57,687 bases of DNA from Pseudomonadota bacterium (GCA_005804965.1 SYOC01000266.1:1-57687); one strand, 5' to 3'; positions 1-57,687 are shown, counted from the stretch's first letter. The notes: generated from the sequence alone by a model not told the origin. Made by a program: numbers and translations.

Positions 1-198
1 AGATCATTGCAAATAATGCCAGAGGTCGGACTCACGCTCACACCATTTCAGGAACGCATTCAGACGTGGTGTGAGCAGGATCTTCAACGACACGTCGAAC
101 GAGCTACCTCGGCGCAACTTCAGCAGACGGCAGGACTGAAAGACTTTGTGATCGGAGGGCCAATTGGTGCAGCGCTCGCAGAATTGTACAGGGCCTGA
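1..198 (+). CDS. 3' end of an unidentified gene (partial)
   Basis: An open frame enters from the left edge and stops with TGA at 196-198. The visible 65 residues are helical in character and end with the segment DFVIGGPIGAALAELYRA. I do not recognise the family. The ORF track begins it at a TTG at 7, but the frame is open to the window edge, so this is more likely the C-terminus of a longer gene. It ends about 80 bases before a displaced tRNA-Thr fragment and so may be the last gene of an element integrated there. It is not visibly a tyrosine recombinase: no R-H-R-Y pattern can be seen in this tail. Confidence 0.35.
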   Translation, partial: RSLQIMPEVGLTLTPFQERIQTWCEQDLQRHVERATSAQLQQTAGLKDFVIGGPIGAALAELYRA

Positions 199-276
199 GT
201 GCAATAGGTCTTTTCCGACTCAACGAAACAGGAGACGAAGAAAGGCGAAAAGGACACGGGTTGAAAGTCGTGAGGA

Positions 277-320
277 GATTCGTAATCAGTAGGTCGTCGG
301 TTCGACTCCGATGGGTGGCT
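277..320 (+). other. tRNA-Thr(CGT) 3' fragment, probable attachment-site scar
   Basis: The 44 bases run from the anticodon arm (TTCGTAATCAG) through the variable loop (TAGGTCG) and T-arm (TCGGTTCGACTCCGA) to the 3' acceptor strand (GGGTGGCT). They match the 3' half of a tRNA-Thr with anticodon CGT. The bases upstream cannot fold into the D-arm or the 5' acceptor strand, and the 5' side of the anticodon stem is broken (GAGGAGA instead of the expected complement of TCAGT). No CCA follows. A 3' half followed by the usual tRNA terminator is what site-specific integrases leave at the far end of an island. Confidence 0.7.
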
Positions 321-329
321 TCCTCGTAA

Positions 330-355
330 GCCTCTGAAATATCAGAGGCTTTTTT
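330..355 (+). terminator. Rho-independent terminator after the tRNA-Thr fragment
   Basis: Perfect 8-bp stem GCCTCTGA / TCAGAGGC with loop AATA, followed directly by TTTTTT. It lies 9 bases after the tRNA remnant and is probably the terminator of the original tRNA gene. Confidence 0.85.
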
Positions 356-450
356 GCTTTTGGGGTGAGTAAATAATTTTCCTGCACCCACAGGGGGCAG
401 GGAGGGGGCAGCCCTTCCCCGAGTATCTTAGGAACATCAGTAACTGCCAC

Positions 451-762
451 CTAGAGGTCGATCATCTTCCGATAGTGCGCGAGCGCTTGCGTGCGCGTGG
501 AGGTGCAGGCTACCGCCTGCTTCCAGATGGGATAGCGGTCTTTCATGCAGGTCGCACAAGGGCGATACCCCGCAGCAATCGCGGTAGCTTCATCGGCAAA
601 GAACACGCGATGTTTGACGTAATAGCCCTTGGCGATCCATAGCTGCGCACTACGACAGTCCATGCGGCCGTAGCCCTTGCCACCGCGATGGCCGCCGAAG
701 GTGCCTCGAGTAGCACTGTCATACAACTTTCCATCCGGCCCCATCAGTTTGTACAGCTTCAT
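451..762 (-). CDS. Ada-type zinc-binding domain mini-protein
   Basis: A 103-residue protein that resembles only the N-terminal metal-binding domain of Ada (Ada_Zn_binding family). The signature VFFADEATAIAAGYRPCATC supplies the CxxC pair, and a third cysteine lies in GRMDC. In Ada four cysteines bind zinc and one accepts a methyl group from phosphotriesters. Here I count only three in the aligned part, so methyl transfer is uncertain. There is no AraC or methyltransferase domain. It overlaps the 3' end of ogt by 44 bases on the same strand, implying translational coupling and a shared role in alkylation damage handling. Confidence 0.8.
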   Translation of the reverse strand: MKLYKLMGPDGKLYDSATRGTFGGHRGGKGYGRMDCRSAQLWIAKGYYVKHRVFFADEATAIAAGYRPCATCMKDRYPIWKQAVACTSTRTQALAHYRKMIDL

Positions 763-1264
763 TGGTGACTTGTACCCCTTCGTGTTGGAGTAGCCAGCGC
801 TTCCGTTCCAACCCGCCAGCGTAGCCAGTCAGAGCGCCATTCATTCCTACGAGGCGATGACAGGGAATAACAATGGCAATCGGATTGAGGGCATTGGTCA
901 TGCCGACGGCACGATAAGCGGTCGGCCTTTTCAACTGTGCCGCTACCTCGCTATATGTGCGCACTGCGCCAACTGGGATTGTGCGCAACGCCGACCACAC
1001 CTGCTGTTGAAAATCCGTCCCTCCCGGGTTGGCAGGAATATCGTCTATACTGGCAACGTCGCCGGCAAGATAGGCACAGATCGCTGTGCTGAATCCTTGT
1101 GGATCGACCATCTCTTGCCATTGCACATCAGTGTAGCGGCGTTTTAAGAGCGTCAGCATGCGGGTTTCGCAGTCGGCATAATCGAGCGCACAAAGCCGCT
1201 GACCGTCGGAGACTACAAGGAGCTTTCCCAACGCTGAGTCGATGCGGTCGATCAAGAGTTCCAT
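719..1264 (-). CDS. ogt: Methylated-DNA--protein-cysteine methyltransferase
   Basis: A 181-residue suicide methyltransferase that removes methyl groups from O6-methylguanine. The acceptor motif IPCHR is present in the usual context (AIVIPCHRLVGMNGALTGYAGG), after a winged-helix segment with FQQQVWSALRTIPVG. The length fits the Ogt/MGMT family. It is the first gene of a two-gene unit with the Ada-type zinc mini-protein, so the Ada functions are split over two overlapping genes. There is no adjacent regulator. Confidence 0.93.
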   Translation of the reverse strand: MELLIDRIDSALGKLLVVSDGQRLCALDYADCETRMLTLLKRRYTDVQWQEMVDPQGFSTAICAYLAGDVASIDDIPANPGGTDFQQQVWSALRTIPVGAVRTYSEVAAQLKRPTAYRAVGMTNALNPIAIVIPCHRLVGMNGALTGYAGGLERKRWLLQHEGVQVTNEAVQTDGAGWKVV

Positions 1265-1410
1265 AGTGTCATTCCTCTACCTTTGTCTTGCGTTCTCTCT
1301 TGTGAGGAAGACACTACAGAGGGGAGCTTGTGAAAAGAGAGGGGAAGGAGGCAGGCCATGCACATTACGTCTGATTGCTTGTGCAACCTCTTTCCTCCGG
1401 CCTCTCTGGG

Positions 1411-1740
1411 TTACTCCACGCGCCGCATAGTAAACCGATTGATGTCGTAGCCGTCGAGAACCGCCGGTTGCCCAAATAATTCAATTGCCGGAGCAACCTC
1501 GGCCAAAGACAAGGTGAGGCAAAATAACCGTTGGGCGTCCTCCGGCATGTTGTCCAAGGGGAATTGTTCGACGTAAGAGAGGATGGCTTCCGTCCGGATC
1601 AACAGCGCGTCGTAGAACGCTTGAATCTCCGCCATAGTGCTGGTTTGGCGTTTATTGCTCCGTTCTTGTTCGGTCGCGAGCGCCCATGGGAGCCATTGTT
1701 CTAGGTCGCGAAAAGCTTTAGGTAATGTTGACTCAGGCAT
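1411..1740 (-). CDS. Small hypothetical protein coupled to Rieske oxygenase
   Basis: A 109-residue, mainly helical acidic protein beginning MPESTLPKAFRDLEQWLPWA. I do not recognise a family. The internal ATG at 1740 is chosen over the track start (1779) because the longer version would run well into the upstream gene, whereas this one overlaps its stop by only 8 bases, a usual coupling geometry. It has no cysteines or histidine clusters suited to cofactor binding, so it is unlikely to be a ferredoxin for the oxygenase. A stability or accessory role is a guess from position only. Confidence 0.6.
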   Translation of the reverse strand: MPESTLPKAFRDLEQWLPWALATEQERSNKRQTSTMAEIQAFYDALLIRTEAILSYVEQFPLDNMPEDAQRLFCLTLSLAEVAPAIELFGQPAVLDGYDINRFTMRRVE

Positions 1741-3025
1741 GGGCAGTCTCTTTTCCGTTGGTGAGGAACATCGTCTCAACCGGATGGCCGGTAATCATTT
1801 GCTCGACAACGTGGTGACTATGGCGCACCAGAAGCTCTTCATCGTGCAGGACAAAGGATTTCTTCGCACCTGAGGAGAGCACCGACTGGCTCTCCTCAAA
1901 AGTGCGACCATCTTCGAGGATAACGTCGCGGAAGAGGACATGTCCGTATTCTTGGCTGAAACGCTGCCCGGGAGTTTTCGCTCTCGGGAAGTATTGCGTA
2001 GACGTCCAGACCGTTCGGTCCACCGCGACCGGCCAGAATTGATGGGTGAAGTACGAGCCTTCAGACACATCGACAAAAAAGCAGGGGAAGATGGTGTTGA
2101 GATCAAGTGTCCACGTTTTGTCGCGCAGAGGATTCACTCCGGCAGGCAGATTGCCCAGTGAAAAATCCTGGCGAATAAGAAAAGCGCCATAACGAAAGGC
2201 CAATGCTGCGACCGGGCTTGGCTTGAGGTCGGCGTTCCCAAACAAGGAAGCACGAGCATGGCGTGGGAACAATTGCATATGTAGGGCATGGGCGTAGGGA
2301 TTGGCCTTACTCGTGAATGAGTCAGGAACGGAGCGACGATGCAGAAACGGAACGTGATAAATTTCCTGAAAAGCGTCTTTGACCACTTTCCAATTGGCCT
2401 TCACTTCTGTTGTCCATGAGGCGCTGGTCGTTGAAAACTCGGCAAATGGATAGCCATGCAGGCTCGTGCCCACTTCCCCTAAGTATTCGGACAAAGTTTC
2501 TTGAGGGCTGGGGTCAACGTTAATAAAGATAAATCCCTCCCACACATCGACGGCTACGGGAGTCAGCCCCAGCTCATCTTTCTTGAGATCGAAGAAACTC
2601 TCTTCATCTGGGACATAGCGCAGCTTGCCGTCGAGCGCGTACGACCAATTGTGAAACTTGCAGGTGAACACTTGGCATGTACCCTGATTGTCCCACACAA
2701 CTTTGTTGCCACGGTGGGAACAGATGTTGTGAAAAGCATGGATGTTCCCATCTTTCGCGCGTACGACGATGATGGAGGTCTGACACATCGCGAGATCTTG
2801 CACGAAATAATCCCCGGGTTTGGGAAGTTGCTCGACCCGGCCCACGTTCAACCAGACTTTTTTGAAGATACGCTCCCGCTCAAGTTGAAATTGTTCTTCT
2901 GAAATAAAGACATTGGCAGGCAAGGGACCTTTGCCCAGGTGAGGGTATTTGTCGTGCCATTTGGTGCCATTGGCCTTGCCATTTGTTACTGTGGTTGTCG
3001 AACCATTGGTTGCCATTGCCGTCAT
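1733..3025 (-). CDS. Aromatic ring-hydroxylating (Rieske) oxygenase, alpha subunit
   Basis: A 430-residue terminal oxygenase. The Rieske [2Fe-2S] ligands are C104/H106 in ICSHRG and C124/H127 in CKFHNW. The mononuclear iron site is in DAFQEIYHVPFLH (two His spaced by four). A Glu sits where naphthalene dioxygenase has its bridging Asp, as in CntA-type enzymes. The family inserts oxygen into aromatic or C-H substrates using electrons from a reductase; no reductase or ferredoxin gene is nearby. The ATG at 3025 is preferred over 3031 because AGGAGG lies 7 bases before it but only 1 base before the other. It is divergent from the PF10118 gene. Confidence 0.9.
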   Translation of the reverse strand: MTAMATNGSTTTVTNGKANGTKWHDKYPHLGKGPLPANVFISEEQFQLERERIFKKVWLNVGRVEQLPKPGDYFVQDLAMCQTSIIVVRAKDGNIHAFHNICSHRGNKVVWDNQGTCQVFTCKFHNWSYALDGKLRYVPDEESFFDLKKDELGLTPVAVDVWEGFIFINVDPSPQETLSEYLGEVGTSLHGYPFAEFSTTSASWTTEVKANWKVVKDAFQEIYHVPFLHRRSVPDSFTSKANPYAHALHMQLFPRHARASLFGNADLKPSPVAALAFRYGAFLIRQDFSLGNLPAGVNPLRDKTWTLDLNTIFPCFFVDVSEGSYFTHQFWPVAVDRTVWTSTQYFPRAKTPGQRFSQEYGHVLFRDVILEDGRTFEESQSVLSSGAKKSFVLHDEELLVRHSHHVVEQMITGHPVETMFLTNGKETAHA

Positions 3026-3209
3026 AGTCATTCCTCCTGAATGCGTTTCTCCTCAATTCCTCGCAGTCCTCAGCCGCACAATGTTCAGCACTCTATAAGC
3101 CTGGACAGTGCTGTCAATGGAGCAGAGGCAGCGGCCTGTGTGGCTGGATATGGGAACGTCGGGCGTTCATTCAAAAGCTTGCACACTCCAAGGCATTGAG
3201 GTACGAAAA

Positions 3210-4046
3210 ATGCCGTTCGAGTTTCCTGCCAACTTTCAGATGCACTGGCATGCGGATGATCCGGCATTGAGTCAGTTGATTAACGGCACGTCGGTCCTAC
3301 TCCCATACATGGAACCCTTCATCATCGACGCGATACGCGATGCGACGAAACTCGTCACCGACCCAGCCCTCCAGCAAGAAGCCAAGGCGTGGATTGGTCA
3401 GGAAGCGCAGCACTTCATGCAGCACCGTCGCTTCAACGAAGTCCTGATTGCCAAGGGCTATCCCCAACTGCGCGAGCGCGAGAAGGAAATCGAGCACGAG
3501 TACGAAGAACTACGTAAACGCTCGTTGAAGTATCAAGTGGCGTATACGGCAGGATTCGAGACCATCGCACTTGCGACTGCCCACGCCATCATTGCTGATC
3601 GCGCACATCTGTTCCGCGGGGCTGATCTAGCGATCGCTTCATTGTGGCTCTGGCATGTGGTGGAGGAGATTGAACATAAAAATGTCGCCTTCGATGTGTA
3701 CCAGCATGTGTACGGTGAGTATTGGTATCGCGTGTATGGCATGGTTGCCGCGATGATTCATCTCTTCCAGATGGTGCGTGGCTCGTACATGGTGTTGCTG
3801 AAGGCGGACGGCTTATGGGGAAAGTGGAAGACGCATTGGGCGATCAAGAAATTTACGGTGCGCTTCTTTGGCGCGTCGCTGCTGGGCATCCTCCGCCATG
3901 CCTTGCCGTGGCATCATCCATCACATGTCGCCAACCCGGCATGGATGAAAGAGTGGGTAGCGCTGCACGATACCGGTGTAAGAGGCTTAGCCAAGCTTGA
4001 TACGGGGAGGCTGCAACGGTCACCAGCGGAGATGGTGTCCGCATGA
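3210..4046 (+). CDS. PF10118-type metal-dependent hydrolase
   Basis: A 278-residue helical protein of the predicted metal-dependent hydrolase family (PF10118), with family-like segments FEFPANFQMHWHADDP, GQEAQHFMQHRRFNE and WHVVEEIEHKNVAFDVY. The E..H and EE.EH motifs look like a di-metal ferritin-type site. The true substrate of this family is unknown. The ATG at 3210 has GAGGT seven bases upstream. The longer ORF from 3108 lacks a ribosome site, but its extra residues IEVRK resemble family N-termini, so the start is not settled. It faces away from the Rieske oxygenase gene, and the amidohydrolase follows in the same direction. Confidence 0.82.
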   Translation: MPFEFPANFQMHWHADDPALSQLINGTSVLLPYMEPFIIDAIRDATKLVTDPALQQEAKAWIGQEAQHFMQHRRFNEVLIAKGYPQLREREKEIEHEYEELRKRSLKYQVAYTAGFETIALATAHAIIADRAHLFRGADLAIASLWLWHVVEEIEHKNVAFDVYQHVYGEYWYRVYGMVAAMIHLFQMVRGSYMVLLKADGLWGKWKTHWAIKKFTVRFFGASLLGILRHALPWHHPSHVANPAWMKEWVALHDTGVRGLAKLDTGRLQRSPAEMVSA

Positions 4047-4091
4047 GATGAGGACAGCAGCAAGGGAATTCAGAGAGAAGGAAATATAACT

Positions 4092-5822
4092 ATGCATGAT
4101 CTGATCGTGACCGGTGGAACTATCGTTGATGGAACTGGCAAACCAACCTTCACTGGCGATGTCGCCGTAACCAATGGTCGTATCTCTGGAGTTGGCAAAG
4201 ACCTCGGCGCGACGCGGCACACGATCAAGGCTGACGGACTGCTCGTGACTCCAGGCTGGGTCGATGTACACACGCACTATGATGGCCAAGCGGTGTGGGA
4301 CCCGATGCTTGCGCCGTCATTGTGGCATGGCGTGACTACCGTGGTGATGGGGAACTGTGGAGTTGGATTTGCTCCGGTGCATCCGAATCGCCGCGAGTAT
4401 CTCATCACCATGATGGAAAGCGTCGAAGATATTCCACGCCAATCCTTGTCTGCGGGGATTAACTGGCAATGGGAAACGTTTCCGGAATACCTTGATGCAC
4501 TCGCCTCGATCCCACGTACCCTTGATGTTGGCACGCAAGTCCCACATGCGCCGTTACGGCTGTATGTTATGGGCGAACGTGGTGCGAGCAACGAGATTGC
4601 GACCCCAGAGGACATTGAGCGAATGGCGGCAATCACCCGTGCAGCAATTGAAGCCGGAGCGTTGGGGTTCTCGACCTCGCGTACGATGGTGCATGCGACA
4701 CCCGAAGGCATACCGATTCCGGGCACATTTGCTGCTGAAGACGAATTGGTGGGCATCGCCCGTGGCATTGCGCAAGCCGGACGCGGACTCATGGAAGTTG
4801 TGACTGACGCAGTACTCGGACAGAATGTCGACCGAGAATTTGCCTGGATGCAACGCGCGGCGGCCACTGGTTGCCCGATTACGTTCTTGCTGGCGCAAGC
4901 GAATCCGTTGCCGCAGGTGTGGCGCGATCTGCTGCAACGTTGCGAGGCTTCCACACGCGCGGGTCAACGCATCATTCCTCAGGTGTTTGCCCGGCCGGTT
5001 TCCATTCTCTTCAGTTTCCAAGGCGAACATCCCTTTCAATACATGCCGAGCTATGCGCCGCTTAAAGATCTGCCCCATGCCGAGAAAATGCAGGCGCTGC
5101 GGAATCCTGACGTGCGTCGGCGTCTCCTGCAAGAGGAAGACCCAACTACCGCAGGCATATCGCTGCTCTACAAACAGGCGTCAACCTGGCAGATGACGTT
5201 TCCCATGGGCCAACCACTCAACTACTTTCCTGATCCACAGCACAACGTCGCCACGATTGCCGCACGCCGGGGCTGCACTCCCAAAGAAGCCGTGTATGAC
5301 TTGTTGTTAGAGAATGACGGTCGCGCATTCTTGATGTACACGATTGCTGGGTACGCGGAAGCGAGCCGCGAGCCGCTGTATGAGATGCTGACCCACCCAA
5401 TGACAGTGATGGGTGGCAGCGACTCCGGAGCACACATGCGCTTTATCTGCGACGGTAGTGCGCAGACGTTTATGCTCACCAATTGGGTGCGTGATTGCGC
5501 ACGGGAGGATCGCTATCATTTGCCGATCGAGTTTGTTGTCAAGAAACAGAGCCAGGACACTGCACGGTTGTTCGGCATGTATGATCGCGGCACCCTGGAG
5601 CCTGGCATGAAAGCTGACCTCAACTTGATTGACCTCAACGCGCTCGGCATTGAAACCCCAACTATGATCAACGACTTACCTGCGGGGATGCCGCGGCTAA
5701 TGCAAAAAGCGCAGGGCTACGTGGCGACGGTCGTGAGCGGCGAAGTGATACAAGAAAACGGCACAGCCACTGACGCACGTCCTGGCAAAGTGGTGCGTGG
5801 TACTGAGAGGCCATTACTGTAA
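4092..5822 (+). CDS. Amidohydrolase, N-acyl-D-amino-acid deacylase-like
   Basis: A 576-residue member of the D-aminoacylase branch of the amidohydrolase superfamily. The N-terminal composite beta domain starts DLIVTGGTIVDGTGKP. The metal-binding HxH is in VDVHTHYDGQ, followed by the family's GVTTVVMGNCGVGFAP. The GGSDSGAHMRFICDG segment carries the late catalytic Asp, and the C-terminal return is GTLEPGMKADLNLID. Characterised relatives hydrolyse N-acyl-D-amino acids, but many paralogues in environmental genomes act on unknown cyclic amides. The neighbouring catabolic genes favour a degradative role. A GST gene follows 25 bases later, likely the same transcript. Confidence 0.88.
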   Translation: MHDLIVTGGTIVDGTGKPTFTGDVAVTNGRISGVGKDLGATRHTIKADGLLVTPGWVDVHTHYDGQAVWDPMLAPSLWHGVTTVVMGNCGVGFAPVHPNRREYLITMMESVEDIPRQSLSAGINWQWETFPEYLDALASIPRTLDVGTQVPHAPLRLYVMGERGASNEIATPEDIERMAAITRAAIEAGALGFSTSRTMVHATPEGIPIPGTFAAEDELVGIARGIAQAGRGLMEVVTDAVLGQNVDREFAWMQRAAATGCPITFLLAQANPLPQVWRDLLQRCEASTRAGQRIIPQVFARPVSILFSFQGEHPFQYMPSYAPLKDLPHAEKMQALRNPDVRRRLLQEEDPTTAGISLLYKQASTWQMTFPMGQPLNYFPDPQHNVATIAARRGCTPKEAVYDLLLENDGRAFLMYTIAGYAEASREPLYEMLTHPMTVMGGSDSGAHMRFICDGSAQTFMLTNWVRDCAREDRYHLPIEFVVKKQSQDTARLFGMYDRGTLEPGMKADLNLIDLNALGIETPTMINDLPAGMPRLMQKAQGYVATVVSGEVIQENGTATDARPGKVVRGTERPLL

Positions 5823-5847
5823 AACAATTATACATAAGGGGCGAACG

Positions 5848-6495
5848 ATGATCATTATTCATCACCTTGGTGTGTCGCAGTCGGATCGTATTGTCTGGCT
5901 GATGGAAGAATTGAACTTGCCTTATCAACTGAAGTGGTACAATCGTAAAGCTGATCAGTTAGCGCCGGATGACTATCTCGCGCTTCATCCAGCGGCGACC
6001 GCGCCCGTGATTCAGGACGGCGATGTCATGCTCGCCGAATCGGGAGCGATCGTCGAATATGTCTGTCACCGCTATGCCAGCGGCAAGCTGACGGTTGGCC
6101 CAGCTCAGCCGAACTATGCAGAGTATTTGTACTGGATGCATTTCAACAACAACGTGCAGGGGTTGTTTTTTGCGAAGTTGGCGCTTGGGGCCAAGGCCAG
6201 TAGCCCGGAAGCGGAAATGATCGGGAAGGCGATCAAACGCCGGGAAGACAGCTACTTTCGCTATCTTGACCAACGACTTAGCGTGTCGCCCTATCTCGCA
6301 GGTCCTGAGTTTACGTGCGCCGATGTGATGGTGATATTCAACCTCACCTCGCTACCGTTGTTTGGGGGCCGGACCATCCAGGATTTGCCAAATGCCAAGG
6401 CGTACGTGCAACGCATTGGGGAGCGGCCAGCCTATAGAAAAGCCATGCAAATTGCCGGACCCACAGCAGCGCCGCCCGCTGCAACGCGGAGTTAG
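5848..6495 (+). CDS. Glutathione S-transferase
   Basis: A 215-residue two-domain GST. The thioredoxin-like N-terminus begins IIIHHLGVSQSDRIVWLMEEL, where the Ser after LGV could be the catalytic residue. The cis-Pro/ES glutathione-binding part follows in AAPVIQDGDVMLAESGAIVEY (the sequence reads TAPVIQDG then ESGAIVEY). The C-terminal helical domain carries the FTCADVMVIF N-capping box. The ATG at 5848 has AAGGGG upstream and is preferred over the track start at 5797, which lies inside the amidohydrolase gene. Its 3' end overlaps the convergent membrane-protein gene by 4 bases. Confidence 0.9.
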   Translation: MIIIHHLGVSQSDRIVWLMEELNLPYQLKWYNRKADQLAPDDYLALHPAATAPVIQDGDVMLAESGAIVEYVCHRYASGKLTVGPAQPNYAEYLYWMHFNNNVQGLFFAKLALGAKASSPEAEMIGKAIKRREDSYFRYLDQRLSVSPYLAGPEFTCADVMVIFNLTSLPLFGGRTIQDLPNAKAYVQRIGERPAYRKAMQIAGPTAAPPAATRS

Positions 6496-6899
6496 AGGGT
6501 TGCAAATTCCAATCTCCGAATGTGCGCAACCACAATGGGCATGAACAGCATCGCAATTAGTCCAAGCCCCATAAGCCCACCTCGTGACAAATCATAGTCC
6601 TCGATAAGGCGCGACCAATCGTACCCGAAGACCATGCGACCAAGTACCAGCTCAAAGGCAATAGTAAGCGCGACCCAAAGCCCACCTACCGCCAAGAGTG
6701 ATCTGCGGCTGCGGGCCGAGAGCCATCGCACAGTGACTAGCGTGACAAGGAATATGAGCAGCGTACCTGAGAAGACCGCGACGCGTCGCGCTGGAAAGTC
6801 ACCAATCGCCGGGACCAAGAGTAACTGCCGCAACGTGCCATGGATGGACTCAACGGCGATGATGACTAGCCACACCGCGACAGCGCGAAACCATGGCAT
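6492..6899 (-). CDS. Small integral membrane protein, unknown function
   Basis: A 135-residue protein with four likely membrane helices: around 8-30 (VAVWLVIIAVE), 40-58 (VFSGTLLIFLVTLVTV), 68-85 (LLAVGGLWVALTIAFELVLG) and 108-127 (LMGLGLIAMLFMPIVV). I do not recognise a named family. It starts 18 bases after the stop of the AlkA-like gene on the same strand, so the two are probably co-transcribed, but nothing in it suggests DNA repair. Confidence 0.7.
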   Translation of the reverse strand: MPWFRAVAVWLVIIAVESIHGTLRQLLLVPAIGDFPARRVAVFSGTLLIFLVTLVTVRWLSARSRRSLLAVGGLWVALTIAFELVLGRMVFGYDWSRLIEDYDLSRGGLMGLGLIAMLFMPIVVAHIRRLEFATL

Positions 6900-6917
6900 G
6901 ATGCTGCTCGCCGCCCT

Positions 6918-7565
6918 CTATCGCGTGCGCGGCACCTGTGCGGCTTTCGCCCGATCGACGACCTGCCACAAATACCATGCCGCCGCCGTACGATAGGGCC
7001 GCCAGCGTTCACCGTGCTGAAGGAGTTCTTTTGGTTTCGGTAGTGAGGGCAGACCATAGGCGACACGGAAACCCTCGCGCACGCTAAAGTCATCGACTGG
7101 CAACACGTCCGGGCGTCCCAGTTGAAAGATCAACAACATCTCGACGGTCCAACGGCCGATACCACGAATTTGCGTCAGACGCGCGACAATGGCGTCATCA
7201 TCGAGCCTGCGGATGACACGCGCCAGCGGCACGACGCCATCCTGCGTTTTCGCCGCGAGGTCATGGAGAGCAGCGACTTTGGCACGAGAGAAGCCGACAC
7301 CGCGCAAAGCGTCTTCACTCGCGCCAAGCAACTCTGCTGGCGTCGGAAACTTTTTTCCCGGAAACAGCGCGACGAAGCGACGGAGAATGGTCTCCGCCGC
7401 CGTACCATTGAGTTGCTGATAAGCGACAGCCCGGGCCAGCGTTTCAAACGGTGGACGCCGGGCGTTAAGCTGCAACACAAACGGACCAATCTGCTTGATC
7501 AGCTTGCGCATCACAGGGTCGACTTTAGCCAAATGTTGGATGGGGTCTGTCGTATTCATCGTCAT
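6918..7565 (-). CDS. DNA-3-methyladenine glycosylase II (AlkA-like)
   Basis: A 215-residue HhH-GPD base-excision glycosylase. The helix-hairpin-helix is RGIGRWTVEMLLIF, and the catalytic Asp lies in LPVDDFSVREG. The usual ARAVAYQQLNGTAAETILRRF segment is present at the N-terminal side. The family removes 3-methyladenine and related alkylated bases. It lacks the N-terminal TBP-like domain of E. coli AlkA, as do many short bacterial forms. With Ogt and the Ada-like protein about 6 kb away, this makes a third alkylation repair gene in the window. No strong ribosome site was found; the ATG at 7559 is an alternative start. Confidence 0.88.
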   Translation of the reverse strand: MTMNTTDPIQHLAKVDPVMRKLIKQIGPFVLQLNARRPPFETLARAVAYQQLNGTAAETILRRFVALFPGKKFPTPAELLGASEDALRGVGFSRAKVAALHDLAAKTQDGVVPLARVIRRLDDDAIVARLTQIRGIGRWTVEMLLIFQLGRPDVLPVDDFSVREGFRVAYGLPSLPKPKELLQHGERWRPYRTAAAWYLWQVVDRAKAAQVPRTR

Positions 7566-7593
7566 GGACGGCCCAGCAAGAATCGGTCGTTAC

Positions 7594-8409
7594 TCAAAAC
7601 ACGATGGGTAGCTCCAGATATTCACGGTAAATGAAGTCGCGATGCACCAATAACTCCGGTGACAGCGCCGCCGTCACCACCGGATTTCTTTCCGTGTAGA
7701 AAGCGCGAAACGCGGTTGCCATCGGACACAACTCCGGCGGCAGCGGTTGCACAAGCGCGGCGAATGCTGCCCAGTAGATGTCCAGCGCCGAGAGTTGATC
7801 GCCGACAAAGAACTTACTGCCTTTGGCTTGCTGCTGTTGCAGTCGCGCACCTAAGAAGCGCAGTACCTCCACCATACGGGCAGGCGCGGCCTCGGCGGCG
7901 GCGGCACTATACCCATACTTCGTTCCAAACTTGAGCCAGAAGGCGCGGGTGGGTTCGTCAACTTGCGGGTTGGTTACGGTTCCGTGAATCATGGTCAGTC
8001 GCTTGGACCAAGCAAAACCGTTTTCGCCGGCGATTTCGTTGATATAGCCGAACATGAGCGTGCGTTCTTCCATGTTGGCTGGAATGAGTGAGGGAGTCGG
8101 TTGGAGTCGTTCCGCGAGAAACAGTTGCTCGATCCAGGTTGAGCGAGGGCGTTCGTCGTTCCAGATTGCCACCGGTGCGCTGTTCTGTGCAGTCCATTCG
8201 CGTAGCTCACGGTCTGAGCCATCCTGCCCAGCGGACGCCACCGGAGTATACGGAATGTTCTTGACGTAAAAGAGGCTTTTACACGCCTCACGCCACGGGC
8301 CGGGGATGGTATGCGCCCCGAGTATGAGCCGCAAACCCGACATGTTTTTCGCCTCGGCAAGACTCACGTATTTCAACTTATAATCGTCACGACCAATTGC
8401 TGTCGCCAT
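7594..8409 (-). CDS. Glutathione S-transferase-like protein
   Basis: A 271-residue protein with a divergent thioredoxin-like N-terminus (ILGAHTIPGPWREACKSLFYVKNIPYTPV) and a GST C-terminal helical domain ending in FFVGDQLSALDIYWAAFAAL, which is the GST N-capping box. The N-terminal ES motif is not clear, so glutathione binding is uncertain. The ATG at 8409 is preceded by GGAGG at a spacing of 5; the track start at 8424 would place that ribosome site inside the gene. It lies downstream of the P450 on the same strand, 136 bases away. Confidence 0.8.
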   Translation of the reverse strand: MATAIGRDDYKLKYVSLAEAKNMSGLRLILGAHTIPGPWREACKSLFYVKNIPYTPVASAGQDGSDRELREWTAQNSAPVAIWNDERPRSTWIEQLFLAERLQPTPSLIPANMEERTLMFGYINEIAGENGFAWSKRLTMIHGTVTNPQVDEPTRAFWLKFGTKYGYSAAAAEAAPARMVEVLRFLGARLQQQQAKGSKFFVGDQLSALDIYWAAFAALVQPLPPELCPMATAFRAFYTERNPVVTAALSPELLVHRDFIYREYLELPIVF

Positions 8410-8444
8410 CGGATCCTCCTCCATCTACTTCAGTGTTCTGCCCC

Positions 8445-8472
8445 GGTGCTACGCTGTCTTTCATGTAGCACC
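8445..8472. repeat. Inverted repeat between P450 and GST genes
   Basis: Perfect 8-bp arms GGTGCTAC and GTAGCACC around a 12-base loop. No T-run follows on either strand, so it is not a standard terminator. It may be an RNA hairpin or an operator. Confidence 0.5.
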
Positions 8473-8545
8473 AAAACTCAATTGTTGCAGGAAGGGTCAT
8501 TGTGTCTCGGAGGGGGAAATTTCGCTCAGTGGCCAGTTCATTGAC

Positions 8546-9916
8546 TTACGCAGCTTCAGTACCGATGCGCTCATGCTCTTTCCACGGGCGCTTGTGAACC
8601 ACCACCTGAACGCCGTGTTTTGGTCGGAGCGTCACCGACGGCACGAGCGCCAGCGGGCGATCTGATACTAACGTCATGCGGTATCGTTGCCCAACCGTCG
8701 CCAATACCAGCACGGCTTCCATCATGGCGAAGTGGTTACCGATACAAATCCGCGGCCCATCCCCAAACGGAAAGTAAACGCCATGCGGCAGCCGCTTGAC
8801 CGAATCGTTCTCCCATCGTTCCGGTTTGAAGGCTTTGGGTTCATCGAACCAGCGTGGGTCACGATGCACTACCCACTGGTTCAAGTACAGTTGCGTGCCT
8901 TTGGGCACGTGGTACCCGTCAATGACGCAATCTTGAATCGCCTCGCGGCCAATGCCCCAGGCTGGCGGGTACAAGCGCATCGATTCCCGTACGACCCAGG
9001 TGGTGTAAGGAAGACGCGGAACATCGGCGGCGGTTGGGGTGCGACCATCCAATACCTGCGCCCATTCGGCTGCGAGCGCCTGCTCGGCCTTCGGATGTTG
9101 GGCGAGGAGATAGCAACAATACGACAGCGTCAACGCGGTGGTTTCGTGGCCCGCCAGTAAGAGCGTCATGACTTCGTCCCGCAGTTGTTGATCGGTCATC
9201 TGACTGTCGTCGTCATTACGAGCGGCGAGCAACCGAGACAAAAGGTCGGCTGAGGGATGTGTACTCAAGCGGTGCTGGTGAATGATGCGGTAGATGATCT
9301 GATCCAGGGTGCGCACGGCGCGGCGAAAACGAAACGCGGCAGGAGTCGGCACCCAACGATCGGGAAAGAGCCAATTCGAGAGCCCCATATCGTAGGTCAT
9401 AACCGCCTCAAGAGCAGTGCGGATGTCGTTGGCATCTGTGGCGATATCGCTATCAAAGAACGTCTTCGCGGCAATTTCGAGAGTGAGATGCATCATGTCT
9501 TGATGAAGGTCACGCCGCTGGCCGTCTTGCCAATCGTGCAGCATGCGGTCCGTGTACGCGGTCATGACTGTACCGTAGTGGTGGAGGTGGCTTGGTTGAA
9601 AAGCGGGCTGCGCCAGTCGGCGCTGTTGCCGCCAGAAATCCCCTTCGCTGGTGACTAACCCTTGCCCGAGTAGATTAGACAATCGTCGAGTGAGTTGGTC
9701 TTTGATGAAATAGCGCGGCTCGCCGCGCAACACATACGCAGTAAGGTCAGGATGATGGAGTGAGTACACCTCCATGCCTGGAAAACGCAGACGCACGACA
9801 TCTCCATAGTCGCGAGCGCATTGCGTGAACAGCGCCAAGGGATTACGCAAGAAAGGAATCAGGTTGCCAATCAACGGGTAGCCTGACGGGCCTGGGGGAA
9901 CATGCAAAGGTGCCAT
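8546..9916 (-). CDS. Cytochrome P450
   Basis: A 456-residue P450 monooxygenase. The I-helix oxygen-binding motif is LLAGHETTALTL, the ExxR pair is in RESMRLYPPAWG, and the haem loop is FGDGPRICIG with the thiolate Cys near residue 391. The PRF-type segment reads FKPERW. The sequence has the look of CYP102/CYP4-like soluble bacterial fatty-acid or terpenoid hydroxylases, but the substrate cannot be told. No ferredoxin or reductase is adjacent. The start has GGAGG six bases upstream. It is divergent from a TetR gene across a 93-base gap holding a 26-bp palindrome, so it is probably repressed by that protein. Confidence 0.93.
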   Translation of the reverse strand: MAPLHVPPGPSGYPLIGNLIPFLRNPLALFTQCARDYGDVVRLRFPGMEVYSLHHPDLTAYVLRGEPRYFIKDQLTRRLSNLLGQGLVTSEGDFWRQQRRLAQPAFQPSHLHHYGTVMTAYTDRMLHDWQDGQRRDLHQDMMHLTLEIAAKTFFDSDIATDANDIRTALEAVMTYDMGLSNWLFPDRWVPTPAAFRFRRAVRTLDQIIYRIIHQHRLSTHPSADLLSRLLAARNDDDSQMTDQQLRDEVMTLLLAGHETTALTLSYCCYLLAQHPKAEQALAAEWAQVLDGRTPTAADVPRLPYTTWVVRESMRLYPPAWGIGREAIQDCVIDGYHVPKGTQLYLNQWVVHRDPRWFDEPKAFKPERWENDSVKRLPHGVYFPFGDGPRICIGNHFAMMEAVLVLATVGQRYRMTLVSDRPLALVPSVTLRPKHGVQVVVHKRPWKEHERIGTEAA

Positions 9917-9957
9917 GATAAACCTCCACAGTGAGAATCCGCAGTTGTCTTTTTGAA

Positions 9958-9983
9958 TTACATTTGTTACGTAACGTATGTAA
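9958..9983. promoter_or_regulatory. 26-bp palindromic operator between P450 and TetR genes
   Basis: TTACAT and ATGTAA arms surround the perfect 10-bp palindrome GTTACGTAAC, all on one centre (9970/9971), with only two mismatched pairs in 26 bases. A partial extra half-site TAACGTAA follows at 9981-9988. Position midway between divergent start codons and dyad symmetry fit a TetR dimer site controlling both genes. Confidence 0.8.
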
Positions 9984-10009
9984 CGTAAAAGATCCTTGAG
10001 GGAGGGTCA

Positions 10010-10612
10010 ATGCCGAAACAGGTCGATGAGCAAGTGCAAATCGCGCGGATCGTGAGCGCGACGTGTACCGTCCTTTCCACAGCGGGAATTGATGGCTTGA
10101 ATTTGCGCGCGGTGGCGCAGGCGGCGGGCTGCACCACGGGACTCCTAATGCATTGGTTTGCGTCAAAGGCCGAGCTTGTGCAGGCGGCGCTCGCGCAGAC
10201 CGTCACCGTGCAGAACGAGCGAGTGACACGGCGTCTAGCGGCGGATCCGCACGATGTGCTAGGTGCCATTGCGGAGTTCTTGCCTCTTGACGATCAACGT
10301 CGCGCTGAATCGCGCATCTGGATCGGTTTTCTGGCGCTGGCAATGAGTACACCTGCGTTGATGTACGATCATCAACAACGCTATGAGAGATTCCGCCAGG
10401 AGATCATTGACCACTTGAAAGACATAGAGTTCCGAGGTGCGCATCCAGCCGAGGTCGCCGACCGCATTATTGTGTTGGTCGATGGCATTTGTGTCGGTGC
10501 CACCCTCGACCCCGGCTACTGGACTCCACGGCGTCAGCGCACCGTGCTGGCCGCCAATATCGCTGACGTCATTGACTGGACGCGGCAAACCCACAGAGCG
10601 GCAGGGAAATAG
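10010..10612 (+). CDS. TetR/AcrR family transcriptional regulator
   Basis: A 200-residue regulator. The N-terminal helix-turn-helix runs over GIDGLNLRAVAQAAGCTTGLLMHWFASKAELVQAAL, where the usual recognition-helix end LYHYF is replaced by LMHWF. The C-terminal ligand domain is typical in size. GGAGGG precedes the ATG. It is transcribed away from the P450 gene and likely represses both through the 26-bp palindrome. The double CoA-transferase gene lies downstream in the same direction, so it may be a further target. Confidence 0.92.
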   Translation: MPKQVDEQVQIARIVSATCTVLSTAGIDGLNLRAVAQAAGCTTGLLMHWFASKAELVQAALAQTVTVQNERVTRRLAADPHDVLGAIAEFLPLDDQRRAESRIWIGFLALAMSTPALMYDHQQRYERFRQEIIDHLKDIEFRGAHPAEVADRIIVLVDGICVGATLDPGYWTPRRQRTVLAANIADVIDWTRQTHRAAGK

Positions 10613-10660
10613 CAGCGTTCGACTTTCATGAAAACTCGCTTCTCCAGAAAGGAAAAAACG

Positions 10661-10759
10661 ATGACAGCGCACTCGACTTCGCCCTACCCCCAGGAGAAAC
10701 ACCCGACGCGGAGCCTCTCTACAGAAACGCAAGAGTGCGATATTGTCCTCCCGGGCTAG
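10661..10759 (+). pseudogene. Short ORF, possible N-terminal remnant of a flavin monooxygenase
   Basis: A 32-codon ORF with an AAAGGA ribosome site before its ATG, too short for the track. It ends ECDIVLPG then TAG. FAD-dependent monooxygenases typically begin with a short leader then CDIVIVGAGPAG, so this may be the start of such a gene cut off just before its dinucleotide-binding loop. The resemblance is only about six residues, so it may also be a chance ORF. It fills part of the gap between the TetR and CoA-transferase genes. Confidence 0.3.
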
Positions 10760-10792
10760 CGTCCCACTGTTTTTGTGCGAGGAGAAATGAGC

Positions 10793-13207
10793 ATGTACGG
10801 ACTCGAAGGAGTGAAAGTCGTAGAGCTAGGCAACATGGTAGCCGCCGCGTATGCCACGAAATTGATGGCTGACCTCGGCGCGGATGTGGTGAAAGTCGAA
10901 GAACCGAGCGGCGATGTTGCTCGTCGGCGCGGGCCGTTTCCCGGTGGGGTCGTTGATCCGGAACAAAGCGGACTCTTTCTCTCCCTCAATACCAACAAAC
11001 GTGGGGTGACGCTCGACTTGAGTCGCCAGCGTGACGAACTCCTCCGCCTCGTGGCGTGGGCTGATCTTGTGGTACACAATTACTCACCTGCTGAAATGGC
11101 GGCGCATGGGATCAACTACGAACAGTTTCGTGTGCTGAATCCACGGCTGGTGATGTGCTCCATCACTCCCTTTGGTTTGACAGGGCCACATAAGGATTAC
11201 AAAGCCCACGACCTCACGCTTTCGCATGCTGGTGGCTGGGCGTGGTTGAGTCCCGGCGCATTAGAACGCGCAGAGCTTCCGCCGCTCAAGGCGTTTGGTC
11301 AGCAGTGTGAGTTCCAAGGAGGTCTGGCGGCGGCGACCGCAACCCTCGGTGCCTACTATCGAGCGTTGGGCACTGGAATAGGAGAACATATCGATCTCTC
11401 TATTCAAGCATTCATTGCCTCGTTTCTTGAGCAAGCTTTCGTCTACTATAGCTATTTAGGGCGAGTCGCCTCACGCTTAGGACAACGCTACATGTATCCG
11501 TGGGGCATGTATGAATGTCAGGATGGCCTCATTTTCATCGTGGTTCCGGAAGAGGACCAGTGGGAACGTCTGGTTGAACTCATGGGCAACCCGGAATGGA
11601 CGACATGGGAGATTTTTGCGGATCGTAACGGTCGCATCAAGAATCAGGACGCGCTCAAAATCTACGTCGAAGAATGGACGCGACAGTGGAAGGTAGAAGA
11701 TCTGTTTCATGCTGCTCAAGCACGGCGACTCTGTTTTGCGCCGGTGTTGACGATGGCGGGGCTTGCCCAGCAAGAACAATTACGCGTACGCAATTTCTTT
11801 GTCGAAGTGTCCCACCCTCGTGCGGGAAAATTGACCCATTTGGGCCAACCCTACCAATTGTACGAGCCCTGGTGGCGGATACGCCGACCTGCGCCGCTAC
11901 TTGGCGAACACAATGCTGAAGTTCTTAGTTCTCAGTCTTTAGTTGGCAGTGCTCAGTCCCCAATCCCGAGCACCCAACCCCTAACCCCTAACCCCAGCCT
12001 TCCTCTGCAAGGCATTCGGGTCGCCGATTTCTCCTGGGTGTGGGCGGGACCGTACTGCACGATGCATCTGGCCCATCTCGGCGCTGAGGTTATCAAGATT
12101 GAATCACGCGCCCATCTCGATCTGATGCGACGGTTGCCGATTGCGCCGAAAGGAATCAAACCGGGGTTCGATAGTTCCGGCCCGTTCAATCAGTGGAATC
12201 AAGGTAAGAAAAGTCTACAGCTCAACCTCGGGAAGCCCGAAGGCATCGCCCTCGCCAAGGATCTCATTTTGCAATGCGACGTGGTGGTTGAGAATTTCGC
12301 CACCGGCGTGATGGACGCCTTGGGGTTGAGTTACGAAGAACTCAAGAAACTGAAGCCGGATCTGATTATGGTGTCGATCTCTGGCTATGGCCACACCGGT
12401 CCACTCAAGGACTACATGGGATACGGTCCGGCGATACCGCCGGTGACCGGATTGTCGGCGCTGACGGGTTATCCAGGCGGCCCTCCACAAGAACTCGGCG
12501 TGTCGATCGGCGACCCCAACGCGGGCATCACCGCCGTAGCGGCTACCTGTGCCGCGCTGGCGGCTCGCAAGCGCACCGGACAGGGACAATACATCGACGT
12601 GGCGCTGTGGAGTGCTGCGGCAGTATTGGCGGCGGAAGGTTGGATGGAATACTCCATGAACGGCGCCGAGCCGCAGCGCCAAGGCAACCGCGACGCGTGG
12701 ATGTCTCCCCACAACTGTTTTCGTTGCCTCGGAGAAGATACCTGGGTGACGATCGCCTGCGGCACGGAGGACGAGTGGCAAGCACTGTGTCGCGTGATGG
12801 AACAACCGCAGTTGGCGGAAGACCTACGGTTCCGCACGGCTCACGACCGCAAAGTACACGAAGACGAGTTGGAACAGTTGCTGACGGCCTGGACCACACA
12901 ACACGACCGCTGGGAAATCACACGCAAGTTACAAGCAGCAGGTGTCGCCGCCTTTCCTTCGATGAGCAGCAAGGATTTGACGGAAGATACGCAACTGAAC
13001 GGGCGCGGCTTTTTTGTGCGACTCCCGCATCCTGTCGTTGGGATACAGACTCATACCGGCATCCCGTGGCTTCTGACCAATGCGCCTAACGGAGTGCGAT
13101 CCGCTGCTCCCCTCCTCGGACAACACACCGATGAAGTGCTCCGTGGCGTATTAGGCTGCACCGACGAGGACATTGCCCGCCTGAGAGAGCAGAAGGTGCT
13201 GGATTGA
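10793..13207 (+). CDS. Tandem (fused) CaiB/BaiF class III CoA-transferase
   Basis: An 804-residue protein with two complete class III CoA-transferase units. Unit 1 (about 1-378) starts LEGVKVVELGNMVAAAYATK and has its catalytic Asp in GEHIDLSIQ. Unit 2 (about 405-804) starts LQGIRVADFSWVWAGPYCT and has Asp in GQYIDVALW. Both keep an N-terminal CoA-binding fold and a C-terminal PLLG(E/Q)H segment, so both may be active. The 25-residue Ser/Pro/Thr linker is encoded by short tandem repeats seen elsewhere between genes. GAGGAG lies 8 bases before the ATG at 10793 but only 2 before that at 10787. Likely role: CoA activation of a carboxylic acid for degradation. Confidence 0.9.
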   Translation: MYGLEGVKVVELGNMVAAAYATKLMADLGADVVKVEEPSGDVARRRGPFPGGVVDPEQSGLFLSLNTNKRGVTLDLSRQRDELLRLVAWADLVVHNYSPAEMAAHGINYEQFRVLNPRLVMCSITPFGLTGPHKDYKAHDLTLSHAGGWAWLSPGALERAELPPLKAFGQQCEFQGGLAAATATLGAYYRALGTGIGEHIDLSIQAFIASFLEQAFVYYSYLGRVASRLGQRYMYPWGMYECQDGLIFIVVPEEDQWERLVELMGNPEWTTWEIFADRNGRIKNQDALKIYVEEWTRQWKVEDLFHAAQARRLCFAPVLTMAGLAQQEQLRVRNFFVEVSHPRAGKLTHLGQPYQLYEPWWRIRRPAPLLGEHNAEVLSSQSLVGSAQSPIPSTQPLTPNPSLPLQGIRVADFSWVWAGPYCTMHLAHLGAEVIKIESRAHLDLMRRLPIAPKGIKPGFDSSGPFNQWNQGKKSLQLNLGKPEGIALAKDLILQCDVVVENFATGVMDALGLSYEELKKLKPDLIMVSISGYGHTGPLKDYMGYGPAIPPVTGLSALTGYPGGPPQELGVSIGDPNAGITAVAATCAALAARKRTGQGQYIDVALWSAAAVLAAEGWMEYSMNGAEPQRQGNRDAWMSPHNCFRCLGEDTWVTIACGTEDEWQALCRVMEQPQLAEDLRFRTAHDRKVHEDELEQLLTAWTTQHDRWEITRKLQAAGVAAFPSMSSKDLTEDTQLNGRGFFVRLPHPVVGIQTHTGIPWLLTNAPNGVRSAAPLLGQHTDEVLRGVLGCTDEDIARLREQKVLD
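11921..11997 (+). repeat. STRR-like short tandem repeats inside the CoA-transferase gene
   Basis: A run of degenerate heptamer words, including CTCAGTCCCCAATCCC and CAACCCCTAACCCCTAACCCC, read in frame as the linker between the two enzyme halves. The same words in the same sense orientation form the E2-OsmC linker at 36221-36275. Confidence 0.8.
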
Positions 13208-13347
13208 TCTTCGTTGAAATGTCGAAAAGTTGCCTAGCACGTGCACAAGAGACGGGCCAGCGGTTAGGCGTAGAGATTTGCACGGACGTGAACGCGCTGT
13301 CGTCAGCAGAGATAGGCTCGTAGTATGCGCCAGCGCATAGCGCGTGG

Positions 13348-14172
13348 CTACTTTCGCTTCCCCCACTGCGGCAGCCGTTTCTCCAAAAAAGCGGAGACGG
13401 CTTCGACAAAGTCAGGCTCGGTGGTCATGCGTTCCAGAAGTGCCGCCGCCTCAGTCACTGCGGAGCGCACATCGCGATGCAGGTCAGAGTAAACCTGCCG
13501 TTTGGTGATTTTTAATGACTCCGGCGACACCGTCGCGATCAACTTACGTGCGTAGTTGTAGGTGTACGGCATCAGCTCCTCCGGTGGGAGGACGGCGTTG
13601 ACCAAGCCCATCGTCAAGGCTTCTTCGGCTAACACCACGCGGCTGGTGAACAGCAGGTCGTTGGCACGCGTTAAACCAATCAAGCGTGGGAGTATCCACG
13701 ACAGTCCATATTCAGCAGGAAGGTTGAGTTTGCCGTGGGAGGTCGCCAATTTTGCGCCAGCGGCAGCGAAACGCAGGTCGGCAAAGCAGGCAAGAATCAA
13801 CCCGCCGCCAGCCGCAGCCCCGTTGATCGCGGCAATCACCGGCTTCGTCAGCCCAAAGTGATAGGCATAATCAGCATCGAACTCCGGGCGCACGCCAAAG
13901 CCAGGTTTGGCCAGTTCATCCGGCGTACCGGCATCATAGCCGCCTTTGGCCACATGCCCTTCCAACGCCCGTGAATCCGCCCCGGCACAGAAGGCGCGTC
14001 CCGCGCCAGTAACGACAACAGCCCGCACTTGCGGATCACGGTCTGCCTCCGCTAACAACCAGCGGTACTCCGTGTGCATGCGTCCTGTCCATGTGTTCAT
14101 CCGTTGCGGACGGTTCAAAGTAATAGTGGCGATTTCATCGGCGACAGCATATTGAGTGACTTTGAGTTCCAT
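13348..14172 (-). CDS. Enoyl-CoA hydratase/isomerase family protein
   Basis: A 274-residue crotonase-fold protein. The oxyanion-hole segments are GAGRAFCAGADSRAL and INGAAAGGGLILACFADLRFA, and one catalytic Glu is available in LPAEYGLSW. Family members hydrate or isomerise CoA-bound enoyl groups, and some cleave them. The C-terminal EKRLPQWGKRK ending is usual for the group. It is convergent with the tandem CoA-transferase, and the TetR gene at 15117 lies upstream on the same strand, so this regulator may control it. The substrate is not predictable. Confidence 0.9.
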   Translation of the reverse strand: MELKVTQYAVADEIATITLNRPQRMNTWTGRMHTEYRWLLAEADRDPQVRAVVVTGAGRAFCAGADSRALEGHVAKGGYDAGTPDELAKPGFGVRPEFDADYAYHFGLTKPVIAAINGAAAGGGLILACFADLRFAAAGAKLATSHGKLNLPAEYGLSWILPRLIGLTRANDLLFTSRVVLAEEALTMGLVNAVLPPEELMPYTYNYARKLIATVSPESLKITKRQVYSDLHRDVRSAVTEAAALLERMTTEPDFVEAVSAFLEKRLPQWGKRK

Positions 14173-14259
14173 AGATGGCGAATGCTATGTCGCGGAAAAG
14201 ATCAGGGCAAGGTCGTCTGAGTGGCGTGTTTATCGGCTGTACAAGCCTTGACAAGGGGA

Positions 14260-14330
14260 GAAGCCTGTCCTGAGCTTGTCGCAGGGGTCAGGATGAGGGG
14301 GAAGGCTGGAAAGTGCGCCTTTTTTCTTCC
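14260..14330 (+). repeat. Dispersed repeat (AGCCTGTCCTGAGCTTGTCG type) with T-rich end
   Basis: The unit reads AAGCCTGTCCTGAGCTTGTC, then GGGGTCAGGATGAGGGGGAAGG and a T-rich tail. A close copy in the same arrangement is at 57119-57188. The core AGCCTG-CCTGAGCTTGTCGAAGG also occurs reversed near 33211 and 43817. Confidence 0.7.
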
Positions 14331-14331
14331 T

Positions 14332-15117
14332 TTATGCCGTCGGGCCATTCACCGTGAGTGGCTTGCGGCTGGTGGCGTGCAGAAGCTGACGCAACTGCGT
14401 CAGCTCGTCCTCGACTCGTTCTAATCGCTTGACCATTTCCTGTTGTGGATCGCCGTGCAGGTAGCCGTGCTCCATCAGCGAGATGAAAATCCGCGCGACC
14501 TCATCGGCAGAGAGCGGCCCGTCGGGTTGGTACCACTGATACAGCCAGTTGCACATGCCAAGCAGCGCGAACGAAAGCAGCTTCGGCGGCAGCGGTGCCA
14601 ACCGTCCAGCAGTGACGCCTTCTTCAATCACCGCTTCGATGAGCGAATCGTAAGCGCGGCGTTCGGTGCGCGCACGCTGGGCCATCTCCGCTGGCAAATG
14701 ACTCTCTTCGCTAAAAAAGACCGAGAGAAAATTGCGATGATCAGCCATCAGGCGCACCTGATGACGAATAATCTGCCGCACCTTTTCTTCCGGTGGGACG
14801 TCTTGCGCACAGATTTGCCGCAAGCCGCGCTGAAAAATGGCAATGGAGCGCTCGAAGACGCGGATGAGGAGCTCTTCTTTGCTCGGACAGTAGCGGTAGA
14901 GCGTCACTCGGGAGATGCCCAGCCGTTCGGCCACCGCCTCCAAAGTTGTCGCGCGATAGCCTTGCTCGCCAAAACAGGCGGCAGCGGCTTGCAGGATGGA
15001 TTCCTCGCGCAGCGTATGTTTGAGGCTTTTTTCTTGCGTCGTCTTCCGTGGCATTTCCTGGGCGTTTACTGGATTCTGTCTAGTCGCGCAAGGGACAGGG
15101 CTGTCTGGCATTTGCAT
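14332..15117 (-). CDS. TetR/AcrR family transcriptional regulator
   Basis: A 261-residue regulator. The helix-turn-helix lies around residues 45-80 (GYRATTLEAVAERLGISRVTLYRYCPSKEELL, a canonical TetR recognition helix). The first 20 or so residues are an unconserved tail, so an inner start at MPRKTTQEKS (15054) is possible. GAGGGGG stands 5 bases before the ATG at 15117. The C-terminal end has an extra helix (LERVEDELTQLRQLLH) that may be a coiled coil. It lies upstream of the enoyl-CoA hydratase on the same strand. A fatty acid or CoA-ester ligand is suggested by context only. Confidence 0.9.
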   Translation of the reverse strand: MQMPDSPVPCATRQNPVNAQEMPRKTTQEKSLKHTLREESILQAAAACFGEQGYRATTLEAVAERLGISRVTLYRYCPSKEELLIRVFERSIAIFQRGLRQICAQDVPPEEKVRQIIRHQVRLMADHRNFLSVFFSEESHLPAEMAQRARTERRAYDSLIEAVIEEGVTAGRLAPLPPKLLSFALLGMCNWLYQWYQPDGPLSADEVARIFISLMEHGYLHGDPQQEMVKRLERVEDELTQLRQLLHATSRKPLTVNGPTA

Positions 15118-15222
15118 TGACACCCCCTCGCGAAGTTGACACGTTCAGGCCGTCCTTCCCCACTCTCCGGTGCCCGTAGACTTTCCAGATTTCCTCAATT
15201 AGGCTGGCTTGACTGTTTTGAG

Positions 15223-15248
15223 TAGGGACAGTTTGCAGCTTGTCCCTA
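15223..15248. repeat. TAGGGACA hairpin repeat
   Basis: Perfect 8-bp arms TAGGGACA and TGTCCCTA around a 10-base loop. Similar TAGGGG-type hairpins are at 16262-16282 and 41851-41877, so this looks like one member of a dispersed hairpin family rather than a gene-specific operator. Confidence 0.6.
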
Positions 15249-15330
15249 CAGCTTTGCTTATGGCATCGGTTTTGTGTATCGTTGCTGTCTGTACTAACTA
15301 CCTGGGAAAACCGGGAAAGAAGGAGGCTTT

Positions 15331-16254
15331 ATGAAGGCCTGGAAAAGATTTAGCACCGGCGCGGTGGTCGCGTTCGGGATCGCTGCGCTTTCGGTGTTCG
15401 GCAACACTGTACACGCTGGTGTTCTTAGCAGCGGGGTGGTCCGCAACGGCTGCGTTATCTTTGGCACTGATTTCGGCAATAGCTGCACTATGACCGAGGC
15501 GGGAGTCAACTGCGAAGGAGATATGCTTAGCTTGCCGCCAGACTCCTGCTCGCATTGGCAATTCCAAATGCGACGTGGCGGCGACAGCGTCTGTGTCCAA
15601 GACGTCGATCTCTCCTCGCATAATCCTACGCTCTCCTTACCCATCAAAGCTGATCTTAGTGATGGTGCCGAAGTTTTCTCTGACTCAGTGTGTGTCGGGG
15701 GTACAACGGTTGGAGGTGGTTCCTCTGGTGGCTGGGTAACGATAAGGACTGGCAATGGCAACGATGACATCGATTTTGGCGACTGCTCGTGTAATGGCGG
15801 AGTGGTGGGTGACTCCGAAGTCTACGGGTTGACCAACATCGCCACCGGCAGGGGCAACGACCAAGTTACAGTCGATGGCGCTTATTTCCATAGAAACGTG
15901 TCGATTCGCGTAGGGAGCGGTGCCGATGACGTTACTGTCAGTGACGCCACTCTCGAAGGCGAGCTGGAAATCCTTGCCGGGACTAATCCTGAAAACACCG
16001 ATGTCGATACCGTTACCATCGAGGATGTAGGATTCGGTGACGAGGTGTTGATTCGCACCGGAGGAGGCAACGATAGCGTCACTCTCACTAACGTCACCTG
16101 TGACGGCACTAACGTTCCCATCGAGGTCGATTGTGGTGCCAACGGCGGCACGTTGACTTGTAACAACGTCGACCAGGACTGTAGTTTTGTTGTCTCCCTA
16201 GACTTCGACTGCTGCAACGTCAGTAGCGTCAACTGCACAGAAGTCGGCTGCTAA
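15331..16254 (+). CDS. Secreted Cys-rich repeat protein (beta-helix/RTX-like)
   Basis: A 307-residue protein with a clear signal peptide (KAWKRFSTGAVVAFGIAALS, cleavage after VHA). The mature part has repeats of the form G-x-G-N/A-D-D-x-x-x-V/I, for example RTGNGNDDIDFG, GRGNDQVTVDG, GSGADDVTVSD and RTGGGNDSVTL, resembling calcium-binding RTX turns or a parallel beta-helix. It also has many cysteines, including a Cys-rich tail (CCNVSSVNCTEVGC), unusual for RTX proteins. No named family is recognised. AAGGAGG precedes the ATG. A surface or matrix role is inference. Confidence 0.75.
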   Translation: MKAWKRFSTGAVVAFGIAALSVFGNTVHAGVLSSGVVRNGCVIFGTDFGNSCTMTEAGVNCEGDMLSLPPDSCSHWQFQMRRGGDSVCVQDVDLSSHNPTLSLPIKADLSDGAEVFSDSVCVGGTTVGGGSSGGWVTIRTGNGNDDIDFGDCSCNGGVVGDSEVYGLTNIATGRGNDQVTVDGAYFHRNVSIRVGSGADDVTVSDATLEGELEILAGTNPENTDVDTVTIEDVGFGDEVLIRTGGGNDSVTLTNVTCDGTNVPIEVDCGANGGTLTCNNVDQDCSFVVSLDFDCCNVSSVNCTEVGC

Positions 16255-16261
16255 GTTCGAC

Positions 16262-16282
16262 GGGGCGTGATTGCCACGCCCC
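16262..16282 (+). terminator. Hairpin after the secreted protein gene, terminator-like
   Basis: GGGGCGTG / CACGCCCC stem with a 5-base loop, then TACTTTT. It starts 8 bases after the stop codon and could end transcription from the left. It also belongs to the TAGGGG-type hairpin family found at two other places in the window. Confidence 0.55.
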
Positions 16283-18735
16283 TACTTTTCCGCCGCCGTT
16301 GTCTCTCTGCGATAATTCCGGCCATCGCTGACAATGGACACCGTCCCCTCTACATCCGTTCGTACCATCCGACTCCCCTGCTCCTCATAACGCCGCACCA
16401 CTTCAGCGGCGGGAAATCCAAAACGATTCAGATGCCCGAGCGACGCGACCGCTAGTTGCGGCGCAACGGCAGCGACAAACTCCCTCGTGCTCGAGGTGCG
16501 GCTGCCGTGATGCGGGACTTTGAGAATTTCGCTGGCAATGCCGTCATGCGCGGCGACCAGTTCGCGCTCACCAACAGCTTCAATATCGCCGGAGAATACC
16601 ACATCGACCGCTCCGTGACTCAGTCGTAGCACCAGCGAAGCGTTGTTCGTATTCAACCCGGTCGGCTGACACGGCGGATGCAGCACCTGGACGATAACCT
16701 CAGGCAGCGCAATATCTGGAGCATCTCGGCAGAGCGGGCGTCGCTGAACGCCTTGGTGTTCGAGCGCTGTCCACAAACGGGCAAAACGCTGCGCCGAAGA
16801 TTGTTCGCCGTTGAACCAGAACTCGCGCGGTGCAAAGCGTTCGGCAATGAACGCCAGCCCGCCGTAATGATCGAGCTGCGGATGGCTCATCGCCACGATA
16901 TCCACCCGGCCAATTTTGCGGCTCCACAGGAAAGGCGCGAGAATGGCTTCCCCAGAGTCGAACTCGTTGCTGGCGAAACCGCCACCGTCAATTACCATCA
17001 CCTGCGAGCCTGGCAACTCGACCACAGCAGCATCGCCTTGGCCAACATCAAGGAACGACACGCGCATTTCCTGGCGAAAATAGCGGTCCTGCACCCACAT
17101 GGCGGTATCTACTGCCAACGCCGCCAACAACACCGGCAAGCCATACGTGGCTATCGTGGCCGCGCCGGTACGCATGGGAAAAGACAAGTACAACAGACAG
17201 AGAAAACAGCCGTACCCCAAACTCAGTTCAAGCAGCGTCGGCGTGACCACATCGAACGCGGCCCACGACCATGTACCGATCTGCATGGTCAACCACGTTC
17301 CCGCGTGCGTCACCCAACCAGCACCGACGAGCACCCAGCTCGCCACTCCAGCATGCAGAAAAAAAAGCCCTGAAGCGGCCAAGCCCAGTAACACTGCCGC
17401 ACTGCCCAGCAGCGGCACCACCAACAGATTGGCAAACAACCCAGCAACCGATACTTGATTAAAATAGAGTGCTGTAAGCGGCGCGGTGCCGAACAAGGCG
17501 TAGACGGACACGGCAAGATACGCGGTGCCCCAGTGGCAGGCTCGCTCGCGCCACGAAGGTGGTACTCCCGGCGTTGGCGGTCGCAACTGTTTCCACCATG
17601 CTGAAAAATGTTCCATGCCGAGCAGAATGCTCAAGACCGAGAGAAACGAGAGCTGAAAGGAAATCTCCAAGGCCGCCCCTGGCCACAGGAAAGAGATCAA
17701 GAGCGCGGCTAACGCCAAGCTGCGGTACACCTCCTCTTGCCGATCCACCAAGATGGCCAATAAGTACACCAGCACCATCACCACCGACCGCCACGTGGCC
17801 ACGTTACCACCAGCGAGACCGGCATAGAGCAGCACCGGAGGGATGGTCAGCAACGCCGCAAGTTTGGGCATGACGAAACGCAACAACAAGTAGCGACTGC
17901 GACCGAGCACCCACCACCACGCACCAAAAGACGCCATCGCTACCAGACCGATATGCAGGCCGGAAATCGATAACACGTGTGCGACCCCAGCGCGGGAAAA
18001 GGCCGTGCGTAGCTCTTTGGTTACGCCACCCTCGTCGCCAACGATCAATGCCCGCAGCACGGCTGCCGTCTGCTCATCCAAGTGCGAGGAGAAAAAATGA
18101 CCGAGCACACGGCGCATGGATTCGAGTCGCGCTGGCAGCCAACTCCCCTGCCAACCGACCCGCTCGATGGCCGCGTCCTCCCAGAGAAACGCAGTCAGGT
18201 AGATTTCTTGACGCGCCAGGTAGCCTTCGTAATCAAAACTGCCCGGCGTGCGAAAATTCCGTGGGGTGCGTAGACGCAGCGGCGCACGTACGACCTCACC
18301 ATACTGCCACGGCTTGGTCAGTGAGCGCACGTTGAGCAAGATTTTGCCGCTGGCCGGTTGAGGAGATCCACCCTGCCAGATGGTAAGCGCTTCGAGATAC
18401 AGCCATCCTCGGTGGGGAAACCGGCCAGGCTCGCGAAACAACCAGCCTTCCACTGTGACATCTTGCGGTAGCGGCAAATTACGCAGATGCGTTGCTGGTA
18501 ACTGTGGAGCAAGGCGCTGGTAGAGGACGAAGCTGGCAAGATTCAAGGAGAGTGCGCTACATGCCAATAACAGAGCTAAGCGCCGTGCGCAAAAGAAAAA
18601 AGTCAGTCCGACGACGGTGACAGAACCTAGGCACCAGGGAAGAGGACGAGCGTACCATCCCCAAGCAACACCAACTTGCCCGAGCAGTGCAGCAATGGTG
18701 ATACCCACAAGGACAGGCAGTCGCTCATACCACAC
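16282..18735 (-). CDS. comEC: DNA internalisation competence protein ComEC/Rec2
   Basis: An 817-residue polytopic protein. The N-terminal part has membrane helices and a DUF4131-like segment. The central ComEC competence domain begins LRALIVGDEGGVTKELRTAFSRAGVAHVLSISGLHIG. The C-terminal metallo-beta-lactamase-like domain starts VSFLDVGQGDAAVVELPG and has SHPQLDHYGG and KVPHHGSRTS. In natural transformation ComEC forms the inner-membrane channel for single-stranded DNA. It starts with GTG 12 bases after uvrC, probably the same operon; comEA is at 21577 on the same strand. Confidence 0.95.
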   Translation of the reverse strand: MWYERLPVLVGITIAALLGQVGVAWGWYARPLPWCLGSVTVVGLTFFFCARRLALLLACSALSLNLASFVLYQRLAPQLPATHLRNLPLPQDVTVEGWLFREPGRFPHRGWLYLEALTIWQGGSPQPASGKILLNVRSLTKPWQYGEVVRAPLRLRTPRNFRTPGSFDYEGYLARQEIYLTAFLWEDAAIERVGWQGSWLPARLESMRRVLGHFFSSHLDEQTAAVLRALIVGDEGGVTKELRTAFSRAGVAHVLSISGLHIGLVAMASFGAWWWVLGRSRYLLLRFVMPKLAALLTIPPVLLYAGLAGGNVATWRSVVMVLVYLLAILVDRQEEVYRSLALAALLISFLWPGAALEISFQLSFLSVLSILLGMEHFSAWWKQLRPPTPGVPPSWRERACHWGTAYLAVSVYALFGTAPLTALYFNQVSVAGLFANLLVVPLLGSAAVLLGLAASGLFFLHAGVASWVLVGAGWVTHAGTWLTMQIGTWSWAAFDVVTPTLLELSLGYGCFLCLLYLSFPMRTGAATIATYGLPVLLAALAVDTAMWVQDRYFRQEMRVSFLDVGQGDAAVVELPGSQVMVIDGGGFASNEFDSGEAILAPFLWSRKIGRVDIVAMSHPQLDHYGGLAFIAERFAPREFWFNGEQSSAQRFARLWTALEHQGVQRRPLCRDAPDIALPEVIVQVLHPPCQPTGLNTNNASLVLRLSHGAVDVVFSGDIEAVGERELVAAHDGIASEILKVPHHGSRTSSTREFVAAVAPQLAVASLGHLNRFGFPAAEVVRRYEEQGSRMVRTDVEGTVSIVSDGRNYRRETTAAEK

Positions 18736-18747
18736 GCCGCCCGTCCT

Positions 18748-20664
18748 CTATGGCACTGACGCGCCCGCCTCATCTTCGGCCAAGCTCGGCTTGATCTGCT
18801 GTTCATGAGTGAACAAATGTTGGATTGCTTGGGCAACGGTCTCGGTAATGCCGGAAACCTGCATCAGGTCTTCAACGGTAGCCGCACGAACACGCTTCAA
18901 ACTGCCAAAGTGACGTAAGAGCGCTTTACGCCGCGCCGGGCCGACGCCAGCCACGGCATCCAGCGGCGAGCTTAACCGTTCTCTGGCACGCAATTGGCGG
19001 TGATAGGTAATGGCGAAGCGATGAGCTTCGTCGCGAATGCGTTGTAACAAGAACAATGCAGTGGAGTTAGGGCGCAGGACGACTGGGTTCTTCCGTCCCG
19101 GGAGAAACACTCGTTCCGACGAATGCTCGACCTCTTCGGCGAACGGGTCACGTTCGGTACGCATTTTGGCCAAGCCAATCAAATCGACTTCTGTGATGTT
19201 CAGCTCGCGCAGCACTTCGACTGCGACCCCAAGTTGACCTTTGCCACCATCTACCATGAGCAGGTCCGGCAGATCGTGTTCTTCGAGAGCGCGTTGATAG
19301 CGACGAGTCAGCACCTCGTACATCATGCCGAAGTCATCTGCGCCTTCGACGGTCTTAATGCGAAAGCGACGATAGCGATTCTTATCAGGCTCACCTTCGT
19401 CAAATACCACCATCGAGCCGACGGCGAGGTTGCCTTGAATATTGGAGATATCGAAACATTCGATGCGCTTGGGTGCCGTGCGCAGTGCCAAGGCGCGACG
19501 CAGGCTCTCTAGCGTTTTTTCTTTCTGTTCAGCGCCGCGACGTTTCTCGACAAAACTCTGACGTGCGTTTTCTTGCGCCATTTCCACCAACCGCACCTTG
19601 TCGCCGCGCTGTGGATGCAACACCACTACGCTTTTGCCTTTGCGTTCGCTGAGCAGCTCTTCTCGCGCTGTCGAGTCTTCCAGCGGCACGGGCAACAACA
19701 CTTCGTCGGGTAGAAAACGATCTCCCTGATAAAACTGCGTCAACAGTTCAGACAGCACCTCTTCGTCGGGAAATTCGTTGTCCTCAAAACTATAGTCGAG
19801 ATTGCCGACGAGCTTCCCCCCGCGAATGAGAAGAACCTCGACTTCAACGATGCCCCCTTCCCGGTAGAGTCCGAAGATATCTTGGTCATGGCCCAGCGGC
19901 GTGGCCACGTGTTGCTTCTCTCCAGTCTGTTCCATGGCGCGAATCTGGTCGCGTACCCGCGCCGCCTCTTCAAAACGCAAAGCCTCGGCAGCCTCCTGCA
20001 TGCGCACGGTCAGTTGCTGCACCAGCTCGCTATTCTTCCCTTCCAACAGCAGCAGCGCATTCTTCAACTGCGCTTGATAGTCCGCTGGGTCAACTGGAAG
20101 CGTACACGGTCCGAGGCAACGCTTAATTTGGTACTCCAGACACGGGCGCGTGCGGTTGCGAAAGACCGAGTCGGAGCAGGTGCGCAAGGGAAACACTTTG
20201 CGGATGATCTCCAACGTCTCTTGCACCGCTGCACTCGAATGGAAAGGACCGAGGTACTTACTGCCGTCTTTCACGACTTGGCGAGTCAGAAACAGCCGTG
20301 GCCACGCATCTTGCGTGGTGGCTTTCACGTGCCAGTAGGATTTGTCGTCTTTGAGGCGAATGTTGTAACGCGGCCAGTATTGCTTAATGAGCGTATTTTC
20401 CAACAGCAAGGCTTCCTTCTCGCTGCCGGTCAGCAACACTTCGACATCAGCCAACTGCGACAAGAGGAAGGTGATTTGCACGCGGCCATCTCCACCGCGA
20501 GCGTATTGCCGCACACGCGCACGCAAATTCTTGGCTTTGCCAACGTAAATGACCTCGCGGTCCTTGTCGCGGAAGAGATACACCCCAGGACTCGTCGGGA
20601 GCAAGGCGAGTTTGGCATCGAGCACAGATTCCGCTGCCGTAGGTATGGTGATGAGATCGTTCAC
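18748..20664 (-). CDS. uvrC: Excinuclease ABC subunit C
   Basis: A 638-residue nucleotide-excision repair nuclease. Its parts in order are the GIY-YIG domain (SPGVYLFRDKDREVIYVGKA), the UVR motif (LRFEEAARVRDQIRAME), the RNase H-like 5' nuclease domain (RIECFDISNIQGNLAVGSMVVF) and the C-terminal tandem helix-hairpin-helix (VAGVGPARRKALLRHFGSL). With UvrA and UvrB it cuts on both sides of bulky lesions. The start appears to be GTG with a weak ribosome site. comEC follows 12 bases downstream. Confidence 0.96.
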   Translation of the reverse strand: MNDLITIPTAAESVLDAKLALLPTSPGVYLFRDKDREVIYVGKAKNLRARVRQYARGGDGRVQITFLLSQLADVEVLLTGSEKEALLLENTLIKQYWPRYNIRLKDDKSYWHVKATTQDAWPRLFLTRQVVKDGSKYLGPFHSSAAVQETLEIIRKVFPLRTCSDSVFRNRTRPCLEYQIKRCLGPCTLPVDPADYQAQLKNALLLLEGKNSELVQQLTVRMQEAAEALRFEEAARVRDQIRAMEQTGEKQHVATPLGHDQDIFGLYREGGIVEVEVLLIRGGKLVGNLDYSFEDNEFPDEEVLSELLTQFYQGDRFLPDEVLLPVPLEDSTAREELLSERKGKSVVVLHPQRGDKVRLVEMAQENARQSFVEKRRGAEQKEKTLESLRRALALRTAPKRIECFDISNIQGNLAVGSMVVFDEGEPDKNRYRRFRIKTVEGADDFGMMYEVLTRRYQRALEEHDLPDLLMVDGGKGQLGVAVEVLRELNITEVDLIGLAKMRTERDPFAEEVEHSSERVFLPGRKNPVVLRPNSTALFLLQRIRDEAHRFAITYHRQLRARERLSSPLDAVAGVGPARRKALLRHFGSLKRVRAATVEDLMQVSGITETVAQAIQHLFTHEQQIKPSLAEDEAGASVP

Positions 20665-20874
20665 AGGGGAGGCATCCTAGCAAGCAATTTCGGCAGGCGA
20701 CAAGGCAGGCGGCACTGTCGCGCAGCAAATATTACGGCGGATTGGCTGAACCGCGCACGCCCTCCTTTTCGGATACAGAAGACAATGCTATGAGAGCACG
20801 CAAACATTGAAGGTACCCGAGGCCGCTTGCGTCCGTTGAACGGCGAAGCGAGCTTCGCGGAATGGAGGGAATTG

Positions 20875-21156
20875 ATGAAAAAATGGAAGGCAATCGCCGG
20901 AGTCCTGATGGTGGCAAGCCTCTTTTATGTGGCTGGCTGTAAAAAAGAGAAAGAACCAGCAAAGCCACCGCCGCCGGACCCGCTGACCGCGTGCCGCAAC
21001 GAGTGCAAACATGCGTCGGAAAAGATGAATAAGGACTGTATCGACGAACTCACTAAGCAGCAGGCGTTTGATCGTTTGCAAGAGTGCACCACGAAGGCCG
21101 ACGGCTACTCGAAGACGTGCCGCACGGAGTGCGATAAGAAGCATCCGAAGGGCTAA
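20875..21156 (+). CDS. Small Cys-rich lipoprotein
   Basis: A 93-residue protein with a lipoprotein signal (MKKWKAIAGVLMVASLFYVAGC; lipobox VAGC), a charged Lys/Glu/Pro linker and a domain with five further cysteines spaced CRNEC...C...C...CRTEC. The paired CxxxC motifs suggest a small disulfide-bonded helical hairpin. I know no family name. GGAGGG lies 5 bases before the ATG at 20875; the track start at 20827 lacks a ribosome site. It is divergent from uvrC. Confidence 0.75.
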   Translation: MKKWKAIAGVLMVASLFYVAGCKKEKEPAKPPPPDPLTACRNECKHASEKMNKDCIDELTKQQAFDRLQECTTKADGYSKTCRTECDKKHPKG

Positions 21157-21191
21157 ACCGCTGGGACACGCTGCGTACAAGGGCACGGCCC

Positions 21192-21518
21192 ATGAAAATT
21201 CTCGGGCGGGAAGAACACTGGATTCATACCCATTTCTTAACCGATTGTACGCGTCTCTCTGAGGCGCGTATGCGCGAGACCGTCAAAGCAATGATCCCGC
21301 CGCTCCGCGAACTAGGGATTGTCTATGGCTTTCATTTCGAGCGAGTGGGCAACGAACGCACGTGCCGCATCGTACTGGAGTGCATCCCCTTTGCCCGCAC
21401 GTTGGATGTAATCCAGCAGCGTTTGCAGGAAACGGTGCGAGACATTCCCGCGCGTCCGGCGGTGATTAAAACCGTGCGAGAAGAATCCACGCCACCACCG
21501 CAGATCTCTGCTCGTTAA
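21192..21518 (+). CDS. Hypothetical protein
   Basis: A 108-residue ORF following the lipoprotein gene by 35 bases in the same direction. The sequence has normal protein composition, with an alternating beta/alpha look (GIVYGFHFERVGNERTCRIVLEC). I do not recognise it and see no strong ribosome site. It is kept because there is no competing gene on the other strand and its codon use resembles its neighbours. Confidence 0.55.
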   Translation: MKILGREEHWIHTHFLTDCTRLSEARMRETVKAMIPPLRELGIVYGFHFERVGNERTCRIVLECIPFARTLDVIQQRLQETVRDIPARPAVIKTVREESTPPPQISAR

Positions 21519-21576
21519 GTGGTTCCGGGAGAGCATACCGCTAGTCATGCTCTCCCGGGCGCATTCCTACGTCACG

Positions 21577-21912
21577 CTACTCAACTGTGAGCTGGTCTTT
21601 CAGATTGGCCACGGTCTTATCCCCAATACCTTCCACTTTGATCAGATCGTCCACGGTCTTAAACGGTCCGTTTTTCTGGCGATACTCAAGAATCGCTTGG
21701 GCTTTGACTTTGCCGATGCCCTTTAGCGAGGTCAGTCCTGCCTCATCTGCCGTGTTGATATTGACCTTTCCCGCCACTTGAGGAGCCGTTGCCGCCGGTT
21801 TCATTGCCGGGGTCGGCGAGGTAGCCGGAGCTTGCTGACTCCAGGCCGGGGTTCCACTAAGAAAACCCGAAACAAGAGTAATGACTAGGAGACGTTGTCC
21901 CCATCGTTTCAT
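21577..21912 (-). CDS. ComEA-type helix-hairpin-helix protein
   Basis: A 111-residue exported protein. The signal peptide is MKRWGQRLLVITLVSGFLSG with cleavage near AWS. It is followed by an Ala/Pro/Thr spacer and a ComEA HhH domain (VNINTADEAGLTSLKGIGKV and FKTVDDLIKVEGIGDKTV). ComEA binds incoming double-stranded DNA in the periplasm and delivers it to ComEC, whose gene is about 3 kb away on the same strand. AAAGGAGG precedes the ATG at 21912; the longer track ORF would lose the signal peptide. Short ComEA proteins of this kind may also act as general DNA-binding proteins. Confidence 0.88.
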   Translation of the reverse strand: MKRWGQRLLVITLVSGFLSGTPAWSQQAPATSPTPAMKPAATAPQVAGKVNINTADEAGLTSLKGIGKVKAQAILEYRQKNGPFKTVDDLIKVEGIGDKTVANLKDQLTVE

Positions 21913-22088
21913 AGAGGCCTCCTTTTCCCTGAATAGGGATAAAATTTCTTTTTCTTTATGCAAAATTTGTTTCGTACTTGTCAAGAGAGGGAGAGCGCAA
22001 TGTACAGAATTTTTCCGTCGAGAAGAAAAATGGCAAAAGATCGGCTACAGTACCAGCCACACACATGCAGAAAAGAAACACGCTGGCC

Positions 22089-22544
22089 ATGATCACCGTA
22101 ACCCTTCGCCCCATGACCGCAGAGGACATAGATGCTGTATTGATGATCGAGGAGGCGTCGTTTCTCTCTCCTTGGACACGGACGGCGTTCATGCATGAAC
22201 TACGCGTTCCTCACAGCCGATTAACCGTGGCCGAACAACAAGGCCAAGTCGTGGGCTATCTCTGCGGCTGGTATATTGCCGATGAAGTGCAGATTCTTGA
22301 TGTTGCCGTCCACCCCGCTTGTCGTCGGCAAGGCATCGGCGAGCAATTACTTCAGTACGCGCTGGCCGAGGCACGGCGGCGTCAGGCTCAGGCCGTGCAT
22401 CTCGAAGTCCGTCGCAGCAATCTTCCCGCCTTAACCCTCTACGGTAAGTTCGGCTTTCGTGAAGTTGCGGTCAGACAGCGCTATTACGCCAATGGAGAAG
22501 ATGCCCTGCTGATGACGTGCTTTCTCTCGCTTGAAGAACACTAA
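22089..22544 (+). CDS. rimI: RimI-like ribosomal-protein-alanine N-acetyltransferase
   Basis: A 151-residue GNAT acetyltransferase. The N-terminus has the RimI pattern LRPMTAEDIDAVLMIEEASF, with SPWTRTAFMHEL following. The acetyl-CoA loop is HPACRRQGIGEQLL, and RRSNLPALTLYGKFGFREVAVRQRYY is a strong RimI tail. RimI acetylates the N-terminal alanine of ribosomal protein S18. The start was chosen to match the family; an in-frame ATG at 22065 would add eight residues, and neither has a clear ribosome site. tsaB, a frequent neighbour of rimI, is not seen here. Confidence 0.85.
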   Translation: MITVTLRPMTAEDIDAVLMIEEASFLSPWTRTAFMHELRVPHSRLTVAEQQGQVVGYLCGWYIADEVQILDVAVHPACRRQGIGEQLLQYALAEARRRQAQAVHLEVRRSNLPALTLYGKFGFREVAVRQRYYANGEDALLMTCFLSLEEH

Positions 22545-22667
22545 TCCCACATCAGGGGAAGAAAGTGCGCTTACGTGCTGCATGATCTCGCCGGCCAGCG
22601 CTTCATTGCGAACGTCCAGAGGATGAGCTAGGGTGTTGAGGCCTGATCAGTCCGTAAGGGGGAGCCT

Positions 22668-23183
22668 ATGTTTCGCATCGGAGCAAAGGTCGCATATCCT
22701 GGCCACGGGAGTGGGGTTATCGAAGCTCTGGAGAAGAAAACCATTCGAGGGGTGGAGTGCCAACTTTTTGTGGTGCGCCTCTTAGAGAACGGCCATCTTT
22801 TCCTCGTGCCTGCTGCTCAAGTGACCTCAGAGAGCCTGCGCCCCCCGCTCAGCCGCGCCACAGTCAGCAAAGTCTACCACATCCTTCGCACCCCCAAGCC
22901 CCTTGGCAACTCGGCAAATTGGTTACGTCGTTTTCGTTCTTATCCAGACAAAATTAAGACCGGGTCGCTGATCGAAACAGCAAAGATTCTGCGTGACCTG
23001 TTGACGCTGAGGGCGGAAAAGACGCTTTCGGCCAACGAAAATGAGATGCTCAACACGGCTCATGACCGCTTGGTCCACGAACTTGCCAGCGAACAGGCCA
23101 CCTCAAAAGAAAAAATCTTAGAAGAACTCCGCGTCATGTTTCTTCTCGCCGTCGGAAAGAGCACGGTACCAGCTCGTTCTTAG
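22668..23183 (+). CDS. CarD/CdnL family transcription factor
   Basis: A 171-residue RNA polymerase-binding regulator. The N-terminal Tudor-like RNAP interaction domain is FRIGAKVAYPGHGSGVIEAL followed by LFVVRLLENGHLFLVPAAQV. The C-terminal helical DNA-binding part includes NWLRRFR and KTGSLIETAKILRDLLTLRAEKTLSANENEML. CdnL proteins stabilise open complexes at rRNA and housekeeping promoters. It lies 20 bases before ispD, a carD-ispD order found in several bacterial groups. GGGGGAG precedes the ATG. Confidence 0.93.
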   Translation: MFRIGAKVAYPGHGSGVIEALEKKTIRGVECQLFVVRLLENGHLFLVPAAQVTSESLRPPLSRATVSKVYHILRTPKPLGNSANWLRRFRSYPDKIKTGSLIETAKILRDLLTLRAEKTLSANENEMLNTAHDRLVHELASEQATSKEKILEELRVMFLLAVGKSTVPARS

Positions 23184-23203
23184 CTGCAAGGAAGTTGCTG
23201 TCG

Positions 23204-23908
23204 ATGGTGGTTCATGCGGTGGTCGTTGCCGCCGGAAAAGGCGAACGTATGGGGGCGGCGCTGCCCAAGCCCTTCCTTCCTCTGGCTGGAGTTCCCCTCT
23301 TTGTCCACACCCTTCGGAGCCTCACGCGCTCGACACTCTTACAAAAGATCGTCCTCGTCATCGCGGCAGAATACGAACCATTGTGCCGTCAACTGCTCGA
23401 ACAACATGGTCCTTTGCGCCTGCCCATGCTCCTCGTACATGGCGGACAAGAGCGGCAAGACTCGGTCCGACTCGGTTTAGCCGCGCTTGACCCAGATTGC
23501 GACATTGTGGTCATTCATGATGCCGCCCGCCCGTTTATTGAAGCTGAGATTATTGATGCCAGTATCAAGAGCGCAGCGGAACATGGTGGCGCGTTAGTCG
23601 CGGTTCCGGCGCGTGACACCATCAAACGGGTCAATCCACAGGGCGGTGTCGTTGAAACAGTCCCCCGGCACGATCTCTGGCTGGCGCAAACTCCGCAGAC
23701 GTTTCGCGTTGCCCTCATCAGAGAGGCACATGCACGCGCCCACACCCAAGGTATTACCGTCACCGATGATGTGGCCCTGCTGGAGTGGGCCGGCGGCACT
23801 GTCGCCATCGTCCCGGGCGATGGACGTAACTTCAAACTCACGACTCCGGAAGATGTGGCATTAGCGGAAGCGTTGCTAAAGATGGGGACGGCTCGTCTGC
23901 ATCCCTAG
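23204..23908 (+). CDS. ispD: 2-C-methyl-D-erythritol 4-phosphate cytidylyltransferase
   Basis: A 234-residue enzyme of the MEP isoprenoid pathway, making CDP-methylerythritol from CTP. The nucleotide-binding loop is VVAAGKGERMGAALPKPFLPLAG. HDAARPFI, PARDTIKRV and TQTPQTFR-type segments (read here as LAQTPQTFRVALI) follow, and TVTDDVALLEWAG fits the family. AAGGAAG stands 9 bases before the ATG at 23204. ispF, often next or fused, is absent here. Its last 71 bases overlap the 3' end of the convergent cyclase gene. Confidence 0.95.
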   Translation: MVVHAVVVAAGKGERMGAALPKPFLPLAGVPLFVHTLRSLTRSTLLQKIVLVIAAEYEPLCRQLLEQHGPLRLPMLLVHGGQERQDSVRLGLAALDPDCDIVVIHDAARPFIEAEIIDASIKSAAEHGGALVAVPARDTIKRVNPQGGVVETVPRHDLWLAQTPQTFRVALIREAHARAHTQGITVTDDVALLEWAGGTVAIVPGDGRNFKLTTPEDVALAEALLKMGTARLHP

Positions 23909-24623
23909 CTGAGGCGCCAGCGTCGCCGTGCGGAGGAATGTGATACGCAGTCACACACTCTTCCTCAAAGCCCCGCACGACCATACAGCTCCCCCAGAGC
24001 TGGAAGTGGTGAGCAATCTCCGGGGCTTCATGCTGGAGCCTCACCACCACGTGTTGTGGGGCGATGATGCCGCCCGGCGCGACTTCTTTGAGGAGACGCG
24101 CCGCCAAATGGACACTCGGGCCAAGCAGTGTCACGGCGCGGCGCTGCACCGAGCCAATCACACCGATGACGACCTCACCTACGTTGAGACTCACGCGCAC
24201 CTTCACTGTGCGCCCTCCGGTCTGTTGTTCAGCAAGCAGCGCATCACGAATAGCCAAAGCAGCGCGGGCCGCCTGTGCCAGCGACCCAAAGTAGAGCAAG
24301 GCACCGTCGCCTTCATAATCTTTCACATCGCCACAGTGGGCCAAGGCGATATCGGTCACCAGGGCGCTAAAGCGTTGCACCACGGCAAGTGCGTGAGCCG
24401 GCGAGTGCTGGAACAACAGACTCGTCGAATCCGCAATATCCACAAACACCAGGGTCAGTTCTCTGCTCGTTGGCAACGTGTGCTGTTCCAAGTAGTCTTC
24501 CGCTAGGCCCGGCAGAAACGTATGCACCTGAGGTTGCCCGCTCGCAACCTCGTGACTGCAGGAAGGATGCACGGCTTGCCGGCAAGTCCAGGCGTCCACT
24601 TCCTTACACGGTTGAGTGTTCAT
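23838..24623 (-). CDS. Class III adenylate/guanylate cyclase domain protein
   Basis: A 261-residue protein. The N-terminal 30 residues are Cys-containing (CKEVDAWTC and SCSHE). The catalytic domain follows: metal-binding Asp in LTLVFVDIADST, second Asp in VKDYEGDGALLYF, and the late GPSVHLAARLLKEVAPGGI segment. It would make cAMP or cGMP in the cytoplasm. The ATG at 24623 has AAGG upstream and overlaps the end of the sigma-factor gene by 20 bases, so the two are translationally linked. The pairing suggests a transcription switch coupled to nucleotide signalling. No membrane segment is seen. Confidence 0.85.
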   Translation of the reverse strand: MNTQPCKEVDAWTCRQAVHPSCSHEVASGQPQVHTFLPGLAEDYLEQHTLPTSRELTLVFVDIADSTSLLFQHSPAHALAVVQRFSALVTDIALAHCGDVKDYEGDGALLYFGSLAQAARAALAIRDALLAEQQTGGRTVKVRVSLNVGEVVIGVIGSVQRRAVTLLGPSVHLAARLLKEVAPGGIIAPQHVVVRLQHEAPEIAHHFQLWGSCMVVRGFEEECVTAYHIPPHGDAGASARDADEPSPSLATLPLMPHLPES

Positions 24624-25302
24624 GGTGACCTTCTTTCGGCGGCATACAGGAACACGCGCTTGGGTTGACCTGCCCTTGGCTCGCTGTAGCCGTGGAGGTT
24701 GCTGACTGGCACCCCGCACTCCCTGCTTCTTGTTGGTAGTCCACCACGTTTCCCCGTTTATCTAGCGCGACTTGGCAACAGCGCAGCAGGAGATCTTTCA
24801 GCTTCTCTCGACCACGCTGCACCCGTGATTTCGCCCCCGAAAGCGAGACGGCTAAACGTGTGCTTAGCTCTCGTTGCGGCACGCCTTCGATTTCCACGAG
24901 TTGGATCGCTTCTCGATAATGTTCGGGCAAGCGTTCGATCAACGGGGTCAAACACAGGGCCAGTTCAGCATTGCGTGTCTCCTCGTCCTCCCCATTGGGA
25001 GGCGAGACGGCAGGATGTTCTTCCCCAGCGAGAGCACTGTTCAGGCTGACATCGGTGGGGATTTCATGCCGCCGTGGGGCCGCGCGGTAATAGTCGATGA
25101 TGGCATTGCGCGTCAGTTGAAAGATCCACGGGGTGAGTCGCTCGACTTCTCTTACCGTGGACAGATGCTGGTGAATCCGTAGAAAGACCTCTTGCAGCAG
25201 GTCCTCCACATCCGCCGGGTTACTCACCCGACGGGCAATGAAGGTGCGTAGACGGTCGCGCAGCTCGCGCCACAGCAATTCGGTAGCGTGTTCCACAGTC
25301 AT
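24604..25302 (-). CDS. ECF sigma factor, SigZ-like, with Cys-containing tail
   Basis: A 232-residue sigma factor. Region 2 is LRTFIARRVSNPADVEDLLQEVFLRIHQHL then WIFQLTRNAIIDYYR, and region 4 is LPEHYREAIQLVEIEGVPQRELSTRLAVSLSGAKSRVQRGREKLKDLLLRCC. The tail has the SigZ-type LDKRGNVVDYQ segment followed by further cysteines (GC, CSC). The tail cysteines could bind metal or sense thiol state; no classical anti-sigma factor is encoded next to it. The ATG at 25302 is chosen because the longer ORF runs into the DUF2703 gene. It follows that gene by 16 bases. Confidence 0.9.
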   Translation of the reverse strand: MTVEHATELLWRELRDRLRTFIARRVSNPADVEDLLQEVFLRIHQHLSTVREVERLTPWIFQLTRNAIIDYYRAAPRRHEIPTDVSLNSALAGEEHPAVSPPNGEDEETRNAELALCLTPLIERLPEHYREAIQLVEIEGVPQRELSTRLAVSLSGAKSRVQRGREKLKDLLLRCCQVALDKRGNVVDYQQEAGSAGCQSATSTATASQGQVNPSACSCMPPKEGHHEHSTV

Positions 25303-25318
25303 TCTCCCATGCGTTTGC

Positions 25319-25960
25319 TTATTTGCACCCGCAACTGGCAGCACCGCGAGGGCTGGTAGAGAGCGACGGTCCACAGCACGACGCTTTTTCCTCTGGTGCG
25401 CAGCAGGACGCCTGTTCACCTGGTGGGCAGCACGAGGAAACAGGAGCTGCCTTCTCAGCCTTTGCGGCAAAGAAACGTGTCAGATTCTCCGTGACCTCGC
25501 CCACAGGCGGCGGTGCGTCAAGCGGTGCTGCGCCACTGTACACCTCACGCAACAGCGCATCCACAATCATTCCCACCGGCGCTTCGGTGTATTCTTGCCC
25601 TTGATAGCGCCACACACGACAGTTGGTCCCTTCCTCGCACCCGCACAGGTCCGTGCAAGAATCACAGTGACTTTCCAACGTCTCTAGGGCGATGTCGTGG
25701 CCGTTGATGCGAATGGTCGGCGAAGTCACAAAGCTGTGCTGCTGGGCTTGTTCTGCCGACTCGATCAGAATCGTACGCACGTGTACGTCATAGCCAGTGA
25801 CTTGCAACACCTGTTGGACGGTAGCGAGGGCGTGTTCGAGGTTAGCCTGACTGCCGACACAACGAGTGCAGGTCTGAAGATCGAGGGCCAGTAACTCGAT
25901 GGTGATAGGGTGGGCGGCCGCCGCCGGTTCTCTTGTCGATGACATGGTTGATGTACTCAT
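25319..25960 (-). CDS. DUF2703 protein with repeated Cys-Cys tail
   Basis: A 213-residue protein. The central part matches the DUF2703 pattern, thioredoxin-like with ELLALDLQTCTRCVGSQANL, then SFVTSPTIRINGHDI, and a Cys cluster HCDSCTDLCGCEEGTNCRVW. The C-terminal tail repeats SCCPPGEQ, SCCAPEEK, SCCGPS and ends SCGCK, an array well suited to soft-metal binding. Function is not established for the family. It is the first gene of a three-gene unit with the SigZ-like factor and the cyclase, which suggests that metal or thiol status feeds into the sigma factor. Confidence 0.85.
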   Translation of the reverse strand: MSTSTMSSTREPAAAAHPITIELLALDLQTCTRCVGSQANLEHALATVQQVLQVTGYDVHVRTILIESAEQAQQHSFVTSPTIRINGHDIALETLESHCDSCTDLCGCEEGTNCRVWRYQGQEYTEAPVGMIVDALLREVYSGAAPLDAPPPVGEVTENLTRFFAAKAEKAAPVSSCCPPGEQASCCAPEEKASCCGPSLSTSPRGAASCGCK

Positions 25961-26077
25961 GAACTCTCTCCTTATGATCCAGGGATTTTTCTGGCAACCC
26001 TTTGTGGGCTTCCATTGCTAGAGACGGAGGAGAGAAGAAAAAGACGCAACGCTCTTGTACTTCCAGTAAGAACCCGA

Positions 26078-27166
26078 CTAAAAGCCTCGCCCAGTCGGCG
26101 GCCGCCCGCTGTTGGGGCCAGAGACACTGCTCCCGGTGAAGACAGCGCCTTTGGCCTGCGCTTCTTCGCGCGTAATCACATTTTTATTCACGAGGTCCAC
26201 GAGTGCAGCATCCAGCAGCTGCATACCATCCTTCTGCCCCACCTGCATGGCTGAAGGCAACTGATGCACTTTGCTTTCGCGGATGAGGTTACGCACCGCC
26301 GCCGTCGCCAGCAAAATTTCCAAAGCAGCCACCCGCCCGCCGCTTTTCTTCTTACAGAGCGTCTGCGTAATCACAGCCTCGATGGAGTCCGCGAACTGCA
26401 TGCGCACTTGCGCCTGTTGGGCGGCGGGAAAGACACTAATCACCCGCTCAACCGTCTGCGGAGCGCTCGGGGCATGGAGGGTTGCAAAGACGAGGTGTCC
26501 GGTTTCTGCGGCGGTGATTGCTAGTTGAATCGTTTCGAGGTCGCGCATTTCTCCGACCAAAATCACATCTGGATCTTCGCGCAAAGCCGCGCGGAGCGCG
26601 TTGGCAAAGGAATGGGTATGCAGCCCCACCTCGCGTTGGTTCACAAGGCAGCGTTGCGACTGATGAATGAACTCAATCGGATCTTCGATGGTCACGATGT
26701 GGCCAGGGGTGGTCTGGTTAATATGAGCGATCATGGCCGCTAGGGTGGTAGATTTTCCTGATCCGGTCGGCCCAGTCACCAGAATCAGCCCTTTTCTCTT
26801 TTCGCACAGCTTCTTGAGAATCGGTGGCAGTCCGAGTTGCTCAATGGTGGGAATCGTTGCGGGAATGAGGCGGAAGACCGCGCCAGCGCCGCGCTGCTGC
26901 ATAAAGACGTTGACGCGAAAGCGTCCAAGTTCACCCGCGTCGTACGCGAAATCAAGCTCGTGCTCTTCGGCAAACGTGCGTTGTTGGGCGTCGTCCAAAA
27001 GCGTGTCGATCAACACCTGCACTGCCTCTGGCGCAAGTGTCGGAGCATCGAAGCGGTGCAAATCGCCATGCACGCGGAGAATCGGCGGCTCGCCGCTGCT
27101 GAGGTGTAAGTCAGAAGCGGCGGATTGCACCGCTAGCGTTAAGAGTGCGGAGAGGTCCAGAGCCAC
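26078..27166 (-). CDS. pilT: Type IV pilus retraction ATPase PilT
   Basis: A 362-residue secretion ATPase of the PilT class. The N-terminal PAS-like part includes ASDLHLSSGEPPILRVHGDL. The Walker A loop is GPTGSGKSTT, the Asp box follows, Walker B is DPDVILVGEMRDLETI and the His box is TGHLVFATLHAPSA. PilT powers pilus disassembly, twitching and DNA uptake, which fits the comEA and comEC genes in the window. The GTG start has AAGGAGG 8 bases upstream. No pilB, pilC or pilin genes are nearby. Confidence 0.94.
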   Translation of the reverse strand: MALDLSALLTLAVQSAASDLHLSSGEPPILRVHGDLHRFDAPTLAPEAVQVLIDTLLDDAQQRTFAEEHELDFAYDAGELGRFRVNVFMQQRGAGAVFRLIPATIPTIEQLGLPPILKKLCEKRKGLILVTGPTGSGKSTTLAAMIAHINQTTPGHIVTIEDPIEFIHQSQRCLVNQREVGLHTHSFANALRAALREDPDVILVGEMRDLETIQLAITAAETGHLVFATLHAPSAPQTVERVISVFPAAQQAQVRMQFADSIEAVITQTLCKKKSGGRVAALEILLATAAVRNLIRESKVHQLPSAMQVGQKDGMQLLDAALVDLVNKNVITREEAQAKGAVFTGSSVSGPNSGRPPTGRGF

Positions 27167-27246
27167 GGCAACTGCCTCCTTGCTTCGTCAAGAGAAAGAC
27201 GTGAATCTTTTGCCTTTCTCTTGACCATGGGCCTTTGGTGGTGCCG

Positions 27247-28185
27247 TTATTTAATCGCCAAGGGATTCAGCGGACTGCCGACGGCATGCGGGATATTGAG
27301 CGGTGGTGCCACCCACAGGAATTCGTAGACGCCATCGGCGGCACAGTCCTTTGCCAGTTCCTCAAATGTGAAGATTTCACCCAGCGACAACCCGAGGTCA
27401 CGAATCGCCACCTGATGAAACGGAATGAACTCGCCGTCAATTTCCGTAGGCAGTCGCTCCACGGCGATATTATCCATAGCAATGCACGAGATTTCTTTTG
27501 TGGCGATCCAGTCCAGGGTATGCACCGACATCCCCGGCTGGGCGTGGAAGTAGGCTTCTTTCTCGCCATGAGTCTTGAGCGTGTACCAGTAGGGCACCCA
27601 ACCGGTACGAACACACAGAGCATCGCCGCTTTTGACTTCGACCTTTTGCGCCTGCGCACAGCCGTCGAGGTCGGCCACGGTGATGGGATAATCTTTCGGC
27701 AGGTGGCCATCGTTGTCATAGCCTTTGTAACGCACCATATCGAGCAACACCCCGCGCGTAACAAACGACTGATAGAGCTTGCCGATGTCGTTCTTCGCTG
27801 CACCGCCGTGCGCAGTCACTGCACTGGTGGGCAGATCGTTGTAAAACCGATCCCCGTAGCCGACATGCGCTAAACTATCCCATTGCGTCGAGCCTTGGAG
27901 ATACATGGTGATGTAGTCGTCGTTCACGATGGCTTGCCCGGGCATGCCAATATCTTGGATCGGTACATTGAGCACCGACATAAACCGCTGCGCCGAGGTG
28001 CGCGTGGGAAACACTGGGCCGAACTGGTCAATGGGGATACAACAGCACATCACTTTGCCTTTGCGCACTAACTTCGCCGCTGCAACAATCACATCTGCCG
28101 TGATGAAATTGGCGGTGCCTTTTTCATCGTCTTTTCCCCAACGTCCCCAGTTACTGAGTTTGGGCATGGCTTCTCGTCCTGGCAT
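27247..28185 (-). CDS. Cyclase family protein (kynurenine formamidase-like hydrolase)
   Basis: A 312-residue member of the PF04199 cyclase family, which includes metal-dependent formamidases and isatin hydrolases. The usual HxGTHxDxxxH metal motif appears modified as LQGSTQWDSLAHVGY. Only the Asp and last His are obvious, so catalysis may differ from the type enzymes. WGKDDEKGTANFIT near the N-terminus and SVHTLDWIATKEISCIAMDNIAVE near the C-terminus fit the large-form subgroup. GAGGAGG lies 8 bases before the ATG. It is divergent from the CoA-transferase at 28348, and the two may share one degradative pathway. Confidence 0.88.
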   Translation of the reverse strand: MPGREAMPKLSNWGRWGKDDEKGTANFITADVIVAAAKLVRKGKVMCCCIPIDQFGPVFPTRTSAQRFMSVLNVPIQDIGMPGQAIVNDDYITMYLQGSTQWDSLAHVGYGDRFYNDLPTSAVTAHGGAAKNDIGKLYQSFVTRGVLLDMVRYKGYDNDGHLPKDYPITVADLDGCAQAQKVEVKSGDALCVRTGWVPYWYTLKTHGEKEAYFHAQPGMSVHTLDWIATKEISCIAMDNIAVERLPTEIDGEFIPFHQVAIRDLGLSLGEIFTFEELAKDCAADGVYEFLWVAPPLNIPHAVGSPLNPLAIK

Positions 28186-28347
28186 AACTCATTCCTCCTC
28201 TTGCAGTTACCAATGTGGTTGTCCTTATATCTGAGCGCTTCCTTTTGCGAAATGGTTATGCACTCTCTATCTCTTCCCTACTTGCCTTGACCGCAACCTT
28301 GGCCTGCCATACAAGCGGGCGAGGAACGTTTATCTGGAGGAACTGAT

Positions 28348-29562
28348 ATGCCGGGACCACTTGCCGGAGTGAAAGTCGTCGAAATTGCTCAAGAGATTCA
28401 AGGGCCGTACGCAGGTCTCTTTCTGGCGGACATGGGTGCTGATGTCATTAAGGTAGAGATGCGCGACATTGGTGATTTGAGCCGCTACATGCTGGTGAAG
28501 CTGATTGCCGGCGCGGACGCGAAAAACGCGGACTTCAGCCATTACTTCCTAGCGATGAATCGCGGCAAGCGCAGCATCACCATGAATCTGAAGAAGCCGG
28601 AAGCAAAAGAGATTCTCTATCGCTTGCTCGAACAAGCCGACGTACTGCTCAGCAACTATCGTCCCGGGGTGCTTGATCGCTTAGGGTTCGGTTACGAAGA
28701 ACTTGCCAAGCGCAACCCGCGCCTCATCTACGCGATGGGTTCGTCATGGGGACCACAGGGTCCGTGGGTGAAGCGCCCGAGCCGCGATACTTTGGCGCAA
28801 GCCGCCGGCGGTCTCATGGCGAAAAATGGCATGCCAGAGGATCGTCCGTTGCCGTGCGGCGCATTGGTCGCCGATCATTCTGGAGCCATGATGCTGATGG
28901 CGGGCATTGTCGCGGCGCTCTATGCCCGCGAAAAAACCGGCAGAGGGCAAAAGGTCGATGCTTGCATTTACGGGACGGTGATTGCCATGCAACCCATGGA
29001 GATCAACTTCACCTCCGTCAGCGGTGGTGTCGAAACGCGGCGTGCCGGACGTGGCCACCAATTCCTACAAGGCGTGTGGGGTTCGTTCCAAACTCAAGAC
29101 GGCTGGATCTGTTTAGCCGGTGTCGATGACAAACGTTGGGCCAATTTCTGTCGTGTCATGGGCATCGAACATGTACTCAGCGACCCGGAGTGCAGCGACA
29201 ACGTGATCCGCAATTTTCGTGGGGCAAAGATCGAGAAAGTGCTGGACGAGGTGTTTCCCAGCAAGACCACAGCAGCATGGATGGACCTCTTAGGCAGCGT
29301 CGATATTCTGGCCACGCCAGTGCAGGAATATCGCGATATCCTCAACAATGAACAAGCCTTAGCCAATGGTTACATCACCGAGATGGATCACCCTCAGATT
29401 GGCAAAGTGCGTGTCGTGGGCAACCCGATTACCTTGAGCGACACCCCACTCAACATGAGTAATCCGCCGCCAGAACTCGGACAGCATAGCGAGGAGATCC
29501 TGCTCGAAGCCGGGTTTTCATGGGAAGACATCACCGCGTTTCAAGAGAAAGAGGTGGTATAA
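28348..29562 (+). CDS. CaiB/BaiF class III CoA-transferase
   Basis: A 404-residue single-unit enzyme. It begins GPLAGVKVVEIAQEIQGPYAGLFLADMGADVIKVE, contains the conserved SNYRPGVLDRLGFGYEEL, and has the catalytic Asp in GRGQKVDACIYG. It moves CoA between carboxylic acids through acyl and aspartyl anhydride intermediates. Compared with the tandem enzyme at 10793 it is an ordinary single copy, giving a direct view of the ancestral unit length. CTGGAGGAAC precedes the ATG. It faces the cyclase-family hydrolase. Confidence 0.93.
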   Translation: MPGPLAGVKVVEIAQEIQGPYAGLFLADMGADVIKVEMRDIGDLSRYMLVKLIAGADAKNADFSHYFLAMNRGKRSITMNLKKPEAKEILYRLLEQADVLLSNYRPGVLDRLGFGYEELAKRNPRLIYAMGSSWGPQGPWVKRPSRDTLAQAAGGLMAKNGMPEDRPLPCGALVADHSGAMMLMAGIVAALYAREKTGRGQKVDACIYGTVIAMQPMEINFTSVSGGVETRRAGRGHQFLQGVWGSFQTQDGWICLAGVDDKRWANFCRVMGIEHVLSDPECSDNVIRNFRGAKIEKVLDEVFPSKTTAAWMDLLGSVDILATPVQEYRDILNNEQALANGYITEMDHPQIGKVRVVGNPITLSDTPLNMSNPPPELGQHSEEILLEAGFSWEDITAFQEKEVV

Positions 29563-29564
29563 AT

Positions 29565-29580
29565 TGGGGATTGGGGATTG
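29565..29580. repeat. Short tandem TTGGGGA words after the CoA-transferase
   Basis: Consecutive TTGGGGA units begin 2 bases after the stop codon. This is a small member of the STRR-like family described for 11921, 36221 and 44468. Confidence 0.55.
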
Positions 29581-29606
29581 GACACAAAGGCGCACGCTGA
29601 CAACGC

Positions 29607-30317
29607 TTACTCAAGGAGGTGGAGTAGCTCCGCCAAGCTGCTCACCGTCAAATAATCACCTGCTCCTTGATTTTGCGCTCGCCGATCAACCAAGACCGCA
29701 GTGAGTCCCGCCGTGTGTGCTCCAACAATATCGGCGTCGTAGCTGTCGCCGATGTGCAGCGCTTCCCTCGCCTCTACACGAGCGAGGGCAAGGGCCTGAG
29801 TGAAAATCTCGCGGTCAGGCTTCGCTGCTCCAGCTTGAGTCGAGATGACGAGGGGATCGAAAAGCTGGGTGATGCCGAAGCCGTCAAGGATATTGAACAG
29901 CCGCGAGTCAAAATTCGAGATCACACCGACGATGAGTCCTCGGCTCTTCAGTGTCGCCAACGTGGTTAGGGTTTCGGGATAGAGCCGCCACGCCTCGGCC
30001 TGGGCGAAGAAGGTGAAGAGCGCATCAAAGTACGAGTCGAAGCGCGGAAACACCCCAAGGGGAGCAAACACGTCGTGGACCAGCGTCTTCCACCATTGCT
30101 TTTCCAGAGCGGGGATGTGCTCTGGCGAAGCGCCGGGAAACGCCATCGGCGGCGCTACAGCAAAGGCGCGACGAAAGCCGAGTTCCAAGTCGGTGACGGC
30201 TACCTCCTTCCCATGTTCACGGGCAAGTCGCGCATAAATCTCGCCGACAGAGCCGTTGACGGTAAAGAGCGTGCCCGCAGCATCGAAGAAGATGGCTTTA
30301 ATGCGAGGTGAGGTCAT
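29607..30317 (-). CDS. HAD superfamily hydrolase
   Basis: A 236-residue HAD protein. Motif I is FFDAAGTLF, motif II Thr/Ser is in IVGVISNFDSR, and motifs III/IV are GAAKPDREIFTQAL and LHIGDSYDADIVGAHTAGL. The second Asp of the usual DxD is Ala, as in the HDHD3/REG-2 type and dehalogenase-like members, so phosphatase activity is not assured. No partner gene is evident. It is convergent with the CoA-transferase gene. Confidence 0.88.
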   Translation of the reverse strand: MTSPRIKAIFFDAAGTLFTVNGSVGEIYARLAREHGKEVAVTDLELGFRRAFAVAPPMAFPGASPEHIPALEKQWWKTLVHDVFAPLGVFPRFDSYFDALFTFFAQAEAWRLYPETLTTLATLKSRGLIVGVISNFDSRLFNILDGFGITQLFDPLVISTQAGAAKPDREIFTQALALARVEAREALHIGDSYDADIVGAHTAGLTAVLVDRRAQNQGAGDYLTVSSLAELLHLLE

Positions 30318-30319
30318 AC

Positions 30320-30375
30320 GTCATGCGTGATACGTGATGCGTCTTGCGAGTTCTTTCCTTTCACGTTTCACGCGC
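30320..30375. repeat. Short direct words ATGCGTGATACGTGATGCGT and TTTCACG
   Basis: The gap between the HAD and aminotransferase genes holds degenerate tandem words (ATGCGTGATACGTGATGCGT, then TTTCACGTTTCACG). No gene or terminator is seen. This is another short-word repeat type. Confidence 0.5.
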
Positions 30376-30381
30376 CATGTC

Positions 30382-31599
30382 CTATAGCGTTTTACTGATC
30401 TCATCTATACCTGCCAGCAACGCTTCGATGTCGTCACGACTGGTATAGTAGTGAATTGACACGCGCAGGCCGCCCACACCCGAACAATAGCGCACGGTCG
30501 GGTAGATGCGTTGTTTCTCCAGCTCCAGCGTTAGTTGATGCACGCGTTCCGCCTCGGGAAACGGCTCGCAAGTAACGATGCCAGAGCGTAGATGATGTGG
30601 CTGCGGCGTCCACACCTTGATGCCACGCCGTTGCAATTGCTCAATGAGAAAATCGCCGAGTGTGAGAATATGCTGTGTGGCAGCAGCGGTATCGAGGCCA
30701 TTCACGTAGGCAAGCGAGGCCGCGAGGCCAGCCGTCCCAAGCGTCTTCGGCATCCCATGAATCTCGAACCGCCGCGCGTCCGGTGCCAGCGGCAGCGACA
30801 CAAAGGGCGTCAGACTCGGATCGCCAAGATACTTCGCCCAGCCCACCTTGGGTTCTGCGTAAGCAAAGAGACCATGCGCGAGTCCGGGCTGGACTTGATC
30901 CAGCACACCGGTGCGCACGTAGAGCAGGCCAGTGCCAAACGGCGCGGTCAACCATTTTTGTGCACCAGCGGCAAGGAAATCGACGCGCAACTGCGAGAGA
31001 TCAAGCGGGAGGGCACCGAGCTGCTGGATGGCATCGACAACTAAAAAACAGCCGCGCTCTTGAGCGACTTGAGAGAAGGCGGCTAAATCCATGCGCAAAC
31101 CATTGATCCACTGGACAGAGCTGACCAACAACACCCGGGTGCGAGCATCCATAAGTTTGACATAGTCGTCGACGGTGACGATGCCACTGCGATGATGCGC
31201 AACGCGGACTTCAAGGTCGTGACGATGTTGCGGGTAAGCAGCGCTAATTGCGACTTGCGGATATTCGAGGTCGCAGAGCACGAGGTTGTCGCCGGGCGAG
31301 AAAGGGATCGCGGCTAAGGCGATATTCAATCCCATCGTGGTGTCATCAATGAAGGCGATCTCTTGCGGGGTCGCATGCAGCAACCGTGCGGCCTCGGCTT
31401 TGGCCTGTACCGAGGGATTACCCAAGGCGTGGTAATAGGCTTTGTAGCCCATGTCCGCCGGACCACACCCGATGAGCAGCGCGGCCTGCTGCACAGCATC
31501 AAGTGCGGCTTGCGGCGGTAATCCTACCCCAGCCGTGTTCAGATACACCTGCTGCGCAGTGCCTGGGAAATCCGCTCGTATCGCTTCTACATCGAACAT
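30382..31599 (-). CDS. Aminotransferase class V family PLP enzyme
   Basis: A 405-residue PLP-dependent enzyme resembling isopenicillin N epimerase and cysteine desulfurase-like proteins. YLNTAGVGLPPQAALDAV begins the fold. VQWINGLRMDL and CFLVVDAIQQLGALPLDL hold the cofactor-binding Asp, and AAGAQKWLTAPFGTGLLYV holds the Schiff-base Lys. Reaction type cannot be told from sequence. The ATG at 31599 has GAGGAG upstream; the longer track ORF would read through the neighbouring gene. It follows the TPR-like membrane protein gene by 22 bases. Confidence 0.9.
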   Translation of the reverse strand: MFDVEAIRADFPGTAQQVYLNTAGVGLPPQAALDAVQQAALLIGCGPADMGYKAYYHALGNPSVQAKAEAARLLHATPQEIAFIDDTTMGLNIALAAIPFSPGDNLVLCDLEYPQVAISAAYPQHRHDLEVRVAHHRSGIVTVDDYVKLMDARTRVLLVSSVQWINGLRMDLAAFSQVAQERGCFLVVDAIQQLGALPLDLSQLRVDFLAAGAQKWLTAPFGTGLLYVRTGVLDQVQPGLAHGLFAYAEPKVGWAKYLGDPSLTPFVSLPLAPDARRFEIHGMPKTLGTAGLAASLAYVNGLDTAAATQHILTLGDFLIEQLQRRGIKVWTPQPHHLRSGIVTCEPFPEAERVHQLTLELEKQRIYPTVRYCSGVGGLRVSIHYYTSRDDIEALLAGIDEISKTL

Positions 31600-31621
31600 G
31601 CTGCTCTCCTCGCGACTGTGC

Positions 31622-32200
31622 TCAATGATACACCACTCGCTCTTCCGCAGAGCGAATCTCTTCCACCAACCGTCGCACGGCGGCCCGCACCCGAGTTTCG
31701 TTGTCACGCAGACGCTGTTCAACTTCGCGCAGCCGGTGGAATTCTCCGCGCTGGGCAAGCCGGAAGTATTCAAGCTGCCATTCCAGCCGTTCAGCCAGCA
31801 GGCGATCCGTATCTACAAGAGAATGAAGCCGCGCACGCCCTTTGCCAAGTTCGTCGGCAACCGTCAACAAGCGACTGAGCAAGCCAGTATGGTAATTAGC
31901 AATAGCGGAAAGCAGCGCGGAGTCTCGCCGCACGGGTTTGAGAAAAAAGGCTTCGGCAAAGAGCGCCACAGCGTCAAGCAGCTCACCTTTCTCGAACAAC
32001 GCATCTCCGCGATCACAGCGCGTACGATAGCGGCGAAAACGCGATTGCTCGAACACGCCACCAAAAGCAGAAGACAGAGCAGAAAGCAGCCAAAATGCCA
32101 GATACCCGGCGATGGTCACGCCCAACGTGAGGAGAATGACACTGAGCGCCACGTCGAGTGGCGTACTCGCGGGAGTGTTTGCGACCATGCCCTGTTCCAT
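31622..32200 (-). CDS. Membrane-anchored helical (TPR-like) protein
   Basis: A 192-residue protein with one N-terminal membrane helix (LSVILLTLGVTIAGYLAFWLL). A helical cytoplasmic part follows, with a TPR-like pair (CDRGDALFEKGELLDAVALFAEAFFL), and a long coiled-coil-like C-terminus (LREVEQRLRDNETRVRAAVRRLVEEIRSAEERV). I know no family name. It lies directly upstream of the PLP enzyme gene and probably shares its transcript. The IS left end begins 42 bases from its start codon, so the insertion may have separated it from its promoter. Confidence 0.7.
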   Translation of the reverse strand: MEQGMVANTPASTPLDVALSVILLTLGVTIAGYLAFWLLSALSSAFGGVFEQSRFRRYRTRCDRGDALFEKGELLDAVALFAEAFFLKPVRRDSALLSAIANYHTGLLSRLLTVADELGKGRARLHSLVDTDRLLAERLEWQLEYFRLAQRGEFHRLREVEQRLRDNETRVRAAVRRLVEEIRSAEERVVYH

Positions 32201-32242
32201 GATGCGAAGAAAGCACAGCAGAGACCGAACGACAAGACCTAG

Positions 32243-33145
32243 TAACGAATGGTGCTAGTTTGAGCGGTGCTTGAAAAGCGCCATGCGGAGCCCCCAAGCT
32301 GCAGGTTGCAACACCAACGCAGCCTAAGGGGAACGCCGCATGACTACCGAGGACTTTATCAGCGCATTGTTTTACCGGGTAGATGAGGCAATGAGGGGGA
32401 GCGTCAAACACCCGCAAGCCAGTTTGTGGCCGAGTGAGGTCGTCACGTTGGGCGTTCTCTTTGCCCTCAAAGGCAGCGGCAACCGGGCATTTTACCGGTG
32501 GGTGAGCCGCGATTGGCGCGACTTGTTTCCCGCGTTGCCCGAGCGAACGCGCCTCTTTCGGCTCTTTGCCACCCACCGGGCTTGGACCGACCAGTTCCTG
32601 GCCGCGCCTTCGGTTTTGGGGGTGGTCGATAGCTATGGGATTGAATTGCTCCATCCGATGCGGGAAGGGCGGAGCGCCCAACAAATCGGGCGCAAAGGCA
32701 AATCCAACCGGCGCTGGATCGTCGGCGGTAAGCTCTGTCTGCTGCTCAATCACTTGGGCTTGGTGGTGGCCTGGGATTGTGCCGGGGCCAATGCCCCGGA
32801 CACTGCCTTTCACCTGCTCATTGAAGCCTTTGAGACGGAAATGATCGTCTTGGGCGATAGGGGCTTCCACGCCAAAGTGGGAGATCCTAGCAATCTAAAG
32901 CTCAGTGCTCGGGGGACGTGGAATACGCGGATGCTGGTAGAGACGGTGCTGGCGATGTTGACTGGCGTCTGTCATCTCAAAAAGGTCGCGCACCGCACCT
33001 GGGCGGCTTTCCAGGCCCGCTTGGCGTTTACGCTGGCGACTTTTAATCTTCTCGTGCAATGGGAGGGCTTGCAGCCGGACGCTCAGGGGTTCATTCCTCT
33101 TTCGTTAGCCGAGTTCAGCTTGTAAGTCGCTAGCACCATTCGTTA
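32243..33145 (+). mobile_element. Complete insertion sequence, about 903 bp
   Basis: Perfect 16-bp terminal inverted repeats TAACGAATGGTGCTAG (32243-32258) and its complement (33130-33145) bound one DDE transposase gene. Flanks read CCTAG on the left and GTAGC on the right, leaving room for a TA or similar 2-3 base duplication that I cannot fix exactly. The structure appears intact. It lies in the gap between the TPR-like gene and the luciferase-like gene. Confidence 0.88.
32340..33125 (+). CDS. DDE transposase, IS982-like
   Basis: A 261-residue transposase. The likely catalytic triad is Asp in LGVVDSYGIEL, Asp in MIVLGDRGFHAK and Glu in NTRMLVETVLAML. The N-terminal WVSRDWRDLFPALPERTRLFRLF and WIVGGKLCLLLNHLGLVVAW are similar in pattern to IS982-group proteins, though the exact family needs a database match. 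The reading frame is full length inside perfect terminal repeats, so the element may be active. Only one copy is in the window. Confidence 0.85.
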   Translation: MTTEDFISALFYRVDEAMRGSVKHPQASLWPSEVVTLGVLFALKGSGNRAFYRWVSRDWRDLFPALPERTRLFRLFATHRAWTDQFLAAPSVLGVVDSYGIELLHPMREGRSAQQIGRKGKSNRRWIVGGKLCLLLNHLGLVVAWDCAGANAPDTAFHLLIEAFETEMIVLGDRGFHAKVGDPSNLKLSARGTWNTRMLVETVLAMLTGVCHLKKVAHRTWAAFQARLAFTLATFNLLVQWEGLQPDAQGFIPLSLAEFSL

Positions 33146-33210
33146 GTAGCTCGTGGATCTATGTCAGTGCTTAATGTGTGTGCAAACCCGAGGGTAGCGG
33201 TCAGAGTGAG

Positions 33211-33239
33211 AAGCCCCTTCGACAAGCTCAGGGCAGGCT
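33211..33239. repeat. Dispersed repeat CCCCTTCGACAAGCTCAGG
   Basis: Reverse-orientation copy of the AGCCTGNCCTGAGCTTGTCGAAGG repeat, in the 182-base gap between the IS and the luciferase-like gene. Other copies are at 14260, 43817 and 57119. Nothing else is seen in the gap. Confidence 0.65.
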
Positions 33240-33327
33240 CCGGCGATGAAGCAATCTCTGTTTCCGGCAAAGATTGCCTCACTTCGTTTGCCGTGCTTTT
33301 CCCACGTTGTGCCTATGCTTCGTTCCG

Positions 33328-34350
33328 TTAGCGAAAATGCGGCATGACCTTCGCAGCAAAGAGTTCGAGGTGTTCATTCATCTTCTTCGCTGGATATCCT
33401 GGCGGTAAAGTCCAGGTGTAGAAGCGCTGAATCGGCACTTCCGCTACGTAATCCTTAATCATCTGTACTGCAGTGTCGGGCGTGACGATGTTCAAAATAC
33501 CGCTGGCCTTGAGCGCAGCTTCATCGGGCAACTGGGGAAAGAGCGACTGCCCGGCTTTCGTCAACCACTCATTGTAGACGTTGATCTGATAGAGCACGTG
33601 GGGGGCGATCTCATGCCAACTCTTCTCAGGGTCGTTGGCGACGATCAACCAGAAATGACCACCAGCAAGTTTGGGATTAGCCGTATCTTTGCCGAGTGCT
33701 TGCAGCTCCCTGAGGTAGGCCTGATACGACTCCTTCATATCACCTGTACCGATGTAGCCATCGCCCAAACGCGCCGCCCGTTTCACCGCTGCGTTGGCAA
33801 AGCCTCCTACCCAAATCGGCGGTCGTGGTTGTTGCAGCGGACCTGGGGTCAGTTTCGCGTTCTCGATCTGAAAATGCTTGCCTTTGAAAGTGACGGTCTC
33901 GCCTTCCCACAGACGGCGGATGATCTCCAAACCTTCGTTTGCCCGCCCGCCGCGATGCTCACGGGGAATGCCCAAGCCAGAGAACTCTTCGACGCGATAG
34001 CCCACACCCACACCGAGTTCAAACCGCCCGCCGGAAAGGATATCAACCGTCGCGCCATCTTCCGCCACTCGCACCGGATGATAGAGCGGTAAGAGTAGCA
34101 CGCCGGTGCCGATGCGCATTTTTTTGGTCTTCACCGCGATAGCCCCGGCTTGTACCAAGGGTGAGGGGGCGTGCCCGTCGTCAGCGAAATGGTGCTCGGT
34201 CAGCCACACATCGTCATAGCCAATCTGCTCGGCCCACACGATTTGCTCAAGAATGTCGTTGTAGATGTCCTGATAGGACCTCTGCCATTGGGGCGGATTG
34301 CGGAAGGCGTACCAGAGGCCGAAGCGCAGTTTCACGTTGGGTTGACTCAT
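33328..34350 (-). CDS. LLM class (luciferase-like) flavin-dependent oxidoreductase
   Basis: A 340-residue TIM-barrel enzyme using FMN or F420. The N-terminal strand is KLRFGLWYAFRNPP, followed by AEQIGYDDVWLTEHHFADDG. IGTGVLLLPLYHPVRVAEDGATVDILSGGRFELGVGVGY is the central signature. Family members are monooxygenases or F420 reductases, common in degradation of xenobiotics. No flavin reductase is adjacent. The ATG at 34350 has AAGGAG upstream. It follows the DUF2939-like gene by 19 bases on the same strand. Confidence 0.93.
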   Translation of the reverse strand: MSQPNVKLRFGLWYAFRNPPQWQRSYQDIYNDILEQIVWAEQIGYDDVWLTEHHFADDGHAPSPLVQAGAIAVKTKKMRIGTGVLLLPLYHPVRVAEDGATVDILSGGRFELGVGVGYRVEEFSGLGIPREHRGGRANEGLEIIRRLWEGETVTFKGKHFQIENAKLTPGPLQQPRPPIWVGGFANAAVKRAARLGDGYIGTGDMKESYQAYLRELQALGKDTANPKLAGGHFWLIVANDPEKSWHEIAPHVLYQINVYNEWLTKAGQSLFPQLPDEAALKASGILNIVTPDTAVQMIKDYVAEVPIQRFYTWTLPPGYPAKKMNEHLELFAAKVMPHFR

Positions 34351-34369
34351 GAAGAACTCCTTTGACTTG

Positions 34370-34990
34370 TCATGAGGGGAGGTCGTGTTCGTCGCCGTGC
34401 TCATCGCCATGCGCAGGCGGCGAAGATTTCCGGAGCCGCTTGAGACTCGGCAGTAAGGCCGGCAGATTGTCGATCTCAACGACGCGCCACACACCAGCTG
34501 AGTTTTGCCGTGCTCTGATGTCGATGGTGCGTCCTTTTTTGACTTTGACGGGGAAGCTGGCTACTCCGTCTTCGGTGTGTCCCTGCCACAGTGCTGCGAG
34601 CACCGCAACGGCGGGAATTTCCGGCAGCGGCCGACTCGTGTCGCGCACGACTTGCTCGATGACGATTTCCAGCCCGGCCTTCGCAAGCCCTGCTGTGGCA
34701 TCGTTCAGCAAGCCTTTGAGGATCTTTTTTCGCAGAAATTTTTCGAGCGGGTTGCGTGGTTGCGCGTCTTCGTCGCGTGACCTGCGGTCGTTCAGGTCTT
34801 CGAGCGCATGATCGAGCACGCTCTCGATATCCACATAGTAGGAGAACGTCGCATAGTCGTGGGCAATGAGCGCTCGCCGCAGATGATAGAGCGAATACGA
34901 AGGCGTGAAGGTCCATGCGTACCCGAGACCAGCAAGCAACAACGCGAGAGCGCCAAAGATAAGAACAGAGCGGTGCCATCCTCCAGGCAT
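34370..34990 (-). CDS. DUF2939-like membrane-anchored protein
   Basis: A 206-residue protein with one N-terminal membrane helix (VLIFGALALLLAGLGYAW). The segment SYSLYHLRRALIAHDYATFSYYVDIESVL matches the pattern of DUF2939 proteins. The C-terminus is charged and His-rich (AHGDEHGDEH), which could bind metal. The domain's function is unknown. The ATG at 34990 has GAAGGA upstream. It probably shares a transcript with the luciferase-like enzyme, but no functional link is obvious. Confidence 0.75.
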   Translation of the reverse strand: MPGGWHRSVLIFGALALLLAGLGYAWTFTPSYSLYHLRRALIAHDYATFSYYVDIESVLDHALEDLNDRRSRDEDAQPRNPLEKFLRKKILKGLLNDATAGLAKAGLEIVIEQVVRDTSRPLPEIPAVAVLAALWQGHTEDGVASFPVKVKKGRTIDIRARQNSAGVWRVVEIDNLPALLPSLKRLRKSSPPAHGDEHGDEHDLPS

Positions 34991-35139
34991 AGATTCCTTC
35001 TCGTGAGACCTGCTTGTAATGGCGGCCATCATACACACAGAGGCAACTGCCCGTCATCCGTCTTCGCGCTTTTCCCGTGCTGTGGAGCTTGTCAATCTTT
35101 CCCTGGTCGGACGGGCATCATTTCTATGCCATGACGCAG

Positions 35140-35155
35140 CTAGATAACAATCTAG
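35140..35155. promoter_or_regulatory. Possible toxin-antitoxin operator
   Basis: CTAGAT / ATCTAG arms around AACA lie in the AT-rich stretch 57 bases before the RHH antitoxin start. Such dyads are typical autoregulatory sites of these operons, but the stem is short and could also be chance. Confidence 0.4.
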
Positions 35156-35212
35156 ATTTTTCTTATTCGTCGTGCGATATCATTCTTTCTGGACACGCGG
35201 CAGGAGATTCTA

Positions 35213-35443
35213 ATGAGAACGGTACAAATGACACTGGACGACGATTTGGTCACGACAGTCGATACAATCGCGAAAAAGCTAGGCACCTCTCGCTCGGCCT
35301 TTATGCGAGACGCCCTGCGCTCTGCTCTCGATCGTTTACAGGTGAAGGAGCTAGAACGAAAGCATCGCGAGGGCTACAGCAAAAAACCAGTAAAGAGGGG
35401 CGAGTTCGACTTGTGGGAACAAGAGCAAGTGTGGGGTAAATGA
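35213..35443 (+). CDS. Ribbon-helix-helix (CopG-type) antitoxin
   Basis: A 76-residue protein. The N-terminal RHH DNA-binding fold is RTVQMTLDDDLVTTVDTIAKKLGTSRSAFMRDALRSAL. The C-terminal polar tail, with DLWEQEQVWG near its end, would wrap the toxin. AGGAG precedes the ATG. Its stop overlaps the toxin start by 4 bases (ATGA), the normal coupling for a type II pair. It likely represses its own promoter and neutralises the MazF-type toxin. Confidence 0.88.
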   Translation: MRTVQMTLDDDLVTTVDTIAKKLGTSRSAFMRDALRSALDRLQVKELERKHREGYSKKPVKRGEFDLWEQEQVWGK

Positions 35444-35754
35444 TGAACCGTGGTGAAGTGCGCTGGTACCAGTTTGCCAAGCCTGACAAACGACGACCGG
35501 TTGTCCTTCTCACCCGAGATTCTGCCCTTGAGTTCCTTGGCGAAGTCACTATTGCTCCCATCACTTCGACGATACGTGAGATCCCCACCGAGGTTGTCTT
35601 GACCGTAGCAGATGGCATGCCGCATGACTGCGCTATCAATCTTGACCATATTCAAACTGTTCCCAAAGGAAAGCTCGGTTCTCTCATTACAACGTTACGC
35701 CCGCGTAAAATAGCGGAACTTCGTTCGGCTTTACTATTTGCTTTGGGCTTTTAA
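35440..35754 (+). CDS. MazF/PemK-type endoribonuclease toxin
   Basis: A 104-residue MazF-fold toxin. RGEVRWYQFAKPDKRRPVVLLTRD is the conserved first strand and Arg/Pro turn. VTIAPITSTIREIPTEVVL is the second signature, with the catalytic Thr/Ser. Such toxins cut mRNA at short sites. The second ATG at 35443 could also serve as start. It is the partner of the RHH antitoxin directly upstream, and it is convergent with the E2-OsmC gene. Confidence 0.9.
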   Translation: MMNRGEVRWYQFAKPDKRRPVVLLTRDSALEFLGEVTIAPITSTIREIPTEVVLTVADGMPHDCAINLDHIQTVPKGKLGSLITTLRPRKIAELRSALLFALGF

Positions 35755-35794
35755 GGCGTTGGATGCGTCCGCCCTTCCAGATACCGCCGAACGT

Positions 35795-37468
35795 TTACCC
35801 CCGCCACACCCGTAGTTCAACGGCGAAATCGATCTCCGGCTTCAGAACTCCGCTGACATAGCAACCACGTTTCGCTACGTCGAGCAACGCACGTACCTCG
35901 GCGTCCGATGCCGCACTCCACACTTCAAGTGTCATTGTGATCGCTTTGAGGTGCCCGCGCGGTGTGGCCTGCACCCGACCTACGAGGCGGGATATCGCAA
36001 CGTTGCGTCGCTTGGCTGCGGCTTTGAACGCAATAGTCATGCACGACAGTAGTGCCCCCAGGAAAGCATCCACTGGAGTCGGACCGAGGTTGGTCCCGCC
36101 ATCTTCAATCGGTTCGTCGAGCGTCCATTGATGGGTGCGACTCTGCGCGTGTACAACGTATCCGTCACCCTCGGATATCGAGCGAACTTCTCGCTTAGCT
36201 AATGCTTCCTGGGTGCTAAAGGTTGGGGGTTGGGGGTTAAGTGCTGAGGACTGAGTGCTGGGGACTGAGTTTTGTTGTGCAGCCAGGCTCTCCAAGGTCT
36301 CCTTCAAGCCGCGCGTGAATTGTGAAGCTACGACGCCGTCGGCCAATCGATGGTCGTAGGCAATGCTCAGCGTCAGCATGGGACGGACAACAATCTGCCC
36401 GTCTCGCACGACTGGGCGGTCTTCGACTGCACCGACGAAGACCAGAATAGATTCGCCTAAATTGATGACCGGGGTGCCGAAGGCAACGCCGAACATACCG
36501 AGATTGGAAACAGTGAGACTTGCGCCGCCCATGTCCTCGGGCTTCAGGCGACCGGCGCGGGCAGCTTCGATGAGTCGCTGGCTTTCCGTCGCGACTTGCG
36601 CCAGCGACAACGTCTCGGCACGGCGAATGACCGGCACGACTAATCCGCGTGGGCTATCGACAGCAAAGCCGATGTCAACGCCGTCGTACAACGTCAGCGT
36701 CTCTTCCTCGACCATACCGTTGAGATCCGGCAGCCCAGCCAATACCTGGGCTGCGGCATGCAGCAAAAGATCGTTCACCGTGAGCGTAGGCAACTCTTGC
36801 CGCAATGTTGCCCGCGTGGTGCGCAGTGCCGTCGCGTCGATATCGACCATTTGCACAATATGCGGAATCGTACGCCACGCTTCTTGCAGTCGCCGGGCGG
36901 CGGTTTTGCGCATCCCCACTAACTGACGCTGGGTGCGCACGGCTTTTCCAGACGCCGGAGTTGGAGAGTGCAATGCCGGAACATCCGCTGGTTTCGCAGC
37001 AATTGCTTGCTCAACATCACTCGCCGAAATCACCCCGTCGGCGCTCGATGGGGTAAGCGTGGCAAGGTCGATGCCATGCTCGGCGGCAAGCTGTTTCGCC
37101 TTGGGCGAGGCCAAGACTTTCTTCCCGCGTGTCGGAGTCTTCGTCGGTTCTGCCACAGACGCAACACTGGGCGACGCTGTAGAGGGGGTCGCCACGGTGG
37201 CCGGTTGCGATCCGTCACCAATTGAGCCAATGATCGTGCCAACTTTGACTTCGTGCCCTTCGCCAATGAGAATATGCAACACTCCACTGGCTTGGGCTTC
37301 AAGCTCGTAGGTGGCTTTGTCGGTTTCAATGGTAAGAATCACCTCGCCTTGGTTCACGTGAGCGCCGTCCTGCTTATGCCACTGGAGGATAATGCCCTCG
37401 CTCATGGCTTGGCCGATCTTTGGCATGAGGACGGCAGTGTTAGGAGCCGTTGCTGTATCAGGAGACAA
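35795..37468 (-). CDS. 2-oxoacid dehydrogenase E2 fused to an OsmC domain
   Basis: A 557-residue fusion. Its parts in order are the lipoyl domain (about 12-85; lipoyl Lys in IETDKATYE), the peripheral E1/E3-binding domain (ASPKAKQLAAEHGIDL), the acyltransferase core (catalytic DHRLADG), a short Ser/Pro linker encoded by tandem repeats, and an OsmC-type domain from about 420. The OsmC part includes GTNLGPTPVDAFLGALLSCMTIAF and a second Cys in KRGCYVSG, so both peroxidatic cysteines seem present. OsmC proteins reduce organic hydroperoxides. The start is probably TTG at 37468, overlapping the E1beta stop; ATG 37426 is the alternative. Substrate of the complex is unknown. Confidence 0.9.
   Translation of the reverse strand: MSPDTATAPNTAVLMPKIGQAMSEGIILQWHKQDGAHVNQGEVILTIETDKATYELEAQASGVLHILIGEGHEVKVGTIIGSIGDGSQPATVATPSTASPSVASVAEPTKTPTRGKKVLASPKAKQLAAEHGIDLATLTPSSADGVISASDVEQAIAAKPADVPALHSPTPASGKAVRTQRQLVGMRKTAARRLQEAWRTIPHIVQMVDIDATALRTTRATLRQELPTLTVNDLLLHAAAQVLAGLPDLNGMVEEETLTLYDGVDIGFAVDSPRGLVVPVIRRAETLSLAQVATESQRLIEAARAGRLKPEDMGGASLTVSNLGMFGVAFGTPVINLGESILVFVGAVEDRPVVRDGQIVVRPMLTLSIAYDHRLADGVVASQFTRGLKETLESLAAQQNSVPSTQSSALNPQPPTFSTQEALAKREVRSISEGDGYVVHAQSRTHQWTLDEPIEDGGTNLGPTPVDAFLGALLSCMTIAFKAAAKRRNVAISRLVGRVQATPRGHLKAITMTLEVWSAASDAEVRALLDVAKRGCYVSGVLKPEIDFAVELRVWRG
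36221..36275 (-). repeat. STRR-like short tandem repeats inside the E2-OsmC gene
   Basis: On the coding strand the run reads CTCAGTCCCCAGCACTCAGT then CCTCAGCACTTAACCCCCAACCCCCAACC. It encodes the linker STQSSALNPQPPTFST between E2 and OsmC. Words and orientation are the same as in the CoA-transferase linker at 11921-11997. Confidence 0.8.
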
Positions 37469-38429
37469 GATCTTTCACCGCCTTATAAATATCGTCTTCG
37501 GAAGGCACGATAGCGTTGACCAGATGCTGGCTGGTAGGCAGCGGCACATCGGGAATCGCCAACCGCTTGAACGGCTTGTCGAGGTACGGCAACGCCTGCT
37601 CTAGCAACATGGCACCGATTTCCGCCCCAACGCCCAGCGTGCGGTACGCTTCTTCCACCACGATACACGCGCCGGTCTTTTTGACCGATTCAATGATGGT
37701 CTCGCGATCAAACGGATTCAGCGTGCGGGGATCGACGATCTCTACCTCGATGCCCTCCTTGCTCAGGCGTTCAGCCGCAGCGAGGGAACGACGGAGCATA
37801 TCCTGCCACGCCACAATCGTGACGGCCTCACCTTCGCGGCGCACCACAGCTTTGCCGAAAGGCACGGTGTAGTCACCCTCCGGCACTTCGCCGCGCATGG
37901 CGTAGAGCAACTTGTGTTCGCAGTACACCACCGGGTTGTCGAGACGAATCGCTTCTTTCAGCAACCCTTTGGCATCCGCTGGGGTCGAAGGCACGGCACA
38001 TAACAAGCCGGGAGCATGCATAACAAACGCTTCAGGGCACGCCGAATGTTCGGGGCCAAAACCCGAACCGCCAGAAGGCGCACGAATCACCAGTGGCACC
38101 TTGAAAGCGCCGCCGTGCATAAAGCGCCACATCCCGGCTTTGAAAAAGACTTCATCGCCGGCAGTCAAGAGAAAATCGGCGAATTGCAATTCGACCACGG
38201 GGCGCAATCCCATAATGGCGGCACCGACACCAGCCCCGACCATCACATTCTCAGAGATCGGCGAATCGAAGACTCGGTCTTCGCCAAACTGCTGATAGAG
38301 TCCGTCGGTGACTTTGAAGATCCCGCCCCACGCGGCCACGTCCTGACCGTAGAGGATCACATTTTCATCCCGCGTCATTTCTTCGGCGAGGGCTTGGTTG
38401 ATGGCTTTGCTGTACGTCATGATCGGCAT
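37458..38429 (-). CDS. 2-oxoacid dehydrogenase E1 component, beta subunit
   Basis: A 323-residue transketolase-like subunit. YSKAINQALAEEMTRDENVILYGQDV opens the pyrimidine-binding domain. FDSPISENVMVGAGVGAAIMGLRPVVELQFADF carries the conserved Glu that activates thiamine diphosphate, and the C-terminal domain is usual. With E1alpha (38962) and E2 it forms a pyruvate, acetoin or branched-chain type complex. AAGGAG stands before the ATG. An IVP-like gene flanked by repeats separates it from E1alpha. No E3 gene is in the window. Confidence 0.94.
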   Translation of the reverse strand: MPIMTYSKAINQALAEEMTRDENVILYGQDVAAWGGIFKVTDGLYQQFGEDRVFDSPISENVMVGAGVGAAIMGLRPVVELQFADFLLTAGDEVFFKAGMWRFMHGGAFKVPLVIRAPSGGSGFGPEHSACPEAFVMHAPGLLCAVPSTPADAKGLLKEAIRLDNPVVYCEHKLLYAMRGEVPEGDYTVPFGKAVVRREGEAVTIVAWQDMLRRSLAAAERLSKEGIEVEIVDPRTLNPFDRETIIESVKKTGACIVVEEAYRTLGVGAEIGAMLLEQALPYLDKPFKRLAIPDVPLPTSQHLVNAIVPSEDDIYKAVKDLVS

Positions 38430-38454
38430 AACATCACTCCTTGAGGGCGGTGCT

Positions 38455-38487
38455 TCTAGGCATTAGGCATTGGGCAACAGGCAACGG
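38455..38487. repeat. Left inverted short-repeat flank of the IVP-like gene
   Basis: TAGGCATTAGGCATTGGGCAACAGGCAAC. The GGGCAACAGGCAAC part is the inverse of GTTGCCTGTTGCCC-type words at 38898-38962 on the other side of the small gene. Confidence 0.7.
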
Positions 38488-38490
38488 AGA

Positions 38491-38874
38491 TCAAGCGTCG
38501 GTATGCTTTCCCAGCACCTTCCAGAGCGCGAAAAGTTGTTTGCCAAGAGAGTCCGCTTGTTCAAGTAAAAGAGCACCCTGTTCGGGGGAACAATACTTGA
38601 GGCGCATGGCAATCTCGAGTTGTGTCTGCAATTCTGCGAGAGATCCTCGGGCGATAGACAAATGGCGCGAATACTCTCTGCTGTAAGCTTTCGTGTATCC
38701 TTCGGCAATATTGGAAGGAATCGAGACCGCAGCTCTCTGCATCTGAGACGCAAGCCCATATATTTCATGTTTCGGGAATTTCTGGGTCGCTCGATACACG
38801 TTTTCCACCAAGTCCATTCCAACTTGCCAAACCCGCAAGTCTCGGAAGCTCTTGATGGTTGCGTTCTTTTCCAT
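38491..38874 (-). CDS. Four-helix-bundle protein (23S rRNA IVP / S23 type)
   Basis: A 127-residue protein of the four-helix bundle family first found in 23S rRNA intervening sequences and related to Avd of diversity-generating retroelements. FRDLRVWQVGMDLVENVYRATQKFPKHEIYGLASQMQRAAVSIPSNIAEGY is the classic signature. It lies between E1alpha and E1beta on the same strand, with tandem-repeat DNA on both sides in inverted orientation, and looks like an inserted cargo gene. There is no reverse transcriptase or variable repeat nearby. AAGG precedes the ATG. Its function is unknown. Confidence 0.92.
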   Translation of the reverse strand: MEKNATIKSFRDLRVWQVGMDLVENVYRATQKFPKHEIYGLASQMQRAAVSIPSNIAEGYTKAYSREYSRHLSIARGSLAELQTQLEIAMRLKYCSPEQGALLLEQADSLGKQLFALWKVLGKHTDA

Positions 38875-38897
38875 TTTTCCTTGTTCCTGGTTTTCAC

Positions 38898-38962
38898 CCT
38901 CTATTGCCCGTTGCCTGTTGCCTGTTCCCTGTTGCCCGCTGCCTGTTGCCTGTCCCCCGTCC
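38898..38962. repeat. Right inverted short-repeat flank of the IVP-like gene
   Basis: Tandem TTGCCTG / TTCCCTG / CTGCCTG words (for example GTTGCCTGTTGCCTGTTCCC). They are inverse to the words at 38455-38487 and run up to the last codons of E1alpha, whose stop is at 38962. Confidence 0.75.
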
Positions 38963-39912
38963 TATGCGTACAAGTCCTGCAACGCCACTTCCGTTGCCAA
39001 GAGGGGCGCAGCTCTGACGGCGGCAACAGCTTCGTCAATGTGTCGCTGCGCGTCGGCTTCAATGTGTGCAACCTGCGCGTCGGTCAACACGCCGGCATCC
39101 ATAAGGGTTTGTTGCAGCTTCGGCAGAGGATCTTTTGTCTTCTGCACAAGCTCGGCATCTGGGCGGTAGGTCTGCTGGTCAGCGACGTAATGCCCCTGCA
39201 ATCGCGTTACCTTGGCTTCGATCAAGGTCGGACCGTGCCCGGCGCGAGCGCGGGCCACAGCGGTGTGCATCACTTCGTGTACGGCAGCAGGATCGTTCCC
39301 ATCCACCAAGACCCCCGGCACGCCGTAGCCTGCTGCACGTGCAGAAATATCGGCCACAGCCGTCGAGCGGCTGGTTGGCACGGAGACGGCATAACCGTTG
39401 TTTTCGCAAAAATAGATGCACGGCAGCTTTTGTACTGCCGCCCAGTTGAGCGACTCGTGAAAGGTGCCACGGTTCGAGGTGCCGTCGCCAAAGAAGTAGA
39501 CGACGGCCTGGTTTTTCTTGCGCCGCTTGAGAGCCATGCCCACGCCGACCGACATCACGAACCCGCCGCCGAGCGTGCCGCTTTCACCAAGGATGCCGTT
39601 CGGCACATCGACCACATGCATCACCCCACCTTTGCCGCGACTGGTCGCGCCTTCTTTGCCGGCAATGTCGGCAAGGATGCTGGTGAGGCTGGTGCCACGC
39701 GCGATCATGTACGCCAACCCACGATGGCCGTAGAGAATATAATCGTCCCGACTCAACGCGGAGATGGCGGCAATCTGGCCGATCTCTTGCCCGGCACCGG
39801 CGTGCAGCGAGCCAGGTAATTCGCCAGCCATCGCCATTTGCACGATGCGTGTCTCGAAACGGCGCACGAGCACGGCAGTGGTGAAGATGTCCAACATCTG
39901 TGTGTGATCCAT
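38962..39912 (-). CDS. 2-oxoacid dehydrogenase E1 component, alpha subunit
   Basis: A 316-residue thiamine diphosphate enzyme subunit. RRFETRIVQMAMAGELPGSLHAGAGQE starts the fold. DYILYGHRGLAYMIARG and GKGGVMHV follow, and the thiamine motif is GDGTSNRGTFHESLNWAAVQKLPCIYFCENN. It resembles the acetoin and pyruvate dehydrogenase E1alpha group. The ATG at 39912 has AAGGAAG upstream; the track start (40020) lies inside the SDR gene. Upstream genes encode an SDR and a double EthD protein, which suggests that the complex acts on a special ketoacid or diketone rather than general pyruvate. Confidence 0.94.
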   Translation of the reverse strand: MDHTQMLDIFTTAVLVRRFETRIVQMAMAGELPGSLHAGAGQEIGQIAAISALSRDDYILYGHRGLAYMIARGTSLTSILADIAGKEGATSRGKGGVMHVVDVPNGILGESGTLGGGFVMSVGVGMALKRRKKNQAVVYFFGDGTSNRGTFHESLNWAAVQKLPCIYFCENNGYAVSVPTSRSTAVADISARAAGYGVPGVLVDGNDPAAVHEVMHTAVARARAGHGPTLIEAKVTRLQGHYVADQQTYRPDAELVQKTKDPLPKLQQTLMDAGVLTDAQVAHIEADAQRHIDEAVAAVRAAPLLATEVALQDLYA

Positions 39913-39925
39913 AGTCAGGCTTCCT

Positions 39926-40711
39926 TTATACCCGTTGGCTGATGCCGCCATCGACAATGATTTCCTCGCCGGTGATGAAACGCGAGGCGTCGCTAGCGAG
40001 GAAGACGGCAACGTCGGCAATGTCTTCCGCCGTGCCGGCGCGACGCAGCGGCGTGTTGTGGACCAGGATTTTGCGGATGTCGTCGCGAGCGATGAGTTGA
40101 TCGTGAATCATCTCGGTATCGATCACCCCTGGGCAAATCGTATTCGCGCGGATGCCCTTGGCGCCATAGGTCACGGCAATGGCGCGAGTTAAGGCGACCA
40201 CGCCGCCTTTCGTCGCTGTGTAAGCATGCGCATCTGCAGCACCGCGCAAAGCGGCGATGGAGGCCGTGTTGATGATGACACCGCCGCCACGTTTGATGAG
40301 CAGCGGGATGCCGTATTTGCAAAAGAGAAACACCCCGCCGAGGTTGATGTCGAGAATGCGTCGCCAGTCTTCCTCGGTACACGAGACGATGTCGCTCATG
40401 GCCACGCCGAAGCGCTTGGTGGCCGAGTAACCAATGCCCGCGTTGTTATACAGGATGTCCAACCCGCCCCAGTGCCCCGTGACCTCGGCCAACGTGCGTT
40501 GCACGTCCGCTGCATTGGAGACATCGCCGACCGTCGCCAGCGCCTCACCACCGGCAGCGCGAATGGTGTCTACCGCCGCCTGCACGGATGCCGTGTCGAG
40601 ATCGTTGACGGCTACGCGCGCTCCCTCCGCTGCAAAACGTTTGGCTGCCGCCAGTCCTTGCCCACGCCCGGCACCGGTGATGAGCGCGATCTTGCCTTGC
40701 AGCTGTCCCAT
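39926..40711 (-). CDS. SDR family oxidoreductase
   Basis: A 261-residue classical short-chain dehydrogenase. The cofactor loop is TGAGRGQG with D in VNDLDTAS favouring NAD. NNAG is present, the catalytic Ser and Tyr-Lys are in INTASIAALRG and AYTATKGG, and the end is FITGEEIIVDGG. It would oxidise a hydroxyl group or reduce a ketone. AGGGGAG precedes the ATG at 40711. It lies 13 bases upstream of E1alpha and 29 bases after the EthD gene, in one leftward operon. Confidence 0.93.
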   Translation of the reverse strand: MGQLQGKIALITGAGRGQGLAAAKRFAAEGARVAVNDLDTASVQAAVDTIRAAGGEALATVGDVSNAADVQRTLAEVTGHWGGLDILYNNAGIGYSATKRFGVAMSDIVSCTEEDWRRILDINLGGVFLFCKYGIPLLIKRGGGVIINTASIAALRGAADAHAYTATKGGVVALTRAIAVTYGAKGIRANTICPGVIDTEMIHDQLIARDDIRKILVHNTPLRRAGTAEDIADVAVFLASDASRFITGEEIIVDGGISQRV

Positions 40712-40740
40712 GTCAGCTCCCCTTTCGTTCTTCCGCGCGG

Positions 40741-41433
40741 TTATGGCCAAATCACTCGGTTTTCTTCCGCCAGGAAAGCTTGCGTGGTCTGACCATCGAC
40801 AAAGTTCTTGGCATCGGTGAGTTGCTCGACTTGCAGCTCCGGCGAGGCCCACGATTCTTTGAACGTTTCCACACTCGGCCACCACAGCTCGGCCACGCCG
40901 TCGAACGCCGGCGGCGTATCGGACTCGTAGAGTTCCGGCAGCACGTGACACTGCACGTAACGCAAGAGGTGGGGCGTGCGCGGCACCAGCGGCGCATGTT
41001 TCTCGCGCCAGTAGGCTTGAAACTCAGCCACGCTCAGTCCAGGTTTCCGTCGCACGAGAAAAAGGGCTTTCACGTAAGGTGCGTCTTTGGCCATCGGCGT
41101 CCCAGCGACGACCACGTTTTCATGCGTGGCTAGCCATTGCAGCTTCAGCTGCTCGATAAAATTGGGCTCATCTTTGTAGGCACCTTCGATATATTCCGGA
41201 CTGTCACGCATGGCGAGCGCAGCGGCGAGGCTGTCATACCACACTTCGGCAGCACCCTCGAAGGTCGAGGCCGGGAAGCTGGCCGTCAGTCCCGGCAGAC
41301 GATGACTTTGCACGTAGCGCCGTAGACTCGGGATGCGCAGCGCCAAATCGGCGTGAATCGTGCGCCAGTGCGTATGAAATTTTTCGTCGCTGATATCCGG
41401 CCTTTTGGTCAACAGGGCAAATCCTTTAATCAT
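40741..41433 (-). CDS. Tandem EthD domain protein
   Basis: A 230-residue protein with two EthD-type ferredoxin-like domains. Domain 1 is MIKGFALLTKRPDISDEKFHTHWRTIHADLALRIPSLRRYVQSH. Domain 2 is VKALFLVRRKPGLSVAEFQAYWREKHAPLVPRTPHLLRYVQCH. EthD proteins form small barrels and accompany monooxygenases or dehydratases; the precise role is unclear. AAAGGAGG precedes the ATG at 41433. It is the first gene of the E1/E2 operon, so it may process the substrate before the SDR step. Confidence 0.88.
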   Translation of the reverse strand: MIKGFALLTKRPDISDEKFHTHWRTIHADLALRIPSLRRYVQSHRLPGLTASFPASTFEGAAEVWYDSLAAALAMRDSPEYIEGAYKDEPNFIEQLKLQWLATHENVVVAGTPMAKDAPYVKALFLVRRKPGLSVAEFQAYWREKHAPLVPRTPHLLRYVQCHVLPELYESDTPPAFDGVAELWWPSVETFKESWASPELQVEQLTDAKNFVDGQTTQAFLAEENRVIWP

Positions 41434-41517
41434 GGGGCAACCTCCTTTGGAGCATGAGACGAACTGGGCGGCACCATAGCGCAACCGCTCCGCGTTGGGC
41501 AAGGATGAGGTGAGGAG

Positions 41518-41556
41518 CAAGTCCTGAGGACTGCGTGCTAAGTCCTAAGTGTTGAG
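41518..41556. repeat. STRR-like words upstream of the EthD gene
   Basis: CAAGTCCTGAGGACTGCGTG followed by CTAAGTCCTAAGTGTTGAG. Same word family as 36241-36270. It provides the stop codon of the gene remnant described at 41545-41694. Confidence 0.65.
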
Positions 41557-41694
41557 TTTGACGCATGGTGCAGGTCTCCCGACCGTGCTGATGGCCACCG
41601 TTTCCCCTTCGTCCAAGTCGAGCACGCCTTCCACATGATGGAGACCAAAGAGGACAATATCGTCAAGCCGCTGATTACGTTCTAGTGGTCCATC
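41545..41694 (-). pseudogene. Fragment of an unidentified gene (C-terminal remnant)
   Basis: A 49-codon open stretch on the minus strand with strongly protein-like sequence (LDDIVLFGLHHVEGVLDLDE, then ETVAISTVGRPAPCV) and no start codon. It ends at a TAG inside short repeats and begins beside a palindromic repeat at 41721. It is too short for the ORF track. It is probably the tail of a deleted gene; I cannot name the family. The 41434-41874 gap otherwise holds only repeats. Confidence 0.45.
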
Positions 41695-41720
41695 TCATTG
41701 ATTCTGATGGGCAGGATTTC

Positions 41721-41819
41721 GTCATGCCAGCGAAAGCTGGCATCTAGGAGCATAAAGCGTTGGCCTGTAGTTCTGCCTCCTGGATTCCGGGTCTCGCGGT
41801 GCTCGCCCGGAATGACGCC
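41721..41819. repeat. GTCATNCC...GGAATGACG dispersed palindromic repeat
   Basis: GTCATGCCAGCGAAAGCTGG starts a unit that ends TGGATTCCGGGTCTCGCGGT then GCTCGCCCGGAATGACG. The outer GTCAT and ATGAC ends are inverted. It is related to the widespread GTCATTCC-GCGAAAGC-GGAATCCAG intergenic repeats. A longer relative is at 43803-43966. Confidence 0.75.
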
Positions 41820-41850
41820 ACCACTGCTGCCCCTCAAATTCAATGAGTGG

Positions 41851-41877
41851 TAGGGGCGGGCTTCAAACCCGCCTCTA
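41851..41877. repeat. TAGGGGCGGG hairpin repeat overlapping a gene end
   Basis: TAGGGGCGGG / CCCGCCTCTA arms around CTTCAAA. On the minus strand it supplies the TAG stop of the STAND pseudogene (41875-41877). It is a member of the hairpin family at 15223 and 16262. Confidence 0.7.
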
Positions 41878-43765
41878 CGAACGCTGCCGCAAAATGCCCT
41901 CTATCGCCTCAATCCCCGGGGTAAAATCGATCTGCTCCCACAACGCTCGCGCGTCCAGCAAGAGCTGCACCCCGCGTTCGCCGTCGCCCTGTTGCAAGCA
42001 GAGAACACCCAGAAAGAGTTTGCACCGGGCAATGCTATAACCGTCGCGAATTGTCTCGTACAACGCCAGTGCGTGCTCCAGCAAACTCGTGTCGTTGAGC
42101 AATCGCCCTTGCGCGAGCAGCACGTTGGCTTGGCCCAATTTGGCCCCGCCCTCGGTGAAGAGGCGCAACGCCTCGGCGTAGGAGGTCAGCGCCGCATCCA
42201 TTTCTTTCCGAAACGATTGCACGTCGCCGATGGCCTGGCGCACGTTGGCTTGGCCCAATTTGGCCCCGCCCTCGGTGAAGAGGCGCAACGCCTCGGCGTA
42301 GGAGGTCAGCGCCGCATCCTTGTCGTCCCGAAACGATTGCACGTCGCCGATGGCCTGGCGCACTTTGGCTTGACGGTAGATGAGTTTAGTAGTGGTCGCC
42401 AAAGCCAGGGCGTGCGTGAGCCAGGCGAGTAGCCGAGGCTCGTTCCGTAGCCGCCAGACTCTGGTGAGATCATCGGTCACCTCAACAGCGAGTTGGGGGT
42501 CAGGAAAACCAGCGGCCAGTACACGTACCTGAGCCAGTTCGACATTGTCGCGTTCACGGTCGAAGACATTGAGCGCGTCATAGGCGTCGGCCCCGTGCCC
42601 TTCGTTGACCGCGCTCTGGTAGGCTCCGCCGATACTTTGGCCGAAGTAAGCCACGTGACGCACGAACACGTGTTGTTCCTGTTCGGGTAGACTGTGCAGA
42701 CGCATGCGGGCGTATTCGTGCAACAATGGGTGCAACTCCACGCGAGTACCGTCGTAATCTGCCAACGACAGGGCACCGAGGGCCAAGGCAAGGTCTTGGG
42801 CTTCGCTCTCGTCCGTATCCAGTAGCACCGCCACGGCGGAGACCGGTGTACCGGAGGGCGCACAGCTTCCCAGGGCGTGAAAGGCTTCACGTAAACGCTC
42901 GTCCAGCATCGCGTAAGACAAAGCGAAAGACTCTGCGGCATTGTCATCGACGCTATTGGTGCGTGGCAAGCGTAATTGTTCGAGAATGGAGCCGCTGCGC
43001 TCGAAATCGGCCAGCGCCTGGGCACAGGTGCGCCTTGGGGTGAAGAGCGCCATGCGCTGAGCAGTGATGTTGAGCGCCAACGCCAGCGAGCAGTTTGCCG
43101 AGCACGATGCTTTGCACCTTGCCGTCGTTTTTGAACAGCGCTTGAAAGCAGCCGCAAAACTGGTCGAACCAGTGAGTACGCAGCGCCTTCGCCACACCAT
43201 CGGGCGTGCCCGGGGTGCGTCGTTCGAGGTCAGCCAGCACATTGGCGAGGAGCGGGACCCGCAGGTCTGGCACTTGCGCCTCGCCTGCGGGTGGGCGGAG
43301 CAGCAGGACGTATTGCTCGCGAGCTGGCAGCAGCGCCGGATGCGCCTGCAGGTCGGCAAGGTAGTTTTCCCGCGCGGCGGGAAGAAGGTCGCCTTCCAAA
43401 TGCGCGAGCGTGGCTTCGATCCATTGGCGCTCGGACTCGCGGGTTTTGCCGAGATACGGATGGGTGCGCCAACGGCGCATCAGCGCGGCGAGCCATTGCG
43501 GAAAGATCCCCCAGCGTACCCAGCCTGCGCTATCATAGCCGAATTGGTCATAGTGAAAGCGTAACGTGTGGATGCTGGCTTGCAGATAGGCGCGGTAGAT
43601 GGCGCGTTCGAGATCGTGATTGCCATCCGGACGGTATTGTTCGAGATTCTCGTAGAGTTTCTGGTAGGCGAGCACCACCCCGGCATCGGTACGGTTGCCG
43701 AGGATGGCACCGACAACAGCGGAGATGCCCGACAAGATGACTGACGCAGTAGTGGTAGGCTCCAT
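41875..43765 (-). pseudogene. STAND (NB-ARC) / TPR protein gene, deleted and frameshifted
   Basis: Two ORFs in different frames belong to one gene. The 5' part (from 43765) encodes about 228 residues of an N-terminal domain (SVILSGISAVVGAILGNRTD). Near 43081 the coding frame changes and continues as LALNITAQRMALFTPRRTCA, then DDNAAESFALSYAMLDERLREAFHALG and LHPLLHEYARMRL: the back half of an NB-ARC module, followed by TPR-like repeats to the end. The P-loop half (GxxGxGKT) is absent, so the gene seems to have lost its ATPase core by a deletion that also shifted frame. Original role is possibly a signalling or defence switch. A sequencing error alone would not explain the missing P-loop. Confidence 0.75.
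42121..42360 (-). repeat. Tandem 120-bp duplication (40-residue TPR unit)
   Basis: Bases 42121-42240 and 42241-42360 are almost identical, differing only around CATTTCTTTC versus CTTGTCGTCC. Each encodes one 40-residue repeat (AALTSYAEALRLFTEGGAKL in the core). The near identity points to a recent duplication or gene conversion. Confidence 0.92.
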
Positions 43766-43802
43766 GCACGCTCCTTTGGCGCTATCAGGTTCAAGGAGTC
43801 TC

Positions 43803-43966
43803 CGTCATTCCCGCCTCCTTCGACAAGCTCAGGACAGGCTTCGGCAAGCTCAGGATAAACTCCGGCGAGAATCCAGTCTTTTTTCCTGGATTCCGGATCT
43901 CGCGCTGCTCGCCCGGAATGACGACACCGCTTCGTTCGTCATTCCAGCGCAAGCTGGAATCCAGCG
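43803..43966. repeat. Nested composite palindromic repeat region
   Basis: GTCATTCC...GAATCCAG, CTGGATTCC...GGAATGACG and CGTCATTCCAGCGCAAGCTGGAATCCAG units follow one another. A CCTTCGACAAGCTCAGGACAGGCT repeat (43817-43840) plus a shorter TTCGGCAAGCTCAGGA copy are inserted in the first unit. The 253-base gap between the STAND pseudogene and the VOC gene has no gene. Confidence 0.78.
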
Positions 43967-44018
43967 CGGTCTAAGACTGCCTCTCTGAATACATTGTCAC
44001 GCGTCCACCGCTGCCGAC

Positions 44019-44453
44019 CTACTCCCCTCGCTCCACAAAATGAAACAAAATCCCGCCCGTGCTCCTAGGGTGCAAGAACGCGATCTTCGAGCCGCGCGCG
44101 CCGGGGCGCGGCTTTTCGTCGATGACGTGCAGCCCTTTGGCTTTCGCGTCGCGCATGGCTTCTTCGATATTCTCGACGCGCAGGGCGATATGGTGAATGC
44201 CCTCGCCACGCTTCTCCAGCCAATTGGCAATGTCGCGCTGATCGATGACTTTGCCGCTCGCGTCCGGCGCACGATCTTGCAAGAACTCAAAATCGGTCTC
44301 GCCGATCCTGGCGAACACGCCGCGCAACCCACCATATGGGTCTTTTTGTTCTAGGCTGTGAATCTCTAGCCCCAGGTCTTCACCGAAGAGTTTCAGATAC
44401 TTATCGAGATCGCGCACGGCGATGCCGATGTGGTCGATGCTGAGAATATTCAT
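44019..44453 (-). CDS. VOC family protein, methylmalonyl-CoA epimerase-like
   Basis: A 144-residue glyoxalase-fold protein. SIDHIGIAVRDLDKYLKLF gives the first metal His, EGIHHIALRVENIEEAM the second His, and GGILFHFVE the Glu near the end. FARIGETDFEFLQ and KIAFLHPRSTGGILFHFVE are close to methylmalonyl-CoA epimerase sequences. That enzyme interconverts methylmalonyl-CoA stereoisomers in propionate metabolism. GGAGG precedes the ATG at 44453. It follows the MlrC gene, with a short-repeat region of about 105 bases between. Confidence 0.87.
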   Translation of the reverse strand: MNILSIDHIGIAVRDLDKYLKLFGEDLGLEIHSLEQKDPYGGLRGVFARIGETDFEFLQDRAPDASGKVIDQRDIANWLEKRGEGIHHIALRVENIEEAMRDAKAKGLHVIDEKPRPGARGSKIAFLHPRSTGGILFHFVERGE

Positions 44454-44467
44454 GGGACCTCCAGCAG

Positions 44468-44562
44468 AAGGGGCTGGGGGTTGGGGATCGGGATTGGGGA
44501 AAGCGAGGACGCAGGCAATGAGCACAAAAGACCAATCCCCAACCCCTAACACCCAAGCCCTA
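44468..44562. repeat. Inverted pair of STRR-like repeats between VOC and MlrC genes
   Basis: GGGGGTTGGGGATCGGGATTGGGG on the left and CCAATCCCCAACCCCTAACA then CCCAAGCCCTAA on the right form an imperfect inverted pair around a 35-base centre. The right arm runs into the last base pairs of the MlrC gene and provides its TAG stop (44560-44562). Confidence 0.75.
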
Positions 44563-46020
44563 AATGTTGTCCAACGGAAACACTGGTCGACGGATCTTCT
44601 TGAACGGTAAACGGGAAAGATCTTGCGTCGCGAGGCCGGGCGTATCAACGTCGATGATTTTACTGGCAAGACCCTCGAAACCGGCGCGGTGTTGCAGTTC
44701 GGATTTGCAAGCGATGATTTTGCGCTGCGTCGGTTCAATGCCCAAGCTACGAAAATGATTGGCCTCGAACACCAGCACAGGACGCGAAGTCAGGATGACT
44801 TCCGTACCGCCGCAATCGACCACTACGGTCGTGCCACGACGATAGGTGCCAGCGTTGAACTTGGTGGTGGCGGTGAATACGCCGTCGTGAATCACTCGCA
44901 CCTTACCGCTGATCTGCACCGGCGCACCGTGAAAAGTGTCGGTTTTGCCGCCGACGGTGAGAGTGACCTCTTTGCCAATACCAGCGCGCACGGCTTCTTG
45001 TACGGCCGCAGGATCGGCGATGTTGCCAATCACCGCGCCTTTGGCGTTTTGTTTCAGGAACTCGGCCAGCAGCGCCGTGCCGTCGCCTGGAGTGCCAGCG
45101 CCGCCACTATCGGCTAAATCACCGAGCACGACCGGGCCAGTGTCAGTTTCTATCGCCTCGCGCACGGCGTGTTCCACCGAGACCATGTCGGTATGGAACG
45201 CCTGCCGCTTGGACCAGCAGAACTCTTTCACTTGCTCGGCGAGGTCACGTGCCAGATTCGGCTCGTTGTTGGTCGTGACCACGACATTCATGCCGGTGTC
45301 ATGCTTCTCCGACGGGAAAAATCCGCCAAGCAGGGAAATATCCAGCACACGAGGGTCACGCGCTAAGTTGGCGGCCACGCGCATACAGTGCTCCATCGGC
45401 CAGCCGGGCGCGATATAGAGTTTTTGCAGCGCCGGAACCATGGCCGGTTGCGCCCAGGCAGCAGTCGGTTTGACTCGTTCTTCGACCATGCCTGCCATGA
45501 CGTGCGCGGCCTGTCGTCCCACCGGCACGAAATCGTAGTGCGGGTTGGTTTTTACGCCGATCAACATCGTCGCCTGTTGCACCATGAACGGCGTGGTGTT
45601 GGAGTGACCATCCAACGAAGCGAACACCGGCACTTGATCGCCCACTACACTGCGCACGGCGGCGAGTAAGTCGCCGTCACAGTCCTCGACGTGCTCCGCC
45701 ACCGCTGTGCCATGCAGTTGCAGGAAGACGCCATCAACACGGCCAGCACTGCGCAGCGCGGCAAGAATTTGTTCTTTGGCCCACTCGTGCGCCTCTTTGG
45801 TGATTGTTCCCATGATGCCGGGGATGACAAACGGCACCGGCACAACCTCCCAGCCGTTCCCGCGTGCGCCCTCAACAAACCCAGAAATCGCGCTTTCTCC
45901 GCGTCCGAAGTTGAGCACGGACTCACCGGTCAGCGTCCCGCGTTGGAAGTAGTCCAAGGTAAAGGGTTGAGTAGCAAAGGTATTACAAGCTACGAGATAA
46001 CCGCCGACTGCAACACGCAT
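44560..46020 (-). CDS. M81 family metallopeptidase (MlrC, microcystinase C-like)
   Basis: A 486-residue protein of the MlrC family. MRVAVGGYLVACNTFATQPF opens the N-terminal domain. VFLQLHGTAVAEHVEDCDGDLL, FASLDGHSNTTPFMV and NPHYDFVPVGRQAA are metal-site segments of the family, and VVLGDLADSGGAGTPGDGT starts the C-terminal domain. MlrC degrades linear microcystin peptides, but family members in soil genomes probably act on other small peptides. AAAGGAGG lies before the ATG at 46020. Confidence 0.93.
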   Translation of the reverse strand: MRVAVGGYLVACNTFATQPFTLDYFQRGTLTGESVLNFGRGESAISGFVEGARGNGWEVVPVPFVIPGIMGTITKEAHEWAKEQILAALRSAGRVDGVFLQLHGTAVAEHVEDCDGDLLAAVRSVVGDQVPVFASLDGHSNTTPFMVQQATMLIGVKTNPHYDFVPVGRQAAHVMAGMVEERVKPTAAWAQPAMVPALQKLYIAPGWPMEHCMRVAANLARDPRVLDISLLGGFFPSEKHDTGMNVVVTTNNEPNLARDLAEQVKEFCWSKRQAFHTDMVSVEHAVREAIETDTGPVVLGDLADSGGAGTPGDGTALLAEFLKQNAKGAVIGNIADPAAVQEAVRAGIGKEVTLTVGGKTDTFHGAPVQISGKVRVIHDGVFTATTKFNAGTYRRGTTVVVDCGGTEVILTSRPVLVFEANHFRSLGIEPTQRKIIACKSELQHRAGFEGLASKIIDVDTPGLATQDLSRLPFKKIRRPVFPLDNI

Positions 46021-46198
46021 ATAAGCTGCCTCCTTTGGCCCCAATTTTTGCCTGGATTGAACGGACTTGGCGAGGGGGGCAACGAGGGCAAGAGGGATTT
46101 CGCTTGCTGCTCGGCCATGCGATCATAGCGCCATCGAAGTGAAAGCAGCGAGAACGTTTGTGGCGGATGTTGAGGATACCAACCAACTGCTCAGGAGT

Positions 46199-47284
46199 AT
46201 GGGCGCAAAATTTCGGGTGGAGATCGCTCGCCCAGCGGTGCATCTACCTCGGCGCTTTCCCGTCTCGCAGTCTTTCACATTGGCGGCGATGCAGAATTTC
46301 TCGGCATTTTCAGGGAGTTTGCATCGTGAGTTGACACGCCTCGTTCCGGAAGACATCGGCCAGCGCAGTCGTCGCCTGGGGGCGACGGTTTCACCGTTGG
46401 CTATTTGGCTCTTTGGTTATCATTTCCTCGTCGGTCGCGAAGCTGCAATTGCCCTCGGCGGTCTTCGGCCCGACATCAGGGCCGAGAAAATCGCTCAGGT
46501 GCTCGCGTATTGGCAGCGTGTGGCGCTTGCCCATCGCGGTGATGGCCGGTTCGACAACAGTGACGCTGGTGGCACCAATCAATTCTTGCCGCCAGCGGCT
46601 GTGCAGACCTTGTATCAAGCCCTTATTCCCAGCGATGCTCGCATCAAACGCTTGACGCCCGAGTTTCTCGACGCGCTGGAGGAGTACCTGTTTCTGCTCA
46701 ATGCTGAGGCGCGGCTGGGAGTGTGTGATTCTGGCCCGTATCCTCTGCATATGAACCGCGTACTGATCGTACGAGATTTCTTCGACCTGCAAGCGCGGGC
46801 CTATCCGTGGCACGAGGCGGTTGCGGATCTGCCTTATCAGCATTGCGCGTTGGCGTTCACGTTGGACCCGGCAGATTTTCCTACTATCGAGCTGACGGAT
46901 CGCTCCGAACTGCTGACTTCGCCGACGCGCTACGTACACGCCATACGTGAGTTGGCGTTACTGACGAATGATGGCGGCAGCCTCCGTGTCCTACCCTTTA
47001 CGGAAATGGACTGGCTCATGCGCACGGTCAAGCGTGCCCAACCCAAACTCCTCAAGTGGTTCGAGCGCCTCTCGCCGCGCGAATGGATTCTGCATGGTGC
47101 CTTGCCGTGGCTGCAACGCTCGCACGCGCTGCTCGCGCGTAGCGTCAGCCGAGGCGACGCCTTTGATACCGAGGCCCTACGCTCGCTGCCATCTTACGAG
47201 CATGACGAAGCCCAAGCTGCGCGCTGGGCCACGGAGCGCTGTCTGGCCCCGGGGAACGCCACCGCCTTCACGCTCTTCACCTGA
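46199..47284 (+). CDS. Hypothetical protein linked to DUF58/BatA genes
   Basis: A protein of about 361 residues, mostly helical, with a hydrophobic part ATVSPLAIWLFGYHFLVGREAAIALGGLRPD. I do not recognise a family and see no P-loop, so it does not replace the MoxR ATPase usually found here. The start is unresolved: 46067 (TTG), 46199 (ATG after AGGAG) and 46289 (ATG) are all possible. It precedes DUF58 by 10 bases, so the three genes to 50028 probably form one operon. Confidence 0.7.
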   Translation: MGAKFRVEIARPAVHLPRRFPVSQSFTLAAMQNFSAFSGSLHRELTRLVPEDIGQRSRRLGATVSPLAIWLFGYHFLVGREAAIALGGLRPDIRAEKIAQVLAYWQRVALAHRGDGRFDNSDAGGTNQFLPPAAVQTLYQALIPSDARIKRLTPEFLDALEEYLFLLNAEARLGVCDSGPYPLHMNRVLIVRDFFDLQARAYPWHEAVADLPYQHCALAFTLDPADFPTIELTDRSELLTSPTRYVHAIRELALLTNDGGSLRVLPFTEMDWLMRTVKRAQPKLLKWFERLSPREWILHGALPWLQRSHALLARSVSRGDAFDTEALRSLPSYEHDEAQAARWATERCLAPGNATAFTLFT

Positions 47285-47294
47285 TCTTGCCATT

Positions 47295-48206
47295 ATGCCT
47301 GAGCGTCACCCGGCCCTCCCGCCTTTATTCACTGCGCCGTTTCTTGCGCGTCTGGAGACGTTGTGCATACGCACCCGGCGGCGTTTTCTCGGCAGCCGCC
47401 CTGGTGGACACCTCTCTTTGCGACGTGGTGCAGGACTGGAGTTTGCGGATTATCGCCCCTACACGCCGGGTGATGATCCGCGTTCCATAGATTGGAAACT
47501 CTACAGCCGGACGGACCGCCCTTACATCAAATTGTTTCAAGAAGAAGAAGAACTCTACACTTCATTGTTCCTCGATCTCAGCGCTTCGATGACGTACCCC
47601 GAACAGGGAGGGAAAGAGGCTGCGGCACGTGCGTTGGCCCTGGCCCTGGCCTACGTTGTGTTGGCGAATGACGATGCCGTGCAGCTCCACGTACTCAGCG
47701 GCGCGACAAACGGGCACGCGACCCCCTTCTTTCGTGGTCGGTCCCGGCTCTTCGACCTCGCCACGTTCCTTCAGCAACGACACGCCCAGGGCAAAGTCGA
47801 TCCACCCAGCGCTCTTGCCCAACAGTTGCGGACCCTTCATCGCCCAGGCAAAGCCATCTGGATTTCCGACTTTCTTTTTCCCCTAGAAATCGTCCAGGCC
47901 GGCATGCAGTTGTTGCGTTCAGCAGATTTTGACATTGCCCTCATCCAGGTCATCAGCCGAGAGGAACTTGACCCACCACTACGCCCAGCCGGTGCGCGGA
48001 TGGTCGATAGCGAAACCCGCGCCGCCGCGTTGGTGCGCTTTGACACCCAAGCCAAGAAAGAGTATCTGCGGCGCTTTGATCTCCATAATCGGAGCTTGCG
48101 CAGCTCCTGCCACCAAGCCGGTGCGCACTATGCGCAATTTGTCACCGACCACGACCTTCAGCATTTCATTTTGCGCGAGCTGCCAGCGCTGCGGATTTTG
48201 ACGTGA
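47295..48206 (+). CDS. DUF58 domain protein
   Basis: A 303-residue protein. The DUF58 signature is GGHLSLRRGAGLEFADYRPYTPGDDPRSIDWKLYSRTDRPYIKLFQEEEE. It continues into a von Willebrand-like fold with LFLDLSASM. Family members accompany MoxR ATPases and BatA proteins in stress or enzyme-maturation systems. The ATG at 47295 is chosen because the longer track ORF lies over the upstream gene. The BatA-like gene follows by 10 bases. Confidence 0.9.
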   Translation: MPERHPALPPLFTAPFLARLETLCIRTRRRFLGSRPGGHLSLRRGAGLEFADYRPYTPGDDPRSIDWKLYSRTDRPYIKLFQEEEELYTSLFLDLSASMTYPEQGGKEAAARALALALAYVVLANDDAVQLHVLSGATNGHATPFFRGRSRLFDLATFLQQRHAQGKVDPPSALAQQLRTLHRPGKAIWISDFLFPLEIVQAGMQLLRSADFDIALIQVISREELDPPLRPAGARMVDSETRAAALVRFDTQAKKEYLRRFDLHNRSLRSSCHQAGAHYAQFVTDHDLQHFILRELPALRILT

Positions 48207-48216
48207 ACAGACAACT

Positions 48217-50028
48217 ATGAATCTCGCCTTTCTCACCCCGCTCGCCTTCCAATTGCTCTACGCACTGCCACTGTTGATCGTGCCGTATCTTTTGCGCAAG
48301 CAAGAGACGGAGGTGGTGGTGCCAGCGCTGTTCCTCTACCAGGGACTGCCCACGGATTCGCGACGACGGTTGTGGGGCTGGCCACGACTCTCTCCGTCGA
48401 TCTTACTGCAACTCTTGCTTTTACTGGTGCTGATTGCCGCCGCAGCGCAACCGTTCCTGCATCGCCAAGGTGGCAAAGTCGCACTCGTACTCGACACCTC
48501 TGCCAGTATGCAAGCGCGTGCGCCTGAAAGCAGCGGTAGTCTGTTCGACTTGGCGAAACAGCAGATGCTGCAAGCTTTGGAGACGATTCCTCGCGCAGAT
48601 AGTGTGAGCCTCTTCACGAATACTCCTCTGCCAGCGGCGGTGGCGGCTACATCTGGCGACCGTGCCCAGCTTCGAACCTTGCTCCCGAGTCTGACAGTGA
48701 CGGACGCACCGGACCCCAGCGACGAAGTGTTGTCCGCGTTCTTCTCGCAATTGCTGGGGGAACAAGGATTTCAGCAGGTTTTTTTCTTTACGGATCGACC
48801 ACTGGCCGCGCCAGCAAGCACCAACGCACTGACGGTCGTGACGTTGGGGGGGCCTCAGGCGAACCTTGCCATCTCGTCGTTCCGGCTGGATCGTAGTCCT
48901 TTTCTGCCCAATGAAATTGGCGCGACGGTGACTGTCGGCGGAGCTGATACCTCCGGCCCCTGGACGCTGAGTATCGAAGATGCCGAGACCGGCAACCGTC
49001 TTGCTTCCCGTTCCTTTACGAAAGCTGAGGCGTCGGGGTTATCGTTCGCCCGTCTTCCCATCGCCACGGCATACCGCGCTCGCCTAGAAGTTACCGACGG
49101 ACTCGCGCTCGACAACGAAGCCTATGCCGTGCTGCCGCCGCTGCGTGAAGTGTCGGTCTTGCTCGTGTCTCCTTCTCCAGAGGTTGCTCGGAGTCTGAAC
49201 GCCATCCCCAATTTACGGCTCGAACGCATTGCGCCGCAGGAATATACCGCCGCCCATGCTGCGCGATTTGCGTTCGTGCTTTTTCATCTCACAGCACCAG
49301 ATGCTTTCCCGCCGACGAATGCCGCGTTTTTTCTGCCGCCCGAAGGCAACCGCCTCTTTCCGCTCGGCAACAGCACGCAACGGGTGCGCGTTACCGAATG
49401 GATCGCGGCGCATCCGCTCACCAGTTATCTTGCGTTTCCACTGTTTTCCCCAACCTATGCACAGAGCCTGCGTCCCACGGGCTGGGGACAAGCCGTCATC
49501 AAATCGACAGTTGGACCACTTGTTGTGGCCGGAGAAGTTGAGGGTAAACGCTACGCTGCCACTGGGTTTGACGTGCTGCCATATTTAGGCAAGCGTAACC
49601 TGCCAGTGTCCATTTTTACCTTAAACCTCCTGGGCTGGCTGGCAGACCACGCCGGGCAACCGCCCAGCGCTCTCACCGGGTCCTCATTTACCTTAGGTGG
49701 CGACGCAGCCTCGGTTCGGTTTGCGGATGAGCCGGTTCTTCCTACCACTGGAGGTCGCGTGATCCTTCTACGTCAGGGGCTTTACAGCGCCACGGAATAC
49801 GGCGTCGAGCGACGTATCGCTGCCAACCTGAGCAACGCGCAAGAGTCGCATCTCGCTTCTCCATTGCAACTGACACCGCTGGCCGACCCGACACCGGTCG
49901 CACCAGAAACAACCGGGCAACCGGTGTGGCCGTGGCTGCTCGCTGGTGCGCTTGTCCTGCTCACCTTGGACCGCTGGCTGGCTGTGCGTTCGCCTGTGGT
50001 GGGTCGGGGAAAAGGACTTGACCAATGA
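48217..50028 (+). CDS. BatA/VWA-domain membrane protein
   Basis: A 603-residue protein. The N-terminal BatA segment has two membrane helices (FLTPLAFQLLYALPLLIVPYLL and ILLQLLLLLVLIAAAAQPFL) with the typical TEVVVPAL stretch between. The VWA domain follows, its MIDAS motif seen as LVLDTSASM. A periplasmic-type beta-rich region follows and a third membrane helix lies near the C-terminus (PWLLAGALVLLTLDRWL). It probably acts with DUF58 at the inner membrane. Its stop overlaps the DUF2442 start by 4 bases. Confidence 0.9.
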   Translation: MNLAFLTPLAFQLLYALPLLIVPYLLRKQETEVVVPALFLYQGLPTDSRRRLWGWPRLSPSILLQLLLLLVLIAAAAQPFLHRQGGKVALVLDTSASMQARAPESSGSLFDLAKQQMLQALETIPRADSVSLFTNTPLPAAVAATSGDRAQLRTLLPSLTVTDAPDPSDEVLSAFFSQLLGEQGFQQVFFFTDRPLAAPASTNALTVVTLGGPQANLAISSFRLDRSPFLPNEIGATVTVGGADTSGPWTLSIEDAETGNRLASRSFTKAEASGLSFARLPIATAYRARLEVTDGLALDNEAYAVLPPLREVSVLLVSPSPEVARSLNAIPNLRLERIAPQEYTAAHAARFAFVLFHLTAPDAFPPTNAAFFLPPEGNRLFPLGNSTQRVRVTEWIAAHPLTSYLAFPLFSPTYAQSLRPTGWGQAVIKSTVGPLVVAGEVEGKRYAATGFDVLPYLGKRNLPVSIFTLNLLGWLADHAGQPPSALTGSSFTLGGDAASVRFADEPVLPTTGGRVILLRQGLYSATEYGVERRIAANLSNAQESHLASPLQLTPLADPTPVAPETTGQPVWPWLLAGALVLLTLDRWLAVRSPVVGRGKGLDQ

Positions 50029-50282
50029 GAATTACGGAACTCCGTCCACAACCCAATTGGGTATTGTCCATCGTTGCCGACGACGGGCGCGTTGGCAGTT
50101 TCGATGTCAGTCCCTATCTCGGAGATGAGGCGCTTGCCGACCTTCGCGACCCCAGCGAATTTATGAAGGTTGTCAACGGTGGATACTTTGTCGAATGGGA
50201 TTGTGGTGCTGATTTGTCAGCGGACACCATTGAGGCACGATGGCAGGTGGTTGGCAAAGCAGCCCCGCAGATAAGTGCATAG
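50025..50282 (+). CDS. DUF2442 family protein
   Basis: An 85-residue protein with the DUF2442 pattern: an N-terminal beta strand LRPQPNWVLSIVADDGRVGSFDVSPYL and FVEWDCGADLSADTI. Function of the family is unknown; members are often found beside toxin-antitoxin genes, as here. It begins with ATGA overlap on the VWA gene, so it is translated from the same transcript, but that link may be accidental. Confidence 0.88.
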   Translation: MRITELRPQPNWVLSIVADDGRVGSFDVSPYLGDEALADLRDPSEFMKVVNGGYFVEWDCGADLSADTIEARWQVVGKAAPQISA

Positions 50283-50383
50283 TCAGGTGGCCAGGGAAGT
50301 CACCTTCCCCAATATCTCTGTCTCTCCGCAATTGGGGGTGTCCTTCTACTTTCTGGATGCCTAGACTGCAAAAGGAGGTTGCT

Positions 50384-50602
50384 ATGGATATCCAACTGAC
50401 TCCGCAACAACAACAAGCCCTGGACACACAAGAGAACAGTCCGCTGCGTGCCATCGATCCTCGAACTCACACCGCCTATGTCCTAGTGCCAGAGGGGGAC
50501 TATGAAGCCATCCGAGAGCTGTTTGAAGACGAGCGTCGGCGGCAGGCCATCCACACTGTGGCGTTACGTAATGCGGCTGGTCGCATGAACGATGAGCCAT
50601 GA
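50384..50602 (+). CDS. Putative antitoxin partner of MazF-like toxin
   Basis: A 72-residue protein beginning DIQLTPQQQQALDTQENSPL with a central TAYVLVPEGDYEAIRELFED. Small proteins with this Asp-Pro-Arg...YVLVP pattern are usually next to PemK/MazF genes and are taken as antitoxins. AAAGGAGG stands before the ATG at 50384, and the stop overlaps the toxin start by 4 bases. It has no clear DNA-binding fold. Confidence 0.78.
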   Translation: MDIQLTPQQQQALDTQENSPLRAIDPRTHTAYVLVPEGDYEAIRELFEDERRRQAIHTVALRNAAGRMNDEP

Positions 50603-50946
50603 TCCATCTTGGCGAGATCTACATGGCGGACTTCGGGCCAGCAGGTCCGCACCCGGCGATCGTCGTCTCACGAGAGGAGCTGAATCGCGGACACTATGTC
50701 TTGGTTGTCGTCTGCACCTCGGCGCGGTTCGCAACGCGCAGCAAGCTGTCGAACTGCGTCCCATTCCAAGCGGGTGAGTTTGGGTTCACGGCAGACTGTG
50801 TCGCCCAGTGCGAGAACCTCCTTTCCATTGATAAGGAACATCTAGACTTAAGAACCGGTCCGATGGGAACATTGGATGAAGCGGCTCTGCAAAAGGTCAT
50901 TGAAGCGATTGGCTATGTGATGAAGTCGGACTGTAAGCCGCTCTGA
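50599..50946 (+). CDS. MazF/PemK-like toxin
   Basis: A 115-residue protein with the MazF fold pattern: LGEIYMADFGPAGPHPAIVVSREELNRGHYVLVVVCTSARFATR, then CVPFQAGEFGFTADCVAQCENLLSIDKEHL. A role as an mRNA interferase is inferred from family and context. Compared with the first pair (35440) the sequence is quite different, so the two are separate acquisitions. It overlaps its antitoxin by 4 bases. The gap to 51088 holds no gene. Confidence 0.87.
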   Translation: MIHLGEIYMADFGPAGPHPAIVVSREELNRGHYVLVVVCTSARFATRSKLSNCVPFQAGEFGFTADCVAQCENLLSIDKEHLDLRTGPMGTLDEAALQKVIEAIGYVMKSDCKPL

Positions 50947-51087
50947 AGCGCAGGCTAACTATCACTTCTGCACCTGACCGCCGCCCAATGGCATTCAGCC
51001 AATGCTCGTCTCGGGCGTTGCCATTGCCCCACACCTAGCACCCCTGTTATGTAGAGCCACCAAACACACGGCGGGAAGGGGGCTACT

Positions 51088-51981
51088 ATGCCGAGCATCG
51101 AACGTGAGGGATCTACGATCAATTACGAAGTGACGGGGAGAAGCGACGGGCGTCCGCTCGTTCTCGTCGCCGGCCTGGGCGAGCAAATAGGAGCGGTCGA
51201 ATATCCAGACGAACAATGTGCGCTCTTTGCCGAACAAGGCTTTCGTATCATCCGCCTCGACAACCGCGACACTGGCCTGTCCATTCCTACTGTCCCCTTT
51301 CCCGCCGTCGATATTTTCGCTGCCTTCAGCGCCTTGCAACAAGGCCACGACGTGTCTGCCCCGTACACGCTATGGACGATGGCCGACGACGTGGTCGCCG
51401 TGCTTGATGCCCTGGGTATTGAACGCGCCCATGTCATGGGAGCTTCTATGGGAGGGTATATTGTGCGATGGATGGCCCTCCGTCATCCGCAGCGCGTCGC
51501 CTCGTTGCAGATTGTGATGAGTGGCAGTGGGGCGCTCCTTGGTGAGGACGGACCGCAGCTCGCCTCTAGCGTGGTTGAGCATCTTGCTGGCCAGTCGCAT
51601 TGGCGCGACCGTGCCCAAGCCATCCCTTATCATACCGAGATCTGGCGTTGGTATTGGGGGAATGGCTATCCGTTTGAAGAAGAGTGGGTCAGGCAGCGGG
51701 TGACGTTTGCCTATGACCGGGCGTATAGGCCGGACGGCATCGCGCGACAAATGCTGGCCGTCCTCAAAACTCCCAGCTTGTGGGAGGCACAGACTGGCAT
51801 TCGCTGCCCCACGTTAGTGATTCACGGAGAACGAGACCAGTGCTTTCCCGGCGAACACGGGAAGGCGATTGCCGCCCGTATTCCTGGTGCGCAACTCTGG
51901 CTTGATCCACACATGGGACACAGCTTACATCGGGAACAATGGCCGGAGATGGCGGAACGGGCCTCGGCCTTGGCTTCGTAG
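51088..51981 (+). CDS. Alpha/beta hydrolase
   Basis: A 297-residue alpha/beta fold hydrolase. The oxyanion segment is LVLVAGLGEQIGAVEYP, the nucleophile elbow is GASMGGYI, the acid is probably in LVIHGERDQCF, and the catalytic His is in DPHMGHSLHREQW. RIIRLDNRDTGLS is typical of the subfamily that includes aclacinomycin methylesterase RdmC-like and lipase-like proteins. AAGGGGG lies before the ATG. It is followed by the PRISE-type reductase gene in the same direction. Confidence 0.9.
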   Translation: MPSIEREGSTINYEVTGRSDGRPLVLVAGLGEQIGAVEYPDEQCALFAEQGFRIIRLDNRDTGLSIPTVPFPAVDIFAAFSALQQGHDVSAPYTLWTMADDVVAVLDALGIERAHVMGASMGGYIVRWMALRHPQRVASLQIVMSGSGALLGEDGPQLASSVVEHLAGQSHWRDRAQAIPYHTEIWRWYWGNGYPFEEEWVRQRVTFAYDRAYRPDGIARQMLAVLKTPSLWEAQTGIRCPTLVIHGERDQCFPGEHGKAIAARIPGAQLWLDPHMGHSLHREQWPEMAERASALAS

Positions 51982-52011
51982 GGCCATGCCACTCTAGAAA
52001 GCGAGGAAGTT

Positions 52012-53103
52012 ATGACAAAGAAGAAAGTCTTAGTTGCTGGTGCGTCGGGATTGGTCGGTTTCGCCGCAGTGAAACATTTTTCTCAATTACCGGAGTGGGA
52101 GGCTGTGGGCGTCTCGCGTCGTATTCCTCCTGGTTTAGAGGGGACGACTCTCCTCTCAGTCGATTTGATGGACGCCGCCCAATGCGCGAATGTCTTTGGC
52201 CAGATGCACGATATCACCCATGTGGTCTACGCCGCGCTGTACGAAAAGCCCGGGCTGGTGCAAGGTTGGCAGGAGCGGGATCAGATGGAAACCAATTTAG
52301 CGATGCTGCGCAATCTCTTTGAGCCACTCTCTGCTGTCGCCAAGAACCTCCAGCACGTGACGCTGCTACAAGGCACCAAAGCCTACGGTGCGCATATCGA
52401 ACCGTTTCCCGTGCCAGCGCGCGAACGTTGGCCGCGTCATCCACATGAAAACTTCTACTGGCTGCAAGAGGACTATTTACGGGCACAGCAGCAGGGCAAG
52501 GCGTGGGCGTGGACCATCATGCGTCCGCAAGTGATTTTTGGCGAATCGCTCGGCAGTAACATGAATGCGATTCCCGCGCTCGGTGTCTACGCTGCGTTGC
52601 TCAAAGAAGCTGGCCAGCCGCTGCACTTTCCCAGCACCGTGCCTTGGCTCACCGAGGCTGTGGATGCTGACCTGCTTGCTCGTGCGTGCGCGTGGGCAGC
52701 GACGACTCCTATGTGCCGCAATGAAGCCTATAACATCACCAACGGCGATGTGTTCGTGTGGCAGAACGTGTGGCCGACGATTGCTGACGCACTCGGCATG
52801 CAAGTGGGCTCCGTCGTACCTTGCCGTCTCGCACAGGAGATGCCGCCACGCGAAGCCGAATGGGCAGCCATTGTGAAGAAATACAACTTGCGTGCTCCGG
52901 CGAGCTTGAAAGAGTATGTCGGGCAGTCCTTTTACTTTGCCGATCTGCTCTTCGTCCATGGAGCGCAGACGTTACCGCCTTCGATGTTGGTGAGCACGAT
53001 CAAGGCACGGCAGCATGGGTTTCACGACTGCATGGACACGGAAGATATGTTTCGCAAATGGTTCAAGCGCTTTCAGGAGCTGCGGCTGTTGCCGCCGGTC
53101 TAG
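52012..53103 (+). CDS. PRISE-type SDR (progesterone 5-beta-reductase-like)
   Basis: A 363-residue extended/atypical SDR. The N-terminal cofactor loop is VLVAGASGLVGFAAV, followed by VGVSRRIPPG. The catalytic Tyr lies in NFYWLQEDYL, similar to the NFYY.QED motif of plant PRISE enzymes, with Lys in LLQGTKAYGAHIEP. Members reduce activated C=C bonds of enones using NADPH. GAGGAAG precedes the ATG. The bacterial substrate is unknown; together with the hydrolase just upstream it may act in terpenoid or steroid breakdown. Confidence 0.88.
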   Translation: MTKKKVLVAGASGLVGFAAVKHFSQLPEWEAVGVSRRIPPGLEGTTLLSVDLMDAAQCANVFGQMHDITHVVYAALYEKPGLVQGWQERDQMETNLAMLRNLFEPLSAVAKNLQHVTLLQGTKAYGAHIEPFPVPARERWPRHPHENFYWLQEDYLRAQQQGKAWAWTIMRPQVIFGESLGSNMNAIPALGVYAALLKEAGQPLHFPSTVPWLTEAVDADLLARACAWAATTPMCRNEAYNITNGDVFVWQNVWPTIADALGMQVGSVVPCRLAQEMPPREAEWAAIVKKYNLRAPASLKEYVGQSFYFADLLFVHGAQTLPPSMLVSTIKARQHGFHDCMDTEDMFRKWFKRFQELRLLPPV

Positions 53104-53230
53104 CAAGGAGGGGGACGGTGCGCCGTGCCCCTGCGATTTCGCATGAGATTGTTTTGACTCCTCAGATTCCACCATGGTAGGGTAAGCGGCAGGTTGACCT
53201 CCATGGCCGTTATGCAAGAAGGAGAGACTC

Positions 53231-53698
53231 GTGATCCCAGACAGCATCGTAGAAGCTATTCATGGCGCAGCGGTTATCAGCGTAGGCACGCGGGATGAGC
53301 AGCTTCGCGCTACGCACACGCTCGTGGTTGGTGCCGTCGTCCATCCAGATCGAGAAGCGATCACCTGTTTTGTGCCTGAGCAGCGATTTGCAAGAATACA
53401 GAACAATCTGACGAGCAACGGTAGGGTCACGCTCGCCGTATCCCTACTTACTCACGAAGCGTATCAGCTCAAAGGTGCGTATCTCGGCTCGCGCCCTACC
53501 GATGCAAAAGATCTGGCCATACAAGAACTCCACCGCGCGAAGCTGCTCTCCACCATGCTGCAGCGCGGCTATCCTGAAGCAATCGTCAGACCTTTTATCT
53601 TGGGCTTCATCTATCAGCCCGGCATGGCCTTGTCCTTTCGCGTGGAAGAGATGTTCTTACAAACTCCCGGCCCTGAAGCTGGAAAGAAACTGAACTGA
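53231..53698 (+). CDS. PNPOx-fold flavin-binding protein
   Basis: A 155-residue protein with the split-barrel pattern of pyridoxamine-phosphate-oxidase-like proteins: AVISVGTRDEQLRATHTLVVGAVV near the N-terminus and ARIQNNLTSNGRVTLAVSL, then AYQLKGAYLG. It is too short to be a true PdxH. The GTG at 53231 has AAGGAGAG upstream. It lies 14 bases before a second PNPOx-fold gene and then a GAF-cyclase, so the three probably form one operon. Binding of FMN or haem is possible but not shown. Confidence 0.8.
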   Translation: MIPDSIVEAIHGAAVISVGTRDEQLRATHTLVVGAVVHPDREAITCFVPEQRFARIQNNLTSNGRVTLAVSLLTHEAYQLKGAYLGSRPTDAKDLAIQELHRAKLLSTMLQRGYPEAIVRPFILGFIYQPGMALSFRVEEMFLQTPGPEAGKKLN

Positions 53699-53712
53699 AG
53701 GAGAAGTGTCGC

Positions 53713-54165
53713 ATGGGTGTCCTGCCAGATGAGATCAAGCCAGCCCTGCAAGGGGTGATGCCGTCGCACATGGCGACCTGTTCGCTTGCCGGCGAGCCCA
53801 ACGTTACGACCGTCTCGCAGGTCTATTATGTCGATTCAGACCACGTAGCGCTGTCTTTCCAGTTTTTCAGTAAGACGATTAAAAATATCCGCGAGAATCC
53901 CTATGCCCTCGCGTGGCTCATTCACCCGGGAACGCTCGACACGTGGGACCTCGAAATCGTCTACGACCATTCTGAGACCAGCGGGCCGGTATTCGATGCG
54001 ATGGATATGCAGATTGAAGCCATTGCCTCGATGACGGGAATGAAAGGCATTTTCAAGCTGAAAGCAGCGGATATTTATCGAGTGATCTCCGCGAGCAAGA
54101 CGGTCGGCGAGCGCTTGCCGCTTGCGGAGATCGACACCGCCGCCTCCGCTGCGCAAGAGAAATGA
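53713..54165 (+). CDS. PNPOx-fold protein paired with GAF-cyclase
   Basis: A 150-residue split-barrel protein: PSHMATCSLAGEPNVTTVSQVYYVDSDHVALSFQFFSKTIKNIRENPYALAWLIHP. It differs from the first PNPOx-like protein and ends in a helical tail. Its stop overlaps the cyclase start by 4 bases, which suggests co-translation. A sensor role for the cyclase (flavin or small-molecule binding) is an inference from position. AAGGAGAAG lies before the ATG. Confidence 0.83.
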   Translation: MGVLPDEIKPALQGVMPSHMATCSLAGEPNVTTVSQVYYVDSDHVALSFQFFSKTIKNIRENPYALAWLIHPGTLDTWDLEIVYDHSETSGPVFDAMDMQIEAIASMTGMKGIFKLKAADIYRVISASKTVGERLPLAEIDTAASAAQEK

Positions 54166-55490
54166 GTCATCCCGTGTCTCCCGAGCAAGAAGGCCAAGAA
54201 TCCGCTGCTGCGCTCCAGCGCCAGATAGCCGAGAATCAAAGGGTCATCGATCAGCTCAACCGTGCACTGGCGCGGAAGAACGAGGAAGTGCGGATTATCC
54301 AACAGATCTCGACCGAGATCACCTCGACGTTGGAGCTTGAGCAAATCATGGAAACCCTCCTGAACGCCATGGAAAAGGTGCTCGGGTTTCAACACGTGAT
54401 GATCCTGCTGAAAGACCACGCCACCGAGAAACTACAGGTCAGTGCCTGCCGCGGATATGCCGCCTCTGCGGTAGGTGCCGAGGTCGCCATAGGGCAGGGA
54501 GTCATCGGTGTTGTCGCCGAACGGAAGAAAATGATGCGCGTCGGCAATATCGGCGTCAGTGTCCGCTATCTCATGGCCGTGCGAGAGAATCTGCAAGGCG
54601 CAGGGCAAGCTGGCTTGGCTCAAGCTCCTGCGCAATTACCGGGACTTCCCGATGCTCAAAGCCAACTGGCCATGCCCCTGCTGGTCAAGGATCGACTGGT
54701 CGGTGTACTGGCGGTTGAGAGCCCCACACCTAATGCGTTCGATGAATTAGATGAAATGTTGTTGAGCATTGTCGCCAGCCAAGCCGCCACTGCCATCGAA
54801 AACGCACGCATGTATCGCATGGTAGAACAACTCAGCCGGCTCAAGCGCTTCTTCTCGCCCCAACTTGCTGAGATGATCGTTGCTGGTGGCGCAGAAGATC
54901 CGCTGAGAACGCATCGCCGAGAGATCATCGTGGTCTTCCTCGACCTCCGAGGGTTTACGACCTTTGCCGAACTCGCTGAACCGGAAGAAGTGATGGGCGT
55001 GTTGCGGGACTATCATGCAGAGATGGGCAAGCTGATCCTTGAACACGAAGGGACCCTGGAGCGGTTTACCGGAGACGGCATGATGATCTTCTTCAACGAC
55101 CCAGTGCCTATCCCTAATCCAGCGGAACGCGCACTACGCATGGCGCTGTCCATGCGTGCTTGCGTGCAGGGGCTGAGTACACGGTGGCGTCGTCGTGGTC
55201 ATGATCTGTCCTTGGGCATCGGCATCGCGCAGGGCTATGCCACCATTGGAGCCATCGGCTTCGAGGGACGCTGGGATTATGGTGCCATCGGTACGGTGAC
55301 TAACCTCGCTGCCCGTTTATGTGGGGAAGCCAAGGGGGATCAGATTCTTGTGTCCTCGCGAGTGGCAAGTGAGCTAGAGGAGTTGATCGAAGCTGAAGAG
55401 GTCGGCCCGCTGACGCTCAAAGGGTTTTACAAACCGATCTTCGCTGCTGCGGTGTTGAGCCTCAAGCCCAACGCTGCGGCTTCCGACTAA
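54162..55490 (+). CDS. GAF domain / class III nucleotidyl cyclase
   Basis: A 442-residue soluble protein. An N-terminal coiled coil (about 15-45, ALQRQIAENQRVIDQLNRAL) leads into a GAF domain (about 55-215, ending LVGVLAVESPTPNAFDELDEMLLSIVASQAATAIENARMY). The catalytic domain follows: metal Asp in VVFLDLRGFTTFAEL, second Asp in FTGDGMMIFFND, and the transition-state Asn/Arg region in GAIGTVTNLAARLC. It would make cAMP or cGMP upon GAF-ligand or PNPOx-partner binding. It is unlike the smaller cyclase at 23838. Confidence 0.92.
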   Translation: MSHPVSPEQEGQESAAALQRQIAENQRVIDQLNRALARKNEEVRIIQQISTEITSTLELEQIMETLLNAMEKVLGFQHVMILLKDHATEKLQVSACRGYAASAVGAEVAIGQGVIGVVAERKKMMRVGNIGVSVRYLMAVRENLQGAGQAGLAQAPAQLPGLPDAQSQLAMPLLVKDRLVGVLAVESPTPNAFDELDEMLLSIVASQAATAIENARMYRMVEQLSRLKRFFSPQLAEMIVAGGAEDPLRTHRREIIVVFLDLRGFTTFAELAEPEEVMGVLRDYHAEMGKLILEHEGTLERFTGDGMMIFFNDPVPIPNPAERALRMALSMRACVQGLSTRWRRRGHDLSLGIGIAQGYATIGAIGFEGRWDYGAIGTVTNLAARLCGEAKGDQILVSSRVASELEELIEAEEVGPLTLKGFYKPIFAAAVLSLKPNAAASD

Positions 55491-55507
55491 AGCACGAGGG
55501 CTTGTAG

Positions 55508-56269
55508 ATGGACGAAATCGTATATGAAGTCCGGGGGCAAGTGGCCATCGTCACGATCAACCGACCGGAAGCGCGCAATGCGATCAACTCTGGTGTGCGC
55601 GAGGGGCTGTTCGCAGCGTGGGAGCGGTTCGAGCGAGATCGGGAGGTCCGCGTTGCTGTTTTGACCGGCGCGGGGGACAAAGCCTTTTGCGCTGGTGCGG
55701 ACCTCAAGGAAATGTCGCAGAAAAAGCTCGGCAATCTGCCGCGCAATTTCTTGCCTACGCTCAACGTCAACGTGCATCTCACCAAACCAGTGATTGCGGC
55801 AGTGAATGGTGTGGCCTACGCCGGGGGATGGGCGTTGGTGCAGATGTGCGACCTCGTCGTTGCTGCGGAAACCGCCCGTTTTGCTATCACTGAAGCGAAG
55901 GTTGGTCGCGGTATGCCCTGGGCCATCCCGCTGACACATATGATTCCGCAGAAAGTGCTGCTGGAAATTTTACTCACTGGCGATCCGATCTCAGCGCAAC
56001 GCGCGTATGAAATTGGCTTCGTCAACCACGTGGTGCCAGCCGACCAAGTGTTGCCCAAAGCGCTGGCGTTGGCCGAGACGATTGCCGAAAACGCACCACT
56101 GACGGTCGCCGCTGCGAAAGAGATGGTCTATCTGGCGACAGATATGGGGCGTGCGGCGGGGTTAGAAGCGGCGCGGCATCTGTTCGAGCACGTCTATCGC
56201 AGCGAAGACGCTCAGGAAGGACCCCGTGCTTTTGCAGAAAAGCGTAAACCGCAGTGGCGGGGCAGGTGA
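55508..56269 (+). CDS. Enoyl-CoA hydratase/isomerase family protein
   Basis: A 253-residue crotonase-fold protein. GAGDKAFCAGADLKEM and VNGVAYAGGWALVQMCDLVVAAETARF make the oxyanion hole. The usual catalytic Glu region reads ITEAKVGRGMPWAIPLTHM, where the standard Glu positions are not both obvious, so it may be an isomerase or other CoA-acting type rather than a hydratase. The tail EKRKPQWRGR is normal. GAGGG precedes the ATG. It follows the cyclase by 17 bases but probably has an independent job. Confidence 0.9.
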   Translation: MDEIVYEVRGQVAIVTINRPEARNAINSGVREGLFAAWERFERDREVRVAVLTGAGDKAFCAGADLKEMSQKKLGNLPRNFLPTLNVNVHLTKPVIAAVNGVAYAGGWALVQMCDLVVAAETARFAITEAKVGRGMPWAIPLTHMIPQKVLLEILLTGDPISAQRAYEIGFVNHVVPADQVLPKALALAETIAENAPLTVAAAKEMVYLATDMGRAAGLEAARHLFEHVYRSEDAQEGPRAFAEKRKPQWRGR

Positions 56270-56344
56270 GAGCTGGAGGAGGTGTTTGACGAGAGCGGTT
56301 TTCATTTGGGTCACCTCCAGCCGGTTGCTCGCGTCTTTTGCTCC

Positions 56345-56644
56345 TTACGCCGCCTTTGCTGTGAGCTTCACTCCTAACGCCCGCGCGACTTTGATTACGG
56401 TGTCGAAGCGAGGTTTGGCACCAGGGGTCAGCGCTTTGTATAAGCTCTCCCGCCCAAGGCCCGTTTCTTTGGCGATTTGAGCCATCCCCCGTGCCCGCGC
56501 AATATCGCCGAGCGCCAGGAGCAACAGGTCTGGCTCATTCGCCTCAAGCACAGCCGTCATATACTCGGCGATGGCGGCCTCGTCAGTGAGGTAGCGCGCA
56601 GCGTCGAACGGCAGAAGTTTACGGGGCGTCTTGGCTTTCTTCAT
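56345..56644 (-). CDS. HigA/HI1420-type addiction module antidote
   Basis: A 99-residue protein. The N-terminal LLPFDAARYLTDEAAIAEYMTAVLEA and the helix-turn-helix region MAQIAKETGLGRESLYKAL with GAKPRFDTVIKVARALGVKL match the HI1420 family of addiction antidotes. It binds DNA and neutralises the RelE-type toxin. Its start overlaps the toxin's stop by 4 bases (toxin first, antitoxin second, as in hig-type loci). Confidence 0.9.
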   Translation of the reverse strand: MKKAKTPRKLLPFDAARYLTDEAAIAEYMTAVLEANEPDLLLLALGDIARARGMAQIAKETGLGRESLYKALTPGAKPRFDTVIKVARALGVKLTAKAA

Positions 56645-56943
56645 AGGTCGTCTCCGATCTCGTTAGAGATACGCTTGGCACGCCTGATGTCTCGTCTCTG
56701 CGTGGATTTGTCTCCGCCACAAAGCAGGACAATCACTATGCTCCGACGGCGAGTAAAGTACAGACGGTACCCAGGCCCTACGTCAACGCGCATCTCGGAC
56801 ACGTCGCCTCCCACAGGAGCCCAGTCTCCCAGATTGCCAGCTTCAGCAAGACGAAGACGTGCAGCAATGCGGACCTGTGCCTGTTTGTCCCGAAGCCCGT
56901 CAAGCCAGGTCTGAAACTCTTCTGTCTGGCGAACGACGAACAT
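56641..56943 (-). CDS. RelE/ParE superfamily toxin (HI1419-like)
   Basis: A 100-residue toxin: FQTWLDGLRDKQAQVRIAARLRLAEAGNLGDWAPVGGDVSEMRVDVGPGYRLYFTRR, with VIVLLCGGDKSTQRRDI near the end, is the usual HI1419/PF05973 pattern. Such toxins are generally ribosome-dependent mRNases. It lies directly behind a perfect palindrome at 56951-56970. It is the third toxin-antitoxin pair in the window, with the reversed gene order. Confidence 0.91.
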   Translation of the reverse strand: MFVVRQTEEFQTWLDGLRDKQAQVRIAARLRLAEAGNLGDWAPVGGDVSEMRVDVGPGYRLYFTRRRSIVIVLLCGGDKSTQRRDIRRAKRISNEIGDDL

Positions 56944-56950
56944 CGGTCGA

Positions 56951-56970
56951 ACGTATCCGTTCGGATACGT
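56951..56970. promoter_or_regulatory. Palindromic operator of the RelE/HigA-type locus
   Basis: ACGTATCCG-TT-CGGATACGT, a 9-bp perfect inverted repeat with a 2-base centre, only 8 bases before the toxin start codon. It is placed to let the antidote protein repress its own operon. Confidence 0.8.
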
Positions 56971-57118
56971 ATGTCAAGCTGGACATGTATCTTGAAACGC
57001 TATCGAGGCGGCAATGTGTTGAGGCAAGAGAATACCTACCGTTCTGCAGTCGTGGCGGATCGTGTGTTCAGGACTGCAACTGCCTCAGACCTAAGATTCA
57101 CGACTGAAGGTCTCTTCT

Positions 57119-57188
57119 CAGAAGCCTGTTCTGAGCTTGTCGAAGGGGTCAGGATGAGGGGGAAGGACGGCAAGAGCGTCCGTTTTTC
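57119..57188 (+). repeat. Dispersed repeat (AGCCTGTTCTGAGCTTGTCG type) with terminator end
   Basis: AGAAGCCTGTTCTGAGCTTG, then TCGAAGGGGTCAGGATGAGG and GGGAAGG, match the copy at 14260-14330 over their length. This repeat fills most of the 273-base gap before the isocitrate dehydrogenase gene end; no gene is seen there. Confidence 0.72.
57165..57187 (+). terminator. Hairpin plus T-run at the end of the dispersed repeat
   Basis: GGACG / CGTCC stem followed by GTTTTTC. No plus-strand gene ends just before it, so it may travel as part of the repeat. The 14260 copy has a similar T-rich end. Confidence 0.55.
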
Positions 57189-57216
57189 TTCATGATCCTC
57201 ACCCTTGTCCCTTTAC

Positions 57217-57687
<471 letters not shown>

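Follow-up and report, generated by a model that had tools for sequence, protein, structure and literature searches.

We analyzed a 57,687-nucleotide stretch of DNA from a Pseudomonadota bacterium (SYOC01000266.1; hereafter the window) and consider it reasonably probable that the DUF2703-sigZ-cyclase operon found there is an autoregulated, soluble SigZ stress switch, likely responding through the cysteine tail of the sigma factor to trivalent arsenic, an organoarsenical, or a similar thiophile. SigZ itself is probably a soluble arsenic-response switch, judging from genome comparisons. These comparisons established the genes, the conservation of the tail and of the operon, a promoter common to sigZ loci, and the linkage of sigZ to arsenic genes; they speak for a sigma factor that regulates itself, has a promoter class of its own, and targets arsenic detoxification. 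The common promoter, which was absent from the first-pass annotation of this DNA, carries most weight for the arsenic-linked reading.

SigZ has so far been an orphan ECF sigma factor without a known job. A search of the open literature found no regulon, promoter, or signal for SigZ, and no paper linking SigZ to arsenic or ECF sigma factors to ars operons. With a promoter sequence, a regulon that is small and local, and a class of candidate ligands at hand, the role of SigZ can be tested directly in laboratory strains.

Organization and conservation of the operon

The minus strand of the window carries the genes for DUF2703, SigZ, and the cyclase (Table 1), and all three were confirmed where the first-pass annotation had placed them as overlapping or closely spaced genes. 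The DUF2703 stop codon is separated by 16 nt from the sigZ start (ATG at 25302, the most plausible choice), and sigZ overlaps the cyclase gene by 20 nt. The 3' end of the cyclase gene in turn overlaps the convergent ispD gene by 71 nt. Inspection of the sequence and the neighborhood revealed no anti-sigma gene adjacent to sigZ in the window, in agreement with the earlier description. The intergenic gap 5' of DUF2703 is 117 nt long. Because a promoter and the likely terminator of the pilT gene lie upstream, the sequence suggests independent transcription of the operon.

Table 1 Features of the operon, in positions of the window
Feature	Position	Strand	Basis
SigZ-type promoter TTGCGTCTTTTTCTTCTCTCCTCCGTCT (-35 TGCGTC plus T-tract, -10 CGTCT)	26022..26049	-	core identical in L039
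Likely ribosome-binding site of the DUF2703 gene, AAGGAGAGAG	25965..25974	-	read from sequence
DUF2703 protein, 213 aa	25319..25960	-	PF10865, E 2.4e-28
CC-repeat tail of DUF2703, SCC..EQASCC..EKASCC..CGCK, residues 177-213	25322..25432	-	conserved in L039 and four actinobacterial copies
SigZ-family ECF sigma factor, 232 aa	24604..25302	-	TIGR02959, 194.5 bits (cut-off 168.65)
Sigma cysteine tail, C175 C176 ... D181 G184 ... C198 ... CxC	24607..24780	-	conservation and AlphaFold2 model
Class III nucleotidyl cyclase domain, 261 aa	23838..24623	-	PF00211, E 7.8e-11

Among 148 genomes of the window's class, SigZ above the cut-off was found in nine; these include the window's genome, and all nine belong to its family. 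The whole operon occurs in one other genome of the class, from a different genus (L039, the same locus as L051; JABFSC010000747.1), where DUF2703 is 77%, SigZ 68%, and the cyclase 51% identical to the window's proteins and where ATAAGGAGA of the DUF2703 ribosome-binding site is kept. Together with the window, this locus and four actinobacterial loci (in three genomes) make up six DUF2703-sigZ modules in two phyla.

The actinobacterial loci came from a held-out sample of 397 Actinomycetota genomes, which was searched after the promoter rule described below had been set. Seven sigZ loci were found. Three of them are DUF2703-sigZ operons, whose DUF2703 proteins are 42–46% identical to the window's and have the same CC tail, with a TGCRTC...CGTC promoter directly upstream; the cyclase is absent from all three. 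Two others are permease-sigZ loci that diverge from arsM, arsR, and arsC and have a site ahead of the permease gene. The strict T-tract rule held at one of the seven loci, and the others fit a looser TGC[GA]TC-N15-17-CGTC. When these genomes were searched for DUF2703 in turn, four copies proved to be linked to sigZ, one of them a new find, and each of the four had both tail and promoter. Within 1.5 kb on each side of the other 25 actinobacterial DUF2703 genes there was neither a sigZ match nor a promoter, and their readable tails lacked CC repeats; several of these loci adjoin acr3, arsD, or ArsR genes. The link between DUF2703 and SigZ that had been claimed from the window alone is thus borne out by L039 and by the actinobacterial operons, in two phyla.

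The cysteine tail of SigZ

The window SigZ matched TIGR02959 over its full length and was the only SigZ-type match above the cut-off in its genome. In an alignment with seven relatives, C175, C176, D181, G184, and C198 of its tail were invariant, and the CC, C, and CxC cysteines are all kept in L039. SigZ proteins from several phyla have in common the element CC-x4/5-D-x2-G-x4-Y, usually with C-x2-C, after region 4. At least three tail cysteines were present in 35 of 40 Bacteroidota SigZ proteins and a CC pair in 31 of 40; of 39 other ECF sigma factors encoded by these genomes, none had either feature. The Bacillus-type SigZ of Priestia kept only the CC pair. We regard the cysteine tail as a feature of the SigZ family, found here and lying outside the curated TIGR02959 definition. 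A cysteine just before region 4.1 was present in 31 of the 42 SigZ proteins scored versus 6 of 23 controls, according to a crude segment finder that misplaced some sequences. An AlphaFold2 model of the sigma factor (shallow alignment, mean pLDDT 64.8) placed a beta hairpin at residues 176–191, directly after the last sigma4 helix, and left the remaining tail disordered.

DUF2703 as a probable effector

The DUF2703 protein scored 99 bits against PF10865 (gathering score 23.6) and below the cut-off of NF049942. It has 15 cysteines, in a CxxC at 31–34, a cluster at 99–114, and the CC-repeat tail, and all 15 are invariant in L039. Because the tail is conserved across phyla, it is more than a chance feature. 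All tailed copies found adjoin sigZ, and the tail was absent from the inspected DUF2703 proteins without a sigZ link. The first-pass annotation had named unconserved cysteine tails as a refuting outcome; the tails proved to be conserved in L039, in Bacteroidota SigZ, and in Actinomycetota. A thioredoxin-like fold has been proposed for DUF2703, which would share it with the ArsD metallochaperone (PMC3091736). Our structure prediction was of low confidence (pLDDT 52), and its Foldseek matches were mostly thioredoxins, none significant; a PDB sequence search with DUF2703 gave no match.

DUF2703 is an ars-operon gene elsewhere too, on plasmids and at several Actinomycetota loci. A tblastn search of plasmids with DUF2703 gave two matches, both inside ars operons and neither beside sigZ, and a DUF2703 gene in an ars operon is induced by As(V) (PMC6514093). 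DUF2703 is most likely an effector, with an anti-sigma role possible.

It is unlikely, in our estimate, that the CC tail of DUF2703 is instead the sensor, with the protein binding SigZ as a soluble anti-sigma factor or co-activator until a metalloid frees the sigma factor. The restriction of the CC tail to DUF2703 proteins encoded beside sigZ would fit such a role, as would the gene order, the short gap, and the joint conservation of both tails. Most SigZ-type loci, however, are without DUF2703 and have arsI, arsM, or a permease instead; SigZ therefore would work without DUF2703. CC tails are also present on the ArsI and GST proteins of SigZ loci, which fits effectors.

A promoter common to sigZ loci

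The SigZ-type promoter of the window precedes the start codon of DUF2703 by about 61 nt, and the window has no other match. Between the window and L039 the upstream gap has diverged, save for the block TTGCGTCTTTTTCT.C.CTCCTCCGTCTCTAG. The same promoter elements precede arsI-sigZ in a sister genus, although the genes differ. The consensus is TGCRTCYTTT-N~11-CGTCTA, and the generalized search pattern was GC[GA]TC[CT]TTT-N11-14-CGT[CT]. This pattern gave 30 sites in 55 sigZ loci, whereas 39 loci of other ECF genes had a single site and 20 random loci had none; it had been refined after some of the Bacteroidota matches were seen, and only the Actinomycetota test followed the setting of the rule. 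Positions outside the pattern were also conserved (T before GC in 34 of 37 sites, T after CGTC in 35 of 37), and the spacing from GCRTC to CGTC was 15–17. From this co-occurrence we infer that SigZ reads TGCRTCYTTT-N~11-CGTCTA.

Two other searches were set aside. A first pattern, TTGCGTC-N-CCGTCT, gave too few sites above its reversed-pattern control to count alone, and placement and conservation were therefore used. A sigma-70 promoter scan of the region gave a single match, on the wrong strand.

Sites precede sigZ, arsM (in two phyla), arsI, arsD, permeases, and a CC-repeat protein. In the sister genus, a second site lies about 50 nt upstream of the gene for a GST-like protein with a CC tail. 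Next comes the gene for an ACR3 arsenite pump (375 bits, cut-off 282.8), joined in some of the genomes by that for ArsC; this gst-acr3 site was found in 7/7 genomes of the genus with one mismatch allowed. The window's own genome has no acr3 copy with the promoter. One genome (G212) retains copies of the promoter in front of a broken sigZ and of a cyclase remnant.

In genome-wide searches of 20 SigZ-positive Bacteroidota, 16 of 24 sites lay within 6 kb of sigZ, in about 0.3% of the DNA, and 20 SigZ-negative genomes contained eight sites in total; sites outside the sigZ locus were at background level. Because of this distribution, the predicted SigZ regulon is small and mostly local.

Linkage of sigZ to arsenic genes

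Across phyla, sigZ-type genes lie among arsI, arsM, acr3, arsC, arsA, arsD, and arsH. In a sample of Bacteroidota, an arsenic gene was present within 6 kb of 13 of 40 sigZ genes. For control loci of these genomes the figure was 1 of 40 around other ECF genes (Fisher p = 3e-4) and 0 of 20 at random positions (p = 2e-3); 16 of the 40 sigZ loci qualified when ArsR or a permease was counted too. Clustering of neighbors without chosen references ranked ArsI (8 loci), ACR3 (6), and ArsC (6) first, and none of these was found near control ECF genes. Neighbor identities were checked with curated models and the vicinal-cysteine motif of ArsI: the ArsM neighbors scored above the curated cut-off, and the ArsI proteins of SigZ loci keep the vicinal CC motif, most with extra CC tails. 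In the sister genus, ArsI (150.5 bits, cut-off 116) is encoded just before sigZ in 7/7 genomes. Elsewhere sigZ is flanked by a permease gene and arsA, acr3 and arsC being close by (G323), or has arsM on its 3' side (G075).

Two alternatives bear on this linkage. The first is that SigZ responds more generally to thiol or electrophile stress, or to a different soft metal such as Cd, Cu, Zn, or Hg, and that the arsenic genes are only one part of its regulon. A recognized arsenic gene is lacking within 6 kb of about 60% of the Bacteroidota sigZ genes, some promoter sites lie ahead of genes for a MATE transporter or for secreted proteins, the Priestia site precedes an aldo/keto reductase, and neighboring permeases matched efflux models for Cu/Zn and for SaoE, below cut-off. 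Against these stand the commonest neighbors, which are arsenic-specific (arsM, acr3, arsC, arsA, arsD, arsH, and ArsI with its vicinal cysteines), and we think this alternative rather unlikely. Because of the loci without an arsenic gene and the sites before MATE and secreted proteins, the signal may nevertheless be broader than arsenic. The second alternative, that the cysteine tail binds zinc in a structural role and that the arsenic linkage reflects horizontal gene clustering and not regulation, draws on the frequent location of such sigma genes on plasmids with resistance islands. It appears highly improbable, as the promoter common to sigZ and arsenic genes in several phyla and the results at the control loci both argue for regulation.

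We propose that the arsenic-linked switch would work as follows. The sigma factor would sense the signal itself through its C-terminal cysteine tail, without an anti-sigma factor; the likeliest signal is trivalent arsenic, an organoarsenical, or another agent hitting the same thiols. With the signal present, SigZ would direct RNA polymerase to its promoter class. In the window this promoter would drive DUF2703, sigZ itself, and the cyclase gene as a passenger; in relatives it would drive arsI, arsM, arsD-arsA, gst-acr3-arsC, or an ArsP/SaoE-like permease. DUF2703 would act as a thioredoxin-fold effector that binds or reduces the metalloid through its CxxC and CC-repeat tail. We infer that arsenic is the ligand and that the tail binds it directly.

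The cyclase gene

Class III cyclases have two metal-binding Asp residues, a purine-specifying Lys/Thr pair, and a catalytic Asn and Arg. The window cyclase matched the catalytic domain (PF00211), and PDB cyclases were among its structure-database matches. Compared with solved class III cyclases it keeps Asp62, Asp106, Thr165, and Arg176, but the canonical active site is incomplete, with Asp102 in place of the purine-specifying Lys and His172 in place of the catalytic Asn; its activity is therefore uncertain. The Thr165 position is Ala in L039, whose cyclase is longer by a C-terminal domain that the window cyclase is missing. Three cysteines lie in the first 22 residues, and two of the three are kept in L039, the sole relative.

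The first-pass annotation had proposed a circuit that reads soft metal or thiol state and answers through both transcription and cyclic nucleotide. The metal or thiol theme gained support and was narrowed to the arsenic link; the cyclic-nucleotide output was not supported. We consider it very unlikely that the cyclase gives the operon a second output by converting a metal signal to cyclic nucleotide. In favor of this role are the overlap of the cyclase gene with sigZ and its retention in L039; the metal-binding Asp62 and Asp106 and Arg176 are also retained, and a promoter site precedes the cyclase remnant in G212. The operon-linked cyclase was nevertheless found in one other genome only and is absent from the actinobacterial modules, two canonical active-site residues are replaced, and a third varies in L039. 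We rejected the cyclase as a core part on these grounds; because it is absent from other DUF2703-sigZ modules, it is an accessory gene. The related claim of unusual cysteines in all three proteins likewise held in part: those of DUF2703 and the sigma factor are kept in L039, whereas those of the cyclase N-terminus are weakly conserved.

Comparison with known systems

The window sigma factor has the same core as the SigZ family (TIGR02959; Bacillus subtilis SigZ), and its CC-x5-D-x2-G element lies inside the model, whereas its distal tail cysteines lie beyond it. Like CorE and CorE2 (formerly ECF44, now ECF238), which are ECF sigma factors without an anti-sigma factor, with a Cys-rich C-terminal extension and metal-resistance targets, it has a Cys-rich extension after sigma4 and no linked anti-sigma gene. 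It differs in having one linker cysteine (CLTPLIERLP) where CorE has a CXC, and membership in CorE was rejected for this reason; the spacing of the tail also differs, and the genomic theme of SigZ is arsenic, not Cu, Cd, or Zn. By analogy, the window sigma factor may work like CorE. OrbS (ECF243) also has a C-terminal cysteine cluster after region 4, which is its on-board sensor; Fe(II) inhibits OrbS, whose targets are siderophore genes unrelated to the targets of SigZ. Because the CorE tail senses copper and the OrbS tail senses iron, both are precedents for sensing tails, and by this analogy the SigZ tail would be the sensor.

ArsR-controlled ars operons contain the same detoxification genes as the SigZ loci. 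ArsR is a repressor at its own local operator, whereas SigZ would activate its own promoter class. If the proposal is true, bacterial arsenic regulation has an activator-type, sigma-factor route beside ArsR repression.

More tentatively, the SigZ family as a whole could be a widespread group of one-component, arsenic-activated sigma factors. The C-terminal cysteine tail would then detect As(III) or methylarsenite by direct contact, perhaps with a linker cysteine as an additional ligand. The family would have a promoter class of its own, present in several phyla, and would extend to a related C..CC branch in the ars operons of many enterobacterial resistance plasmids. Annotated Klebsiella and Enterobacter plasmids have the order arsR-arsH-sigma-arsD, a Salmonella plasmid has arsR-arsH-sigma-arsD-arsA, and an Ideonella plasmid has arsI-arsC-arsC-acr3-sigma-permease-thioredoxin-arsA. 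The sigma factors of plasmid ars operons have a C..CC tail, and those of L055, L064, and L065 matched TIGR02959 best, yet below its cut-off. One plasmid paper reports a sigma gene beside arsH, arsD, and arsA and does not draw a regulatory link. This branch, annotated as generic sigma-70, was present on about 1,365 plasmid records, of which a few loci were inspected; most of the records are from Klebsiella, Salmonella, Citrobacter, Enterobacter, and E. coli.

Operon remnants and outlying promoter matches

The operon is in decay in genome G212: sigZ survives as a broken fragment and the cyclase gene as a remnant, although both have kept an intact SigZ-type promoter in front of them. In the actinobacterial genome G917, the DUF2703-sigZ operon is present twice, on separate contigs (L254 and L255).

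The promoters of the sister genus (seven genomes related to that of the window) are followed by an inverted repeat that is absent in the window; it is possibly a second operator.

Other SigZ-associated loci

On a Priestia plasmid, a SigZ-type promoter match is directed into an aldo/keto reductase gene, away from sigZ, and provides a lead to a target of Bacillus SigZ. The SigZ-like sigma factor of enterobacterial plasmid ars operons has a C..CC tail, and the gap between its gene and arsD contains a candidate SigZ promoter, GCATCTTTTTCCC...CGTT. Approximately 1,365 plasmid records carry this sigma factor, its sole annotation being sigma-70 family protein. In a Saprospiraceae MAG, the region upstream of sigZ contains a gene for a CC-repeat protein. 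This gene is encoded on the strand opposite to sigZ, and its 5' end matches the SigZ-type promoter.

Coordinates of the features described
Feature	Location	Strand	Source or note
CC-repeat protein, 124 aa, 16 Cys	L041 6931-7305	(-)	Saprospiraceae MAG
Small predicted lipoprotein, 109 aa counted from TTG	window 20827-21156	(+)	
SigZ-type promoter match	L061 5890-5914	(-)	Priestia plasmid
SigZ-like sigma factor	L064 4929-5503; L111 5001-5546; L112 5001-5546		Enterobacterial plasmid ars operons
Broken sigZ fragment and cyclase remnant	L203 5103-7182	(-)	Genome G212
Inverted repeat GTCTGT-ATAA-ACAGAC	L047-L054, L198-L202		Sister genus; downstream of -10 element

In the window's own genome, the arsenite pump gene acr3 appears to be split across two contig ends, C20 (L213) and C426 (L209). 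No SigZ-type promoter was found at acr3 within the sequence seen on these contigs; acr3 adjoins an MFS gene. The small lipoprotein predicted in the window had no significant match in Pfam and contains several evenly spaced cysteines.
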